Source: Apus apus (lineage: Eukaryota > Chordata > Aves > Apodiformes > Apodidae). From it: 64,000 nucleotides of DNA. Each line of letters opens with the position of its first letter. The stretch's first letter is position 1. Of the stretch, positions 1 to 64,000 are shown in pieces. The stretch covers positions 126,599,132 through 126,663,131 of the forward strand of contig NC_067282.1 in NCBI RefSeq assembly GCF_020740795.1. Direction: 5' to 3'. Below the pieces are notes generated by a model, which was given only the letters and a program-made list of their open reading frames with translations, was not told the origin of the DNA and ran no database searches. The position numbers and the translations under genes are program-made.

Positions 1-1265
1 AATTTCTGAGTTCAGAGAGAGTAAGTGCAGCGTTAGACTTATTTCCCTGACTGTGATGTTCATTAGCCTTCCTTCAGGGAGAAAAAATATAATGTGTGTG
101 ACAGCTGGGGCACAGTCCATTAGAAATACAAAAGAGGAATGAGTAGTGGAGTCTGATGCTGAGTTAGCTCCTGCCCCCTAGTATGTGATACCTGTGCATG
201 CCTGCCCTTGTTCAATGTACATGTGTGGTAAAAAACCCAGCTTTATCACTGAGTTTCCTCTTGCAAAACAATACAGAGTGGTGATTACAGAAGAATAAAC
301 ACCTTAATTTGCTCAAGAACAGACTTCAGCTATTTGGAGAAATTATACTGGGAGCCATTCAACCTATTAGACTGTTCTCCCAAGTATAGTTATTTTAACC
401 CAGCAACATCAGAGTCTAAAACACAGGGTAACACAGGGTAACTGCAACAGTAAAGGCTGGAAAACAAACCAGTGACTTTGCATGATACTGAGACACTCAA
501 TCTGAACATTCAGAAGCTTGCTGCCAGTCTGTGTTCATATGGTAATTAATTGTTCCGACTGAATTTTCAAAGTTATATGTGTTTTCTCTGGAAGACTAAA
601 CTTTACACTCTAACATGTGAGATGTTCTTTAGGAGAGGTAACTGAAACAAACACAGCTTTAAAATGGATTCTGTATACCAGGTCTGTATCTTGGTGAGTC
701 TCATGACTGCGTATCACTGAACAGCTCTAACCATGCAGCCGTCTTTCATGGGGCATCTTACCTACAAGGGCCTGGGAAGAGTGTGTTCTGCTCTGTAGGA
801 GGATATAAGAAGAAAAGGGAGCTAAAAATGCTGCTTTCATCAAGAAATGCAAGAGTGCTAATTAAGAACACATTTAGACACTTTCTAAGGAGGTCCTTTG
901 ACACGTGAGAGATCAGACCAGACAGGATCCAGTAAGGGTAAATCAACTAGGAGTGATCTGTCTTAAAGTGATAAGGAGACATTCCTTGCTTCTGTATGCA
1001 GTTACCAAATATCTTATATAATGTGCAAGCTGGCTTCCAAAGGAAGGTAATTTATCTTCAAATATGAACAACTACAATGTATGTGGCAGAAAGGCTTTCC
1101 TCTGTCTGTTGGAAGAACTGAATCCAAACTCTGGGAGAGGCCATGTGGGAAATCTGCTCTCCCTGGCTGCAGCTGGCTTTACAATTTAATAACTTATCAT
1201 GGCCCTGGAACTCATTGAGCATTTGTCATGCTCGTGAAATCAGCAGCACTGTGTTGTTGCCTTAC
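1..1265. other. Left edge: probable NRIP2 intron 2, no exon recognised
   Basis: AT-rich DNA with short open frames only. I looked on the minus strand for the expected protease-like exon (a VDTG motif) and did not see one. A small tandem of a 10-base unit (ACAGGGTAAC) occurs near 421-441. Nothing else is supported. Confidence 0.4.
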
Positions 1266-1442
1266 CTGGCACTGTATTAGCAGGGGTGAAGTCTCTTTTC
1301 TCCTGTCCTCTCCCTTTTCAATCTTTTCATCCTGGTCTTTTGCCAGCGGAGACGGAACCCATGCAGTCTGAACCCTGGTCTCGCATCGCAGCTTGTTCAG
1401 ATTGCCTTCCAAGAGGCGCCGCTGAACCACACTGTGGGGCTG
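1266..1442 (-). CDS. NRIP2: NRIP2 coding exon 2
   Basis: 59 codons between a GGAGACAG acceptor (1444/1443) and a CAG|GTAAG donor (1266/1265), phase 0 at both ends. Starts QPHSVVQRRLLEGN, continuing KDL of exon 1. The middle is charged (KDQDEKIEKGEDRRKE), as in human. A longer open frame read through the donor is not supported. Confidence 0.87.
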
Positions 1443-4400
1443 CTGTCTCCATCACAAAGAAAGATAAATCCCAGCTAAGTATGGAGCTAAAAACAAGGAC
1501 ATTTGCTAGCCCAGGGAAGCAGGCTGCAAATGCTTGACCCAGCTGATCATCCTGTTCCAAAAAATCTCTTTCTAAATCCCAACATTTTTTCTGTAGCTGC
1601 TAAGATGGTGTTGAAGAGTTGGAATATCTGAGACAGGAAGGTCTCTGGGATGCAGTTGTTGGAGGAAAAGAACATACCTGATGCATGCTCTCCCCACACA
1701 TTTCTATTCCTTCAGCTAAACATGCACTTGGCAGTCTCATACCTGTTCAGGTACAGAAACACCTGGTAGGTGTGTGTTGACATCCATCCAGGCACGCTCA
1801 CACCTTCTAAGGTGGGAGGAGACAGGATGCAGCATGTGTGTGATGCATATGTGGGTAAGAAGGCAAGGCACTAGAAATTTTAGGTGCACAAGAAATTATT
1901 TGCAGCAAACAGGGCAGCTTCCCCTTGCATAGGAAAATAAAACTAGCTTCACATGTTATCTTAACGGAGTCTGTCTCCACCCGTCTTCATCAGAAGGGAT
2001 ACTATTTTGAGTCTCTTCCTGGTTGGGTATCATCTTTGAAGCCCTATGTTGTTCACAACTAGAAGGGAGTACCATCAATGGCTGATCAATGTCTGAAAGA
2101 ACTTTATTTATTCTTAAATGCCTCATTCATGTATCTTGTATCCCTGTCTCCTTTCTTCTGTGCAGAATAAGGAGAGGTGCACCAAGAGAAAAGAAAAATT
2201 TTGAAAAACTTCTTATCCCAACTTTGCATACACACAGGAAGTGTTGCTTTGGAGACAAAGCTCCCTTAGTCATCAGGCTGATGCTCTAGTTTTCTGTCTG
2301 ATGTTGATCCAGTGCCTCCAGTGACTGCACAGCTACTGAATCAACAATGGACAGCAGCAGTCAAGGAGGCCTGTTCAAGACAGCTTTGTCCTTTCTCCAT
2401 GTACTTGGCCTCATGGCCATTGTCCAGTAGAGCAGGTGCTCAGAGCTGACAGTAGCATTCCCAGTAACAACGGCCTACATAGAATCATAGAATCATTAAG
2501 GTTGGATGCAACCTTAAAGATCATCAAGTTTCAGCCCCCCTGCCATGAGCCCACTAGATCAGGTTGCACAAAACCTCATCCAACCTGGCCGTAAAAACCT
2601 CTAGGGATGGGGCAACAACAACCTCCGTGGACAACCCATTCCAGAGCAGGTGTTATACTTTATTCACTGCTCCCTAGCTTCATGGTAAAAATGTTTCAGC
2701 CATGCTGCTACGGACCAAACCTGGACTATGCACTGGTTTTGAGTGACATAACGCCATCTGCATGCAAGGAAGTCTCCTGCCTAGAATGGTTAATTTAACC
2801 AGAAGAACTACTCATGGCGAGCAATTCAGACAAGACTTGCCTGTCTTGCTAGAGCAAGCATCTGGGGCTTCAAAGTGCCAGCCTCTGGAAGCCAAGACTG
2901 CCAGTCATACCGTGCAGGACTCCCACAGAGGCCTCTGGCTGGCACCGCAGTTGTTTTGAGGCATGGTGTGACAGGAGCAAATTCCAAACCAAAGGATGTA
3001 GACATGTTTCTCTCTGCCTTTGTAGCTGGGCTCAGCAAACATGCACTAAAAGACTCAAAAGTGACTCTTCCCTTTTCCCTGACAAAATCTGTACAAAGAA
3101 GAGCCCAGGGACATGTCTGGCTTTCCCCTCCTGAGAAGATGTTTCATCTGCAATGCTTCTGGGCATGAAGGGCCAGTGTTAGCCTGCCTGAGCTGCCAGA
3201 CTGAACTGGGCCCTTCAAGCACCCATGCTGCCAGACCTCGCTCCCCATGGGGAGAAGAGGCCTTGTTCCTCTCTAGCACAACACTTGTGTGACTTCCCTC
3301 TTGTCTTTCAGAGAGAGACTGTGTTTGGGGCCAGAGTGACACTTCAGACCAGTCCCTGCTGAAAGGCACATGTGGCTGCGAAGGGCTGTCAGAGCATGAG
3401 GCAGCAGCTCTGGGTGACTTTGAGGAGTCACCCTTGACCCTGCCAAGCTCTCTCAGGAGAAGCAAATGCAACTGTGGGAAGTGTGGCAGGAGCAGGAGGG
3501 AGTGCCAGCACAAGAAAGTGGCACTGATCCCTCATCTGCACACAGTGGGGCAAGTGCACCTGAAAGTTTCAGCGAGGAGGAGAGCTCCCCTTCAGGCTCA
3601 GCACCTGGGACCCTGCCTGTCCTGCACACGTGTCCCTGTGTGCAGCAGCATCTCACTGTCAGCAGCTGGAGGGCCTGCCATGGGAGCTGGGAAAAGACTG
3701 GAGGAGTTACATGCTCAGGAGCACCTGTGGCATTGCTGTGATGGTTTGAGGATACAGAGGGAAGCATGAGCTGCAGAGAGGGGCAAGATCTATGACACCC
3801 ACTGGCACATCTGGAATAAGTTGTGCCCTCATCAATGGCCAGACCCAGGCCTCCTTTTGGGAAAATTATTTAGACCTCCACATGCTTGAGCAGTTGAACT
3901 CCACAGCATAGAGGAAAAGTTAGACAGCAAAACTGCCAGAACAAGGGGAAGATGTGTGCAGTTAAGCCAGCAAGAGATCCTGTGGGAAACTGCTCTCTGC
4001 CTTGGGGAAGTCCCTCCAGACTACGGTTTGCTGAGGGTCCTGAAGCAGATCCCCTCCCTGATGCCTCCTGCTCCATCTGACCACCAAGAGATGTCCACAG
4101 GCCTCATTCCCGTGCCTCCTCCCCAGAGGAGTTATCCACAGGTGAAGTTATCCACTGCAGTCACCTGGCTAGCTGTCCTGCCCGGTGCTTGCCCCTCCAG
4201 AAACCTAAAGTTTGGGGGAAAGTAGAGTTCTGCAAAAAGGTGACCAGGTCAAACATAAATCTCTTGGAGTTTCATGAAGTGTGTTTTTCCTTCCTGCTAA
4301 GTCCAGGAAGGAGTCTGCTTTTGAGCTGGATCATGCAGGAATACAGGGAGACTTTGAGAGATGTCCCACATGGAAACATACATGTCAGATGAACATATTT

Positions 4401-4882
4401 ATGTACAAGGTAAGTGGAAAGTTGGATTCAGGGGAGTCCTTCCATACCATTTCTGCCTGCCTTGGGGAGGAGTATGGTCCCTATGGGGATGCATGGAATG
4501 ATGGGTACAAAAAACAGGCAATTCATTCTTTGCCCTGACCTGCTTCTACATGATGCTGAACCCCTGACCCTTTCACAAAGCCTGGCAGCAGTTCCCAGCT
4601 GTTGTGAAGGCTATTACGAAAACCCCCTCCCACATGGGGTCCCATTGGACTCACCAGATCCTTTGAGGTGCCAAGCCTTGTCAAACCATCCAGGGGAAGC
4701 AGGTCAGCAGAGTCCTTGTGCACAAACTGGGTGGCCTGTTTAAGGCGCCTCTTCTGTTGCAGAAGAGCTTTGTTCCTCAGCTCCATCTCACACTCCTGTG
4801 TGAGGTCAAGTGTACTCTCATTCTGCTTTTTCTCTGCGTGTCTTTGCCCCAGTGGCAGCGGGGAGCTCTTCCTTGTGCTCAT
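1266..4882 (-). CDS. NRIP2: NRIP2, nuclear receptor interacting protein 2 (5' two coding exons, partial)
   Basis: NRIP2 is a nuclear-receptor-interacting regulator whose C-terminal half carries a retropepsin-like fold. Two exons are visible, 4882-4655 and 1442-1266, joined in phase 0 by GT-AG sites to give 135 residues. The signature is the block RRLKQATQFVHKDSADLLPL followed by GTSKDL, then across the intron QPHSVVQRRLLEGN; human NRIP2 has the near-identical order KDLQPRSVIQRRLVEGN. Start chosen at MST, as in the human protein, with a good CACCATGA context. The second exon ends LLIQCQ at a GTAAG donor, just before the human VAVDTG protease-like segment. No such exon was recognised in 1-1265, so the C-terminal half probably lies left of the window. 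The gene lies downstream of FOXM1 on the same strand, as in mammals. Recognition is from memory of the human protein, not from a search. Confidence 0.88.
1443..4654 (-). other. NRIP2 intron 1
   Basis: 3.2 kb between the two NRIP2 exons. It holds one CR1 fragment (2478-2690, listed separately). The part from 2870 to 4100 is relatively GC-rich and has several 90-150-codon open frames on both strands, none of which I recognise. The Cys-rich one near 3310-3769 is discussed under rejected items. Confidence 0.6.
2478..2690 (-). mobile_element. CR1 LINE 3' fragment
   Basis: Begins AGAATCATAGAATCATTAAG, the reverse complement of a CR1 octamer tail, followed by the antisense of the usual CR1 3' UTR (GGTTGGA...AAAGATCATCAAG, then the GGATGGGGC...CCATTCCAGAGCAG region). 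Heavily 5' truncated. Lies inside NRIP2 intron 1. Confidence 0.85.
4655..4882 (-). CDS. NRIP2: NRIP2 coding exon 1
   Basis: 76 codons from ATG (4882-4880) to a CTG|GTGAGT donor at 4655/4654, phase 0. It carries the conserved basic, probably helical block ALLQQKRRLKQATQF and the motif SADLLPLDGL. The N-terminal 35 residues are poorly conserved with human apart from MST. Confidence 0.88.
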
Positions 4883-6228
4883 GGTGAAGATTCAGACAGA
4901 ACAGGTCCTTCTTGTCCTTCTTTGTATGCTGGGGTGTCCCCTGCACTTGTCTCCAGATGTTTGCCCTCCTGAGGCTGACTCAGTCTCTGAGCTCCTTTAC
5001 CTTTCCCTTCTTCACAGCTCTCCTTCTCTCCCTTTCTCTGCCTTTCTTCCTGCTCTCTTAGTTATAACTCACCCATCTTTGAAGTGTCTCTGTGCCTTTT
5101 TCTCCAGCTGTTTCTCTCCACTCCCCCAGTGTCCCTCTGTTCCCCACTTTTTTGTCTCCCTCTCTTCTCCCACCCTGACTGCCGCTCTGTCTCCTCTAGT
5201 CAGTGGGTCCCTGTCGTAACAGAAAAAGCCCCACGTCAGAAACAAATTTCCATAAATTATAGCAGAGCCGACAAGCTTCTCTGGCTGGAAAAATCCAGCA
5301 GCAGAAGGATGGCCCCGCTGTTGGGGGCTGGACTTACCTCCCTGGGCTGTGCACACGCAGGCGCATATGCGTGTGCGTGTGTGTGTGTGCGTGTGTGTGT
5401 GCACTGCCTGTTTCCCCCGGTAAGCTAAAGAGACAGTCACTTCTCAGTGACAGGCTGTGCAGGTCAGTGTCTCTGCTGGCGGGGGAGGGGGGCTCTGACG
5501 CATCTCAGAGAATCTGGTAACAATGTGGGTCAGTCTAGGAGATGATGCAGTGCCTTGGTAAATGAGAGAGAGCATCCGTCTCAAGGCTCCTGGCAGGCAT
5601 GCCCAGTCTCATTTCTGCAGAGAGTGTCATACATTTGGAATAGGCTGCACTGAAGGATTTTAGTGTACAGCTTGAGTGAAATGCTGGAGGCCTGGTTTCT
5701 GCTTCTGGCCAGGGTTTCTGCTTTCTGTCCTCATTTTTACCTGTCTTCATCAGGAGCCAAAGTTGCAGAAGCCTGAAATCACTGTCTGGTAGAGTATGCT
5801 GATACAACTGCAGTGTGTGCCCTGGTCTAGACGTCCCTCCTCTCAGGGGAGAGAGGACATGGTGGAGCTCAGTTTTCCAGCTTTTTGCCTCCACATTGTC
5901 CTGCTTGAATGTCTAGGTTTCAAGTGGAACTGAAGCTGCTTTATTTTGATTCCTTTTCACTGGTGAATGTGCTGCCCCAGTAAGCACCAGTAAACACCAT
6001 GAACAGAAGAGGAATCTGAATTTTACACAGCTGTGAAGCTGCAGACAGCATTACCTCTCTGTGCATGTCAGATGGGGTGAATAGCAGCAGCAGACTATGA
6101 AAGTTACAGCAAAGTTAGGCTGTTGCTCCTATTCTTTTATTCCAGCTTAGCAGTATATAACATTCCAACATTAGTGATACCAATTATTTCTGTGTATAAA
6201 AATGTAACAATCTTAGGAGTAAATCCAA
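4883..6228. other. NRIP2 upstream region
   Basis: Should contain the NRIP2 5' UTR and promoter, but no clear CpG island is present. The stretch 4920-5210 is strongly pyrimidine-rich on the plus strand (CTCTCCTTCTCTCCC-like), that is, purine-rich on the NRIP2 sense strand. A (GT)n microsatellite follows at 5357-5402. A GC-richer piece at 5280-5345 could be a non-coding first exon, but no element decides it. Confidence 0.35.
5357..5402. repeat. (GT)n microsatellite with GC interruptions
   Basis: Read directly: alternating GT with GC steps (TGCGTGTGCGTGTGTGTGTG and onward), about 45 bases long, upstream of NRIP2. Such runs are usually polymorphic in length. Confidence 0.95.
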
Positions 6229-6385
6229 TCACAGAATCACAGAATCACAGAATCCTAGGGGTTGGAAGGGACCTCGAAAGATCATCTAGTCCAACCCCCC
6301 TGCCAGAGCAGGGTCACCCAGAGCACATCACACAGGAATTGTCCAGGTGGGTTTTGAATGTCTCCAGCAAAGGATGGTCCACAAT
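6229..6385 (-). mobile_element. CR1 LINE 3' end, little-diverged
   Basis: Three tandem copies of TCACAGAA open the element (antisense octamer tail), followed by CCTAGGGGTTGGAAGGGACC and the antisense of the CR1 3' UTR with CTGCCAGAGCAGGGTCACCC. It matches the tail of the copies at 39806 and 63040 almost base for base, so it belongs to the same young subfamily. Confidence 0.93.
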
Positions 6386-7057
6386 GGTACACAAAGATTA
6401 GTCCAGTCAGCCACTGTGAGATGTCAGTGTGGGCACAGGAACTACCAAGAAGTTGGCCTCAGTGCAAAGTAAACCATGTTGTTTACCTTTTACTCTCTGC
6501 TAATCATCACAGCATTAGCATTTCACTTGGGATCTTTGATCCTCAAATGTTAGAAGGGAGGCTGGTAATTTTAAAAGTAATTGTAAAATTTGAAGAGGTT
6601 AAGCTTTTTGTACCCAGTATCCTGACTGCTTTATGCAAGGTAGGGTGGTTCCCACAGCATCAACTTGCAGAATGACGTTTGGCAGGAATGGGAGTAGAAG
6701 TATTTTCTAAATACTTTACACTACAAGGCCAAACACCATCATCATAATACAGGCAGAGTCCCAACAAGAGCCCAGCAGAGCTGTTTTCAACTGTCCTTGT
6801 CTCTCTGGAAGCTGAATTAGGAAGAGAGTTTAAATAACGGATATTCCCAGGGAAGCTGTGTTCCCTCCCACGGTCTTGTTCTCTTGCCTCTAGGTTGTAA
6901 TGATTCCTGATTTACACATACTTTTGACCTCTTGTGGCCTCACTGAACATCCTCGGAGTTTTGTTATCCAGTCCTTTAACTATCCCCATACACCAGTAAT
7001 GAATTATGCTCCTTTACTCTCACACTTGCCTCTGTTTCCCCTCCTGCAGACTGTGAA

Positions 7058-7120
7058 TACCTCACAGAATGACAGAATAGTTCTGTTTGTGAAAGACCTT
7101 TAAGATAATTGAGTCCAACC
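7058..7120 (-). mobile_element. Degenerate CR1 tail
   Basis: CACAGAATGACAGAATAG followed by AAAGACCTTTAAGATAATTG and GTCCAACC is a worn antisense CR1 3' end. Only about 60 bases are recognisable. Confidence 0.7.
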
Positions 7121-8092
7121 ATACTTCTCTCTTCTCTTCTATCTCGGGGGCAAGGGGGGGAGAGTTTACTCTGCTTTGAATTCCCTCTGTTTTTTCTACT
7201 TGGATAATACAATATATTCCTATCCTGCAAATAATGAAGTAACAGGTGATAGTATTTATATCTCTGAATATGTCTGGCAAGTGACTTGAGATAAATGTCA
7301 TCTTAGATGTACATAATGTTTTAGTTCAGCTACTAGACAGTAAAGTGTGCCCTGGCAGTGAGGTCAGTCAGAAAGGAGAATAGGTTGCTTAATTAAATAA
7401 TTTAGGGTCAAGTCTCTGTGGTTATCTGCCTTAGGGACTAGATTTATGAAATCACTGTGGCAAACTTGGAACAAAGTTGTCTAATATGAATTCCCCCTGC
7501 TGTATAAATATTGCTTGTAATTATTTGTGTCCTATCTGTATTGATTTCAGTGCTTGACCTAAGCTGCACACCAAGGGGCTTTTTCTGTTTGGTTAGAACA
7601 GCTAGCATTGCCACAGAACAGTTCCTGATCATGCAGCAGGCAAAACAAAATTCCCCCTTCCATTACATGGCTGCAGTAATTACACTAGATGATTTTGGCC
7701 TTGATTTCACAAGGGGAAAGTATATCCACTTTTATTATAGAGTGCTAATACACATAGCAATGGCAACTATCTTAACCATGCTAGACATTCTCTGTACTCA
7801 TGAAAGTGTTTAAGGTAGAGAATAATTTCTGGTAGGAATATGCTTGCCAAGAAATGTATGCAAGAGTCTGAGATGAAGGATAGTTGTGTATTTAAGGCCA
7901 GTTGCACAATACTTGGAAATGTGCTGTCTCAAAGATGTCTCCTATGTGTGTCTCTGGGTAGTTGCTTTCGTTTCATTGTTGCTCTAATTCTTATCCATAG
8001 GGAGAACAGTATTTCCATTATCCACTTAGCTTGAGGCTAAGAATGCACTTGTCCCTAACACAGACAATTTTTAGGGCTTTATATCCTGCCAG

Positions 8093-8110
8093 AATAATAA
8101 TAATAATAAT
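8093..8110. repeat. (AAT)6 microsatellite
   Basis: Six tandem AAT triplets read directly from the sequence. Confidence 0.9.
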
Positions 8111-9221
8111 TTTACACCATTAAGGCTTCTCTCAGAGGTTTGACCTCCCAGCTGAATACTCAAACTCAGTGCTGTTTGATTTGCCTCAAAAACCTTAATT
8201 TAACATGCGTATGTGGGGTTACTACTAAAAACACATATAGAATCTTGGCAAGGTGCTTTGAGTGTTTGTCTACGGGCCTCTGTCAAAACTTTAATACTTT
8301 CTCATATAAAACAAAAAGATCTGAACCAAGTAAATAAGACAACCACCTATACATTGTTTGCCGTGCCTAGCTAGCTGTAGAATCAGAGCAGATCTTGTCT
8401 TGCTGAAAAGGAAGTCCATAAGTAGTCCTCAGAAGGTAAAGAATCTCCCCGTTGCCTGTCCTTGCCTCCAATCTCCCTTCCTTTGGGGACAAATTTTGCT
8501 TTTAGAGTCCTCCAGAAGACACTGTGGAAAACTTTCCTAGAAGCACTTGCTACATGTGCTGTGATGCTTCCTGTCATGTTTGTAAATTACTTGCTTTGTA
8601 TCTTAAATCAGCTGAAATCAGTCAAAATCTTCATCAGTCAGCAGTATAACTTGCTGAAATCAACTATAATCACCTTAACCAGGTATATTTTTCAGTGTAC
8701 ACAGTCTAAGCTATGTATATTTGTGCCTGTAGCATGTTTCTGGTTGCTGTAATGTGATGGTCTATAAACACCTTTACTGGAGCAATTCTACCTGTAGCAG
8801 GGCTACTCAGACACTCACAGTCAGTTCTGGGGGGAATTCAGCCACTCTAAAGGATGTTGCAGCCCACCTGCACTCTCTTATTCGCGAAGACTTCTATTTA
8901 GAAATACAAAAATTCAGGCTTCAGTGCTCACTGGCTAAATCTTTGAAGACATGCTCCTCTTGTGAAAGGTTCTTCAGGAACAGCACCTCAGTTGTGCTTA
9001 GTGAGTCAGCACCTTTTCCACATGATGTTTTCTCTTCATTGTTGGGTGCAAGGCACTGGGCTCATCCCTTGTAAAAGAGTCAAGCCCAAGCCCTGAAAAG
9101 AGTGGTTTGCATCTCTCATGCTTTTCTGTGGCACCTGATCTTTTTGCTCCAGCCTTAAACCTGACTGCTGAATCTGTGACTGTGATAGTCCTTCTCCTGT
9201 TCTTTATTCTCTCAAATGGCC

Positions 9222-9476
9222 TCAGGTTGCACCAGGGGAGGTTTAGATTGGATATTAGGAAAAATTTATTCACTGAAAGGGTTATCAAGCATTGAAACAG
9301 GCTGCCCAGGGAAGTGGTTGAGTCACCATCCCTGAAGGTATTTAAAAGATGTGTAGATGAGGAACTTAGGGACATGGTTTAGTGCTGGACTTAGCACTGT
9401 TAGATTTATGGTTGGACTCGGTGATCTTAGAAGTCTTTTTCAACCTAAATGATTCTATGACTTTATGAATCTATGT
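9222..9476 (+). mobile_element. CR1 LINE 3' fragment
   Basis: Sense-strand CR1 end: GGTTTAGATTGGATATTAGG, then CAGGCTGCCCAGGGAAGTGG, CATCCCTGAAGGTATTTAAA, and a tail ending GATTCTATGACTTTATG. Moderately diverged, with the octamer repeats partly decayed. Confidence 0.92.
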
Positions 9477-12400
9477 CTTCTGAACCCTGTTTCCATTGAC
9501 TCTTTGAATCACCTTCTCATCAAGATCTTCCTTCCTATCATCCATTCCCTGAAGCCCAGTAGAAGTCCCTAGGACATAAGAAAGCTCATGTTCCTCTGCT
9601 CAGCTGCTGCCAGTCATGAAGGGTAAGTTCAGAAAGAAATCTCAATACACTCCAGCAGGTCTGTGCTGGAGCACACTCTGTACTGAACAACTGTCTTCTC
9701 AGGTTTGAGTTGCCAACTATGTCTCTGCTAAGGTTGTGAAATAAATTTTTTTGAAGAATGTTTATAACAGGCAAAAAATAACAAAGTTTTCACTCAACTC
9801 ATGAGAAAAGATACATTAAATCCTCCAAGAAGGACACTGTGACAAACTCCTTCCACAGCAGGGAGGCTCTAGGTCTTTTCAACAATTATTTTTTTTTTTT
9901 AACCTGAGCAAAACATTCTTGTGCTGTCATTTACAGAAGAAATTGGGCTGTTTGAACTGAATTCCCTGTGTTCCCTGTCCCTTCTCTTCCAAGCAGAACA
10001 AGAATAGCTCTACCTGAGACTGATACGCAATGTGGATATTTTCTGCTCAAACAATTCAGTATTTTATAATGGAATCACCAGCACAGTAGTACTGCTAGTA
10101 CAGAAGCAGCTTTGCATACACAGCACACATTCGGTGACAGAAAGACAGAGGAATGTGTTATGACCCCAAGGATCTGATGGATAACAATGATGGTTTAATT
10201 ATGTAATTTTATTTTAAATTAGAAATACTGGCTTCCTTTGTTTTCTAAGCATTTAGGCTGCATTCATGTATTGTACCACCCAACTGTTCTTTGCATTCTT
10301 GATGGCTAGGCCTGGCATGATTTGAATGACAACTGAGGTGTCATTATCTCCTGACTCAGTATTTTAATAAAAACAGTAAACAAATAAAAACTGAGATTAA
10401 GCTGTGGGAAACGGCAAAACAGCTCTGACTGTAGTATGCCAGTCCCATGAGGATGTATAGCAGAGTCCAGACTGTCAAGGACTAATAAGTTACAGAGTGG
10501 ATCAGATCATTCTGTGGCATTGATACCATTATTTGTAAATACTTGGAAAAGCACATTGATGCTGAAAGCATCCTCAGTGATCTCACAAGTTGAAAGCATT
10601 TTGCTTTATGGTGTTAGTTCTGCTACATTACTGACTTTTCTCTCCCTCCTACCATTGCATGCTAAATACATTTAACACTGTTAATTGTCCAAAATTTTAG
10701 GGTTAGATTTTAATTTCAATTCATAAAGGAATGACAAAGATCCCAAGTGGACCATGAAGAGTAAAGATAAGAGTGATTAAGACGAAGAAAATGAGAGGAG
10801 GGGCTGAGAAGAAGTGAGTGAAGGCCTACAAAGAGCAATCATATGTGCACCCAAGTTATCTAGTGGGTGGGCCAGAGATCATTCTGTTCTGCATGTAAAG
10901 ACTTCGGGTTGTGCAGGGAAATGCAGACACCTTCTCTCCTGGGACACTATATCTGACAAAAACTCTGCAAACATGGAAGCCCTATTCAGGGATCTGGCAG
11001 GACTATTGACAGCCTGACACCTAGAACACCGTGGTTTTTCCCAGCATCAGAGCCTTAACCTATAAAATGACCCCTGTTAAGAGAGGAAGAAGTAAAGGTG
11101 AAGACAAACACTGCATAGGGAACAAAGATGAAATTGGATATGGTCACAGGGAACCTGGGAAAGAGAGAGAAGTGGGAGTTTCTAAAGAGAGAGAGAGCAG
11201 GAACACAGATTACATATGGGCACTTCCAGCCTACCAGAAGTAGCTCTAAGGGGATGACAGAAATCTTGAGAACCAATATTCTTATTAAAGTTTTATGTAC
11301 TGTTGACTTGACAATACCTGAAGCAATTCCTCCTCTAGTTACCTCTCTGTGTGTAACAACTAAGCAGGCAAAACTTAAACTGCCACAAACAAAAGCTTTT
11401 ATAAAGTCAAGCTTAAAGTGGAAGGCACATGTTGATAACTCAGGACAGATTATACTGCAAGAATCATATAACTACCCCTAAAGCAAGTGTTTCAGGGATT
11501 AACAATATACATGGATTATCCAGAATAGAAACTGCAGTTGGCATTTCATACCATTCCATGACCCAAAATAACTCTGTGCATAGACAAACATATTATCTTA
11601 GAATTCAGAATAAAAAATATAACTCATCTAAACCTGTTACTCCATGAGAAAAACACAGAGTTGAGATGTTCTGGCCTGTTGTGTAATTATATTATAAAAA
11701 AATGTAGTCATTATTAAAATTTACAGAAAAATACACAAAATCTGAAATACAGTAAACCAAGAAAAGATACTATCTTCTTAGTGGGGGCGGAAAAGGTATT
11801 GTGTAGAAAAGTCAACAATATTAAGAGATTCCTCTGATGTCCAGTGAAGATGTGGGGTTTTTTGTCCTATTGGAAAACTGGTGTATCTGTTTTCCAAGCA
11901 GTCCTATTTCTAATGAACTTGTCTCTTGTTTGTAACCACAGATGAGTATAACAAAACTTACCTTCTACAAGTTACGTTACTAAATAAACAAAGGATCTAT
12001 TGGCAGCAACCTCCTGTCTGTCCATTAGAAGGTAATAGAGACCAACAGCAGGGAATATAAAACATCCATGCCTGCCTGTAGTTTAATAATAATTTGTGCT
12101 GACTCTTTTGCTTGACTTTCTTAAATAATGTCATTAAATGGTTCTGGTTTTAAATAGGGGACATTAAAAATAATAAATAATTGTGGAGGATAAATAATTC
12201 AGATTGTGTATCTTCTATGCAGTTTACCAGTGTGCTCTGTATAAAGACTTCCCACAGATTTTGAGGTATGGAGAAGAATCTGCTTTCCATAATATTTTGC
12301 CTGTATTGGAAAACTGTGTATCAGGGTATTTATCCTCTTTATTTGTCCAAGAAAAGTTATAACTGAAACTCACGGACAAATATGTCATTTGAACTGCAGC

Positions 12401-13180
12401 AGTAATTCAGAGTTATAGCCTTTACATTCTAAAACTCTGCTTGTATCAAAGCAAGAAACCAGTCTGAGGTGACTAGTGAAGCAGGACACTTCTTCTCAAT
12501 CTCAGGCAGTTATTACTTTGTTATACCCTGAGCATCTTGTTAGTTGTATCTCATCTCTGCTAGAAAAGGGGAGGGGTGCGGGAAGATACTTCTGTTCAGG
12601 AGCAAGCTCACATTTTTCAAGCCTGCCATTTTGATCTCTGTTTGAAAGAGGAACTCAGGTATTTTACTAAATAAGAAATTTCCACCTTTACTTAGAGCTA
12701 GGCTGCCCTCTGGTAGGAAGGAAGGCATGACACCATCACAAAAAGATTGCTAGGTTGCAACCACAGACCTCTTTTGAGAGATACTTTTTGTCAACACTCG
12801 AACCGCTTAATTGCTGTCACTTGCTGAGCAAGTGTGACTTGATCTGTCCCATCTTATTCCCAAACCAGAATAAAGTTAAAAGTAAACACTCCAGATCAGC
12901 AGCGAGGACAGAGGCATGTGGCGGAGTTACTGCAAGCACGACATTGGAGTTCCTTCAGCTGGGGCTGGCTGTGTAAGCCCTTCCCTTCCATGTGCTTACA
13001 AGCAGGAGAAGGCAGTAGATTGTCCTGTCCAATTTCCAGAGAACTTCTGATTTCAAAATGTACAGTTACTTATGGAAAGGTGTTGCAGAGGAAGACACTG
13101 GCAAAAAGCATGTAAATACTGCTGTTGTAGTGTTAGCCAAGAGCATGCTGTTTTAAAGCAGAGGCATAACAGGATGTGTT
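9477..13180. other. Intergenic DNA, no gene recognised
   Basis: 3.7 kb of AT-rich sequence. I see no repeat family, CpG island or conserved-looking open frame. The 117-codon frame at 11128-11481 has low-complexity charged composition at one end and no domain I know. Confidence 0.5.
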
Positions 13181-13184
13181 GTTT

Positions 13185-13725
13185 TGGTTTGGCAGGATTT
13201 TTGGTAGTGGGGGAAGGGCCCCAGGAGTGGCTCCAGTAAGAAGCTGAGAAGCTCCCCCTGCTCCAAAACCAGCGAAGGAGCCATTAGAGAGATAATAGAT
13301 GCACCTCTTCCATTAACATACGAAAGAACTGAGGTAAGAGCTGAGCAGAGGAACACTTAGGAGGCAGAGAAAAAAGAAGAGCTGAGCTGGAGAGGAAAAA
13401 GGCAATCCTGGGGTGAAGATCCCGGTGGTTGGTGAGGAAGAAGAGGAAGAAGGTGCCCAAGCAGAAGTTTCCCTGCAGCCCATGGCGAGATGGCAGCTGT
13501 GCCCCTGCACTCATGGGGGAACGTGGTGGAACATTTCCTGAAGGTGCCAGGAGGGGTGAACTTGGATTTGCTGCCGGTGGACTCTGATTACTCAGCTGTG
13601 GAAGACCCCAGGGCCAGGGGAGGTGGCTGTTCCTGAAGCAGCCCCTGACTCTGTGGGAAGCCCAGGCTGGAGCAGCTCCGGACCTCGTGGGAAAGACTCA
13701 TGAGGGAGAGGTTCACGGAGTATTC
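13185..13725 (+). repeat. Probable old avian interspersed repeat, family uncertain
   Basis: The opening GGCAGGATTTTTGGTAGTGG, the later TGCAGCCCATGG and the CCCAGGCTGGAGCAG units recall a dispersed avian repeat built from copies of a CAGCCC(G/A)TGG...GCTGGAGCAG motif. I remember the pattern but not its family name; it may belong to an LTR-type element. The copy is diverged. It is GC-richer than its flanks, which supports an inserted origin. A repeat-library search would decide. Confidence 0.4.
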
Positions 13726-14499
13726 CTAGTATTTTTTCACCATCTCCTGACAGAAGGCAACTTCTTCCTCAGAAGGTGAAGTTCTTCCTCAAAGTAAGTC
13801 TCAGTGCTGTCTCCTGATAATGGGGATGAGGACTGGGGCAAGACCAGGCCCCGCAGTCCTTCAGTAGGGAGGTTCAGCTGGGTTGAGCTGAATACAGGGT
13901 GATTGCAGGCTGGTTTTCCTGTTTGGAGGCTGTATCCATCCAAAGGGAAAGACAGTTCAGTGAGTTCTGTTCTTGGACAGGTGCACTTCTGTTTGTATTT
14001 TACTCAGCTAATTCCTGCAGAAGAGAAGCTGACAGTGATACCAGTGCTCAGCTCTGAGCACTGAATGTGTTTTTGCATTATGGAGAGGATGCTGGTCTTG
14101 TGCTCAAGAAGTTCTCTGCTACACATCCAACCTGACTGCAGGAGAATTTCTGTTCTGTTCAGTCATCAACTCTCTGCTCTGCCCATGTACCTCAAGTTCA
14201 ATAATTGATGCCCCAGTTATGTCCCGCCCCACAAACAGAGGAGGAAGGTAACTCTGATTCATTAATCCCCTTGGTTAAATTATGGTGAAGGGTCCATATT
14301 TAAACTTTTTATTTAATTACAACTATAGAAGGAATAATTAATAAAGGCTGATATTATAAATATGCTCAGGCTGCATGATCATAAAGGCTGATATTTGGAC
14401 CATAAAAGTCATGATACATGTAGGTTCAAGCTGCATAACCTGGGAAAAAATCATGGTAGGCCTTACTTTACTTCATGATTTTAGGAAGGCAAAAAAAAG

Positions 14500-14531
14500 T
14501 GAGAGAGAGAGAGAGAAAGAGAAGAAGAAAA
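14500..14531. repeat. (GA)n-rich purine run
   Basis: GTGAGAGAGAGAGAGAGAAA then GAGAAGAAGAAAAG, read directly. Confidence 0.85.
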
Positions 14532-16063
14532 GTTAGAGAGATCACTAGTCTTGGGTCCAGCACTGGGCCAGCCAGTGGGGGAGTTTGGTGTGGAGAGAAA
14601 GAACCCACCCAAGCTTTGTTGTGTGCCCCTATTTATTTGCCCCAGCACTTGTGGGACCTTCTCTCATCACTGTTGGTTCTTTTGCTGTGTAAATTAGCAC
14701 ACATGCTTCTGGGTCAGTGGTTGCAATCTCCCCCTGCCATCTTACCCTGTTCTCCAGTTACTGCATGTTTGCTGACTTCATGCCTTCTGATACAAGGCTT
14801 CCCTTGTCACGTCTCAAGGTTCCTCTTTGGGAGATTGATAGTTATTAAGGTCAGGGTGTAGGCTTCTGGTGTTCCTCAACAGTCTTCCCTTTGCTTCAAT
14901 TCCCCCCTTAAGGAGAGGTTTTGTTTCAAGGAAAAGTTCCTGTGAATGCTTGACACGTCCATCAGTAGAGCCCAAGGAGTCTCCTCCCCTCTTTGTTCTT
15001 GCTGAGTTCTGTCTCTTATTGCCACATGCACCCTCACCAGCAAACAGCTCTCTGTCTTGGGGGACCACAAGTTGGTAGGAGTGTCAGGACCCCTACCTGG
15101 GTGGACCTGTCTCTTCATTTGGTCTCCTACACTCCCCACGGTCCAAAATAATGCCTTTGGTTTTGTTTCTCACACAATGTTACTTCTGCATGACAGTTTC
15201 ATCATCTTGCTATTCTAGCCTTTGGTTCATGACAAACATGTTCAAAACATAATACTCCTACCCTGCAACCCTGCTTCCACTGTTCCTACCGTGACCTCTG
15301 CATGTGCCACTAGCATCTGCTTGAAAGTACAAAGTACTTGATTTCCATGTCTCTCACTTGTCTGTCACTTCACTCCTGAGCAGTGGCATTCTTGCACAGC
15401 CCAGCTGCTCAAATGTAGAATACCGAAGCAATGACCTCCAACAACAAACTCTGCCAGTTTAAGCTGACATCCTCCAAACACCTGCTTTGCTGAGTGATTA
15501 CAAGGATAGCTCACCCCTTCTCAGCTTCATGCCATGCTTATCTGCCTTCCCACACCTGATCATATTTAATCTTGCAGATGTTCTGTGGGCTAGGCCTGGG
15601 GATATTATAGGCAAGTGTCCTTTCCCCTTTGTGAAAATAGTGATGTGAAACCTCTTACTGCTATAGGTGGAAATATCTGTGACTTGCACAGTCGAACAAC
15701 CTCTCTTCATAGCTTATGTCTGGCAACAACTCATTCCCATAAATAGAGACATGTAAATACCAGCAGGGAAAGAACAGAAGGAGAAGCCAAGGCTTAGAAT
15801 TTTCAACAAGCTGGCTACAGTCACTCAGGCACTGGTGTGATGACTTCATAGCTTTTTTACAAGTTTACAGTAGTGAATGTAACAAGATGAAGTTAAGGAA
15901 GGGATCTAGCCACAATACCAGGCAAACACTTACAGCTGGAGAGAAATAAAGTAGTCTTACTGAGGGCTGTGTTGAAATCCTCATCAAGTGAGGCTTTGGG
16001 CTAGGTTGGGCAAAACACTTGGAAATCTGCTGTGGGAGCAGTAGGTAGGACTGCTTAATGGGA

Positions 16064-16080
16064 TTTTTTTTTTTTTTTTT
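16064..16080. repeat. (T)17 homopolymer
   Basis: Seventeen consecutive T residues read directly. No retroposed sequence with an adjacent poly-A tail could be recognised beside it. Confidence 0.9.
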
Positions 16081-16384
16081 AATGTTCTTCCCCCATGTTT
16101 TTTGATGTAACTGTCCTCTAGTGGAACTCCCACTGGAATACTTAGCAGGAGGAAAATTAGTCTTTGGCACTAGTGTCTTCAAAACATAGTGGGAGGTGGC
16201 CATCAAAGCATTTCAGCTGACAAGGACAGCAAGGGATCATCCACCTGGAATTGTCATCATCTCACCATTCCAAGGGGAAGAATATTTCATTATTTGCTGG
16301 AGACACAATCCTTAGTTAGCTGGCTTTTCGATGTCAGTTGTGTAGATGCATCCCCTCAGGCAATTAGCAACTTTTTCCAGGCAG

Positions 16385-16653
16385 CTATCAACAAGACAAA
16401 AGGGCATGGCCTGAAGCTGCTCCAGAGGAGGTTTAGGTTGGATATTAGGAAGTACTTCCTCACAGAGAGGGTGATTAGACATTGGAATGGACTTCCCAGG
16501 GAAGTGGTGGAGGCACCATCCCTGGATGTGTTCAAGGAAAGGCTGGATGTGACACTTAGTGCCATGGTCTAGCCAATGTGGTGATGTTAAGTCATAGGCT
16601 GGACTTGATGATCTTAAAGGTCTTTTCCAGCCTTGGTGATTCTGTGATTCTGA
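16385..16653 (+). mobile_element. CR1 LINE 3' fragment
   Basis: GGTTTAGGTTGGATATTAGG followed by AGTACTTCCTCACAGAGAGG, TGGAATGGACTTCCCAGGGA, GGACTTGATGATCTTAAAGG and a tail GTGATTCTGTGATTCTG. A 5'-truncated copy about 0.3 kb before the larger element at 16930. Confidence 0.93.
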
Positions 16654-17769
16654 GGAAGAAGTGAGGTGAGAGGGAGATAGGATGTCTTGAGAACCCCAAG
16701 TAGAGTGTTGACAGCTGTGTAACATGCACTAGTAGAAAGTGTGCCACAAAATGGGCCTCTTCTGCAGCCTCATCACCACAACATTGCCTTCTGTCTCTTC
16801 TTCCTCCAGGGCCTCATTCCTTGCTTCTCATGATCTGAGCAACTGGAGCGGGAGCATAAAGGGGCCAAGCAAACAGGGAGTGCTCAGGGCAGTTAGCACA
16901 GGAGGGTATGCAGGCGGGGCTCTGAGAACTGCCAGTTTGGTCCAGGAGTAATGGTGTCTCCCCAGCAGAGGAAGACTGTGCTCCCAGCACCCACCAAAAT
17001 GGGTGTGGGTACTCCGAGGATGCCCCCAAAGAAGGAGGGGGCTATCCAGGTCACAGACTGTTGGGAATGCCACAGCCTTTCGCTGGTCATGGGGGGCAGC
17101 TCTGACCATGGCTCTGTCTGGTGTGAGCAGGTTGATGACCTGCTGTGCCGGGTGGCACAGCTGCAGGATGAAGTGATGGAGCTCAAGGAGGAGGTGAGCA
17201 GATTAAGGAATATTAGGGAGAGCAAGACAAATTATATTAGTGTTTTCAAAGCCTGCTCTCCACAAAAATGGCTCAGGAGGCAAACCACATTTGTGGAGCA
17301 CAGGATTCCTTATTGTCTCAGCAAGCTTCCCAGCCTTCCTGAGCTAATTTACAGGAGCAGGGACAATGGGAAGAGGTGCCTGCCCAACATCACAAATGGG
17401 GCAGGCATGCTTCCTTAAGAATTTCACTGCCTTCAGTGCCCTTGCAGAATGGATACAGGGCCCTGCAGGAGGAAATGGCTGATAGTGGTGAGGATCATGT
17501 AGGCCAGAAGTACCACTGAGGCCAACTTGCCCTAGACCAACCATCATAATTCAGTCCAGAATGAAAGGTCTTCAGGTGGGTAGTGATGAAGAACATCAAG
17601 AACATCAAAAGCAATAAAGAGAGATTTCAGGGCTCTGGGGAAACTGGTTAAAGGACCAGGAGTGCAAGTTGTGTTCTCCTCCATCCCTCTAATGGCAGCA
17701 ATGGATGAAGGAATTAACAGGAAGAGCCATCAGGTTAGTTCATGGCTCTGGGACTGGTGTCATTGGCAA

Positions 17770-17808
17770 GCAGGGCAGGCAGGCAGGAAGGCAGGCAGGC
17801 AGGGCAGT
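17770..17808. repeat. (AGGC)n microsatellite inside CR1
   Basis: About nine AGGC-type units (CAGGGCAGGCAGGCAGGAAG and onward), lying where the CR1 ORF1 esterase frame breaks off. Confidence 0.9.
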
Positions 17809-18292
17809 CCCAGCGCCAGGCTCCGCAGCAGGGGGGTGTCCCAAGCAGGAAGCATCCAACAGACCTCGGTCCCACCTGCTGAATTTACTGCTTTTCTATA
17901 CCCTTGTGACCCACCTGCCCAGCCAGTGTCACTGTCCAGAGCCAATTGGCATCCATGAGCCCCAAGTTACGGCTGTAACTAGCAGGACAATGTATGACTT
18001 GTTGCACATCCTTCCTGCCTTGTACCACATCTGTTGTTTGGCTTTCATTTGTCCTTGAGCAGCAGGCCTGGTTTTGGTCCCTTAGCTGGGAATAATCAGC
18101 AGAAGGCCTTGGCTGGCTTAAAAGGCACTTTGTTTAGACTTATGTGGGGAAAAAGAACCATTTCCCATCAAAGGGACAGAAGGATGATCTGGGAAATTGC
18201 AGGTCTGTTAGTCTGACTTCAGTACCAGGGAAGCTGATGCCAGCTTCATCTGTCTTCAGGGAGGAGAGCTGAAGGGAATGTCATAAAGCCAG

Positions 18293-18340
18293 ACAGAATC
18301 ATAGAATCATCAAAGCTGAAAAAGACCTTCAAGATTATCA
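18293..18340 (-). mobile_element. CR1 tail nested in another CR1
   Basis: AGAATCATAGAATCATCAAA followed by AAAAAGACCTTCAAGATTAT is an antisense CR1 3' tail of about 48 bases, set within the plus-strand CR1 reverse-transcriptase region and separating the segment ending at 18290 from the one resuming ATCATCCTGAGTAGCATGCA. Confidence 0.8.
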
Positions 18341-19813
18341 GGGATCATCCTGAGTAGCATGCAGAACTGAGGTGATCAGGCTCAGCCAGCATGGGTTCAT
18401 GGTTTAACTAACCTCATCTCTTCTATGAGAGGGTCGCCTGCTTATTGGATGAGGGAAGGGCTGTGGATGTTGTCTACCTTGACTTTAGCAAGGCCTTTGA
18501 CAAGGTTTCCCGCAGAATTCTCCTAGAGAAGCTGGCTGCTTGTGGCTTGGATGTGCCCATGTTTTGCTGGATAAGAAACTGGTTGGATGGCTGTGTCCAG
18601 AGTTGTGTTGAACGAAGTTAAATCCAGTTGGTGGCCGGTCAGGAGTGGTGTTCCCCAGGGCTCAGTGCTGGGGCTGCTGCTGTTTTACATCTTTATTGAT
18701 GACTTGGCTGAGGGGACGGAGTGCACCCTCAGTGAGTTTGTAGATAACACTAAGCAGAATGTCGATCTGCTTGAGGGCAGGGAGGCTCTGCAGAGGGACC
18801 TGGACAGGCTGGATCAATGGGCCAAAGCCAATGGCAGAGTTTCAATAAGGCCAAACATCGGGTCCTGCACTTCAGCCACAACAACCCCAGCAGCGCCACT
18901 GGCTTGGGGAGGAGTGGCTGGAGAGCTGCCCAGCAGAGAGGGTCCTGGGGTGCTGATTGACATCTGGATGAACATGAGCCAGCAGTGTGCCCAGTGGCCA
19001 AGAAGGCCAACAGCATCCTGGCCTATGTCAGGAATAGTGTGACCAGCAGGACGAGAGAGGTGCTCCTGCCCCTACACTCGTCCTTGGTGAGGCTGCACCT
19101 TGAGCACTGTGTGCAGTTTTGGGCACCACAGCATAGGAAGGACATGGAGGTGCTGGAGAGGTTGCAGAGAAGGGCAACTGGGCTGATTAGGGGTCTGGAG
19201 ATCAGGTCTTCTGAGGAGAGGCTGAGGGAGCTGGGGCTGTTCAGCCTGGAGACGAGGGGGCTGAGGGGAGACCTCATTGCTCTCTCTGAGTTTGCAGTGA
19301 GGCAGGTGTTGGCCTCTTCTCTCTAGAGACTAGCGATAGATAGGACAAGAGGAAATGGGGTCAAGTAGTGCCAGGGGAGGTTCAGATTGGATATTAGGAA
19401 CAATTTCTTCTCAGGTAGAGTGGCACAGCATTGGAACAGGCTGCCCAGGGAGATGGTGGAAGCACTGTTCCAAGAGGTGTTCAAAAAACAGGTAGACATG
19501 GTGTTTCAGGAGATGGCTTAGTGGTTAGGTGTTGTAGGGCAGACAGCTGGACTTGATGATCTTGAAGGTCTTTTCCAACCTTGATGATTCTATGATTCTA
19601 TCTGGCTTTATGGCTTTTCCCTCAGCTCTCCTCCCTGAAAACAGATGCACTGTGTGGCTTTGATTGGTCTTCACAACAGCCTATGATTTCCTGATCATCA
19701 GAGAATTATTATTTCAATCCAGGCTGGAGGACATGAACCCCTTACTAGAGGACATTTGCAGAGGAGTCAAGACCTTCTGCCCTCACAGGCAGGATTGGCA
19801 AATTAATCTTAAG

Positions 19814-19930
19814 TGTTCAAGGCCATGTTGGAGCAACCTGGTCTAGTGGTGTCCCTGCCAATGCAGGGTCATTGAAACTAGATGATCTTTAAGGTCCCTT
19901 CTCACCCAAACCATTCTAAGGCTCTATGAA
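19814..19930 (+). mobile_element. CR1 LINE 3' fragment
   Basis: GTGTTCAAGGCCATGTTGGA, GCAACCTGGTCTAGTGGTGT, CTAGATGATCTTTAAGGTCC, then a decayed octamer tail ATTCTAAGGCTCTATG. Short, 5'-truncated copy about 200 bp beyond the larger CR1. Confidence 0.88.
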
Positions 19931-20562
19931 AATATGCTTAAGTGGCTACCAGCACCCAACAGTTAGTTCTTAGCCTTAAAGCTTTCTGAAGTCCTTTCGT
20001 CCTGTGTAGAAACAAGGAAACCCTGAGACAATCAGAAATTATGGAACTTCAGCTTCTATGACCAATACAAATCTTCTGGTCTGAAATTCACATGGCAGCC
20101 TGGTAAAACATTTTTCACATTTGGCCTCATGCTGAGTGGTCATTTGTGCTAGACAGGCAGAAATGCAGATAAGGGAGTCCAATATTCCTCCCCAGAAAAA
20201 TTGAAGTGATCAACACAAAATGCTTGAAACACCTGACGGCAAATAGCTTCTAACAAGCACACAACAGAATTGCAATTCTGAAAACAACACACATCTAAAC
20301 ATGGTTTTGTGTTTATAGAGGAAGGCAGAAACACAGATTTTTGAGCGAGACTCATTTTGCATTTACAAAATACAGAAAATAGTCTGCTGATTGTGTTTTA
20401 GACTAAGTTAGTACACTTCTGACTCAAAGTCAGGATTTTACTGGTGAACAGCAAGACAAATTTTGAAGCACATTAAACAAGCAAAAATCAGCTGTTCACA
20501 CTGAGCGGGTTGCTTAGAGTGAAGGCAGTAAAGGCAACACTTAGATGTGTTCCCAGAGAAGC

Positions 20563-20568
20563 TTTATT
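20563..20568 (-). terminator. FOXM1: FOXM1 polyadenylation signal (AATAAA)
   Basis: Minus-strand AATAAA (plus TTTATT), the only canonical hexamer found between here and the FOXM1 stop at 21572, giving a 3' UTR of about 1 kb. The UTR contains an AU-rich patch near 21066-21100. Confidence 0.6.
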
Positions 20569-21571
20569 GAGTATGTAGATACATGAGCCATTGTTTGTCT
20601 GTAAGGAGAAGGATCAGGTCTTTTCCATGGCAATTTCCTCTTTTGACATGAGAATTTGGATGAGTTGTCCTATTACACCAAGAGAAACATACCTTGTGTT
20701 TCCAGAGCCACTTTTCAGTGGAAAAGCCAGCATTCGCTTTGTAAGTGTTTATGTTCTCAACTCATGACTGTAACGAGGGCAGTTTTAACCGTTCAATATA
20801 ACTCCATTTTACTGCAACTGTGACTCTATCCAGTCCTCTAGGTTCTATTATTCTATAATAATAGAAATCTGGAACCAGAAGAGCTAGTCAGATTGATCCA
20901 AGTTATTCTACATTTCAGTCTGGAAAAAGAAAGCTGAACCAATATTTTGTGCTGCAAGTATTTTGAGCTCTCATCTAAGGTAGAAGAATACAGGAGATGT
21001 GGAACATATGGACAAAACTCTAAGTCAAACCTTTATCAGCCCCAATATTCCCATAACCCTACAAGAATAAAATTATTATTATTAATTATAATTAAGGGCT
21101 AATTTAAGGAATGTACAGTATTTACAGCCATTAAAACTACACAGCAGATACTAAGTAATAGGAGAACAAAGTAAAGGGAAGTAAGGACAGAGCTAGGAGG
21201 AGTTTCCCAGGCTTTCTTATTGTATGTAACTGAGGAATGCATCCATTTACTCTGATCTGACACCCTGAATAGCAAAAGCTATTCAGGGCCTACCTAGATG
21301 TTCTCTTGATAACTTCTGTCCAGGGACTCTTGTCTCTAGCACAAGGTTAGAGAGGTTCTATCTATATTCCACATAGTCTGTTTCAGCTTTTAAAGGGAGC
21401 TCATAGCAGCCAATGGGCGTGTCTCCCAGCTTAGCAGGAGTCAATAATGCCCTCTGCTCCCATGGATGTGGGAATCAGCAAACAGTCTTTTTAGACTATG
21501 TGAACAGATCTCAGAAGAGTAGAGTGCTTTCTGTAAGATCAGAACAAGCCGAATTCAGCTCTCAGGCCAGC

Positions 21572-22588
21572 TTACTTCAGTTCAGGTATGAGCTGAGACC
21601 AGCTAATGTCTGTTCCTAAATTTTCATCTTCAAGACCAGGAAAGCTGATATCTAGAAGGATTTTGCTCAGACTGTCATTCATGGTGTCCAGGATCAGGCC
21701 CTCCATGAGTGACCGGTTTTCAGTAAAGCCAGAGGCTGGTAGTTCAACAGATGATTGCTTACAAGACTCGTAAGTAAAAGCTGAAGAGCTCATGAAGGGG
21801 GCACTGGATTCTGTATTGAGCAGCTCCTGAGGGGACTCAAAGAGGGGATTTTTAAGGGGTGTGCTGTTGAAATCCAGCAAGTCCTGGTTCTCCTGGGGGG
21901 GTGTGAATGGCAACTGAAGGGTTCTCACTGGACTGAAGTCCAGCTCGTGACTTCCCTTGGCCAAGGATGCAGACTTCCAGGGGTCGAGGGTCCCTAAAGG
22001 GGGGGTAGTAGTTGCTGACACTTTGCTGGGAGTGGAAGAAACTGGCAATTTGCTGAACATCTCCTTGACTGGTGTTTTAAAGGGTCCTTCTTCCCCCTGC
22101 AAGCAGCTGAGCTGTGATACATTCTCAGGAGGCTGGCTTTCCTGCAGGAAAGGGTCAAAGCCATGGTTTTCTGGCAAAACAAGGACAGGCTCTTCTAGGC
22201 AAGGCAGTGCTAGGCGTTGTTTCCTTCTGGATCTGCCCATTTCCCGTCTTTCCCGCCTCTTTATAACTAACGTGTCAGAAATGCCCTTAGATGGTGACTT
22301 CAGCATTGTGAATTGTTTCTTCTCCTTTGTCGATGAGACTGGAAGGAAAAAGTCTGGCTCTTCCTTTACCATTAGGGTTGAGGTGCATGGGGACAGCCAG
22401 TCATCCAGTTGAGAGTCTTCTTCCTCCTTTATACAGATGCTCTTTGGGAAAGAGGCTGATTCCTCACCAGGCTGGGAGCTGCTCTCCTTTAGGGAATGGG
22501 TTGGGGAAAATAAACCTTCATCACATTGACTCTCCTCCTTAACAGCAGCCACAGATAAAGAGGATGACTCTTCTGCAGAGAGTGACAT
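21572..22588 (-). CDS. FOXM1: FOXM1 exon 8 (last; transactivation domain)
   Basis: 338 codons plus stop from TTTGTAG|ATG. Holds repeated IKEEE/VKEEP acidic motifs (possible sumoylation sites), RRERREMGRSRRKQR, the Cdk/Plk-type cluster FKTPVKE and SSTPSK, LDFSPVRT, and the conserved C-terminal activator helix region around DTMNDSLSKILLDISFPGL. Ends WSQLIPELK. Confidence 0.97.
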   Translation of the reverse strand: MSLSAEESSSLSVAAVKEESQCDEGLFSPTHSLKESSSQPGEESASFPKSICIKEEEDSQLDDWLSPCTSTLMVKEEPDFFLPVSSTKEKKQFTMLKSPSKGISDTLVIKRRERREMGRSRRKQRLALPCLEEPVLVLPENHGFDPFLQESQPPENVSQLSCLQGEEGPFKTPVKEMFSKLPVSSTPSKVSATTTPPLGTLDPWKSASLAKGSHELDFSPVRTLQLPFTPPQENQDLLDFNSTPLKNPLFESPQELLNTESSAPFMSSSAFTYESCKQSSVELPASGFTENRSLMEGLILDTMNDSLSKILLDISFPGLEDENLGTDISWSQLIPELK

Positions 22589-25500
22589 CTACAAAGAAAC
22601 ACATGTGATATGCAGTCAATAAGCAAGGATCTAACCCACCCAAAATCCAAATGATAGTGAAAGGAATAAAAGAAAGACCGGCACTTAAGGACAGCACAAC
22701 AAGAAAGAGGAGGATCCTCAGAAAGCAGTAACTGTGACAAGAGATAAGAGATTGATCTGTGTGATGTTGATACAAAGAAGCCTACAGATCACATGAGAAT
22801 AATTTTAGCTAAGTGACTGGAAGTCATGCCCTTCAGAGCACTTCTGGTATGAGAAACTTCTAAGAGTACGAGTAGAAGGAGGAATTAGTATTTCTGGAAA
22901 AGTCTAACACCTATGAATCCTCCTTATACTATCTACATGTGAAATAACAAAATGAATGAGGACAGTTTTCCTAGAAACAAAGGAAAAATAAAAAATAAAA
23001 ATAAAAATGAGGTTATCAACAGAAAAAGAGCATAGGGAAAGATAAATCACACCAGAAGAGAACATAAAGCTACAGGCACACAAATGAAAATAGGGTTATG
23101 GTTAGACAGGATGGAAGAAGTTAGAGCTTCACTATGTCTAAGCATCCAAGAGCAATCAGTGAGATGACAAGAGAAAGATTTAACAGCTGGTTTGCTTTAG
23201 ACCAGAATAACTGGCAACTCCACAGAATTAGCAAGCAGCATGTACTGAAAACCTCTGGGAAGAGACTACATGCAAATAAATGCTCTTTCAGAAGGAGTTC
23301 CAATGTCACATGTCTCTTCAGAGTTATCAAAAATCTGAATGTTTTCAGAGCAGAACAAAGCCATTTCTTTCATTCTTTCTTCTTCACATCCAAGCAACAG
23401 AGAAAAATTGTCTTGACAGAATCCCCTCCTCTGGTGAATTATAGTAGCATCCTTATAGTGAGTAAACTAGCAGTAATTATTAGCCTTAGAGACCGAGAAG
23501 GACAGCAAGGATTGTCACTGGCCAGTTCCTTAATATGAGCTTAGAGTTTCATAGCACCTAGTAAAGATATATAAAGACCAGGATCCATAGAAGGCAAGAT
23601 TTATAGAAAAAATAACAAACAACTACCAACAACCAAAAAACCCACACATACCAACACCCCTCCCTCCCAAAATAGAACAAACCAATGAACCAAAAAAATG
23701 CACCAAAAAAACCCTCAAAAAACAATAAACCAACCTTTGGAGCAATTCGCACACGCTTATTGCTCCGGTAAGTCTCTGAACTGTTGAGGGATGCTCCCTG
23801 TGCCATGGACAGAGGAACCTTCATAGAAGGCTGCAAGACAAGAGGCTGACTCAAAGGAAACTGGATTGGAACCAGGTAGGAGTTGATGCGAGGAAGTAAA
23901 GGCTTCATCTTTCGAGCTGGAAGAGAAAAGAACGGATCTGCTAACCTCTTGCCCTTCCTATACTACCTCTTGAAACCCAGGATTCTAAGAGGAAGTCCTT
24001 CTAAATACCCCCAAATAAACATCCAGAGACAGGCTCACCTGCCTTCTCTGCTAATTTTGAGGGTACAAATCCCAAGCCAGAAGGCATAATGAACAAGAAA
24101 ACAGTCTTTAATACAGATCCTAGCCCTCCAATTGGGGCAAGTTCTGCTCTTGCTCCATTTGAGTACCCAATCCCATCCATCTCCCCATCACATCCTCTCT
24201 CAGACACTGCAATTCTGCCTTCAGCTCCAAACCTGACAATAGAAAGCCTAAAAGCTGGCAAACCTGGGTAACAATTTCCACGTTTATCCCTCAGGGAAGC
24301 TGGGAGAGTGCCACAGATTTATAGGACTAGGTTGATGTAGATACTCACGTGCATTCTGGGATTCAGTTTTGCTGCTGCTGTTGCTTCCCATGTTCTTCTG
24401 GGGATTGGGAAGGTGTTGCTTTTGGTGCTGCAGTCATTGTGAAATAACAAAGAGGAGAAGAGAGAGAAAAGAAAGATGTAAAGAGGATAATCCATCTTTA
24501 TTCTGCTGTTAATTCAGAACTGCAACTCCACATGCCTGTGCTGCGCTACCACAGAGAGAGCAGCTGTTAGCACCCAGCACTCATACTGGCTCTGTGCCAG
24601 TTACTGTTTTGCAGCCATGCCATCTCCAAGACAGCTACCAACCAAAAGCTGTGTGGAAAAGGAGACGGCATGACAAAGCTGCTCCAGCTGCAGACTACTG
24701 CAGAAGTGACCTGGTTTTGGTGTCCTGAGTGCCTTAGATGTGAATGGGATAGCTTTATTTTATATTGGATCTTTACACAAACCATAGACCAGATAAATGT
24801 TCAAGTGGAATAGCAGAGGCAACACAGAGCAATCAGGAGTCTTAAGCAGATGGAAAAAAGGGCAGGGCTGTAGCCATGGCAGAAAAACGTTTGGCTGCTT
24901 GCAGAACTGCTGAACACAAGAGACACAGCAAACTGGTTCATCCTTCTGAAAACCACAACACAACTGGGTCCCAAAATGAAAAAGGACTACAGAGAGATCC
25001 TGTTCTCTCTGAATGCGAGTCCTAGAACAGATTGGGACTGCTGCCATGGAGATGAGGATTTTACCAGAAATCTCTGTCTGGGATTGTTCTTTGAAGCCTC
25101 TTCATGCTCAATACAGCCTACCTCAGCAGCAGACTTCTAGTTGCTTTACCAGCTGTAGAGAGAGCACATCATCTGAAGGCAATTAACCTTTGGCTCAACT
25201 CCTTTCCCAAAAAAGGGTGTGCATGGAGCTGTACGACTAGGTGCAGCAGTGACTCAGTCCCCCTCCCCTAGTCTCTTGTCCTTTCCTTCAGTAGCTGGCA
25301 AGAAGAGTATGGAAGCCCAAGCCCCAAGCCAGAGGCTAAGTCTTACTGATTCAGAGTGGTCAGGCGATGTTGGTGACCCCAAGTCCAGCGGCTGATGGCA
25401 GCAAGGCATTGAGAGGGAGAAAAATAAGATGACTTAATCAACCAAAGGGGGAACAAATGGGACATCGTAACCTCGTATAACTTGAGCAAACAAGTGTCAA

Positions 25501-28500
25501 CCTGCCCACCCAATGCAGATAACACAGAAGAGTAAACACACCTATTCCAGACTCCCAAGCTGTTTCTCCCACAAAATGGTACTTCCTAAAATACTTAGCT
25601 GGGATAGGGCAATTCCGTCCTATGGAATCAAATCCTATTCCATCCTATCTAATCAAACAGCAGAAAAACTCCTGATCAACTTCACTGAAAAGGTTCTCGC
25701 AAGGAATTTGAATCGGACCCATGGAAAGAGGTTGAACAAGCTCACTATTAAATTTATATTAAATTTGGTACACCACCTGAAGAATAAACACATCCCATAG
25801 AAGTTTCAGTTCATATGAACAGCCACAGCACCTTCTGTTTCAAATAGAGCACTTGTCTATTTGTCAAGAGAAATAGCTGAATCCAGCAAAGGCTTAACTT
25901 TCCTGTTAAAATAAGGTGCATCTGGCTAGTGTGGCATTTAGGAACTGGATAGCCTGTTCCATTTTCTTTGCATGAGGCACTCACCTTAAATACCTGGTCC
26001 AATGTTAGGCAACGGTTTGCCTCCGGGTGAATAGTCCAGAATGAGATTTTACCATTAGCAGATGTTTCACGGACAAACATATCATGGAGAGACAGGTTGT
26101 GCCGTATGGAGTTCTGGGGAGAAAGGAGTGAGGGGGAGGTTGAAAAGCAGTCTTTTTGTTATCAGCACAGCAGGGCCTACCTGAGACTTGACTGCCCTAG
26201 CAGAGGGATTACATTCCCAGGTGTAGACAACATGGACCTTCATACTCACTGCATACCCAGCCAACACTGTCATCAGTCTCTCATTCTATTTACTCCCGAG
26301 ATCCCTATTCTTACTCCAGTGGTCAAACACTTCATCTTTTTGCCTAAGTGAAATGAGAAATGGGATACAAGAAGCAGAACAGGGAACATCAGGAATGAGA
26401 GGGTATTTGCAGTGAGGTGTTTAAATTAATATCCATCTTGCTCTGCAAACTGGGGAACAACTTCATTTTCATCCAGAAGTCACATGACAGCATCACCCTG
26501 TGGCCTGCAGCCTGCTAGTTACCTTCCAACCTGGCTTAGCCACATGTTTAAAATATGGGAAGTGATCCTCAATCCAAGTGTAGATGTCCTTCAGAGTCAT
26601 TCGCTTTTTCTCTGTACTGTTGATGGCAAACTGTATCATGGCCATGTAGGAGTAAGGAGGTCGTTCCGATACTGAATCTTGCCATGAGGAGGATGAGATG
26701 GTGCCAGTGACAGGAGTAGCAGCAGCAACAGAATCTTCTTCAGTCTGAGAGACAGAAGAATTGAAACATGAGTGCTCACAAAGGTGACAAGGGCCTTGGA
26801 ACATCCCTGGATTCTCCAGGCTCAGCTATTCAAATCAGCAAAGGCCCAGCGCAGATTAGAGGTGGTGATGCCTAGTTCTTGCAAGTCTTCTGATCCATGT
26901 GGATTTTACTCCCCTATCAGAAGTTTTAACACACACACTGCTGTCTTCTACTTACCTTGATTCTTTCCTGCAGAGGCATCTGATTCTCTTTCTCTGTGTC
27001 TTGCTTCACAGAACAGGGATTTAGCCCATCAGATCTCATCTTCCCCAGCCACTGGATGTTAGTGAGACTATTGTCCAATACAGAGTTTATTGATCCACCA
27101 CTGCCTGTTGGGATAACAAGCCCATACCTCTGCTTACTCACAAGTAACACTCTTCCTCATTCATCTCAATTGCCAAAAGGAAGGCAGTAGTCACTTTTAA
27201 AAAGAGGTAGCTGTGTCTCAAGACAGGGACCAGATAGTATTGTAGTGCTAATGTTTCTTGTGAAAGGAATTCAACCTTGAATTCCCCATCTCATGTGAAT
27301 CTGGAATCTGCCCAATTTCTGAAAAAAAACAGCAGCCTTAAAAACAAACATTCAAACCAGGCCATTGTTCTCAACCAAAACAGGACAATGTTGATCCAGT
27401 ACTTCAAAAATTCAAGTACTTTTAGCTAAAGGATGAACCTAGTAAGCAGAGGCCAAGGAAGATGGTGTCAAACTCAACTGAAAGACCTAGCACAAGACCC
27501 AAATCAGAAACCCAGATGTTTCCAGGTTTTTGAACAACCACCATGAAAACTAACATAATTTTATTGTAACTGGTGAGAAATATCATGTTTTTGTTATTTC
27601 TTTAGCAACCTAAGTATTGCGGCTGTCTATGGGTTCCTCTCAGGCAGTACTATACTGTGGGATAAGATTTACTACTTTCCAAAAGCTACATAGCTATTTA
27701 AATTTGCAAATACAAACTTGATATGAGCAGTGTTTGAGCAGATATGAGCAGTAAAATTCATCCCACTTCTAACATTTACTCAGTAGTTATGAGACAGCAA
27801 AGAAAGAAACAGACTGACCACTTAGTTATTAAAGGGAATAATCTCTTTTTCAAAGATCTAGGCCTGTATGATTTGTAACCGACTAGAGTACTCTACTTAA
27901 GTCTTGAATTCAATCAAAACCTTTTTGCCAAATGAAGCTCAGTCTTTTGTGTTTCTAGACTTGATTTTCTCAAGCTAGCCCTTCTTTTTTCCCCAGGATG
28001 AAAATTTTGCTTTTCTATACACCTTTATATGCCATTTTCCCACTAAAAATATATCCAAGATCCTTCAGATTTCACTGTACACACATAGCTACGTAAATTA
28101 TTAGAATCAAATCCATAGCTCTTTTGTAATTAATAAAATACTTCTCATTATTGTATGCCAAGATCCAAGCACTACACTCATTGGCCCTCTTCACATCTCG
28201 TCTATCTGCCAGGACAAAAAAAAAAAGTAAAAAAGATTACATACTGTTGCTCTCCTGTTCCCGTTCAACCACAGAGCCAACTTCTGCATGCCAGAGCATT
28301 GTTGCTCCTGCACGACCAGGTGTCTGTGTAACATTCTTGTCTTTCTCTTGACCATGTGCAGCCTTTGCTACATTGTGTTTTTCCTCTGATGGGAGATGCT
28401 GAGATGGTGCTGTACCTGCTGAACCTGAACGGGAAGTGCCCCCACTGCTAATGAGAATGAACTTGTTGGGCCCGTTGTTGCCACATTCTTTTCCTTTTGC

Positions 28501-28797
28501 TGTTAGTGCCTCTATGATACTCTGTATATCAGCATTTGTAGGGATGACTACCACTTGTGTGTTGGGCATGGTAGGATGGTCAATAATCTTTATCCCTGCT
28601 GGGAATTTCTGCAGGCCACAATCCATTTTGTCTCTAAGATGGTTATTGTATTGGTCCTCATGGCTGTGCTCCTGCTTAGGAGCTTTTTCATCCTGACCAC
28701 TGTTCTTATCTTTTGCTGAAGTAATGGATGCATCATTCTGTGGGAGGGTCAGTTTCCTTCTTTTGAGAATTAAGGGCTTGCGAGGGCTGGTCTTCAT
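21572..28797 (-). CDS. FOXM1: FOXM1, forkhead box M1 transcription factor (complete)
   Basis: FOXM1 is the forkhead activator of G2/M genes. Coding exons (minus): 28797-28245, 27104-26956, 26744-26523, 26113-25985, 25391-25347 (alternative), 24427-24349, 23916-23735, 22588-21572. All have GT-AG sites and compatible phases, giving 776 aa, or 791 with the 15-codon cassette (human 748/763). Markers: start MKTSPRKPLILKRRK; N-terminal block KFPAGIKIIDHPTMPNTQVV; forkhead domain about residues 262-351 (ERPPYSYMAMIQFA, recognition helix NSIRHNLSLHDMF, wing SFWTIHP); KMKPLLPR and KRVRIAPK; phospho-site region FKTPVKE and SSTPSK; C-terminal activation domain with DTMNDSLSKILLD ending WSQLIPELK. The first exon is non-coding (30364-30470) and shares a promoter with RHNO1. 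No frame damage was seen. Confidence 0.97.
22589..23734 (-). other. FOXM1: FOXM1 last intron
   Basis: Contains A-rich runs (AAAAATAAAAATAAAAAT near 22985) and an A/C-rich stretch at 23605-23725. No additional conserved exon is apparent, but a poorly conserved alternative exon between exons 7 and 8 could be missed. Confidence 0.6.
23735..23916 (-). CDS. FOXM1: FOXM1 exon 7
   Basis: 182 bases, CTTCCAG|CT to CCAAAG|GTTGGT, phase 1 in, 0 out. Encodes RKMKPLLPR, YLVPIQFPL, LVLQPSMKVPLS and KRVRIAPK, all matching human. The open frame reading into the intron beyond KV is not coding. Confidence 0.95.
24349..24427 (-). CDS. FOXM1: FOXM1 exon 6
   Basis: 79 bases from GCTGCAG|CAC to GCAC|GTGAGT, phase 0 in, phase 1 out. 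Encodes HQKQHLPNPQKNMGS, then a Ser run and KTESQNA, the counterpart of human QQKRPNPELRRNM and TIKTELPLGAR. Weakly conserved, but fixed by phase. Confidence 0.88.
25347..25391 (-). CDS. FOXM1: FOXM1 alternative exon Va (15-codon cassette)
   Basis: 45 bases between TGCCATCAG (with a long pyrimidine tract upstream on the minus strand) and TCA|GTAAGA, in phase 0. Encodes PLDLGSPTSPDHSES; the human cassette that separates FOXM1 isoforms reads PLDPGSPQLPEHLES, the same length and register. Too short to appear as an open frame by length alone. Inclusion or skipping both keep the frame. Confidence 0.88.
25985..26113 (-). CDS. FOXM1: FOXM1 exon 5 (recognition helix and wing)
   Basis: 43 codons, CCCCAG|AAC to TTTAAG|GTGAGT. 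Begins NSIRHNLSLHDMFVRETSAN, the DNA-recognition helix, and ends LTLDQVFK. Cys replaces Tyr in NR(Y/C)LTLDQ relative to human. Confidence 0.97.
26523..26744 (-). CDS. FOXM1: FOXM1 exon 4 (first half of forkhead domain)
   Basis: 74 codons, phase 0 both ends, CTCTCAG|ACT to TGGAAG|GTAACT. Encodes SVSERPPYSYMAMIQFAINS and TLKDIYTWIEDHFPYFKH up to PGWK, helices 1-2 of the winged helix. Nearly identical to human. Confidence 0.97.
26956..27104 (-). CDS. FOXM1: FOXM1 exon 3
   Basis: 149 bases from CCCAACAG|GC to AAG|GTAAG. The split codon A|GC completes Ser. Encodes LDNSLTNIQWLGKMRSDGL and KQDTEKENQ, matching human NNSLSNIQWLRKMSSDGL. Confidence 0.95.
27105..28244 (-). other. FOXM1: FOXM1 intron between exons 2 and 3
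   Basis: AT-rich, 1.1 kb, with no repeat or exon recognised. An A run (28215-28226) lies just inside the exon 2 donor. Confidence 0.6.
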
Positions 28798-28844
28798 TAT
28801 GGTTCTGTGCAGTCACTCTCCATTGAAAGGGACAAGAACAAATC
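28245..28844 (-). CDS. FOXM1: FOXM1 exon 2 (start codon; N-terminal repressor region)
   Basis: Acceptor TTTTGCAG at 28845, 47 bases of 5' UTR, ATG at 28797, then 184 codons plus 1 base to the donor ACA|GTATGT at 28245/28244. Encodes the conserved KFPAGIKIIDHPTMPNTQVV and GPNKFILISSGG segments. The first and last thirds are less conserved. Confidence 0.95.
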
Positions 28845-30363
28845 CTGCAAAACAAAAGAAACATAAGAGTGCAGAGGGTAGGAACAGCTAAGAAAGGTGC
28901 AGCTAATCACGATGGGCTTCCCACAGAGCGCACACATTCTCGGCAATTGTTACAAAGCCAGAAACAAGGAAGGAAAATATAAAAATGAAAGTATTGAATA
29001 AGGTTGATGAGGCTCTTGGACAACAGTACTGTACCTCCTTTATCCACACCTGGTGTAAGCAGGACAGGAGAGATATTAGCAGAGTAGGTAACATGCATCA
29101 CAAGTTGGGAGCCAGAGAGCACATACTGAGGAAATCATGTACTTTACAGAAAGGGAGACTAAAACTTAGCCATAAAGTAACTTAACAAGCATCAGCCAGC
29201 AAGCTGCCAGGGAGAGAAGCCAGAACACAGAAATAGCCATCCTGATTCTTATACTTCATTGCTGTAACCAGCAGATAGTGCAAGCTGAGAGGAAAGGGAA
29301 TTTAACAGATGGTGCAAGATCTGGGAAGCGGAGATTTTCCTGAACATTACAGAGACTGACAATGAATGCAGCAGAAGCTGGATGCTTTAAAAGAAGGATA
29401 AAGCAAATGTTTTAATCATTCCAGAACCAGATAAATGAATCATTGGGCAGCATAATGTTTAAATGTCAAACTTTTGGACATCAGACGATTTAGATTATAA
29501 AGCAGAAGGATAAAATTCAGAGATACTGCTTTCAGAGACACAGTGTGTTTGCCTTTTGAGAACACCACTTACAAGTATCATGCCATACAAGAATTACGTG
29601 GAGGCTGTCTCTTGCAGCAAACTGTGCCAGAACACGAATACACAAATTGCATTTATTATCATTAGGGATGGTAGGCAGAATAGAAACAAATAACGAAAGA
29701 GGCCTTTTGCATTAGTAGCTTTGACTGGGCCAGCTAGCAAACCGGAAAATTATCAGTAGGAATCACCTGCACAGATACAACCCAGAAACTAAGCATTAGA
29801 TAAAAGGCTTAGCTGATGCCCTGGGTGCAGGGAGCAGACAGCCCTGCTGCCATCAGGTGCTGCCCGGCAGCCAAAGGCGGCCCAGAAACGTTCAGTCCCA
29901 GCACTCGGGCACACACATGGCCCTTTGCGATCTGCTCTGCTCCCTTTGAGAGAGATCCCCGCAAGACAACGACAAAAGAACAGCCTTTAGCCAGCCCCAA
30001 AAAGGTTGCATTCTCTTCAGGTGAGATCCACTTCCTAAGAAGGTCTTGGGCTGCCACGATCAGTTTAGTGGCAGGAGCAACCCCGTGTGCGCATGGCCTC
30101 GGGGAGGCAAGGCGGGGAGACCTAAAGGGCTCCTGGCTCCTTCTCCACCTCCTCCAGCCCCAGCCCCAGCGCGCTCGCTGGTGGGCCGCCGGCTCCCCCA
30201 GGGCCCCTCCGCCCCAGCCCGGGCCTAGGCCTTGCCCTCTCCCTGCCGCCCCACGCTCTTATCACGGCTCTCAAGGGGCTGCGGGCCTCTCCCTCTAGCC
30301 CTGGCGGGACACAGCGGGAGCTGGCTGCTGCGGGGGGGGCTGGGCGGTAGGTCAGGACTCACC
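28845..30363 (-). other. FOXM1: FOXM1 intron 1 (5' UTR intron)
   Basis: Unique AT-rich sequence up to about 29800, then rising GC into the promoter CpG island. The 160-codon plus-strand frame at 29816-30298 lies in this GC-rich part and has no recognisable domain. Confidence 0.6.
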
Positions 30364-30470
30364 ACCTCCCCGGGCAGGCAGGCAGGGGGATACGGAGAAG
30401 AGCAGCGGCGGCGGAGCCCGGAGGCGCCGGAGCTGCTGCCGCCGCCGCTGGCCGCGGAGAGAGCGTCTCC
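30364..30470 (-). other. FOXM1: FOXM1 non-coding exon 1 (5' end approximate)
   Basis: A strong minus-strand donor GGAGGTG|GTGAGTCC at 30364/30363 opens the intron that ends at the exon 2 acceptor (28845). The transcription start is placed just below the E2F/CHR pair at 30472-30486 by analogy with TATA-less cell-cycle promoters; its exact position is an estimate. Confidence 0.6.
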
Positions 30471-30471
30471 G

Positions 30472-30486
30472 TTTGAATTTGGCGCC
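30472..30486 (+). promoter_or_regulatory. CHR (TTTGAA) abutting an E2F-like site (TTTGGCGCC)
   Basis: TTTGAATTTGGCGCC read directly. TTTGAA is the cell-cycle homology region bound by DREAM and B-MYB-MuvB; TTTGGCGC fits the E2F consensus TTTSSCGC. On the minus strand the order is GGCGCC, a short spacer, then the reversed CHR. Both fit the G2/M expression of FOXM1. Confidence 0.65.
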
Positions 30487-30502
30487 CGGCGACTCGTTGC
30501 GT

Positions 30503-30508
30503 CACGTG
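30503..30508. promoter_or_regulatory. E-box CACGTG
   Basis: Palindromic CACGTG in GTCACGTGCC, 17 bp from the E2F-like site, a candidate for MYC/MAX or USF. Confidence 0.5.
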
Positions 30509-30518
30509 CCCGCGCGGG

Positions 30519-30523
30519 CCAAT
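30519..30523 (+). promoter_or_regulatory. CCAAT box
   Basis: GGGCCAATGAG, a good NF-Y core with the usual following G. NF-Y commonly works together with CHR elements in mitotic promoters. It points toward RHNO1. Confidence 0.55.
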
Positions 30524-30569
30524 GAGACGCAGCAGGGGCGGGGCGGGGCGGGCCGAGGGGCGGGGCGGG

Positions 30570-30794
30570 CGGCATGAGCCGCTGCCGGCGGCGGGAGCGG
30601 GCGCTGCTGCGCGGGGAGGCGGCTCCGCGGCTTGTGCTCGGGGCGCGCTCCGGGAAGGCCGTTCCTTCCGCCGGGCGGGAGCACGGGGGAGCCCTCGCGG
30701 AGAGCCGCGCAGCGTCACGGGGTAACGGGTGTTGCGGCTCCGCCTGGCCGGGGCAGCCGGCGGGACGGGACGGCCCGGGGAGGCGGCGCCTTCG
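30570..30794 (+). other. RHNO1: RHNO1 non-coding exon 1 (5' end approximate)
   Basis: Donor CTTCG|GTAAGC at 30794/30795 in the CpG island, matched with the acceptor CCTCAACAG at 31818. The 5' end is unknown. A second weaker GT (CACGG|GGTAAC near 30720) is an alternative. Confidence 0.45.
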
Positions 30795-31818
30795 GTAAGC
30801 GGTCAGGCCGTGGCCCTCGTGTGCCTCGGGCAGACAGAGGGGGTTTCTCCGAGCAGGTTTTCCTCAGAGTTCCTCGTCTGTGCTCATCTGGTTTTGAGTA
30901 CAAAGTTGAACGTACTTTAAGTTAAAGCTTATTTACTGCATTCAAACCCAATAAATAAATCATGCAAGGTATGTAGAATACAGGAAGGAAACGTGAAGTA
31001 TGTTCTGTATTCGTAGAGTTAAAAGTTCTTGAATTTAAAAGGTACAGGCAGTTAGCAACTAGCAATGGTAAGACTTCTGGTTATCTCAGCCCTACAATAG
31101 ATCTCGATCTTGCAAACCAGTTTTATGGGTTAAACTGAAAAAAGCAAGCAAGCTTTTCTGACTTCAAATTCCTAAAACATTTTTGTCTGTGACTAGACTA
31201 TATATATATATATATATATTATTTTTTTTATATAATGGACTGGACATAGCTGCTTCCTGGTCAACTGCTTCTACTGCATTTTTTTTTTCTCCCAACTGTT
31301 TTAATTTCCTTGAAATTTCAGTGACCATACCTGTTCGTAATACAGTTTGTTCTGTGTTTCAGTATTTTAGTCAGGCCTTATAATAGATAGATGTCTTTCA
31401 AATTCTAGAATATTTTTATGAAGAAAAATGTGTGAGTATGCCTGTCTTATGAAAATACATAAGAAACTATTTTTTTCTAGTAACATTGAGTCTTGCCCAA
31501 AAGCCAGTTCAGAACTCACTTTGCAGCTGGGCCACTTTTTTTTGTCTGCATCTCTGTCTTTCCCCAGTGTATTTGGCTGTCAGCTTTTGTGAAGCTTTGG
31601 AGCATTTATCTATTTCTTCTGTGCATTTCCAAATCCACCTGAAGGTACCTTTGCAAGGAACCTACCTTTGGCAGAAGGTTCAAAAACTACTGGTAGGAAA
31701 AAGTCTGCATAAAGATGCATAGGCTGTACTATTGCATAAATGTTTTATTTTTGTAAAAAATGAAATCTGATGTTTCTAAACAAGTTTGCCTTCAAATCCA
31801 TTTATTTGTCCTCAACAG
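30795..31818 (+). other. RHNO1: RHNO1 intron 1
   Basis: Unique AT-rich sequence with a (TA)n run at 31199-31219 and several T runs. Nothing else is recognised. Confidence 0.5.
31199..31219. repeat. (TA)n microsatellite
   Basis: Ten TA dinucleotides read directly, within RHNO1 intron 1. Confidence 0.9.
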
Positions 31819-32071
31819 ATTTGAGAGCACTTCAGCATCTTCTGTTCCCACTTGGCTCTAGCAAGCATCATGAGGTTTCTAGGTCATTCTACTATACCTT
31901 TTAATGCCTCCGAAGAAGAAATACATTCCCAAGGCCAGGAAGGCAGAGCTGGTATTCCTTGAGAGACCACAAGAGAGACCCGTCCATTGCTATGAAACTC
32001 CGCTGCCTTCAGCCAAGAATCCAAGACGTGTTCCTACGAAACCTGTAGACCAGAACACTTCTGCTGCCTGG
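31819..32071 (+). CDS. RHNO1: RHNO1 exon 2 (start codon, 56 codons)
   Basis: Acceptor CCTCAACAG at 31818, 85 bases of leader containing an upstream ATG (31870), main ATG at 31904, donor TGCCTGG|GTTGGT at 32071/32072. Ends at Trp56 of the AWV motif. The longer frame through the donor to 32164 is intronic. Confidence 0.9.
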
Positions 32072-34417
32072 GTTGGTATAGATTATCCTTCCCCTTGTAT
32101 CCTGCAGCAGCAGGTTTCAACTTTCTTCCTCAACTTTCTTCCTTATGTCTCAAGAGAGAGGTAGCAGTTCAGAGTACTGAAAATTAGTAACATAACCTGA
32201 AAGCACTGAAGCAGCCTACAGTGCTTTTGAGTTGCTTCTCCTTCTGTCTACAATCACTAAGGTATTGGTTATTTGATGGCATAAAACTGTGTACCATGTG
32301 TACTATTTGTTTTCTGAAAAACTTATTTTTTTGTCAGAAAAACACTGTTGTGACCTGTGGTTTGAAACCTGCATGAAACTTTCCCTTTTTTTTTTTTTTT
32401 TGTCCTGGAGTTATTTTTGTGATATCTTAATCTTGAAGTAGAACATGTTCAATTTTTTTCTCATTCATTTTTTTTTTTTAATATGCTTGAGGTGGTTAGC
32501 TCTAGGGCTTTGAAACGCCAAGTAGAGTAACTGCTCTGAATAAGCATTCTTTATGTTTGGAAGAGGTGGAAATATTCACACTAGTACTTAGCTCTTTGAT
32601 TTCAAACATACAATTATTCTAAAATTTCTTTGGAGCTATCAGCACTGAAGCTTTTATGATATTTTTTTTCCATTTGAAAATCCTGGTAGGTTTGTAACCT
32701 CTTGAAGCATCTTCTGCAGAGTGTCTGTCAACTTGCAGTGGCAACTGATTTTCTGCTCCTCTCTTCTTGATGTTATTTAAGCTTTTCATACCCTCTTGAC
32801 TGCTAGGCTCCTGCTCTGGTAAAGTCTACCCTACATATTCTCTGAAGCAAGGAAGTTATATCCTCAAAGTCAGCAAGTTCACCTATGTTCCTTGAAGTAT
32901 ATGCCAGGATACAATTATCAGGGAATCACTTCTCTCTCTTCCTGCACAAAGGCTTTGCATTCAAACAGTTCAGTTTTACAGCAAATAATCACTATCTTTA
33001 GTTAACTTGAAATTTTTGAGCAATTTTGTAGTGACTTAGGAATGCAGAAAGGGATGTGTAGTTATTGTAGCTAGAATCCAGTTTAGTGTGCTCTAGGGAA
33101 AAGCAAATTGCAAGAAATGGAACCTGATTTTCTTTGTTGGTATCCAGGAAGATAAAGAATAGTATAAGGATTTCCAGGTTTTGAGTAAGAATCTTTCAAA
33201 GAACTACAAATTGCTAAGCTTTGACAATCTTAAATAGAAAGCCAATTTTGGAAGTGGTTTTTGGGTGATGTTACTCCAGAATACAGATATTAACTGTGTT
33301 TTGAAGTAAATATGAAAGCCTTATTAACATAATCTAAGGTGGTGGGGCTAAGTGGGCATCCTTTATTGCTCTCAGGTCAACTTGTTCAGGAGACTGAGGA
33401 TGTAGTTCGTTGAATCTTTTCAGAGTTATGCAAAGACACAGAAATAAGCAGGATCCAGCTCTGAAATGTTTTAAATCTGCAGGGGTTACAGGAGTAGATA
33501 CCAGTTAGACTTTTCTTTTTCAGAAAAGACATGCAGAACATGATGTTGAAGTTGAGAGGTGTCTTCTGCTTAGCAGCTTGGTTAGTGACTGATTTGCTTC
33601 GCTGCAGATGAGATAACCCACTTATTGAACACAGTGAAAAAAGATGGAATAGGTGGGGGAGTAGAATCAGATTGCCATTTCTTTGTCTGGAAAAAAATGG
33701 TTGTTTTTTTTTTTCCTTTTACTATGTATTTCCATTCAGGTGTGCCCACAATTTGAAACAACTAAGTCAGTGGTGTTGAAAGCATGCCATAAGAAGTATC
33801 GTGGCCCTCACAAACCCCAGAATCAGGATGGCAACCACAGTGTACTTCATGCAGGAGGAGCCTGTCGAAGAGCTACAGCCTGCAAATTTCCACCTTTAAC
33901 TTTTGAGAATCCAGAAGGACCTGCAGTCTGCCCCTCTGGTAGTCCGCATTGCTTGAGGAAGAACCCATGGCACTCTTGCAGGCAGCCCAAGAAAGGGACA
34001 GCAACAAAAGCCAACATCCCGGTGAACAGTTCAGGGAACTGTACAGAAACACCTCGGTTACCGGCTCCCCAGAATGTGGAGCCAGAAGTCTTCAGTCCAC
34101 CAGATGTAGAGACTGCACAGGTGCTTTCCACGAGGAACTGGAGAAGCAGCAGCACTCTGGCACAAATAAGTACCCACGCCTGGCATCCAGAAAAAGTACT
34201 GGCATTTGGCCTTGATCCCGGTGGGCGAAGGGAGTCGGCAGCAGTGCTGGTGACAGATACCCCTGAGCACGAGTACGGAGTGAAGGTTACTTGGCGACGG
34301 CGCCCTCACCTGATGAAATACCTGCAGGAGAGGGGGGAGCTAAGTGCTGCCGAAGTACTGGTGAAGGCGAACCCCTTCTCTCGAGGAGAGCCCCTGTCTC
34401 TCCAGGAGACAGGCTAA
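31904..34417 (+). CDS. RHNO1: RHNO1, RAD9-HUS1-RAD1 interacting nuclear orphan 1
   Basis: RHNO1 (RHINO) binds the 9-1-1 checkpoint clamp and TOPBP1 and supports ATR-CHK1 signalling at damaged DNA. Coding exons 31904-32071 and 33740-34417 join in phase 0 to give 281 aa (human 238). Markers: MPPKKK start (human MPPRKK); RVPTKPVDQNTSAAWV against human QVPSKPIDHSTITSWV; KFPPLTFENPEG against KFPHLTFESPQ; and the best block, residues about 230-265, TPEHEYGVKVTWRRR then YLQERGELS and LVK, against human TPEDKYGIKVTWRRR. There is a C-terminal extension of about 16 residues after LVK relative to human. The gene is divergent from FOXM1 on one side and 363 bp upstream of the TULP3 ATG on the other. No damage to the frame was seen. 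Most of the middle is fast-evolving, as in mammals. Confidence 0.95.
32072..33739 (+). other. RHNO1: RHNO1 intron 2
   Basis: 1.7 kb of AT-rich unique sequence with several T runs (for example near 32384-32400 and 32468-32480). No repeat family or exon recognised. Confidence 0.55.
33740..34417 (+). CDS. RHNO1: RHNO1 exon 3 (225 codons and stop)
   Basis: Acceptor TTCCATTCAG at 33739, first codon GTG (Val57). The upstream ATG at 33683 belongs to the pyrimidine-rich intron end and is not the start. The stop TAA is at 34415-34417. Confidence 0.93.
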   Translation: MCPQFETTKSVVLKACHKKYRGPHKPQNQDGNHSVLHAGGACRRATACKFPPLTFENPEGPAVCPSGSPHCLRKNPWHSCRQPKKGTATKANIPVNSSGNCTETPRLPAPQNVEPEVFSPPDVETAQVLSTRNWRSSSTLAQISTHAWHPEKVLAFGLDPGGRRESAAVLVTDTPEHEYGVKVTWRRRPHLMKYLQERGELSAAEVLVKANPFSRGEPLSLQETG

Positions 34418-34667
34418 CGTCTGGGCGGGCAGGAGCAGCGGTTTTATGGGCAGTGACACCTCCAAATCGATAACGGTACTTTCAGGGAACGGCCAGCTCT
34501 CCTTCCACCGGCTGATCCTCCCGAGCAGCCCCGTGCGGCTGCGGCGGGGCGTCTTCTTGGGGCCGGGGGCCGGGCTTCCCCGAGGAACGGGGTGGTCCGG
34601 GAAAGCACTTTCTGATCGACGTGGCCCCTCGCAGGGGCCGCTCCCCCGAGGGCCCGGGCGGCCCTCG

Positions 34668-34678
34668 TGCGCATGCGC
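34668..34678. promoter_or_regulatory. TULP3: NRF1 site (TGCGCATGCGC)
   Basis: An almost perfect palindromic NRF1 consensus, about 100 bp upstream of the chosen TULP3 ATG and typical of CpG-island promoters. Confidence 0.65.
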
Positions 34679-34732
34679 GGGGCTGCTCCCGCCTCGGCGG
34701 GGCTGCGGCGGCCAACGGGCGGGCCGCGCGCC

Positions 34733-34766
34733 GTTGCCAGGGGCAGCGGGGAGGCCCCCTAGCAAC
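34733..34766. promoter_or_regulatory. TULP3: Candidate RFX X-box half sites
   Basis: GTTGCCAGGGGCAGC at 34733-34747 resembles the RFX X-box (GTNRCC-N-RGYAAC) with an imperfect right half. A second right half, AGCAAC, lies at 34761-34766. RFX factors drive ciliary genes, which fits TULP3. The match is partial. Confidence 0.4.
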
Positions 34767-34779
34767 GGCGGGGCCGGGG

Positions 34780-34820
34780 ATGGCGGGCGCCGCGGGCCGG
34801 GCGGGCTCCGCCGGCGGCAG
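34780..34820 (+). CDS. TULP3: TULP3 coding exon 1
   Basis: ATG GCG in a GC-rich context, 13 codons of Ala/Gly-rich sequence plus AG, donor GGCAG|GTGAGG. The phase-2 overhang joins exon 2 to give Ser-Ile-Phe, matching human SVF. Start chosen to fit the human N-terminal length; an in-frame ATG at 34621 would add 53 residues. Confidence 0.8.
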
Positions 34821-37800
34821 GTGAGGCAGGCCTGGCGGGGCGGGGCGGGGCGGCGCGAGTGCCCGGCCCGCGCTCCGCGGTTGTGGCGGCACTACCTGAG
34901 GCTCGGCCCCGCTCCTGGAAGGGGCGGCCCGCTGGGGCCTTTCCCGACCCGCTGTCCACCTTCCGCGGGGCGCGCGGGGTTTCGGGGAGGTGGTGTCTCC
35001 GGGAGCAGCCTGGCCTGGCCCTGCGGAGCGGGGCCCGGGCGGGCCGCGCCGTGACACGCGTGCCCCGCGGGCGCGCAGTGGCGGGACGAGCCCCGGCTGT
35101 GCTTGCGGTGCTTCACTGGCGGGCGCTGCGTGGCGTGCACCATGTAAATACTGGCGGATTAAACTGGTTTTGTGGGGTTTCCGTCTGCCCTGCTCGTTCC
35201 TCGGTGCTGGTGGGACGCGTTTTTGCGGGGGGAGTCTGCGCTTGTGTCGCTGTTGCAGCTCCGGGGGTAGATGGCAACAGGCTCCGTCTGGCCTTGGGAG
35301 GAAAAGGAAGAGGGGAGGAATCACGGAAGGAAAGCTTGAGGATGAAACGGGAGAAACAACTGTAGGCTTCGGGGAAGAGATTTTTGGAAAGAGATTATGC
35401 CTGTGGCACTTGAATAGCTCACAACCGAGATCAGTTGAAATTAAATGTGAGGATGCAGGCGGGCAGTGGAAATGAGTATTGGCAGAATTAGTGAGATTGT
35501 AAAAACAGAAAAAAACCTCTTGTGCCTCTGATGTTTGGATGGGAAAAGGAAAAGGCAAATAAGGAGAGAAAGCTAAATTGGTTGTAGTTGAATTATAAAG
35601 CACAGGATGTAAATGAGAGACACTATGACATACACTTCGTAATTTTAATCGAGGGTGAGAAGAGACAATAGTTAGAAGGGATCCTGAAGTTGCTTTGATC
35701 CACCAAATATGCTGTGAAACATCAGGATTCCTTGCATAGATATTAGACATTTAAAGTTTGGCAGAGTTGAAGCTGCAGGAAATGATGCTGCTTTTCAGAT
35801 AACAGTTGTACTAGTACAACTTATTTCTGCTTAGGAACTTGTTTTGCATACTTTTATGGGTGCCTTGCAGAAATAGCTTAACAATTATGGCAGTTGTTGC
35901 GATAGCTGCTTCCCTCCCACGCCGAGTTTATTAAAAAATCCAATTAATTTCCTTAACTTTCTTAGGCTCTGTAGTTAAAGTAAGAAAACAAGAGTGCATG
36001 AAACTGAATAAAAGGATATATTTTTTACACAGATCTTTAAGGCCTATTATTTTTAGGGATCTAACTCTGAACTTAGAATGTGCTGCCTAAAATTGCAGGA
36101 AAAGACAGTATTCTTGAGAAGGATCTTCTTTTCCTGAGAAAATAATAGTAAAATTATCCATAAATTACTCATTTAGTCATTAGAACTATTGTTTGGTAAA
36201 ATAATTGTCAGTTGTCCAAACTGTGGTTTGTATAGAAAAAGTGTGTGTGATACATAATCGCTGGCAGTTTATCGCAATGAAGATAACTACCTACTTTCTT
36301 ACAGAGGAAGGGCTCTGTAAAGTTTAGAAAGTTGTACCTGAGAACTAGGTGACAGCTTTTTTAATTATTATTATTTTATTTTGTCCTCTAAGGTGGAATA
36401 CCTTTACTGTTGAGCAATATCTAATATGCACATTAAGATATAAAAATATTTCTTGGTGGACAGAGATGAAGGAAACAACAACAAAAAATGCTTACAGTTT
36501 TGTAAATGTGCTTTGGGATACTTGATTATGGAGAAACAGCTGAGGTCTTGGCTTTAGGCCATCTCTGAAACAGGCTGTCCCATGAAACTAGCATTTCATT
36601 AACTTATCTCTTGTCCAACATTCTTTTCCATTTGAGGTGACAGCCACTGAAATGGCTTGAGTTAATTTTAAACTTTGACTTTCAGGTAGACATGCCACAA
36701 CTATCTTAATGCTTTAGAGAATGATCAGGTTGATATTGCTGTTTCATGGGTTTGCTATGTGCTATACCTTCTCTCTTCATTTGGGAATATCCATTTTGAG
36801 ACTTAACATGAAATTAATAATCTTGAATACAGATAAAAGTCAGTCTAAATCGTTATAAACTTTTAAAATATTGAGAAGGGAATTTGTTTCTTATGGTAGT
36901 ATGCATTTTAGAATCTTGGGGACTGATGAACTTCATTTTTTTGCACAATAATTATTCATTATACAGGAACACTTAAAGCTTTGCGTATGCTGCCTTCCAA
37001 ATGTGCTTCATCTTCTAACTTGCAGATGTAGTATGTAGAGAACATAATTTTCCAGGCACAAAAATCTTGACTTAGTCTACAGAGACTGGCTGTCAGCTAC
37101 AGTGGTCCTTCCTGTAATTTGGGTGCTTCTTGGGTGACTAGATGTGGACGAGTTAGTGGTTTGCAGTTTATCAACTCAGGAACTCTGGGGTGCTTTCTCA
37201 GTGTCTGCAAAAGTTAATGAAGGAAAAGGACCTATATAAGCTTAATTTTCACAAGAATTTTGAGGAAAAAAAAGGCAAAGTACTTTGTTAATGCTTTTAG
37301 CTATACTTGTAATCCAGAGAAGATAAAGAAATTTGAATTCTTTTTTTAAAAGATTCTCAGCATCTCTGCTAGTCCCTGGGTATTGTTATTTGGCTACAGG
37401 TGACCTTCTGGAAATTACTGAGCACTGTTTTATAAATTACAGGATTTTATAGTTTTGCAAATCTTAACCTTAGATAAAACAAAATTGGCCTAATACCTTG
37501 TTTCCTCCCTTTCGAGTCTGAACATTATGACCAAGAAATCTGTCCCAAACGAGACAAATCTGTAAGTATTTTATAAATGTAGTTGAGATGAACTCTTAGG
37601 AGTACAGTTTCGAAAGAGAAGAAAACCTTTTGCAGCTGCAATTTGACACTGCTGCTGTCAGTGTGAGTGAAGAAGGAATCGCCTCAATTTCTATGATGTG
37701 GATAGCAATGGCAAGAGAGAAGTAGCAACACTGTTACACCACTCGCTCAAATTTCCAAATAGAACTGGAAATGCACTTGCTGACTGCCATTGTTAGAAGA

Positions 37801-40800
37801 AAGAGTTGTCCTAAAGTTTAAGGTTTTTTTAAATTGTCTCTGCAGTTTCTAGTAAGTTTTCCCATCTCTTACAATTTATAATTTTGGTTACTGATGACTC
37901 ATTTTTTTAGAGACAACTATTATTTTTCTCTTCTGCCTTTTTTTTTTTTTTTTAATAACTATTGATATGGCATCTGTAGGAGAGAGAAGTGCCCTGATTT
38001 CAATGTAATTATTACTTTGTGTTTGTGAAAACATTCTGCAACCAGACTTACAGTGGGGATAGCTCCAGTCTCTTGTTTTGTCACTGAGGCAGTTGGGTGA
38101 TCTCCAGAGTAACACTGTTGACTGTGTTATGATTGGGTCATGGGATGGATTCTCTTCTCAGTGGATTTGCTGATATGCCTAGAGCTGTTGCCTTAGAGTA
38201 CTGCAAGAACATTTGTTTTTACTCCTAGTGTTGTTTAAAACACACATTTTGTGAGATATGAGAACTCTAACTGCCTGTGTTATTGTTATAAAAGTCTGTG
38301 GCCACTTCTGCATTCCCATTTAGTGTTCTAATATGAAGTCTAATGTAAAAAAAATCTAGTAGCAATATCTTGCTGAATCATTTAGCTTGGGATGAAAATG
38401 AAATTTTGCTGGTTTTATCTCTTTAATGGCTTCCCCTTCCAATCTTTTAAAAATAAAATATAAAAAAAAACTGGACTGGGACTAAAAGTCCACAGTTAGT
38501 TCTAGAATGTTGGTTCAGAAAATGTCATTATGTTCCTTCCTCCATTTTAAAATTGAAAGACTGTAAAACAAACACAATTTGTGGCATGAAGTGTGATATG
38601 CATATTTTCAGGCAGTTTTGAGTTTTGCTGTCTGGTCTGAGTTAAGCACACTGTGCTATTGAACTGCTGACTTAGTTGCTAGGAGAGAATAGCAACTGCT
38701 TTACATTTTGCTAGTCTCTTGTGATGGGTTATGAGGTCAACAAAAGTGAAGGTAAGGTTTAGTAATTCACAAACAAAAGATCACAGAAGTCAGAATTCTA
38801 AGCCGCTGTGGATCTTGCTTTGCTCATTCCTTGGGGAGAGCAATTTCTGGAAATGAAATTACTAGGGATTAGGAGTGTGTAGTTGAGAGGGCATTAAATG
38901 GAAAGCTGGTGTTCTGCTTATGGAATAAAAGTTTCTTTCTTTTCCTTAGTAGAAACCTAAGTTTCATCCAGTACACCTGAATAAACATGATTTTGGAAGC
39001 ACAGCATTCTATAGTTGTATGGTGGTTAAGAGCTGAAAAGTCCTTACCCAAGCTGTGTTGTGAATTTCTATCTTCCCTGTTAATGTTGGGATGACCGGGA
39101 GTCACCAGCTGTGAAATATTAAAGGCACATGCAAGGCAGGAGGTTCCTTGTCTGCTTTCTCTTACAAATATTGTAATACAAATCCAGTTTTAAACCCCCT
39201 CCTTGCCTACACACTTAAGTATACTTTTTATGTGCATATTCTCATTTTTATGATTGTCTTCTTCTGTGCCACCCTCCCAACATTCATGATGACTTTAATG
39301 GTTAATGGCCTGTGTGGATTTCTGGCTTCTCTTGGCCTTCCTCCCAGGAAAAGAATACTCCTTTCAGTTTAGTTGTTTAGTAACAAATTACTTGAGATTT
39401 TTCTGGCTGAGGAAAACAAGAATCTACTTTCTGTTCTCACTGTATAGTAGAGAATTACATAGGCTTTTTTTTTATACTCTTCTTTACAGTTAGATAGAAG
39501 ATTTACTATCTTCTGTCCAGACAGCATTTCTTTATTTTCGTTGCTGTGTTCCCTTGTTCCAGGTAGGAGAAGCTAATCTTTGGTACTTGATGAGTCAGTT
39601 TCTCAATGGCCTGTAAAACACTAAGCAGTACAGTAGCCAAAATAGTTTTGAGTTCAAAATTTAACCTTTTCATTATGCTTGTGTTCCTGTTGCATATTCT
39701 TGTAACAGCCTATATTCTTCATTGTCATCTAGTTTGCTCTCTCAGACTTGGGCTCTAAGCTATCTTACTTTATCTTGACCTCCAGAACGCAAACAGAATC
39801 ACAGAGGGCAACAGGAGAGGTGCCTGAGGAGTGGAGGAAAGCAAATGTAACTCCAGTCTACAAGAAGGGCAAGAAGGAGGACCTGGGTAACTATAGACTG
39901 GTCAGCCTTACCTCCATCCCTGGAAAGGTGATGGAACAACTTGTTCTTGGCACTATCTCTAGGCATATCAAGGATGAGGGAGTCATTAAGAGCAGTCAAC
40001 ATGGTTTTACCAAGGGAAAGGCATGTTTGACCAACCTTATAGCCTTCCATGAAGAAGTAACTAGGTGGATAGATGATGGTAGAGCGGTAGGTGTGGTTTA
40101 TCTTGATTTCAGTAAAGCATTTGACACTGTCTCCCGCAGCATCCTCATAGCTAAACTGAGGAAGTATCAGTTTGATGATCAGGTAGTGAGGTGGATCAAA
40201 GACTGGTTGAAAGGAAGAAGTCAGAGAGTTGTAGTCAATGGGACAGAATCTAGTTGGAGGTCTGTGACTAGTGGAGTCCCTCAGGGGTCGGTACTGGAGC
40301 CAGTGTTGTTCAACATCTTCATCAACGACCTGGATGAGGGTACAGAGTGTGCCCTCAGCAAGTTTGCTGATGGCACTAAGCTGGGAGGAGTGGCTGACAC
40401 ACCAGAAGGCTGTTCTGCCATTCAGAGAGACCTAGACAGGCTGGAGAGTTGGGTGGGGAGAAACTTGATGAAATTCAACAAGGGCAAGTATAGAGTTTTG
40501 CATCTGGGGAAGAACAACCCCATGTACCTGTACAGGTTGGGGGTTGACCTACTGGAGAGCAGTGTAGGAGAAAGGGACCTGGGGGTCCTGGTGGGCAGGA
40601 GGATGACCATGAGCCAGCAATGTTCCCTTGTGGCTAAGAAGGCCAATGGCATCCTGGGGTGCATTAGAAAGGGTGTGGTTAGTAGGTCAAGGGAGGTTCT
40701 CCCTCTATTGTGCATTGGTGAGGCCGCATCTGGAGTACTGTGTCCAGTTCTGGGTCCCTCAGTTCAAGAAGGACAGGGAACTGCTTGAGAGAGTCCAGCG

Positions 40801-43800
40801 CAGAGCCACAAAGATGATGAATGCAGTGGAATATCTCCCTTATGAGGAAAGGCTGAGGGAGCTGGGTCTCTTTAGCTTGGAGAAGAGGAGACTGATGGGA
40901 GACATCATTAATGTTTACAAATATGTAAAGGGTGAGTGTCAAGAAGATGGAGTTAAGCTTTTTTCAGTGATGACCAGTGATAGGACAAGGGGCAATGGGT
41001 GCAAACTGGAGCATAGGAAGTTCCACATAAACATCAGAAAAAAATTCTTTACTGAGAGAGTGACAGAGCACTGGAACAGGCTGTCCAGAGAGGTTGTGGA
41101 GTCTCCTCTGGAGACATTCAAAACCCGCCTGGACAAGTTGCTGTGTGATGTGCTCTAGGTGACCCTGCTCTGGCAGGGGGGTTGGACTAGATGATCTTTT
41201 GAGGTCCCTTCCAACCCCTAGGATTCTGTGATTCTGTGAACCATGGAGGTTGGAAAGGGCTTCTTGAGATCATCTGGCCAAGCACTGTCAGCTGGAGCAG
41301 GTTACACAAAATTATGCCCAGGCAGGTTTTTAATATTTCCAAAGATGGAGGAGACTCCACAACCTCACTAGGCAACCTGTAGTTGGCTTTCTGGGCTGCA
41401 AGCACACATTGCTGGCTCATGTTGAGCTTCTCATCACCCAATGCTCCCAAGTCCTTCTCTTTGGGGCTGTTTTAAATCCATTCTCTGCCCAACCTATATT
41501 TGTGCTTGGGATTGCCCTGACCCAGGTGCAGGACCTTGCACTCAGCCTTGTTGAACTTCACACAGGTCCCTCTGGATGGCTTATCTTCTGTCCAGCATGT
41601 TGACCACACCACACAGCTTAGTGTCATCAGCAAACTTGCTGAGGGTGCACTTAATCACACTGTCCATGTTGCTGACAAAGATGTTAAACAGCACCGGTCC
41701 CCGTACTGACCCTTGCAGAAGATCACTCACCACTGGTCTCCACTTGAATATTGAGCTGTTGACTGCAACTCTTTTGAGTGTGGCTGTCCAGCCAATTCCT
41801 TATCCACCAAGGGGTCCATGCATCAGGTCCATGTCTCTCTATTTTAGAGACCAGAATGTTGTGTGAGACAGTGCAGAACACTTTCCACAAGTGCAGGTAG
41901 ATGACATCAGTTGCTTCTCCCTTATCCAGCAATGCTGTATCCCCATCATAAAAGGACACCAAATTTGTCCAGCACAATTTGCCCTTAGTGAAACCATGCT
42001 GGCTGGCACCAATCGCCTCTTTATTTCCCCTGTGCATTAGTGCAGTTTCCAGGAGGATCTGCTCCATGATCTTACCAAGCACAGAGATGAGACTGGCCTG
42101 TGGTTCCCTGGGTCTTCCTTTTTTCCCTTTTTAAAAATGGGGGTTGTGTTTCCCATTTTCCAGTCAGTAGGATCTTCACTGGACTGCCATGACAACTATG
42201 ACTACCATGCAACTTCATCTGCCAGTTGCCTCAGGAGCTGTGATGTATCTTATCAGGTCCCATGGACTTGTACACCTTCAGGTTTCTTAGATGGTCTTGA
42301 ACTTGATCTACCCCTATCATGGGTGGTTCTGCATTCTCCCAGTCCCTGCCTTTGCCTTCTGAGACTTGGGTAGTGTGGTTTGAGCACTTGCCAGTGAAGA
42401 CTGAAGGAAAAAGTCATGGAGTACCTCAGCCTTCTCCATATCCTAGGTAATGAAGTCTCCTGTTTACTTCCAAAGAGGGCCCACATTTTCCCTAGTCTTC
42501 CTTTTGTTACCAGCATATAGAAGTTTTTCTTGTCCTTGATGTCCTTGGCTCTAATTCTATTAGGGCTTTGGCTTCCCTAACCCGTTCCCTGGCTGTTCAG
42601 ACAATTTCACTGTATTCCTTCCAGGCTGCCTGTCCTTGCTTCCACCCTCTGTAGGCTTCTTTTTTATCTTTGCGTTTGTCCAGGAGCTCCTTGCTCATCC
42701 ATTCAGATCTTCGAGTGTTTTTGCCTGACTTCCTGCTGGGATGCATCCCTCCTGAGCTTGGCGGAGGTGATCTTTGAACATTAACCAGCCTCCTTTTCCC
42801 TCCAGGGCTTTATCCCATGGTATTCTACCAAACAGGTTCCTGAAGAGGCCAGAGTCTGCTATCCTAATGTCCAGGGTAGTGAGCTTGCTGTGCACCCTCT
42901 TTGCTGCTCTAAGGATCTTGTACCACCTCATGGTCACTGCAGCATTTGCATAGAGGCATTTAAATCGAGTCCCCATTGAAGCTGACTTACTGGCTGAAGT
43001 TGCTTTGAAGTACATCACTGCTATTTTCCTTGTTGGCTCTTCCTACCTCAGGAACTCCTGGCTTATCTCCGTAAGTGTCATCCCACAGCTTGTCCCTCAC
43101 CCCACTCTGGTCTGGCAGTTTACTTTATTGCTCTTATTAGTTCATTTTATTCAGTAGGTGAAACACTTGCCAAACAGATTTTGTGAAACCTTTCTGAAAA
43201 CAGTATGCTATGGGGAGTAGAAATCTCTGCATGATTGCTGAGGTGAGGGGGTGGGGTGTGGAATTAAAAGGTAAAACTGATTTCACTGGAGTAATTATTA
43301 TTTCTGTAACAGAGGCTGAAACTTGTCCTTGTTGAAATATCAACTACTTGAAAATATGAGTGAAACGTGGATAGGACCTGAGTTGTGTCACTTAGAAATG
43401 GGTGTGGCCACATTCTTCTCATTTCCTGATGCTTACGGTTTGGGAGTATTGCTTAGAGACATGACAACTGCTACCACATTAATAAACTGTCCTGCAAAGG
43501 AAACAGGAGTTACGTGAGCTTTGTTATGCTCTGTGTGGAAGCAGCCCTTTGTAGAGTGAGAAACTGAACATAACGGGATTTTTCCCGAGGTTTCCTGTGG
43601 TGTGGGAACACCGGAGGAGCGAAGCGACCTGCCAGGAGCCGCGGCTCTTGCGGAACCCGCAATGGGCGCCGCCTCGCCTGCTAAGAGCGGTCCTGGGGGG
43701 CCCGCAAGCAGCGGCTGGTGCAGCGCTGGTGGGCGCCAGGGCTCGGCCGGGGAATGGGAGCATCCACCCGCCACAAAACTCTGGCCTCCCTCAGCTCTGT

Positions 43801-46800
43801 CACACTGCGGCTGATGCAGCTTCCCAGACTGAGCTCTCCTGGGAAAACGCTGCCATCCAGGTGTATGGCGACAGGGTGTAAGCGACTCACACACATGTAT
43901 GGTAGCGGTGAGCACAGCCTGTGGGAGCTGTGTCCAGGTGGAGGAACTCCTCCCCTCAGTAATGGAGCTTCCCGGGGGGAGGTGAGTAGGTGAAGAAGCA
44001 TCAGGCAGTGGGAGAAAGAAAGACCACTGGACTCACAGCCTACCGTCCCTGGCTGACAGGGCTCTCAGCACAGGAAAGTCCCTGTCCTCTCCTTGCCTGG
44101 GTGAAAGTGGTGACCTAGAGTCTGCTGCCTCCCTGAGGCCAGGGTTAAAGATGTTTGTAGAAAGATCCCTTCCTTAGTAAAGCCATCAAATTACTACCCA
44201 TTGTTAATCTTTCAGGTAGTGATGAAGTAGTGACAAGAAGTCCAAAGGCAATGAAGACTTCAGGAATACTTCAAGGAGGAACTCTTAAAGGCACAGGGGC
44301 AGGCCATCCCTAGGTCCTGAAAGATGAGCTGACGGGGAAGAAGACCAGCCTAGCTAAACAGAGAGTTTTGGCTGGACCTCAGGAACAAAATGGAAGTTTA
44401 TGGCCTTTGGAAAAGAGGGTTGGCAACTTATGAGGAATAGCAAGATGTAGTGAAGCTGTGCAGGTGGAAAATTAGAAGGGCCAAGGCTCAAGAAGAACTC
44501 TACTTGGCCACTTCTGTTAAAGACAACAAGAAGTGGATTTTTAGTATCTCATTAGAAAAAAAGGAAGACTAGGGAAAATATAGGCCCACTGATGAATGAG
44601 GTGGGCACCCTAGTGGTGGAAGATACAGAGAAGACAGTTACTGAATGCCTTCTTTGCTTCATTCTTCACTGCTAATGCTGTCCCTCGTGAATTCCAGACA
44701 CTGGAGGCAAGGGGAAAGGTCTGAAGAGAGGAAGACTTTCCCTCAGTAGAGGAGGACCAGGTTGGAGATGACTTGGTCAAACTGGACATCCATAATTCTG
44801 TGGTTCCTGATGCACCCATGAGTGTTGAGAGAACTATCAGATGTTGTTGCTGGGCCACTCCATCATCTTTGAAAGGTCATGGAGAATGGAAGAGGTACCT
44901 GAGGACTAGAGGAAGGTCAGTATCACTCATTCTTAAAAAGGGCAAGATGGAGGACCCAGGGAACTACAGGTTGGTTAGACTCACCTCTGTCCCTGGGAAG
45001 GTGAAAGAGCAACTCATTCTGGATGTCATTGCTAAACACGTTGAAGAACAGGCAGTTATTGTGAGTGGTCAACATGGATTTACCAAGGGTAAATCATGCT
45101 TGACCAATCTGCTAGCCTTCTATGACGTTCTAACTGGTTAGCTGGATGAGGGGAGAGCAGCAGATGTCATCTACCTTGACTTCAGCAAGGCTTTTGACAC
45201 AGCCTCCCATAACATCTTCATTAGGAAACTGAGGGAATGTGGGCTGGATGAGTGGACAGTGAGGTTGATTGAGAGCTCAGAGGGTTGTGATCAATGGAGC
45301 AGAGTCAAGTTGGAGGCCTGTAACCAGTGGAGTCCTCCAGGGGTCAATACTTGGTCCGATCTTGTTCAACATATTAATCAGTGACCTGGATAAGGAGACA
45401 GAGGGTATCCTCAGCAAGTTTGCTGATGATACCAAACTGGGAGGGGTGGCTGACACTCCAGAGGGCTGTGCTGCCATCCAGTGTGACCTGGACAGGATGG
45501 AGAGCTGGGCAGAGAAGAACCTACTGAGGTTCAACAAGGGCAAGTGTAGGATCCTGCACTTGAGGAGGAAGAACCCCATACACCAATATAGGTTAGGGGT
45601 GGACTTGCTAGAAAGCAGTTCTGAAGAGAAGGATCTGGGAGTCCTGGTAGATAGTAAATTATCCATGAGCCAGCAATGTGCCCTTGCTGCCAAGAAGGCC
45701 AATGAAATCCTGGGGTGCATAAGGAAGAGTGTGGCCAATGGGTAGAGAGAGGTCATTCTCCCCCTCTACTCTGCCCTGGTGAGGCCACATCTGGAATACT
45801 GCATCCAGTTCTGGGCTCCCGAGTTCAAGAGAGACAGGGAACTACTAGAGAGAGTCCAGCGGAGGGTGACAAAGATGTTTGGGGGATTGAAGCATCTCTC
45901 TTACGAGGGAAGGCTGAGAGAGCTGGGACTGTTTAGCCTCGAGAAGACAAGCCTCAGAGGAGACCTTATAACTGCCTACAAGTATCTAAAGGGTGTGTGC
46001 AAGGAGAATGGAGCCAGACTCTTTTCAGTAGTTCCAGTGACAGGACGTGGGACAGTAGGCACAAGCTGGAACATAAGTTTCATTTAAAGATGAGAAAAAA
46101 CCTCATTATGATGAGGCTGACAGAGCACTGGAACAGGCTGCCCAGGAGTCCCCTTCTCTGGAGTTATTCAAGACCAACCTGGCTGCAGTCCTGAGCAATG
46201 CGTTCTAGGGGATCCTGCTTTAGCAGGGGGGTTGGACTGGATGATCTCTAGAGGTCCCTTCCAACTCTGACAATTCTGTGTTTCTGAGGTAGTCCCATCA
46301 ATATTGAAAGACTGTGTTAAAATAAGTGTTTATCTGTCAGGTGATATAAAGTATCAAGTTATTAGTAACAAGGTGCAGTAAGCTCAAAATCTAGTCCACT
46401 TGAAAAGGAGGTAAAAGTTTCTGGTGGACACTTTTGTCTGAATCTCTCTGCCAAACTGCAGAGTATCCAAATTTTTACTGTCTTCCCTAGAGCTGTGCAC
46501 AAACAAGTGATAACTTCGTGAATTTCTCTCACCAATAATTCAGTGTATATACAATGCTAAAATATGCTCTAAAAAGCTTAGAGCAGTGAAAAGGCAAGAC
46601 AAACTATCCTTCTCTTGGTTCCGATTTTTTCTGAAGGTTGGGGTGGGGTCTGTTTCTGTCAGCTGTCTGACCTTCTGCTTAGAAGAGGCCAGAGAACTGT
46701 ACTTGTTATTTATCAACGCTATAACTACTTGAATTGCAGAATAGATTTAGCTATTCAAGAAACTTTTAAGTTGGCAAGGCAACTTTTAAGTTTTGTCTTG

Positions 46801-49800
46801 CTTGTTTAGGAGGAAAAACTGAATAGAATATTTCTTTAGTGGACTTAGGAGGAATATACTTATTTTTTGAATGCAGGAAAATCTATAATGAGGTTTTTCC
46901 TTTGTTTAACATATTTCAGATCTGTCTGTCCAGTGAATTCTTGATCATGTAGAACATTTTTTTCTCTCCAGGCTGTGTGGCTTTTCTTGCTTTCTCTGCT
47001 TCTTGGCTCTCACTCACAGCTACAACTAGTCAATTCCTTGCAAAAGTAGCCCATAATAAAGTCAGCCTTTTATTTGCCTCTTTACAGCTTCAACAGTCAG
47101 TATATAAAGGGAACTTAATTGGTCCCTTGAAACTTGAAAGAGGGAGGATTCATATTTGGAGCCTGCAGCTGTATTAGCACACTGCTTGCATTCCTTAGTT
47201 CTGAGCTGTGGGAGTGACTGGCACAGCCTTTTCCTGTAAGGTCTGTAGCAACACCAACCCCTCTGTGGTGGGTAGAAAAAAGTCTGGAGTCTGTGCATGT
47301 GTGGGAAACTTTTTTTGTCTGGTTATTATGTTATACTTCAGTGATGACCAAGTGCTGGAAGGAAGATTGCAAGTGGAGTAAATAAAAACAGTGCAATATT
47401 TTTTTCTTATTGTTTACTGTTTAGAGTGCCACAATACTCTTAGCTTTAATAATTTCTTTTTATTTTGCTCCTTTTATGAATCGTTGCACTTTACGATGGG
47501 AAGCATTGATGTCTACTTTCATTTTGTGGCCTGCTATGAGGTGATTTTGGTCTGTGCTTAAAAGTAAATCGTAAAAGTGACCACTCTTATTATCTTTTGG
47601 CTTATCAAGCTCTGTGACCTGTTAGAATCTTGATGTATTTCAACCATGTTTGAGTCTCAGTTAAGTGTTCGGAGGTGAGGCATTGTGCAATTTGTGTTAC
47701 AGTCCTGCTCCAACAGTCTTCAGACCTGTCTTTGATGTTACATAGCTTCATTCCAGTATGGATAGAAAATAATTTTCAAATAAAAAGGAAATAATTTTCA
47801 TTGAGGATTTCCACAAGGCACCTAGGTGAGTCCTAATATTTCAGCATTTTGCCATCTTCCAGGTAAAAAGAAAAACCTAGAAACTTATTTCCAAAGAGGT
47901 AGGGTTTTAATTTATTTTTATTTTCTGAAGAGGAGGCTCAAATTGTTGAGGATGCATTTTCTATTAGGCAAAGCAACAGAATGACAAACAGTAGGTTGTA
48001 TCTACAGAAGACATCTTTATACTTCTCTTTAATTATATAAGAATGCATCTGTAAATCTAATATTGATCAGAGCTGCATAGATAGCTTTATAACAAACTCT
48101 TGACTGCAGTTAACAAATGCAATTCTATTTCTTAATCTATTTTTTTAATTGTTATTTTTATATTAGTCATGCATATTTTAAGCAAAGCTTTCAAGTATTT
48201 TTTGGACTTTGCCAAAGATTGCCTTTTCCATCACCTATGCATTAAATAAAAATCATGTCACATTTTATGCTAATGTTGAAGTTTCATGTGGCAGCTAATG
48301 TGTATCTTATTGCACTCAGTAGATATGTCCCTGCATGTTTCTTTCTGAAATTGTGGATATTTTCAGTTTCAGAGACAAGTGTATTACTGTAACTATTGCT
48401 GTAGGGACACACAATAGCTCTCCATCTCTCTTCAAGAAAGACATCGATTTTTCCAGGCCTACATTCCCTTTGAATCCAATATGCTAAGTAATAAGGAAAA
48501 CGGGGGGGGGGGGGGGGGGGGGGGGGGGGAAAGGCAGTAGTAACTTGCTTTAAAATACCATTAGTTGGACAGTAAGCATCAGTTTTGTATTATATAAACT
48601 GTTACATATGTGCATATTTCAAAACTTATTTATTTATTTTCCTGCACATCTCAGCCATTCCAGAACAGGGTCTGTGTTGGCTAGGGTAGCCTGTAAGGAC
48701 ATCTGATCTGTCGTCTGCTTGCCTGGAAGTTGAGTGAAACATGGATTTACTAGGGGTTAAGGAGACTCTGAGCCCTTTCTTCTCTTGTTAGTTCTATGTG
48801 CTGCCATCCAATTTCCACTGAAATCAACTTTTCCTCTTTGTATATGGTTGACTGCTCTAAATTGCACTTTATGTAATAATTCATTATTGTAGAAAAGAAA
48901 ATGGAAAATCTATATGGAACATAGCTTAGGATAAAAAACTAGAGTTCTTATTAAAGTTATCTAGAAAACACTTAAATAGTGAAATATTTTTTTTTTCATC
49001 TCTAGGAATTCGTTTCAGTTGTTGCAAATATAGATTCTCTCAGGTAACAACAGTAGTTCTGAAAAGTCTGTCAGGAGGAGAAAATGGTGTAGGTTTGACT
49101 TCAAGACCAAACTTAAAATTCTGAGTTAATTTGGAATTGAGTCTTTTATAAAGGAGGGGGAACTTTACTGAATTGGTCTGAACTGTGTTGAGCCTTAAGA
49201 TACAAATTGCCTCATAGCTCACTTGAGTAGTGGCTCACAATCTGTCTGTCGGTAATGAAGCCTTTTTTTATTACAAAATGTTTTCAGAACAGTTTACTAA
49301 GGTGATGAAACTACAGTTTGGTCCTGTTTATGACAGAATATGAAATATGTTTTATTTTTTAATGCCTTGCAACTTGGTCTTCTCGTGGGATAGAAGTTAC
49401 GTCTTACAGCTGTTTTAAAGTCTTGACGGTGAAGTTGTACATAGTCTTGGAATATTCTGTGCTCTTACAATGCAAGAAATTTAGTAGCAATATTTAATTT
49501 GTTCCTTTCCCTTTCCCAGCATCTTTGAGGATGAAAGCATGAAACTACGACAGCTGAAACTGGAGAATCAGGTAAATTATGGTGCTAAAGATGCCATTCA
49601 GTAAGAAGTTCCAAAACTAAGGATGGTCTAACTGCTTGGTGATGAACCTCAGTGGTTTTGGGTCTGTTGTCTTGGGTTATAAGCTGGTAGTAATCTCTGG
49701 GCTCCTAGTCCTGTGGTCACTGTGGTCCCTAGTTTCAGACCTTGCCATGGGGATGCACTGCTGTTGCACTAAATCAAAGCTGTTGGGTTGGGTGGAATTT

Positions 49801-52800
49801 CCTCAGAGCAGCTGTCAGTTGAAGCATGAAGAGGTGAGTTTAAAGAATCCACTGTAATTTTGTTTCAGGATTTCTTGGATTTGGTTGAGTTTTCAATCAC
49901 CTGCAAAATGAACAGCTAGCAAATTTAACTAAAATATATTTTAACACCACCTCCCCTCCTTGCAAATGAGATTTGTTGAGAGATGCCAACAGCCTCTAAT
50001 TTAGGATTGTATACTTAAGCTTGAATGTTATCTTTTAAAGTCTGCTTTTTACTTTTACATTAATAGTACCATGCTTTCTGAAGAAATAGAAGTAAATAGG
50101 AAATCATTATTAGACATTATGGACTCGTTGTAGCTGATTTTGGTTGTAGCTGATGCCCCGCTTGATTAATTTGTCCCAAACATTTATAAGAATTTATTTA
50201 AAAAAAATGCAAAATGTTTTAATCCAGCAGGATCATGTTTAGAACCTTTGGCTATACAGAGAATCTGGAATAACTGTTTGCCACAGCAAAGACATATATC
50301 TTTAAGATGAGTTTGGAAACCCTATAATTGCAAAAAGGCATTATTTATAATAATGCATGACATCAAGTTCCATACGTGGGCCAGCACTGCCTGCCAGTAT
50401 GCTTTTACCTAGACTACTGCCTTTTCCTTGAGGAGAGAATGTGTGGCTACTCAGGCAGTTCTTACTTCCCCAGCAGCAGAAGGTGATTCTAAGCTTTTTG
50501 AGGCACCTGCAGCTCAAAGTGCAATCTCCCTGTGGGTGGAGAGCATGAAGCTGAGCACATATTACTGCATGCACTTCCTCTTGACATGAAGTTTTATTAA
50601 GACCATCATCACTAAGGTTATCACTGCTGCTTTAGCATGAACTAAGGAGGAGCTGGAAGAGTGGAGAGGATGTTTCCGAGCTAGGATCCATCCCATATGG
50701 CCTGCTAAGGTAGGACCATTCCAAATATGACTAGTATGGTATTGCACCCTCAAGGATGGACTTTCCCCTATACCATCTTCCTGTTCATTACAGTTATAGA
50801 AAGACTACAACTTATCTTGTTAGTCTGCTATGATACATTTGACGTATCTGACTTCTCAGCTTGTTTGAAATTCATTAGAACTGGAGTTGGTGGTTTGTGG
50901 TCTTTTAATCATCCTGTATTCTGACGTTATGCTTTGCTGTGGTGCAATTTTTTTTTTGTTCCTGAAAGTATTTAATACATGGAGTTCACAAACAAATAAT
51001 GATAACCTGTATCCGTTATTTAATGAATTAGTTGTGTGTTCTGGTGTCCTGTTCATGAACTATGTATTTTTGTTGTTGTTGTTTTATTATATGAACTTTT
51101 ACTGTAACACAGAGCTGGAGGAAAAGGCTATTTAGTAGACAAAATGAAATAAAATAGTTTCCTTTTTACGGCTTCATCTTAGTGGAGCAAGTCTGAGAAT
51201 ACATAGTACTGAAGGTAGGGCTGTTCTGCCACCTTATGGAGAGAAGATGAACTGCTACTGTCTGCTCTGTCAGTGGGCTTGTAGATTCTTTTCATCTCAA
51301 TAAGCAAAGTAGTAGAGAGATGCCTTTTTAAAACAAATTAAATCACTATCAAGTTCTGTCACTTCGATTATCCTGAAATTCTCGCAAGAATAAGGCTAGT
51401 CTTATCTACCAGGAGTAAAGTATATTTCTCAGTATAAATCAATATAATCCCATTGGATCGGTGAGTCTTAGAAACTCCTTGATGAAACAAAATGTGCTAT
51501 AATAACAACAAAAAAAAAGTTAGTCTGATGCCCAGTAAAATGTTTAATAAAGTTAATCTAATTGAATAATCAGTTAAGTAGTTCTGAAAGTTATTATAAC
51601 CTATATTCATCCCAAATTCAATTTCCCATTCCAGCAGTAGCTGTGTACTTTTGAGTGCCTTCAGGATGTGTCTGTTGTATTTTTTTCTTGTTCATCTATT
51701 TGAAAGGTAGAGAAGCTTTGGCAACGTTTTTTTGCTAATCTTTATTCTGAGTATAATGTTTTGATTCTTATTTTCCTTCTCCTTTTATTTAAAGTATTAG
51801 AGATTTATAAACTGTCATGTAATCTTTATTTTTTTCCTCAGCATTAACTTAAAAAACAAACAACACAAACCTATGGAAATTCTGAATGATCTGACTATCT
51901 TCCAATAAAACAAATTTTATCTGTAACTAGCATTTTCTAAGAATTTGACCTCTACTGTTTATTATTATTTTCTTCTTCCAGATCGATGTGATAATCTCTT
52001 TGGAATACTATGTAATTCTTGCCCTTTATGACAATCTTTACCAAAATTTATGCAGTAACAAACACTGCTGGTATTGCAGTCCAATCTTCAAAGTGTAATT
52101 ATGAGTTTAAATAAAAGAGGTTGTTTTGGTTTGGTTTTTTGTAGCTTTTTTGTTAGCTTGTTGGGTTGGTTTGGGTTTTTTTTTTGTGTTGGTGGGTTGT
52201 TGTTTTTTTTTTTAAATAAGTGCTTGAGGAACACAAAGAATAAAGAACCAAGGGATGAGTTGTGTTGGAATTCCTCAGGGAGATGTTGCCTGAGAAACTA
52301 ACCTCACTTGAGATAAAAAGCCAAATAGGAGAGGAAAGAACCAAGAAGAGAGATAAAAAGCATAAGAGGGGAGGAAAGGGTTCCAAAGGTGCCTGTGTCT
52401 CAAGTGGGTTGAATTGTTGGTGCTGTTTATCTGACAGATCCTTGGAGACTGAAAACAATTTAATGAAAAAGGGTTTCTATCATCAAGAACAAGTTTCAGG
52501 GGGTGTTGAGGTACCTAAGAAGCAGGCATGGATAAACTGCACCTGTGACAAGGGGCTTGCACGTCATTTGTGTAGTGGTGCATTACATAATATTAGAATG
52601 TTTTTTTCTTCTTCATGCATCACTTAAAGGATTAAGTGTGGCTGTGTTTAAAATGGTGCGGTGTCCCACTTGCCTTGATTTAAGTCTAGAAGTTGTTTGT
52701 ATTCTCCTTTAATAGGAAATAATAAACATTGTATATATATGTATCTTGGAGAAATTATTGGGTTTTTTAACATTTGGATTTACCATTCTTTCCTTTCAAT

Positions 52801-55800
52801 CCTGAATTACATGGGGAAAAAAATGCAAGATAAATTTTGCTTTTACTGGATCAGTCCTATTTTAATGACTGTCATTTAAAATTTTTTTCCCCTTGAATTT
52901 TTATCATATGATAGCTTTTGAGACATAAACCTTTTAATTTGCAAGTCCTGACTTCCTTTTCATGCATTGTGACAGCATTTATAACTGCATTGGCAAAGTA
53001 ATCCCCAATGAGGGCTTTTTAGAAATGTTATGCTAATAAGGTAAAATACTTAATTGCCATATAATGCATAGAGCAAGGGCTCTCATCTTTATTCTGGCAT
53101 TTTCAGATAGTTTTGAAGATTATTTTTAAGGTCCCTTCCAACCCAAACCATTCTATGATTCTACAATAGTTCTCGTAATACAAAGTTATCTGAATTGTAC
53201 AAAACAGAGGGGAAAAATTTTAATTCCCTATATGTACAGGAAATTGTTGTCCTAAATGAGTCCAATCATAACTCCAGTGGAAAGAGAGTCTGTGACCTGT
53301 TTTGTCTACTCTATCATCTTAAATAAGTAAGATACATGGAGTAATAAAATTGCCAGAACATGCTGTGTATGACAACATTTACATTGTGAAATATTTAATA
53401 TTGGATAGTTAATGACTGCCAAATTTGTCTGTTTATATTAAAGATTGCTGCAGTTTAGACTGGGTGAAGTGAGATAAAATTATCTGCTGATGGTCCCAGC
53501 ATAGATCAGAAAATAAGCAGGGGTCCTCATCACCTCTCGGGGGCTGATGGAGTGTCAAAGGCAATGTCTCACTCCAAAAACACAGTTATATCTGTGTCTA
53601 GGGTTTTTGTAAGAGGTTACAAGAGTATTTCAGGTTTGTTGGAGATCCTGATCAATGACATGTTATTGCCAGTGGCTGAGGCATAGTTTCTACCTCTTTG
53701 GATGTGGTTACTCATCTTTATTTAATGCTTTATCTGTATTTCACAGAGAGCTCTTCTAGAGAAGAAGCAGAGGAAGAAACGTCTTGATCCTTTGATGGTA
53801 CAGCCAAATCCTGAGGCAAAGCTGCGTAGGTCAAAGCTCAAAGGGTGTGAGGAGCAGACTCCTTTAGTAGAAACTCCTACCCCTTTCCACAGCGATGTTA
53901 TGTTACATGGTAAGTAATCAATCTGATTGCAACAATGTTCCCCAAAGTGCCAGTGTGCATTTTTTATCAGGGATGGGCACCTACACTGCTGTGACAGTGG
54001 TCAGATCATAAACAAGATTGATTACATAACATTCCATGTACAAAAGCAGAATTGTAGTACAGTATGGTTGAGCAATACTGAACTGTAAAACCAAATTAAA
54101 ACCTTACCTTGAATTTTGTGACAGCTGAGAATCTTGATGTGCCTTTGAATAATCTCTCCCTTGTGTTAGGCTGAAAAGAACTGTAGAACCTTCTATAGGA
54201 ACTTTAGGGACTTCTGTAAAGGTAGGGAGGTACAAATTCAAAGTAAGGTAATTTTCTGAAGCTGTAGGAAAAAAAAAGGAAATAATCCAGTAGTGACTAT
54301 TGGTACTTTTCTTCATGGTATATTCCATCTTAAGATTGCATATGACTGAATGATAAAGTAGATGAGCAAAACAATAGTCTAGCGGATACTGAATTATTCT
54401 TGCTGTTTCTTACCCCATCTGTTGTTTTCTGTGGTCTTCAGGGAGACAGCTGAAACATGACAAATGAAACAAACATGACAAACATAGTCACAAGGGCAGT
54501 AACTCAGTGGTCTCAAAACGTTACAGTAAAATAATTACCAATCTGTCAGGAGTGAAAAGAAATACAGTAGTGAGAACTTTAAGACTTCCATGTCACAGGG
54601 AGGAAAAAAGAGCAGCAATGAAAATCCTACATTCCAGTCTAAGTGTCAAGAAGTAGTTTATGAGAGCCAAGATCCCATCAGCCTATCAAGAAAGTAACAA
54701 GGATCATCCTAATGCTTTGAGATGCATGCTAATTCAGGATTTTTTAGTACTGCCATTGTATTATTACAGAATTAATGTGTAGAGTAGAATTTCAAAACCC
54801 CAGACAAACTAGCATTACCAGGTTTGAAGATCACATTTGGAACTATGTTAGCTCCTGTCTTTTGAATGTTTTTCTTGTTCTCCAGGTGTTTTTGAGGATC
54901 GTAGAATGGGGAGGAAAACTGTGATGTGGGTGGTAGCATTTATGTATTTATAATCAGCTGAGAGAAAGCTGCTGTTAAAATATGCTTTTAAGTCATGAAG
55001 AGTGAGAGAAAAGACTGACAGAACTTAAGTTAGGAAACTTCAGTAGTACTGAAACTACAGGAAAGAAAAATTAAAACTAACTGCTCTTTCACTGGTTTCC
55101 ATATTTCTGAAACTTCCTCAGTACAAACAAATCCTGTTAAGAAGTGATAACAGCAGTAAATGTGTGAAATCTGATGACTAGTTTTAAGAGGAAACTCAGT
55201 GGGAAAGCAAGAAATCCCAAGCTGGAAGTACCCTTACATATTGTGTGCTACACAAATGTGTATTAAATATTATGTCAGACCCTTATATCAAGATGTCTCC
55301 ATGAATTGTGAAGTGCAGTGCACAGCTGTGTTGCATGTTTAAACTACCAAAAAGATAAAGGGGACTCATTCACAGTTTTTTCTGCTTGTGGCCATAGATA
55401 TTTTTGTCAATTTGATTTGTGATGTTCACTGTAGAACACTCACTTATTGGCACGGATGCAAAGGAACCTGAAGGAAAAGAAAACAGAGTAGTTGCCCATA
55501 AATAAGTTGAATTATATCAGTGCATAACAAATACTACTAATTTTAATTGCTCAAGCCCTTGGAAAAAGAGTAGATACAATCATATTTATAAATGGAGAAA
55601 CAGATGCCTGATGTATTTAAAGTAACAGATGGTTTGTACCGGAGTCAGGCCTAACTTCTCCCATTCTGGCAGAAGTTGAACAAGTGTGTGTCAGTACTTG
55701 AAAGCAATGCTTTAGCAAGGGAAAAAGAAAAGAAAAGGAAAAGAAGAACCATTCTGGGATGTGTCTTTAGCCATAAAAAATAGACTTTAGCATTCTGTTT

Positions 55801-58800
55801 CATTTTGGCCTGCAGGCATTGATGGACCAGCTGCTTTCCTGAAATCAGAAGTGCAAGATTTGGGGACCAAGCTCCAAAATCTCTCTGCTGGATCTTCCCA
55901 AACAGAAAACAATACAGATCAGCAAAATGGAGAGGCTCTAACAGACACAGCAGGCAAGCCAGATCTGCAAGAAATCTTAGAGAAACGAGGTAAGAGTTGA
56001 CAATAGGCAAAGGTCTTTTTTGTGTTTATTCTACTTACATTATTTTTTTTCCGGTAGCTTAAAAAAACCCTAAAAAATATGAGGAATCATTAAACAAGTG
56101 TGTATAGGATATTATTTTCAAGAGTAGAGCTAGCAGATTCCACAGCATTTAGAAATGCAGAACTGCAGTTCCTCCTTCTAATATTACTTGGAACACACCA
56201 GTTATGTTTCAGAGGTTTATCGATTCATGTGTAGTTTCTGGCCTCTCCAGGGAAGTTGGTGACAGAATGCTATACTTCATATTTTGCTAAAGTTTGGGGT
56301 ATTCTTTTTCCAGATGAATTAGATCTGGATATGATGCCTGAATATTTTCACAACAGCAGAACCCTCTATAGCCAGTACATGCTGTAATTAAACTGTTTAG
56401 GAGTCTAACAGGAAACATGTCTCCCAGAGTCAGAGGTTGTCACAGTCAACAGTTCTAGAGTTTTATAGTCAATAGTTATATCCCATCAAGTAGTTTCCCA
56501 GTGGAAAGTTTCTCTCTCTGCCAAGAATCTTACATTGCTGCCAGTACCACAGGAAAACATTTTTTTGCATGCAGTGTAAGCATGTTGCAGCAAAATAATG
56601 GCTAGTGTTTAATACAGTACCCAGCTTGTTTTTACTCTGCAGAGCCTGTCTCAGAATGTTTCCAGTACACTACCTAAGGTACTACCCGAGGTAGAAATAC
56701 TTACATTCAGTTGTCAGATGCAACAGCTGCTTACCTATGGATGGCAACATTACACAAAACTTAGTAAAGGAAGCAGGAGAGAATATCCAGAAACTTAAGG
56801 GGAAATTAGTGGAGGTAGAATATAAACAGTGAATTTTGAAATTGGCTGGAGTACTAGGGTTAACGCCTTTCCTCTTTCCACATGTGCTTTGGGAAGTTTA
56901 CTGACGAGTTGTTAGGACTACATTTTCTGTTTCATCTGAGTCAAAGAACTTCCAGCAGTGCCTTTTCTATGCAGTGCCATGTTAGACCATTGTTATAATA
57001 TTGGCTCTCGGAAAATGATTCAGCTTAGACTGAGTGTGTTTTTTCTATAGTGCTTTATATGCTTTTCCATCCAAATTAAAGAATGGTCTCACAGAACAAG
57101 ATGATGAAGTTACAAGTGGAAGGAAACACCAGTGATAGTTAGAGAAGCTTTTTATAAGTGCCTTTATCCTGAGATTTTTTAGTTTTGTGCCCACAGTCAT
57201 CTCTACGTAACTGTGCTTAGGTTAAGATTAAATAGGTCCTGGCACTAGTCAGTCTGCGCTTCTGTTTTAAAACTCAAATAATTATTAGTATTCATGAGAC
57301 CGGAGTTATTGCTACTGATGTAAGAGTAGGAGGAGCTCTTACTGAAAAATTGTCATATGCATTTCAGTGTGTATAAGTCTTAAGGGGAAATAGTAAAGGA
57401 TGTAAAATTGTACAGAGTCTGACCTAGAGGATAGGTGTCAGCATTTTGATCTGGATTTCTTTTTTTTTAATTCTTAAGGCATGGAAGGCTTTTTTGCATG
57501 AAAATAGGCAAAATGGATTCAGTGGAAGCATATACTAAGCAATATGTTGTATCGTGTATCATAAAATAGGTATCAATAAAAGCCTGACAGCTGCTTAATC
57601 ATCTACACAGTGACAGCTGCAAAATGTCACTAGTGGTTTGGATTACAAGGCTTGGGAAGCAATATAGAACATGGGGAAAATCAGCAGATGAAACAACAGA
57701 AATTAATAAGGAGAACAAGAGCAGAATAGCTATGCAAGAGTCATGTATGAATTAGTGGTGCCATGAACTCGTGACAGCTTTTTTCAGAGGTTACCTGCTT
57801 TATCCTTTATTCTGACAGGAATTTCTGGCAGTTTGAATTTTGATGAGGAGGACACAGAAGAGGAAGAAACTAGTAAGAGACCAGCATATCACTCAAAGTA
57901 TCCTGAATCTGAGAGGCCTAGTTCTGCAACCAGTGAGAAATCTTTTGCAGTGAGTGTCTTGAAATGCATTTCTGATAAGAGCTGGGCATATGCTTGATTT
58001 TTAGTATTAACCCCATGAGCACTAGGTTAAAATATAGTAGTTGCAGCTACAGTATCTAGCATATTAATTCCTGAAGGCAGAAGAAGGCCGTGATTGTCAT
58101 GTTATCTGACTGAAAGACCATTGAGTTAAACACAAAGACCTAGTAATGATCAAAGGGAGCATGGTGGGTGGAGAAACTCAACTAGTCTAATCACTGAAGA
58201 CAGGAACACAATGATTCAGCTATTCTTATGACCTTCAAAAGAGACAGATTAGGCTATTGTTTCAGGTGTAAAATCCACCAAGATGACTCAGAAAAACTCT
58301 GAAATGCCATGCAAACTCAAGATAGATCACTACCTGAAGGTTTATAGTGTTTACTGTGGGATGTGAGGGGGAACAGAATTTTGGGATGGAACAAAGAATT
58401 TTGGGATGGAACAAAGAATTCTGGGATTTGACAAAACTTGTTACAGAGTGTTTAGAGGAAGGGACTCACCAGGGGAAAGAAAGGGTCAAGGTGCATCAGG
58501 GAGTAATAAGCACAGGAAAATAGACAGTAAAGGAGGTAAAAGGCAGCAGATGCATGTAAACAGTTGCAAGACAGTATGTTTTTCTGGCCAAGACCCAGTA
58601 TATTTGTGAGGTGACTGTGTGTTGTGCTACACCAGTAGGTGAGTAGTACAAGAAGTCTAGATGTTAGCTATTTGGGAGACTGGGCTATGGGTGTCAGATA
58701 TAGGATGGGAGGTGCTGGAGGCAGAAAGGGTGAGAGCCACTAGTGAATTTCAAGTCTCTGTGTATATTCAGACTTTCTACCGGCTGTACCTGGGAATGGG

Positions 58801-61800
58801 GATAAACCAACAACCTCATCTCTGAGGTCCAGTAAGGAAGGAATTTCCTGGGTTCTGCAATCCATGGAAGTCAGCTGCTTCTAAGAAAAATACTTTAATG
58901 ACCTAGACCAGATTTCCAATAGAATACCACTTCCTTTGGTGACCATAATTTGCATGCTGACTGTACATATTGGTTCTGAGGTTCTTCCAGCATTTAGTTG
59001 GGATGGCTCCACCCCCGGCTTACTTTGTTTCTCCAACTGTTCTGAAGCAATATAATCTTAGTGCTCCTTTCAGTCACACAAGTCCCAGCCTGTCTTACTG
59101 CATCATCCTGATGGATGCTTAAGCTTTTCATGCTGCCTCATTTCTCCACAGAGTCTGAAGCTCTAAAAGTAGAGATGCTCTTTGTTTAGAATGTTATTTA
59201 CAGTGTCTCATCCTGTTTTCCCCTTCCTAGCAATTAATTCATCTCTGATTAATGGGTACTTTTTCTCCCCTCCCCTTGGAGAGCTAGTCTTTCGTCAGAG
59301 TAAATGTTTGGCAACTTTATTCAGAGAAACACAGGTGGTCTCTTGTTTAACTTCCTTTTTACCAACTCTGTTCTTGAGACATGAGTTCTTCTGTTTCAAC
59401 AGACCTTTCTTTTCTTGGGGAGTACCAGAGCCTCTGATCTGATATTAATTTGCTAATATGATGCTTTTTCCCACAGGAAACAGGTGCTTCCTGTAGTCCA
59501 TCCCCTCAGGCAGATGCACAGATGGGAGAAGTAGAGAACTTAGAGGATTTTGCATTACGCCCTGCACCCCGTGGTGTTACAGTCAAGTGTCGAATCACTA
59601 GAGATAAGAAGGGAATGGACCGGGGCCTCTTCCCTACTTACTACATGCATCTGGAAAGGGATGACAACAGAAAGGTACTGGAAGCAGCACACAGTGTATT
59701 GGCTTTTGTACTGCTATCACAGAATATATTTGGTGTATGGGAGAGCTTCTGGTAAGAAACCAGAAGCTGAGGAGAGCTAGCATGCAGATGAGGACAGCTT
59801 ATATTTGGCTAAGGCACTGGGGAGGGAATTAGCAGGTTTAAAAGCCATAATACTATGAAATATGACATTTAAAAAGTATAAAAATTTAAAGGATAAAGAA
59901 GAGCAGGGAGTCTGAGCTGCTTCAGAAGAAAAGGAGGGAAGACTAGAAAGGACAGTTGCTTTAAATCTAGACTGCCAAGTGAGGTGATTAGAGGAACAGA
60001 ATTTCAGGATATGCACTTGTGGAAGAGATTGAAATTGTGAAGACATTAATAACATCACAGAACAAAAAGGGGAATGGGTGCAGGAAATAGAGAGAGAACA
60101 TTTTGATAGCAATGCCTAGCAATGCCACTGCATTCTTACAAAGATCCAGTCTTGATCAAAGTTTTCTATTTCCAGACATTCCTTCTTGCAGGGAGAAAAC
60201 GAAAGAAGAGCAAAACATCCAATTACCTCATATCAGTTGACCCAACTGATCTATCCCGGGAAGGGGAAAGTTTCATTGGGAAACTCAGGTGAGAACCATA
60301 GATGAGAACTAGAGATTGGAGAGACTGGATTTGCATTTTATTTGAGTTGGGTTTAAGAACAGCAATCTGGTATCAACTCAGAAAGAATGGACTTGCATTG
60401 TTCTACTTAATGTAATCTTTATTCACCTGGGCTGGCAGCCTTTTTTAAGTGTTGCCATTCACTGTGGCAATTCAAAGAAGGAATTATGGATTGAAGCTTT
60501 TCCTAGATGGGTTACAGATTCAGTTCCACCTCCTGTGGAAGCTCCTTACTGAGCTGGCAATATGTAGATTCAGATCGCAAGTGTTTTCACTGTGCTGGAC
60601 AAGTATCTTCGGAAAATGCCAATAATTTCCACTTATGCCTCTCTCTCTCTTTCTTTTGATAACCTGACATTCATACTCCCTCAGGACTTGCTCTAGTGGG
60701 CATGGTGGGTGGTGTTATATTGTTGTTTATTTGTTTGGAGGGGGGTGTTGTTGGTTTGTTGCTGTTGTTCTTGTTGTTTTCCTCCTGGGTGAACAGTTGG
60801 ACTCAGTAATCTTTGAAGTCTTTTCCAACTGTGACAATTCTGTGATTAGGTCAAACCTCATGGGAACTAAATTTACAGTCTATGACCATGGAGTTAGCCC
60901 AGTCAAGGCACAAGGTCTAGTGGAAAAGGCTCATACCAGACAGGAGCTTGCAGCTATTTGTTATGTAAGTAGTGCCTCTCCTCTTTCACCCCTTTGTTTT
61001 TTGTCACCTGGTTGAGTTTACAAAATTATTGGCAGCCACCCCCACTTAACTTTGGAACCAACTACCAGTTTCAACCAGATACGTCAAAGGCTTCAAATAT
61101 CAGTTCTTACAAATTCAATGAGGGGAAAAAAAAAAAAAAAAAAATCAATGCCAGGGAAGAAGAAAGACCCAAACTAGCATCCTGATGACCTTCTTACTTG
61201 GCCTATTCAGCATGAGGCCAGTTGGCATACCCTTTACATGGAGTCAGCCACAGCATGAACAGCCTCTTGCCCAGCTGATATCTGGTGAACACCAAGAAGG
61301 AACTGGGAATACCCTATGAAGAAGAGTTATTTTTTGCAGAACCAAAGGCATTTTTGTAGATAGGAAGGAGCTGATATTATTTTAATAGCATCTTGTTGTT
61401 GGTAAGGATTTGGTTCCAGGGGAAAACATGACTTGCTAATACCTACAGAAGAACATCATTCTTGGGAACATTTTCACCTAAATGGTGGTATATGTATAAT
61501 GTAAGACTTAGGTCAAAAATATATTTGCCTTTTATCAAACTTAAGGCTTGTCCACTAGTAGGATTTTAGCACATTTTTGCCTCAGATGCAAAAACTTATG
61601 CCTGGAAATTGCACTTGTCTGATTTTGTTATAAATGTTTCATTAGGATTAACGGATGCACTCTAAATTAGGTAGTACTCTGTATGTCTCTTAATCAGTTC
61701 TCAAAATGGGAGAGAAAGCTGTTCTTTGGGATTAAACATTAAGCATATAAATAACTTCTACAACAATCATAGCTAGCCAATCTCTAAAAAACAATATAAA

Positions 61801-61987
61801 TGTGGATTCAAAGTCAGTTTTGCTATCTTTCCTTCTTTGAGATAGATTATCTCATTTACGGAAAATAATGTATTTCCTTGTCTTTCAGGAAACCAATGTG
61901 TTAGGATTCAAGGGTCCCAGAAAAATGTCTGTGATCATCCCAGGAATGAATATGAATCATAAGCGAATTCCAATCCGTCCACGAAGT
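34780..61987 (+). CDS. TULP3: TULP3, tubby-like protein 3 (exons 1-9; 3' end beyond window)
   Basis: TULP3 couples IFT-A to PI(4,5)P2 membranes, carries receptors into cilia and restrains Hedgehog signalling. Nine coding exons (34780-34820, 49520-49571, 53747-53909, 55816-55989, 57819-57949, 59477-59674, 60176-60288, 60850-60964, 61889-61987) join in phase for 362 codons. Domains: IFT-A-binding N-terminal region about residues 18-60 ([31 protein letters not shown]); acidic linker 60-205; tubby domain from about 205 ([75 protein letters not shown]). Lys and Arg of GKLR (human K268/R270, phosphoinositide contacts) are kept. The last exons, including the human SLLSRWQN segment, are off the right edge. 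Intron 1 is 14.7 kb and full of CR1 copies. Confidence 0.96.
35131..39805 (+). other. TULP3: TULP3 intron 1, proximal part
   Basis: 4.7 kb of AT-rich unique sequence. It contains an ATTAAA hexamer at 35158-35163 followed by GT-rich DNA, which could end RHNO1 transcripts, and a T run (37937-37953). No exon or repeat family recognised. Confidence 0.5.
39806..41238 (+). mobile_element. CR1 LINE, 5'-truncated, young (reverse transcriptase to tail)
   Basis: Begins in ORF2 (GAGGTGCCTGAGGAGTGGAG). The RT frame is open for about 300 codons with [14 protein letters not shown] and [20 protein letters not shown], but the catalytic FADD reads FADG. A 5-base loss relative to the copy at 63040 (GTTCTCCCTCTATTG against GTTCTCCTTCCCCTCTATTG, near 40698) shifts the frame, and the remaining codons continue at 40740-41155 ([22 protein letters not shown]). 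Ends in GGATTCTGTGATTCTGTGA. Same subfamily as the copies at 6229 and 63040. Confidence 0.95.
41239..43095 (-). mobile_element. CR1 LINE, antisense, endonuclease-to-3' end
   Basis: Read on the minus strand it runs from CR1 endonuclease/linker sequence (about 43095) through reverse transcriptase (for example [20 protein letters not shown] at about 41940) to the 3' UTR at 41239. It is older than its neighbour, with many frame breaks. Its tail meets the tail of the plus-strand CR1 at 41238, giving a tail-to-tail pair. Confidence 0.88.
43580..46290 (+). mobile_element. CR1 LINE with ORF1 remnant, internally deleted
   Basis: 44140-44250 matches the CR1 ORF1 esterase region ([16 protein letters not shown]-like in degenerate form, then [13 protein letters not shown]). 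From about 44270 it jumps to the segment before the reverse transcriptase, then RT ([58 protein letters not shown], catalytic box FADDTKLGG retained), and the 3' UTR ends CAATTCTGTGTTTCTGA. Several stops and shifts break ORF2. The 5' limit is uncertain: a CpG-rich patch at 43580-43770 is most simply its 5' region. Confidence 0.85.
46291..49519 (+). other. TULP3: TULP3 intron 1, distal part
   Basis: 3.2 kb of AT-rich sequence with no exon or repeat family recognised except the G homopolymer at 48502-48529. Confidence 0.5.
48502..48529 (+). repeat. (G)28 homopolymer
   Basis: Twenty-eight consecutive G residues flanked by AAAAC and AAAGG, read directly. It could form a G-quadruplex in DNA or in the nascent TULP3 pre-mRNA. 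Lies 1 kb before exon 2. The length in the assembly may be inexact, since such runs sequence poorly. Confidence 0.95.
49520..49571 (+). CDS. TULP3: TULP3 exon 2
   Basis: 52 bases, TTTCCCAG|C to CAG|GTAAAT. Encodes [17 protein letters not shown], against human VFHEEMMKMRQAKLDYQ, the start of the IFT-A-binding helix. Confidence 0.95.
52120..52216. repeat. T/G-rich low-complexity tract
   Basis: Irregular TTTGGTT/TTGTTGG units with T runs. Resembles tracts at 60716-60785 and, on the other strand, 23605-23725. Confidence 0.8.
53095..53167 (+). mobile_element. CR1 tail fragment
   Basis: TTTTTAAGGTCCCTTCCAAC, CCAAACCATTCTATGATTCT. Only the last 60-70 bases of a CR1 are recognisable. Confidence 0.85.
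53747..53909 (+). CDS. TULP3: TULP3 exon 3
   Basis: 163 bases, TTCACAG|AGA to CATG|GTAAGT. Encodes [28 protein letters not shown] and [12 protein letters not shown], the basic conserved N-terminal motif of tubby family members. Confidence 0.96.
55816..55989 (+). CDS. TULP3: TULP3 exon 4
   Basis: 174 bases, CCTGCAG|GC to CGAG|GTAAGA, phase 1 both ends. Starts GIDGPAAFL as in human GIDGPAAVL, then a fast-evolving Ser/Gln/Glu-rich linker. Confidence 0.93.
57819..57949 (+). CDS. TULP3: TULP3 exon 5
   Basis: 131 bases, CTGACAG|GA to GCA|GTGAGT. Encodes [17 protein letters not shown] and [11 protein letters not shown], against human SVNFDEETD and ERPNSASSQNS. Acidic linker before the tubby domain. 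Confidence 0.93.
58371..58430 (+). repeat. Short tandem repeat of a ~20-base unit
   Basis: Three adjoining units of the form GAACAAAGAATTTTGGGATG, the first lacking two bases and the third with a T-to-C change. Confidence 0.85.
59477..59674 (+). CDS. TULP3: TULP3 exon 6 (start of tubby domain)
   Basis: 66 codons, CCCACAG|GAA to AAAG|GTACTG, phase 0. Encodes [20 protein letters not shown] and [19 protein letters not shown], the first strands of the tubby barrel. Confidence 0.97.
59675..60175 (+). other. TULP3: TULP3 intron 6
   Basis: 500 bp, purine-rich in the middle (59880-60110). No element recognised. Confidence 0.55.
60176..60288 (+). CDS. TULP3: TULP3 exon 7
   Basis: 113 bases, TTTCCAG|ACA to CTCAG|GTGAGA. 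Encodes [31 protein letters not shown] and IGKL. The Arg codon of the phosphoinositide-binding GKLR is split with exon 8 (AG|G). Confidence 0.97.
60289..60849 (+). other. TULP3: TULP3 intron 7
   Basis: 560 bp ending in a T/G-rich tract (60716-60785) and a CR1 tail that provides the 3' splice site of exon 8. Confidence 0.65.
60793..60847 (+). mobile_element. CR1 3' tail forming the TULP3 exon 8 splice acceptor
   Basis: CAGTTGGACTCAGTAATCTT, TGAAGTCTTTTCCAACTGTG, ACAATTCTGTGATT matches the CR1 3' end (GGTTGGACTCGATGATCTT, GTCTTTTCCAACC, ATTCTGTG octamers). It stops 2 bp before exon 8, so TCTTTTCC is the pyrimidine tract and ATTAG the acceptor. Confidence 0.85.
60850..60964 (+). CDS. TULP3: TULP3 exon 8
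   Basis: 115 bases, GTGATTAG|G to TTAT|GTAAGT. Encodes [20 protein letters not shown] and [11 protein letters not shown]. The acceptor lies 2 bp after the end of a CR1 tail (see mobile element 60793-60847). Confidence 0.96.
60965..61888 (+). other. TULP3: TULP3 intron 8
   Basis: 920 bp of unique AT-rich sequence, with an A run of 19 at 61126-61144. Confidence 0.55.
61126..61144 (+). repeat. (A)19 homopolymer
   Basis: Nineteen A residues after GAGGGG. I see no retroposed gene ending here. Confidence 0.9.
61889..61987 (+). CDS. TULP3: TULP3 exon 9 (last in window)
   Basis: 33 codons, CTTTCAG|GAA to CGAAGT|GTGAGT, phase 0. Encodes [20 protein letters not shown] and [11 protein letters not shown]. 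Confidence 0.97.
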
Positions 61988-63039
61988 GTGAGTTAAAGAG
62001 TTTGGTTATGTTCCAGATTGGAGGAGGAGGCTAAAACTTTCCCATAGAGGTCTGGTTGTTACTGACAATCAGAGTTTTTAGAACAAGGTTGCTAATACCC
62101 AAGGCTTTAGCAAGTCTCTTGGAGAGTAAATACAATGTAGCCTAAAGGTGTGAATTTGTTCTTGCCTTTTTCCTAATTTGTAGCATTGTGAATAATGGTC
62201 GTATCCTTACGTGTCCTTTGGTCATCCTAAATGTTATTTGCTATTTGCTATTATCCTAAATTGTTATTTGCTCCTAAATGTTATCTATTGCTAGTGTGTG
62301 TTGTTGCTGTTGTGTCTACAACCCCTCCTCATTGGAGGAGAACCTGTTATTTGAGAGATGAACACTGAACAAACTTGCTTCTCCTGGGAGATTAGATTCT
62401 TAATCAGTATATGAATTACAACAGATAGATAATAGATAAGGTGGTATAGGACAAGGGGCAATGGTTTGAAGCTTAAAGAGGGGAGATTCAGGTTGGACAT
62501 TAGGAAAAAGTTCTTTCCTGTGAGGGTGGTGAGATGCTGGAACAGGTTGCCCAGGGAGGTTGTGGTTTCCCTATCCCTGGAGGTCTTCAAGACCAGGTTG
62601 GATGGGGCTTTGAGCAACATGGCCTAGTGGGAGGTATCCCTGCCCATGCAGGGGAGTTGGAACTAGATGATCTTCAAGGTCCTTTTCAACTCAAACCATT
62701 CTATGATTCTATGATTCTATGATTATGGTGTAGTAGCAAGAGAGTAAAAATATTTTTGACAAGAACATTGTTAGTGTCAGTAGGAATTGAGAGGATTCTT
62801 TAAGGAGAAAGTGGAATGAGGAGAAGGATGGAGTTTTGTGATAACTATTTAGTAAGGATTTCTCACACATATGGTGGATGTTACAATCAAAAGCTTACTG
62901 AACTGTATCTGAAGATATATTAAGATATATGATGAAAATTGTTCCATATATATATATAAAATTATATTTGCAGCCATATTGTGAGTAGATATGAGTAGGA
63001 CAAGGGTGTATTTGTTTAGGTCAGAGAAAAAGACTTCAA
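61988..63039 (+). other. TULP3: TULP3 intron 9, part
   Basis: Unique sequence around the CR1 fragment at 62440-62727, with a short (TA)n run near 62948. The next TULP3 exon is not reached. Confidence 0.5.
62440..62727 (+). mobile_element. CR1 LINE 3' fragment
   Basis: AGGACAAGGGGCAATGGTTT, TTCAGGTTGGACATTAGG, GGAACAGGTTGCCCAGGGAG, GAACTAGATGATCTTCAAGG, then three ATTCTATG octamers. A 5'-truncated copy in the TULP3 intron after exon 9. Confidence 0.94.
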
Positions 63040-64000
63040 GTCTCCCACAGCATCCTTGTAGATAAGTTGATCAAGTATGGGTTTGATGATCAGGCAGTGA
63101 GGTGGATCAAGAACTGGTTGAAAGGAAGAAGTGAGAGAGTTGTAGTCAATGGGGCAGAATCTAGTTGGAGGCCTGTGACTAGTGGAGTCCCTCAGGGGTC
63201 GGTACTGGGACCGGTGTTGTTCAACATCTTCATCAACGACCTGGATGAGGGCACAGAATGTACCCTCAGCAAGTTTGCTGATGACACCAAGCTGGGAGGA
63301 GTGGCTGACACACCAGAAGGCTGTGCTGCCATTCAGAGAGACCTAGACAGGCTGGAGAGTTGGGCGGGGAAAAACCTGATGAAGTTCAACAAGGGCAAGT
63401 GTAGAGTTTTGCATTTGGGGAAGAAAAATGTCATGCACCAGTACAGGTTGGGGGCTGACCTGCTGGAGAGCAGTGTAGGAGAAAGGGACCTGGGGGTCCT
63501 GGTGGGCAGGAGGATGACCATGAGCCAGCAATGTTCCCTTGTGGCTAAGAAGGCCAGTGGCATCCTGGGGTGCATTAGAAAGGGTGTGGTTAGTCAGTCA
63601 AGAGAGGTTCTCCTTCCCCTCTATTGTGCATTGGTGAGGCCGCATCTGGAGTACTGTGTCCAGTTCTGGGCCCCTCAGTTCAAGAAGGACAGGGAACTGC
63701 TTGAGAGAGTCCAGCACAGAGCCACAAAGATGATTAAGGGAGTGGAACATCTCCCTTATGAGGAAAGGCTGAGGGAGCTGGGCCTCTTTAGTTTGGAGAA
63801 AAGGAGACTGAGAGGTGACCTCATCAGTGTTTACAAATACATAAAGGGTGAGTGTCAAGAAGATGGAGTTAAGCTTTTTTCAGTGATGACCAGTGATAGG
63901 ACAAGGAGTAATGGGTACAAATTGGAGCATAGGAGGTTTAAGGTGAATATCAGAAAAAATTTTTTTACTGTGAGAGTGACAGAGCACTGGAACAGGCTGC
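63040..64000 (+). mobile_element. CR1 LINE, young, open reverse-transcriptase frame, cut by window end
   Basis: 5'-truncated within the RT domain ([20 protein letters not shown]). From 63043 the frame is open to the window end, about 319 codons, with [20 protein letters not shown], catalytic [40 protein letters not shown] and TEHWNRL. Near-identical by eye to the copy at 39806. Lies in the TULP3 intron after exon 9, same strand as the gene. Confidence 0.94.

What the first reader, a model, noticed from the sequence alone, without database searches (positions are those of the whole stretch)
60793..60855. A CR1 retroposon tail supplies the 3' splice site of an ancient TULP3 exon
The 55 bases before TULP3 exon 8 read as the end of a CR1 LINE (GTTGGACTCAGTAATCTT, TCTTTTCCAAC, ATTCTGTGATT), and the element ends 2 bp before the exon. 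Exon 8 encodes tubby-domain sequence found in human TULP3 and completes the split Arg codon of the phosphoinositide-binding GKLR, so the exon is old while its pyrimidine tract and probably branch region are transposon-derived. A T/G-rich tract (60716-60785) directly precedes the CR1. This is replacement of a constitutive acceptor, not creation of a new exon.
Basis: partly seen in the sequence, partly recalled or inferred. Interest (0 to 1): 0.75.

Follow-up and report, generated by a model that had tools for sequence, protein, structure and literature searches.

The report
CR1 retroposon splits TULP3 splice acceptor
In what looks like a bird genome, a jumping-gene fragment landed two bases before an old exon of the cilia gene TULP3, apparently pushing the original splicing signals 167 bases away, so a working gene would need splicing signals from the fragment or would take the fragment into its protein.

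Summary
Own-genome copies align to 60681-60847 (167 bp). The T/G-rich tract is therefore CR1 sequence, not host DNA in front of it. The copy is 5'-truncated, sense-oriented, and ends 2 bp before exon 8, an ordinary TULP3 tubby-domain exon. Two paralogues (read as TUB and TULP1) share this intron position and have normal acceptors.

Joining the flanks (60680 + 60848) gives a good acceptor, so the CR1 seems to have landed between the old pyrimidine tract and its AG. The final AG is host sequence.

AG 60848-60849 gives normal TULP3. Its branch point would have to lie in CR1, and it scores poorly (70th percentile of AGs; seven other acceptors 96-99.7). AG 60683-60684, CR1's first, follows the old branch-point motif, scores at the 97th percentile, and would add 55 in-frame codons beside phosphoinositide-binding Arg270. 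Such an open frame also occurs in 8 of 48 other copies, so it proves nothing.

I favour the normal junction for functional mRNA. RNA would decide and was unavailable. No other vertebrate could be searched to date the insertion.

The parts
60176..60288 (+). TULP3 exon 7 (ends GKL plus first two bases of the split Arg), donor AG|GTGAGA; start judged by eye from the reading frame
   Evidence: exons 7 and 8 joined read [13 protein letters not shown]...GKLRSNLMG without a stop
60604..60680 (+). Remnant of the presumed pre-insertion acceptor region: AG-free stretch with CCTCTCTCTCTCTTTCTTTT tract and CTGAC branch-point-like motif (A60667)
   Evidence: no AG between 60603 and 60683; joined to 60848 the acceptor scores 4.0, 97th percentile; branch motif ranks first of those scored
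60681..60847 (+). 5'-truncated CR1 LINE 3' end, sense orientation, including the T/G-rich segment
   Evidence: own-genome copies share these ends
60683..60684 (+). First AG of the CR1: candidate alternative acceptor, in frame, +165 nt
60711..60788 (+). T/G-rich, length-variable segment of this CR1 subfamily (edges approximate)
   Evidence: same kind of segment in all 24 copies printed
60793..60832 (+). CR1 tail hairpin, 9-bp stem ACAGUUGGA/UCCAACUGU; AG 60795 lies in the stem, AGs 60805 and 60817 inside it
   Evidence: folding energy not better than shuffles
60803..60837 (+). Approximate region for the branch point if AG 60848-60849 is used (AG-exclusion-zone rule): candidates A60809, A60816, A60828, A60834
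   Evidence: AG positions, motif scores, rule from PMC1431707 (passages)
60848..60849 (+). Host-derived AG of exon 8
   Evidence: not part of CR1 in the alignment
60850..60964 (+). TULP3 exon 8 (115 nt), donor TAT|GTAAGT
   Evidence: phmmer to TULP3 8fh3_I E 3.8e-13, tubby chains E 4.8e-10

Best explanation
A 5'-truncated CR1 LINE inserted in sense orientation between the pyrimidine tract and the AG of the TULP3 exon 8 acceptor. It moved the old branch point and tract 167 nt upstream and left the host AG next to the CR1 tail. Functional TULP3 mRNA is most likely made by splicing exon 7 (60288) to exon 8 (60850), with branch point and pyrimidines supplied by the CR1 tail (branch A within about 60803-60837; tract TCTTTTCC at 60819-60826). 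The consensus donor GTAAGT of exon 8 and the CR1 hairpin, which holds three competing AGs, may help the weak acceptor. Shown: the element, its ends, the gene context, the AG positions. Inferred: pre-insertion state, branch-point use, hairpin role, junction use.
For: CR1 identity and ends. Joined flanks give an acceptor at the 97th percentile. Two paralogues have ordinary acceptors at the same intron position. Open frames with later tubby-domain sequence follow, with exons judged by eye to start at 61889, 65473 and 66177, the last ending ...SKLACE; the gene therefore looks functional and needs an exon 8 junction. Exon 8 is 115 nt, so skipping it would shift the frame. The AGs at 60739, 60795, 60805 and 60817 all lead to early stops. 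The copy lacks the AG at 60814-60815 that 22 of 24 copies keep.
Against: The junction acceptor scores -3.7 (70th percentile of 5600 AGs); five other TULP3 acceptors plus those of two paralogues score 3.5-8.5. AG 60683-60684 scores 4.0 and is in frame. The score matrix uses recalled human frequencies over 20 nt and ignores a displaced tract. Hairpin energy is no better than shuffles, and the 150-nt and 261-nt minimum-energy folds do not keep it. The tail shows no clear extra conservation (focal copy 4th of 25 on tail-minus-front divergence). The missing AG at 60814-60815 may be chance (2 of 24 copies also lack it).
Confidence: 0.6

Rival explanations
1. Exon extension: the old branch point and tract are still used, and CR1 merely supplied a new AG (60683-60684). 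Exon 8 becomes 280 nt and TULP3 gains 55 CR1-encoded residues between Arg270 and Ser271, as the main or a regular minor isoform.
For: First AG downstream of the old branch-point motif (17 nt after A60667), score 4.0 at the 97th percentile; 165 nt, in frame, no stop. The spliceosome's strong preference for the first AG after the branch point is stated in PMC7317903 (passages).
Against: In-frame and open in 8 of 48 other CR1 copies, so chance is about 17%. 15 differences from the family majority fall 5/5/5 on codon positions, so no coding constraint is seen. The insert would put a mostly hydrophobic 55-residue stretch in the tubby domain beside a residue needed for phosphoinositide binding.
Confidence: 0.22
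2. The insertion damaged the acceptor, and TULP3 in this animal is hypomorphic or decaying, or the insert is a rare allele in the assembled individual.
For: Weak acceptor; the old acceptor is cut in two; TEs near exons, acceptors above all, are greatly underrepresented in human and mouse introns (PMC3088655, abstract start and passages).
Against: The TULP3 exons looked at are open (exons before 59477 not checked). The focal CR1 differs from the family majority at 5 of 98 sites or 10 of 115, so it is not a brand-new insertion unless its source copy already carried those changes.
Confidence: 0.08
3. A branch point upstream of the tail (in the T/G segment or the old site) is used with AG 60848, the CR1 hairpin hiding the AGs between.
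For: A perfect 9-bp stem holds AGs 60795, 60805 and 60817; six core stem pairs kept in 34 of 49 copies.
Against: AGs at 60683, 60695 and 60739 lie outside the stem and stay exposed for the old branch point; folding z-scores of the five short stretches are -0.59 to 0.10 and of the 261-nt stretch 1.41.
Confidence: 0.08

Closest known systems
TE exonization, including CR1 exonization in chicken (Sela et al. 2010, PMC2911107; passages and section 7 read)
   Same: TE near or in a gene supplies splice signals; 70 chicken exonizations reported, most from CR1
   Different: Here the exon is old and the TE sits in the acceptor of an existing exon; whether any CR1 sequence enters mRNA is unknown
TE insertions close to splice acceptors (Zhang et al. 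2011, PMC3088655; abstract start and passages)
   Same: Retroposon within 20 bp of an acceptor
   Different: Reported in mammals as underrepresented and, in these zones, more often disruptive; here the insertion sits in an apparently intact gene
Distant branch-point exons and AG exclusion zones (Gooding et al. 2006, PMC1431707; passages)
   Same: Old branch-point motif and tract now lie far upstream of the exon
   Different: The region between contains several AGs, so by that rule the old branch point should not serve AG 60848

Membership tests
CR1 LINE (avian) | 3' tail matching other CR1 tails (GTTGGACT...TTCCAAC...ATTCTRTGATT) | tested here: met
   41.8 bits, E 4.1e-12 against a profile of 8 other window copies; that these tails are CR1 is recalled, no call names the family
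CR1 LINE (avian) | relatives run upstream into the end of CR1 ORF2 / 3' untranslated region | tested here: met
   upstream flanks of most of the 24 copies, by eye, share ...CTGGAACAGGCTGCCCAGGGAGGTGGTGGAG...; I read this as the WNRLPREVV end of ORF2, as in the ORF at 62436-62627 beside another tail
CR1 LINE (avian) | frequent 5' truncation | tested here: met
   focal copy stops matching at 60681 while the family majority continues
CR1 LINE (avian) | little or no target-site duplication (recalled) | tested here: inconclusive
   no duplication visible by eye between ...ACTCCC and AGGTC; no empty site available
TE exonization | TE sequence included in mature mRNA | not testable with these tools
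   no RNA data; an in-frame candidate exists
TE-derived replacement of a constitutive acceptor | exon older than the TE insertion | tested here: met
   exon homologous to TULP3 and tubby structures; same intron position in two paralogues
TE-derived replacement of a constitutive acceptor | TE-derived branch point / tract used in vivo | not testable with these tools
   inference from AG positions only

The most novel reading that the evidence does not exclude
The CR1 turned one constitutive acceptor into a paired acceptor: the old branch point with a CR1-supplied AG makes a TULP3 with a 55-residue CR1-encoded insert beside the phosphoinositide-binding Arg270, while CR1-tail signals make normal TULP3. 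A lineage of birds would thus have a TE-built choice between a lipid-binding and an altered ciliary adapter.
Probability: 0.2. Interest if true: 0.65.

Novelty: new variant of a known kind. Interest (0 to 1): 0.45.

Why it matters
TE insertions near acceptors are usually seen as harmful or as sources of new exons. Here the presumed old acceptor, the inserted element and the surviving AG can all be read in one sequence, in a ciliary gene whose checked exons are open. It makes a clean test of how an acceptor survives being cut in two, and of whether avian CR1 3' ends can act as ready-made acceptors.

Tried and rejected
Rejected: a separate host T/G tract before the CR1 (the segment is in 24 of 24 copies kept). 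Rejected: my first idea that TTTTCCTCCTGGGTGAACAG at 60777-60796 was the old acceptor (it is CR1 sequence). Rejected: coding constraint on the CR1 frame. At the 98 sites, 4 of 5 differences fall on third codon positions (positions), but over 131 sites the split is 5/5/5. The focal copy is the least diverged of 25 rows (5/98), but the copies were picked by similarity to it, so I draw no claim from this.

Correction made: I first scored the exon 7 acceptor at the wrong AG (6.4). The proper one gives 3.5.

Dropped rows: of loci L001-L035, two are the focal site, three are duplicates and six (L002, L003, L007, L008, L027, L030) do not span both ends, leaving 24. Of the 30 loci, one is the query's own site and two repeat earlier copies, leaving 27. 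Of these 51 copies, three could not be anchored in the frame control, leaving 48, and two in the stem count, leaving 49.

Led nowhere: Rfam (0 matches); viral and bacterial/archaeal contigs for a TULP3 relative (none). The own-genome protein search for exons 7-8 listed six matches, two exons each at three loci, and no joined retrocopy. Folding z-scores showed no unusual stability. Paper searches for CR1 and splicing, TE-supplied branch points (36), exon extension (60; 10 of 32 papers listed) and TULP3+chicken+CR1 (61) listed nothing on this case by title and abstract start. No Pfam search was made.

Full report
What is there. Exon 8 of TULP3 (60850-60964) matches the 442-residue TULP3 chain of PDB 8fh3 (E 3.8e-13) and tubby (E 4.8e-10). 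The match begins at residue 271 of that chain, so the split Arg is residue 270, one of the K268/R270 pair of human TULP3 (442 aa) whose double mutant cannot bind phosphoinositides (PMC9444247, passages). Exons 7 and 8 join in frame. Later tubby-domain exons, judged by eye to start at 61889, 65473 and 66177, lie in open frames, the last ending ...SKLACE. Their joins were not translated, and exons before 59477 were not checked.

The CR1. Eight other CR1 tails were taken from the window and made into a profile. It scores the focal tail 41.8 bits (E 4.1e-12); the best hit in 100 random sequences was 14.1 bits. Searching the own genome with 560 bp of intron 7 gave 40 scored places, a capped list, of which 39 are other sites. 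Of these 39, 27 start at query 392 (60681) and all end at 553-559 (60842-60848). That query stopped at 60849; queries running into exon 8 also end mostly at 60847. Of 35 loci held, 24 distinct copies span both ends. In all 24 the T/G-rich segment is present, with variable length. Most, by eye, continue upstream into shared sequence that the focal copy lacks, and about half continue downstream with a further CTGTG unit where the focal copy has AG|GTC. So the insert is a 167-bp 5'-truncated CR1, sense to the gene, ending two bases before the exon.

The old acceptor. Removing 60681-60847 joins ...TGCCTCTCTCTCTCTTTCTTTTGATAACCTGACATTCATACTCCC to AG|GTCAAACC. This has an AG-free stretch back to 60603, the best branch-point-like motif of those scored (CTGAC; crude recalled weights), and an acceptor score of 4.0, at the 97th percentile of 5600 AGs. 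No duplication or loss is needed, though a small loss cannot be excluded. Two paralogues in the same genome, which I read as TUB and TULP1 from their sequence (no call names them), split the same Arg codon at the same place and have ordinary acceptors scoring 6.1 and 6.3.

Two ways to splice. Of the AGs from 60566 to the exon, those at 60683, 60695 and 60848 keep the frame open. AG 60848 scores -3.7 (70th percentile), against 3.5-8.5 (96.4-99.7) for five other TULP3 acceptors plus the two paralogues. The matrix is built from recalled, approximate human frequencies and sees only 20 nt; a 10-of-12 pyrimidine window does exist starting at about -29. Because the next AG upstream is 60817, the exclusion-zone rule (PMC1431707, passages) places the branch point at about 60803-60837, inside the CR1. 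AG 60683 scores 4.0, lies 17 nt after the old branch-point motif, and would add 165 nt, 55 codons without a stop. As a control, 8 of 48 other CR1 copies would also be in frame and open at the same place, so this is no proof of use. Differences from the family majority fall 5/5/5 over codon positions, so nothing points to selection for a protein.

Hints on mechanism. The focal copy lacks an AG at 60814-60815 that 22 of 24 copies have; this removes one competing AG but may be chance, as 2 of 24 copies also lack it. The CR1 tail can form a 9-bp stem that holds the three frame-breaking AGs nearest the exon. Six core pairs are kept in 34 of 49 copies, as a CR1 feature. Folding energy does not exceed shuffles; the 62-nt and 111-nt folds keep the stem, while the 150-nt and 261-nt minimum-energy folds do not. 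This is a suggestion only.

Age. In the two best-aligned segments the focal copy differs from the majority at 5 of 98 sites; with a different set of columns, at 10 of 115. With recalled avian neutral rates near 2-3e-9 per site per year this suggests very roughly 15-45 million years. The copies were chosen by similarity to the focal one, so this is loose. No other vertebrate genome could be searched.

Literature. Sela et al. 2010 (PMC2911107, section 7 read) report 70 chicken exonizations, most from CR1. Zhang et al. [quoted passage not shown] The searches (10 of 32 papers listed) listed nothing that, by title and abstract start, describes a CR1 that took over the acceptor of an old exon, or this TULP3 case; subscription journals are mostly not held.

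Verdict. The CR1 very likely split an old acceptor. Which AG the cell now uses is open, with the normal junction more likely because the gene looks functional and the alternative would disturb the tubby domain.

Noticed in passing
62995-63999 (+): A 335-codon open frame that I read as a CR1 ORF2 C-terminal piece, running off the window end, sense, in the TULP3 intron after the exon at 61889.
   Followed up: no
44725-46087 (+): Several frames that read as a broken CR1 reverse transcriptase, upstream of a CR1 tail at 46231.
   Followed up: no
41181-41275: A CR1 tail on + followed at once by a weaker CR1 tail match on - (15.4 bits), a tail-to-tail pair.
   Followed up: no
58375-58427: A 20-bp tandem repeat, 2.7 copies, 96% matches, upstream of the TULP3 exon at 59477.
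   Followed up: no
60711-60788 and copies in L010-L067: This CR1 subfamily carries a T/G-rich 3' segment whose length varies strongly between copies.
   Followed up: partly
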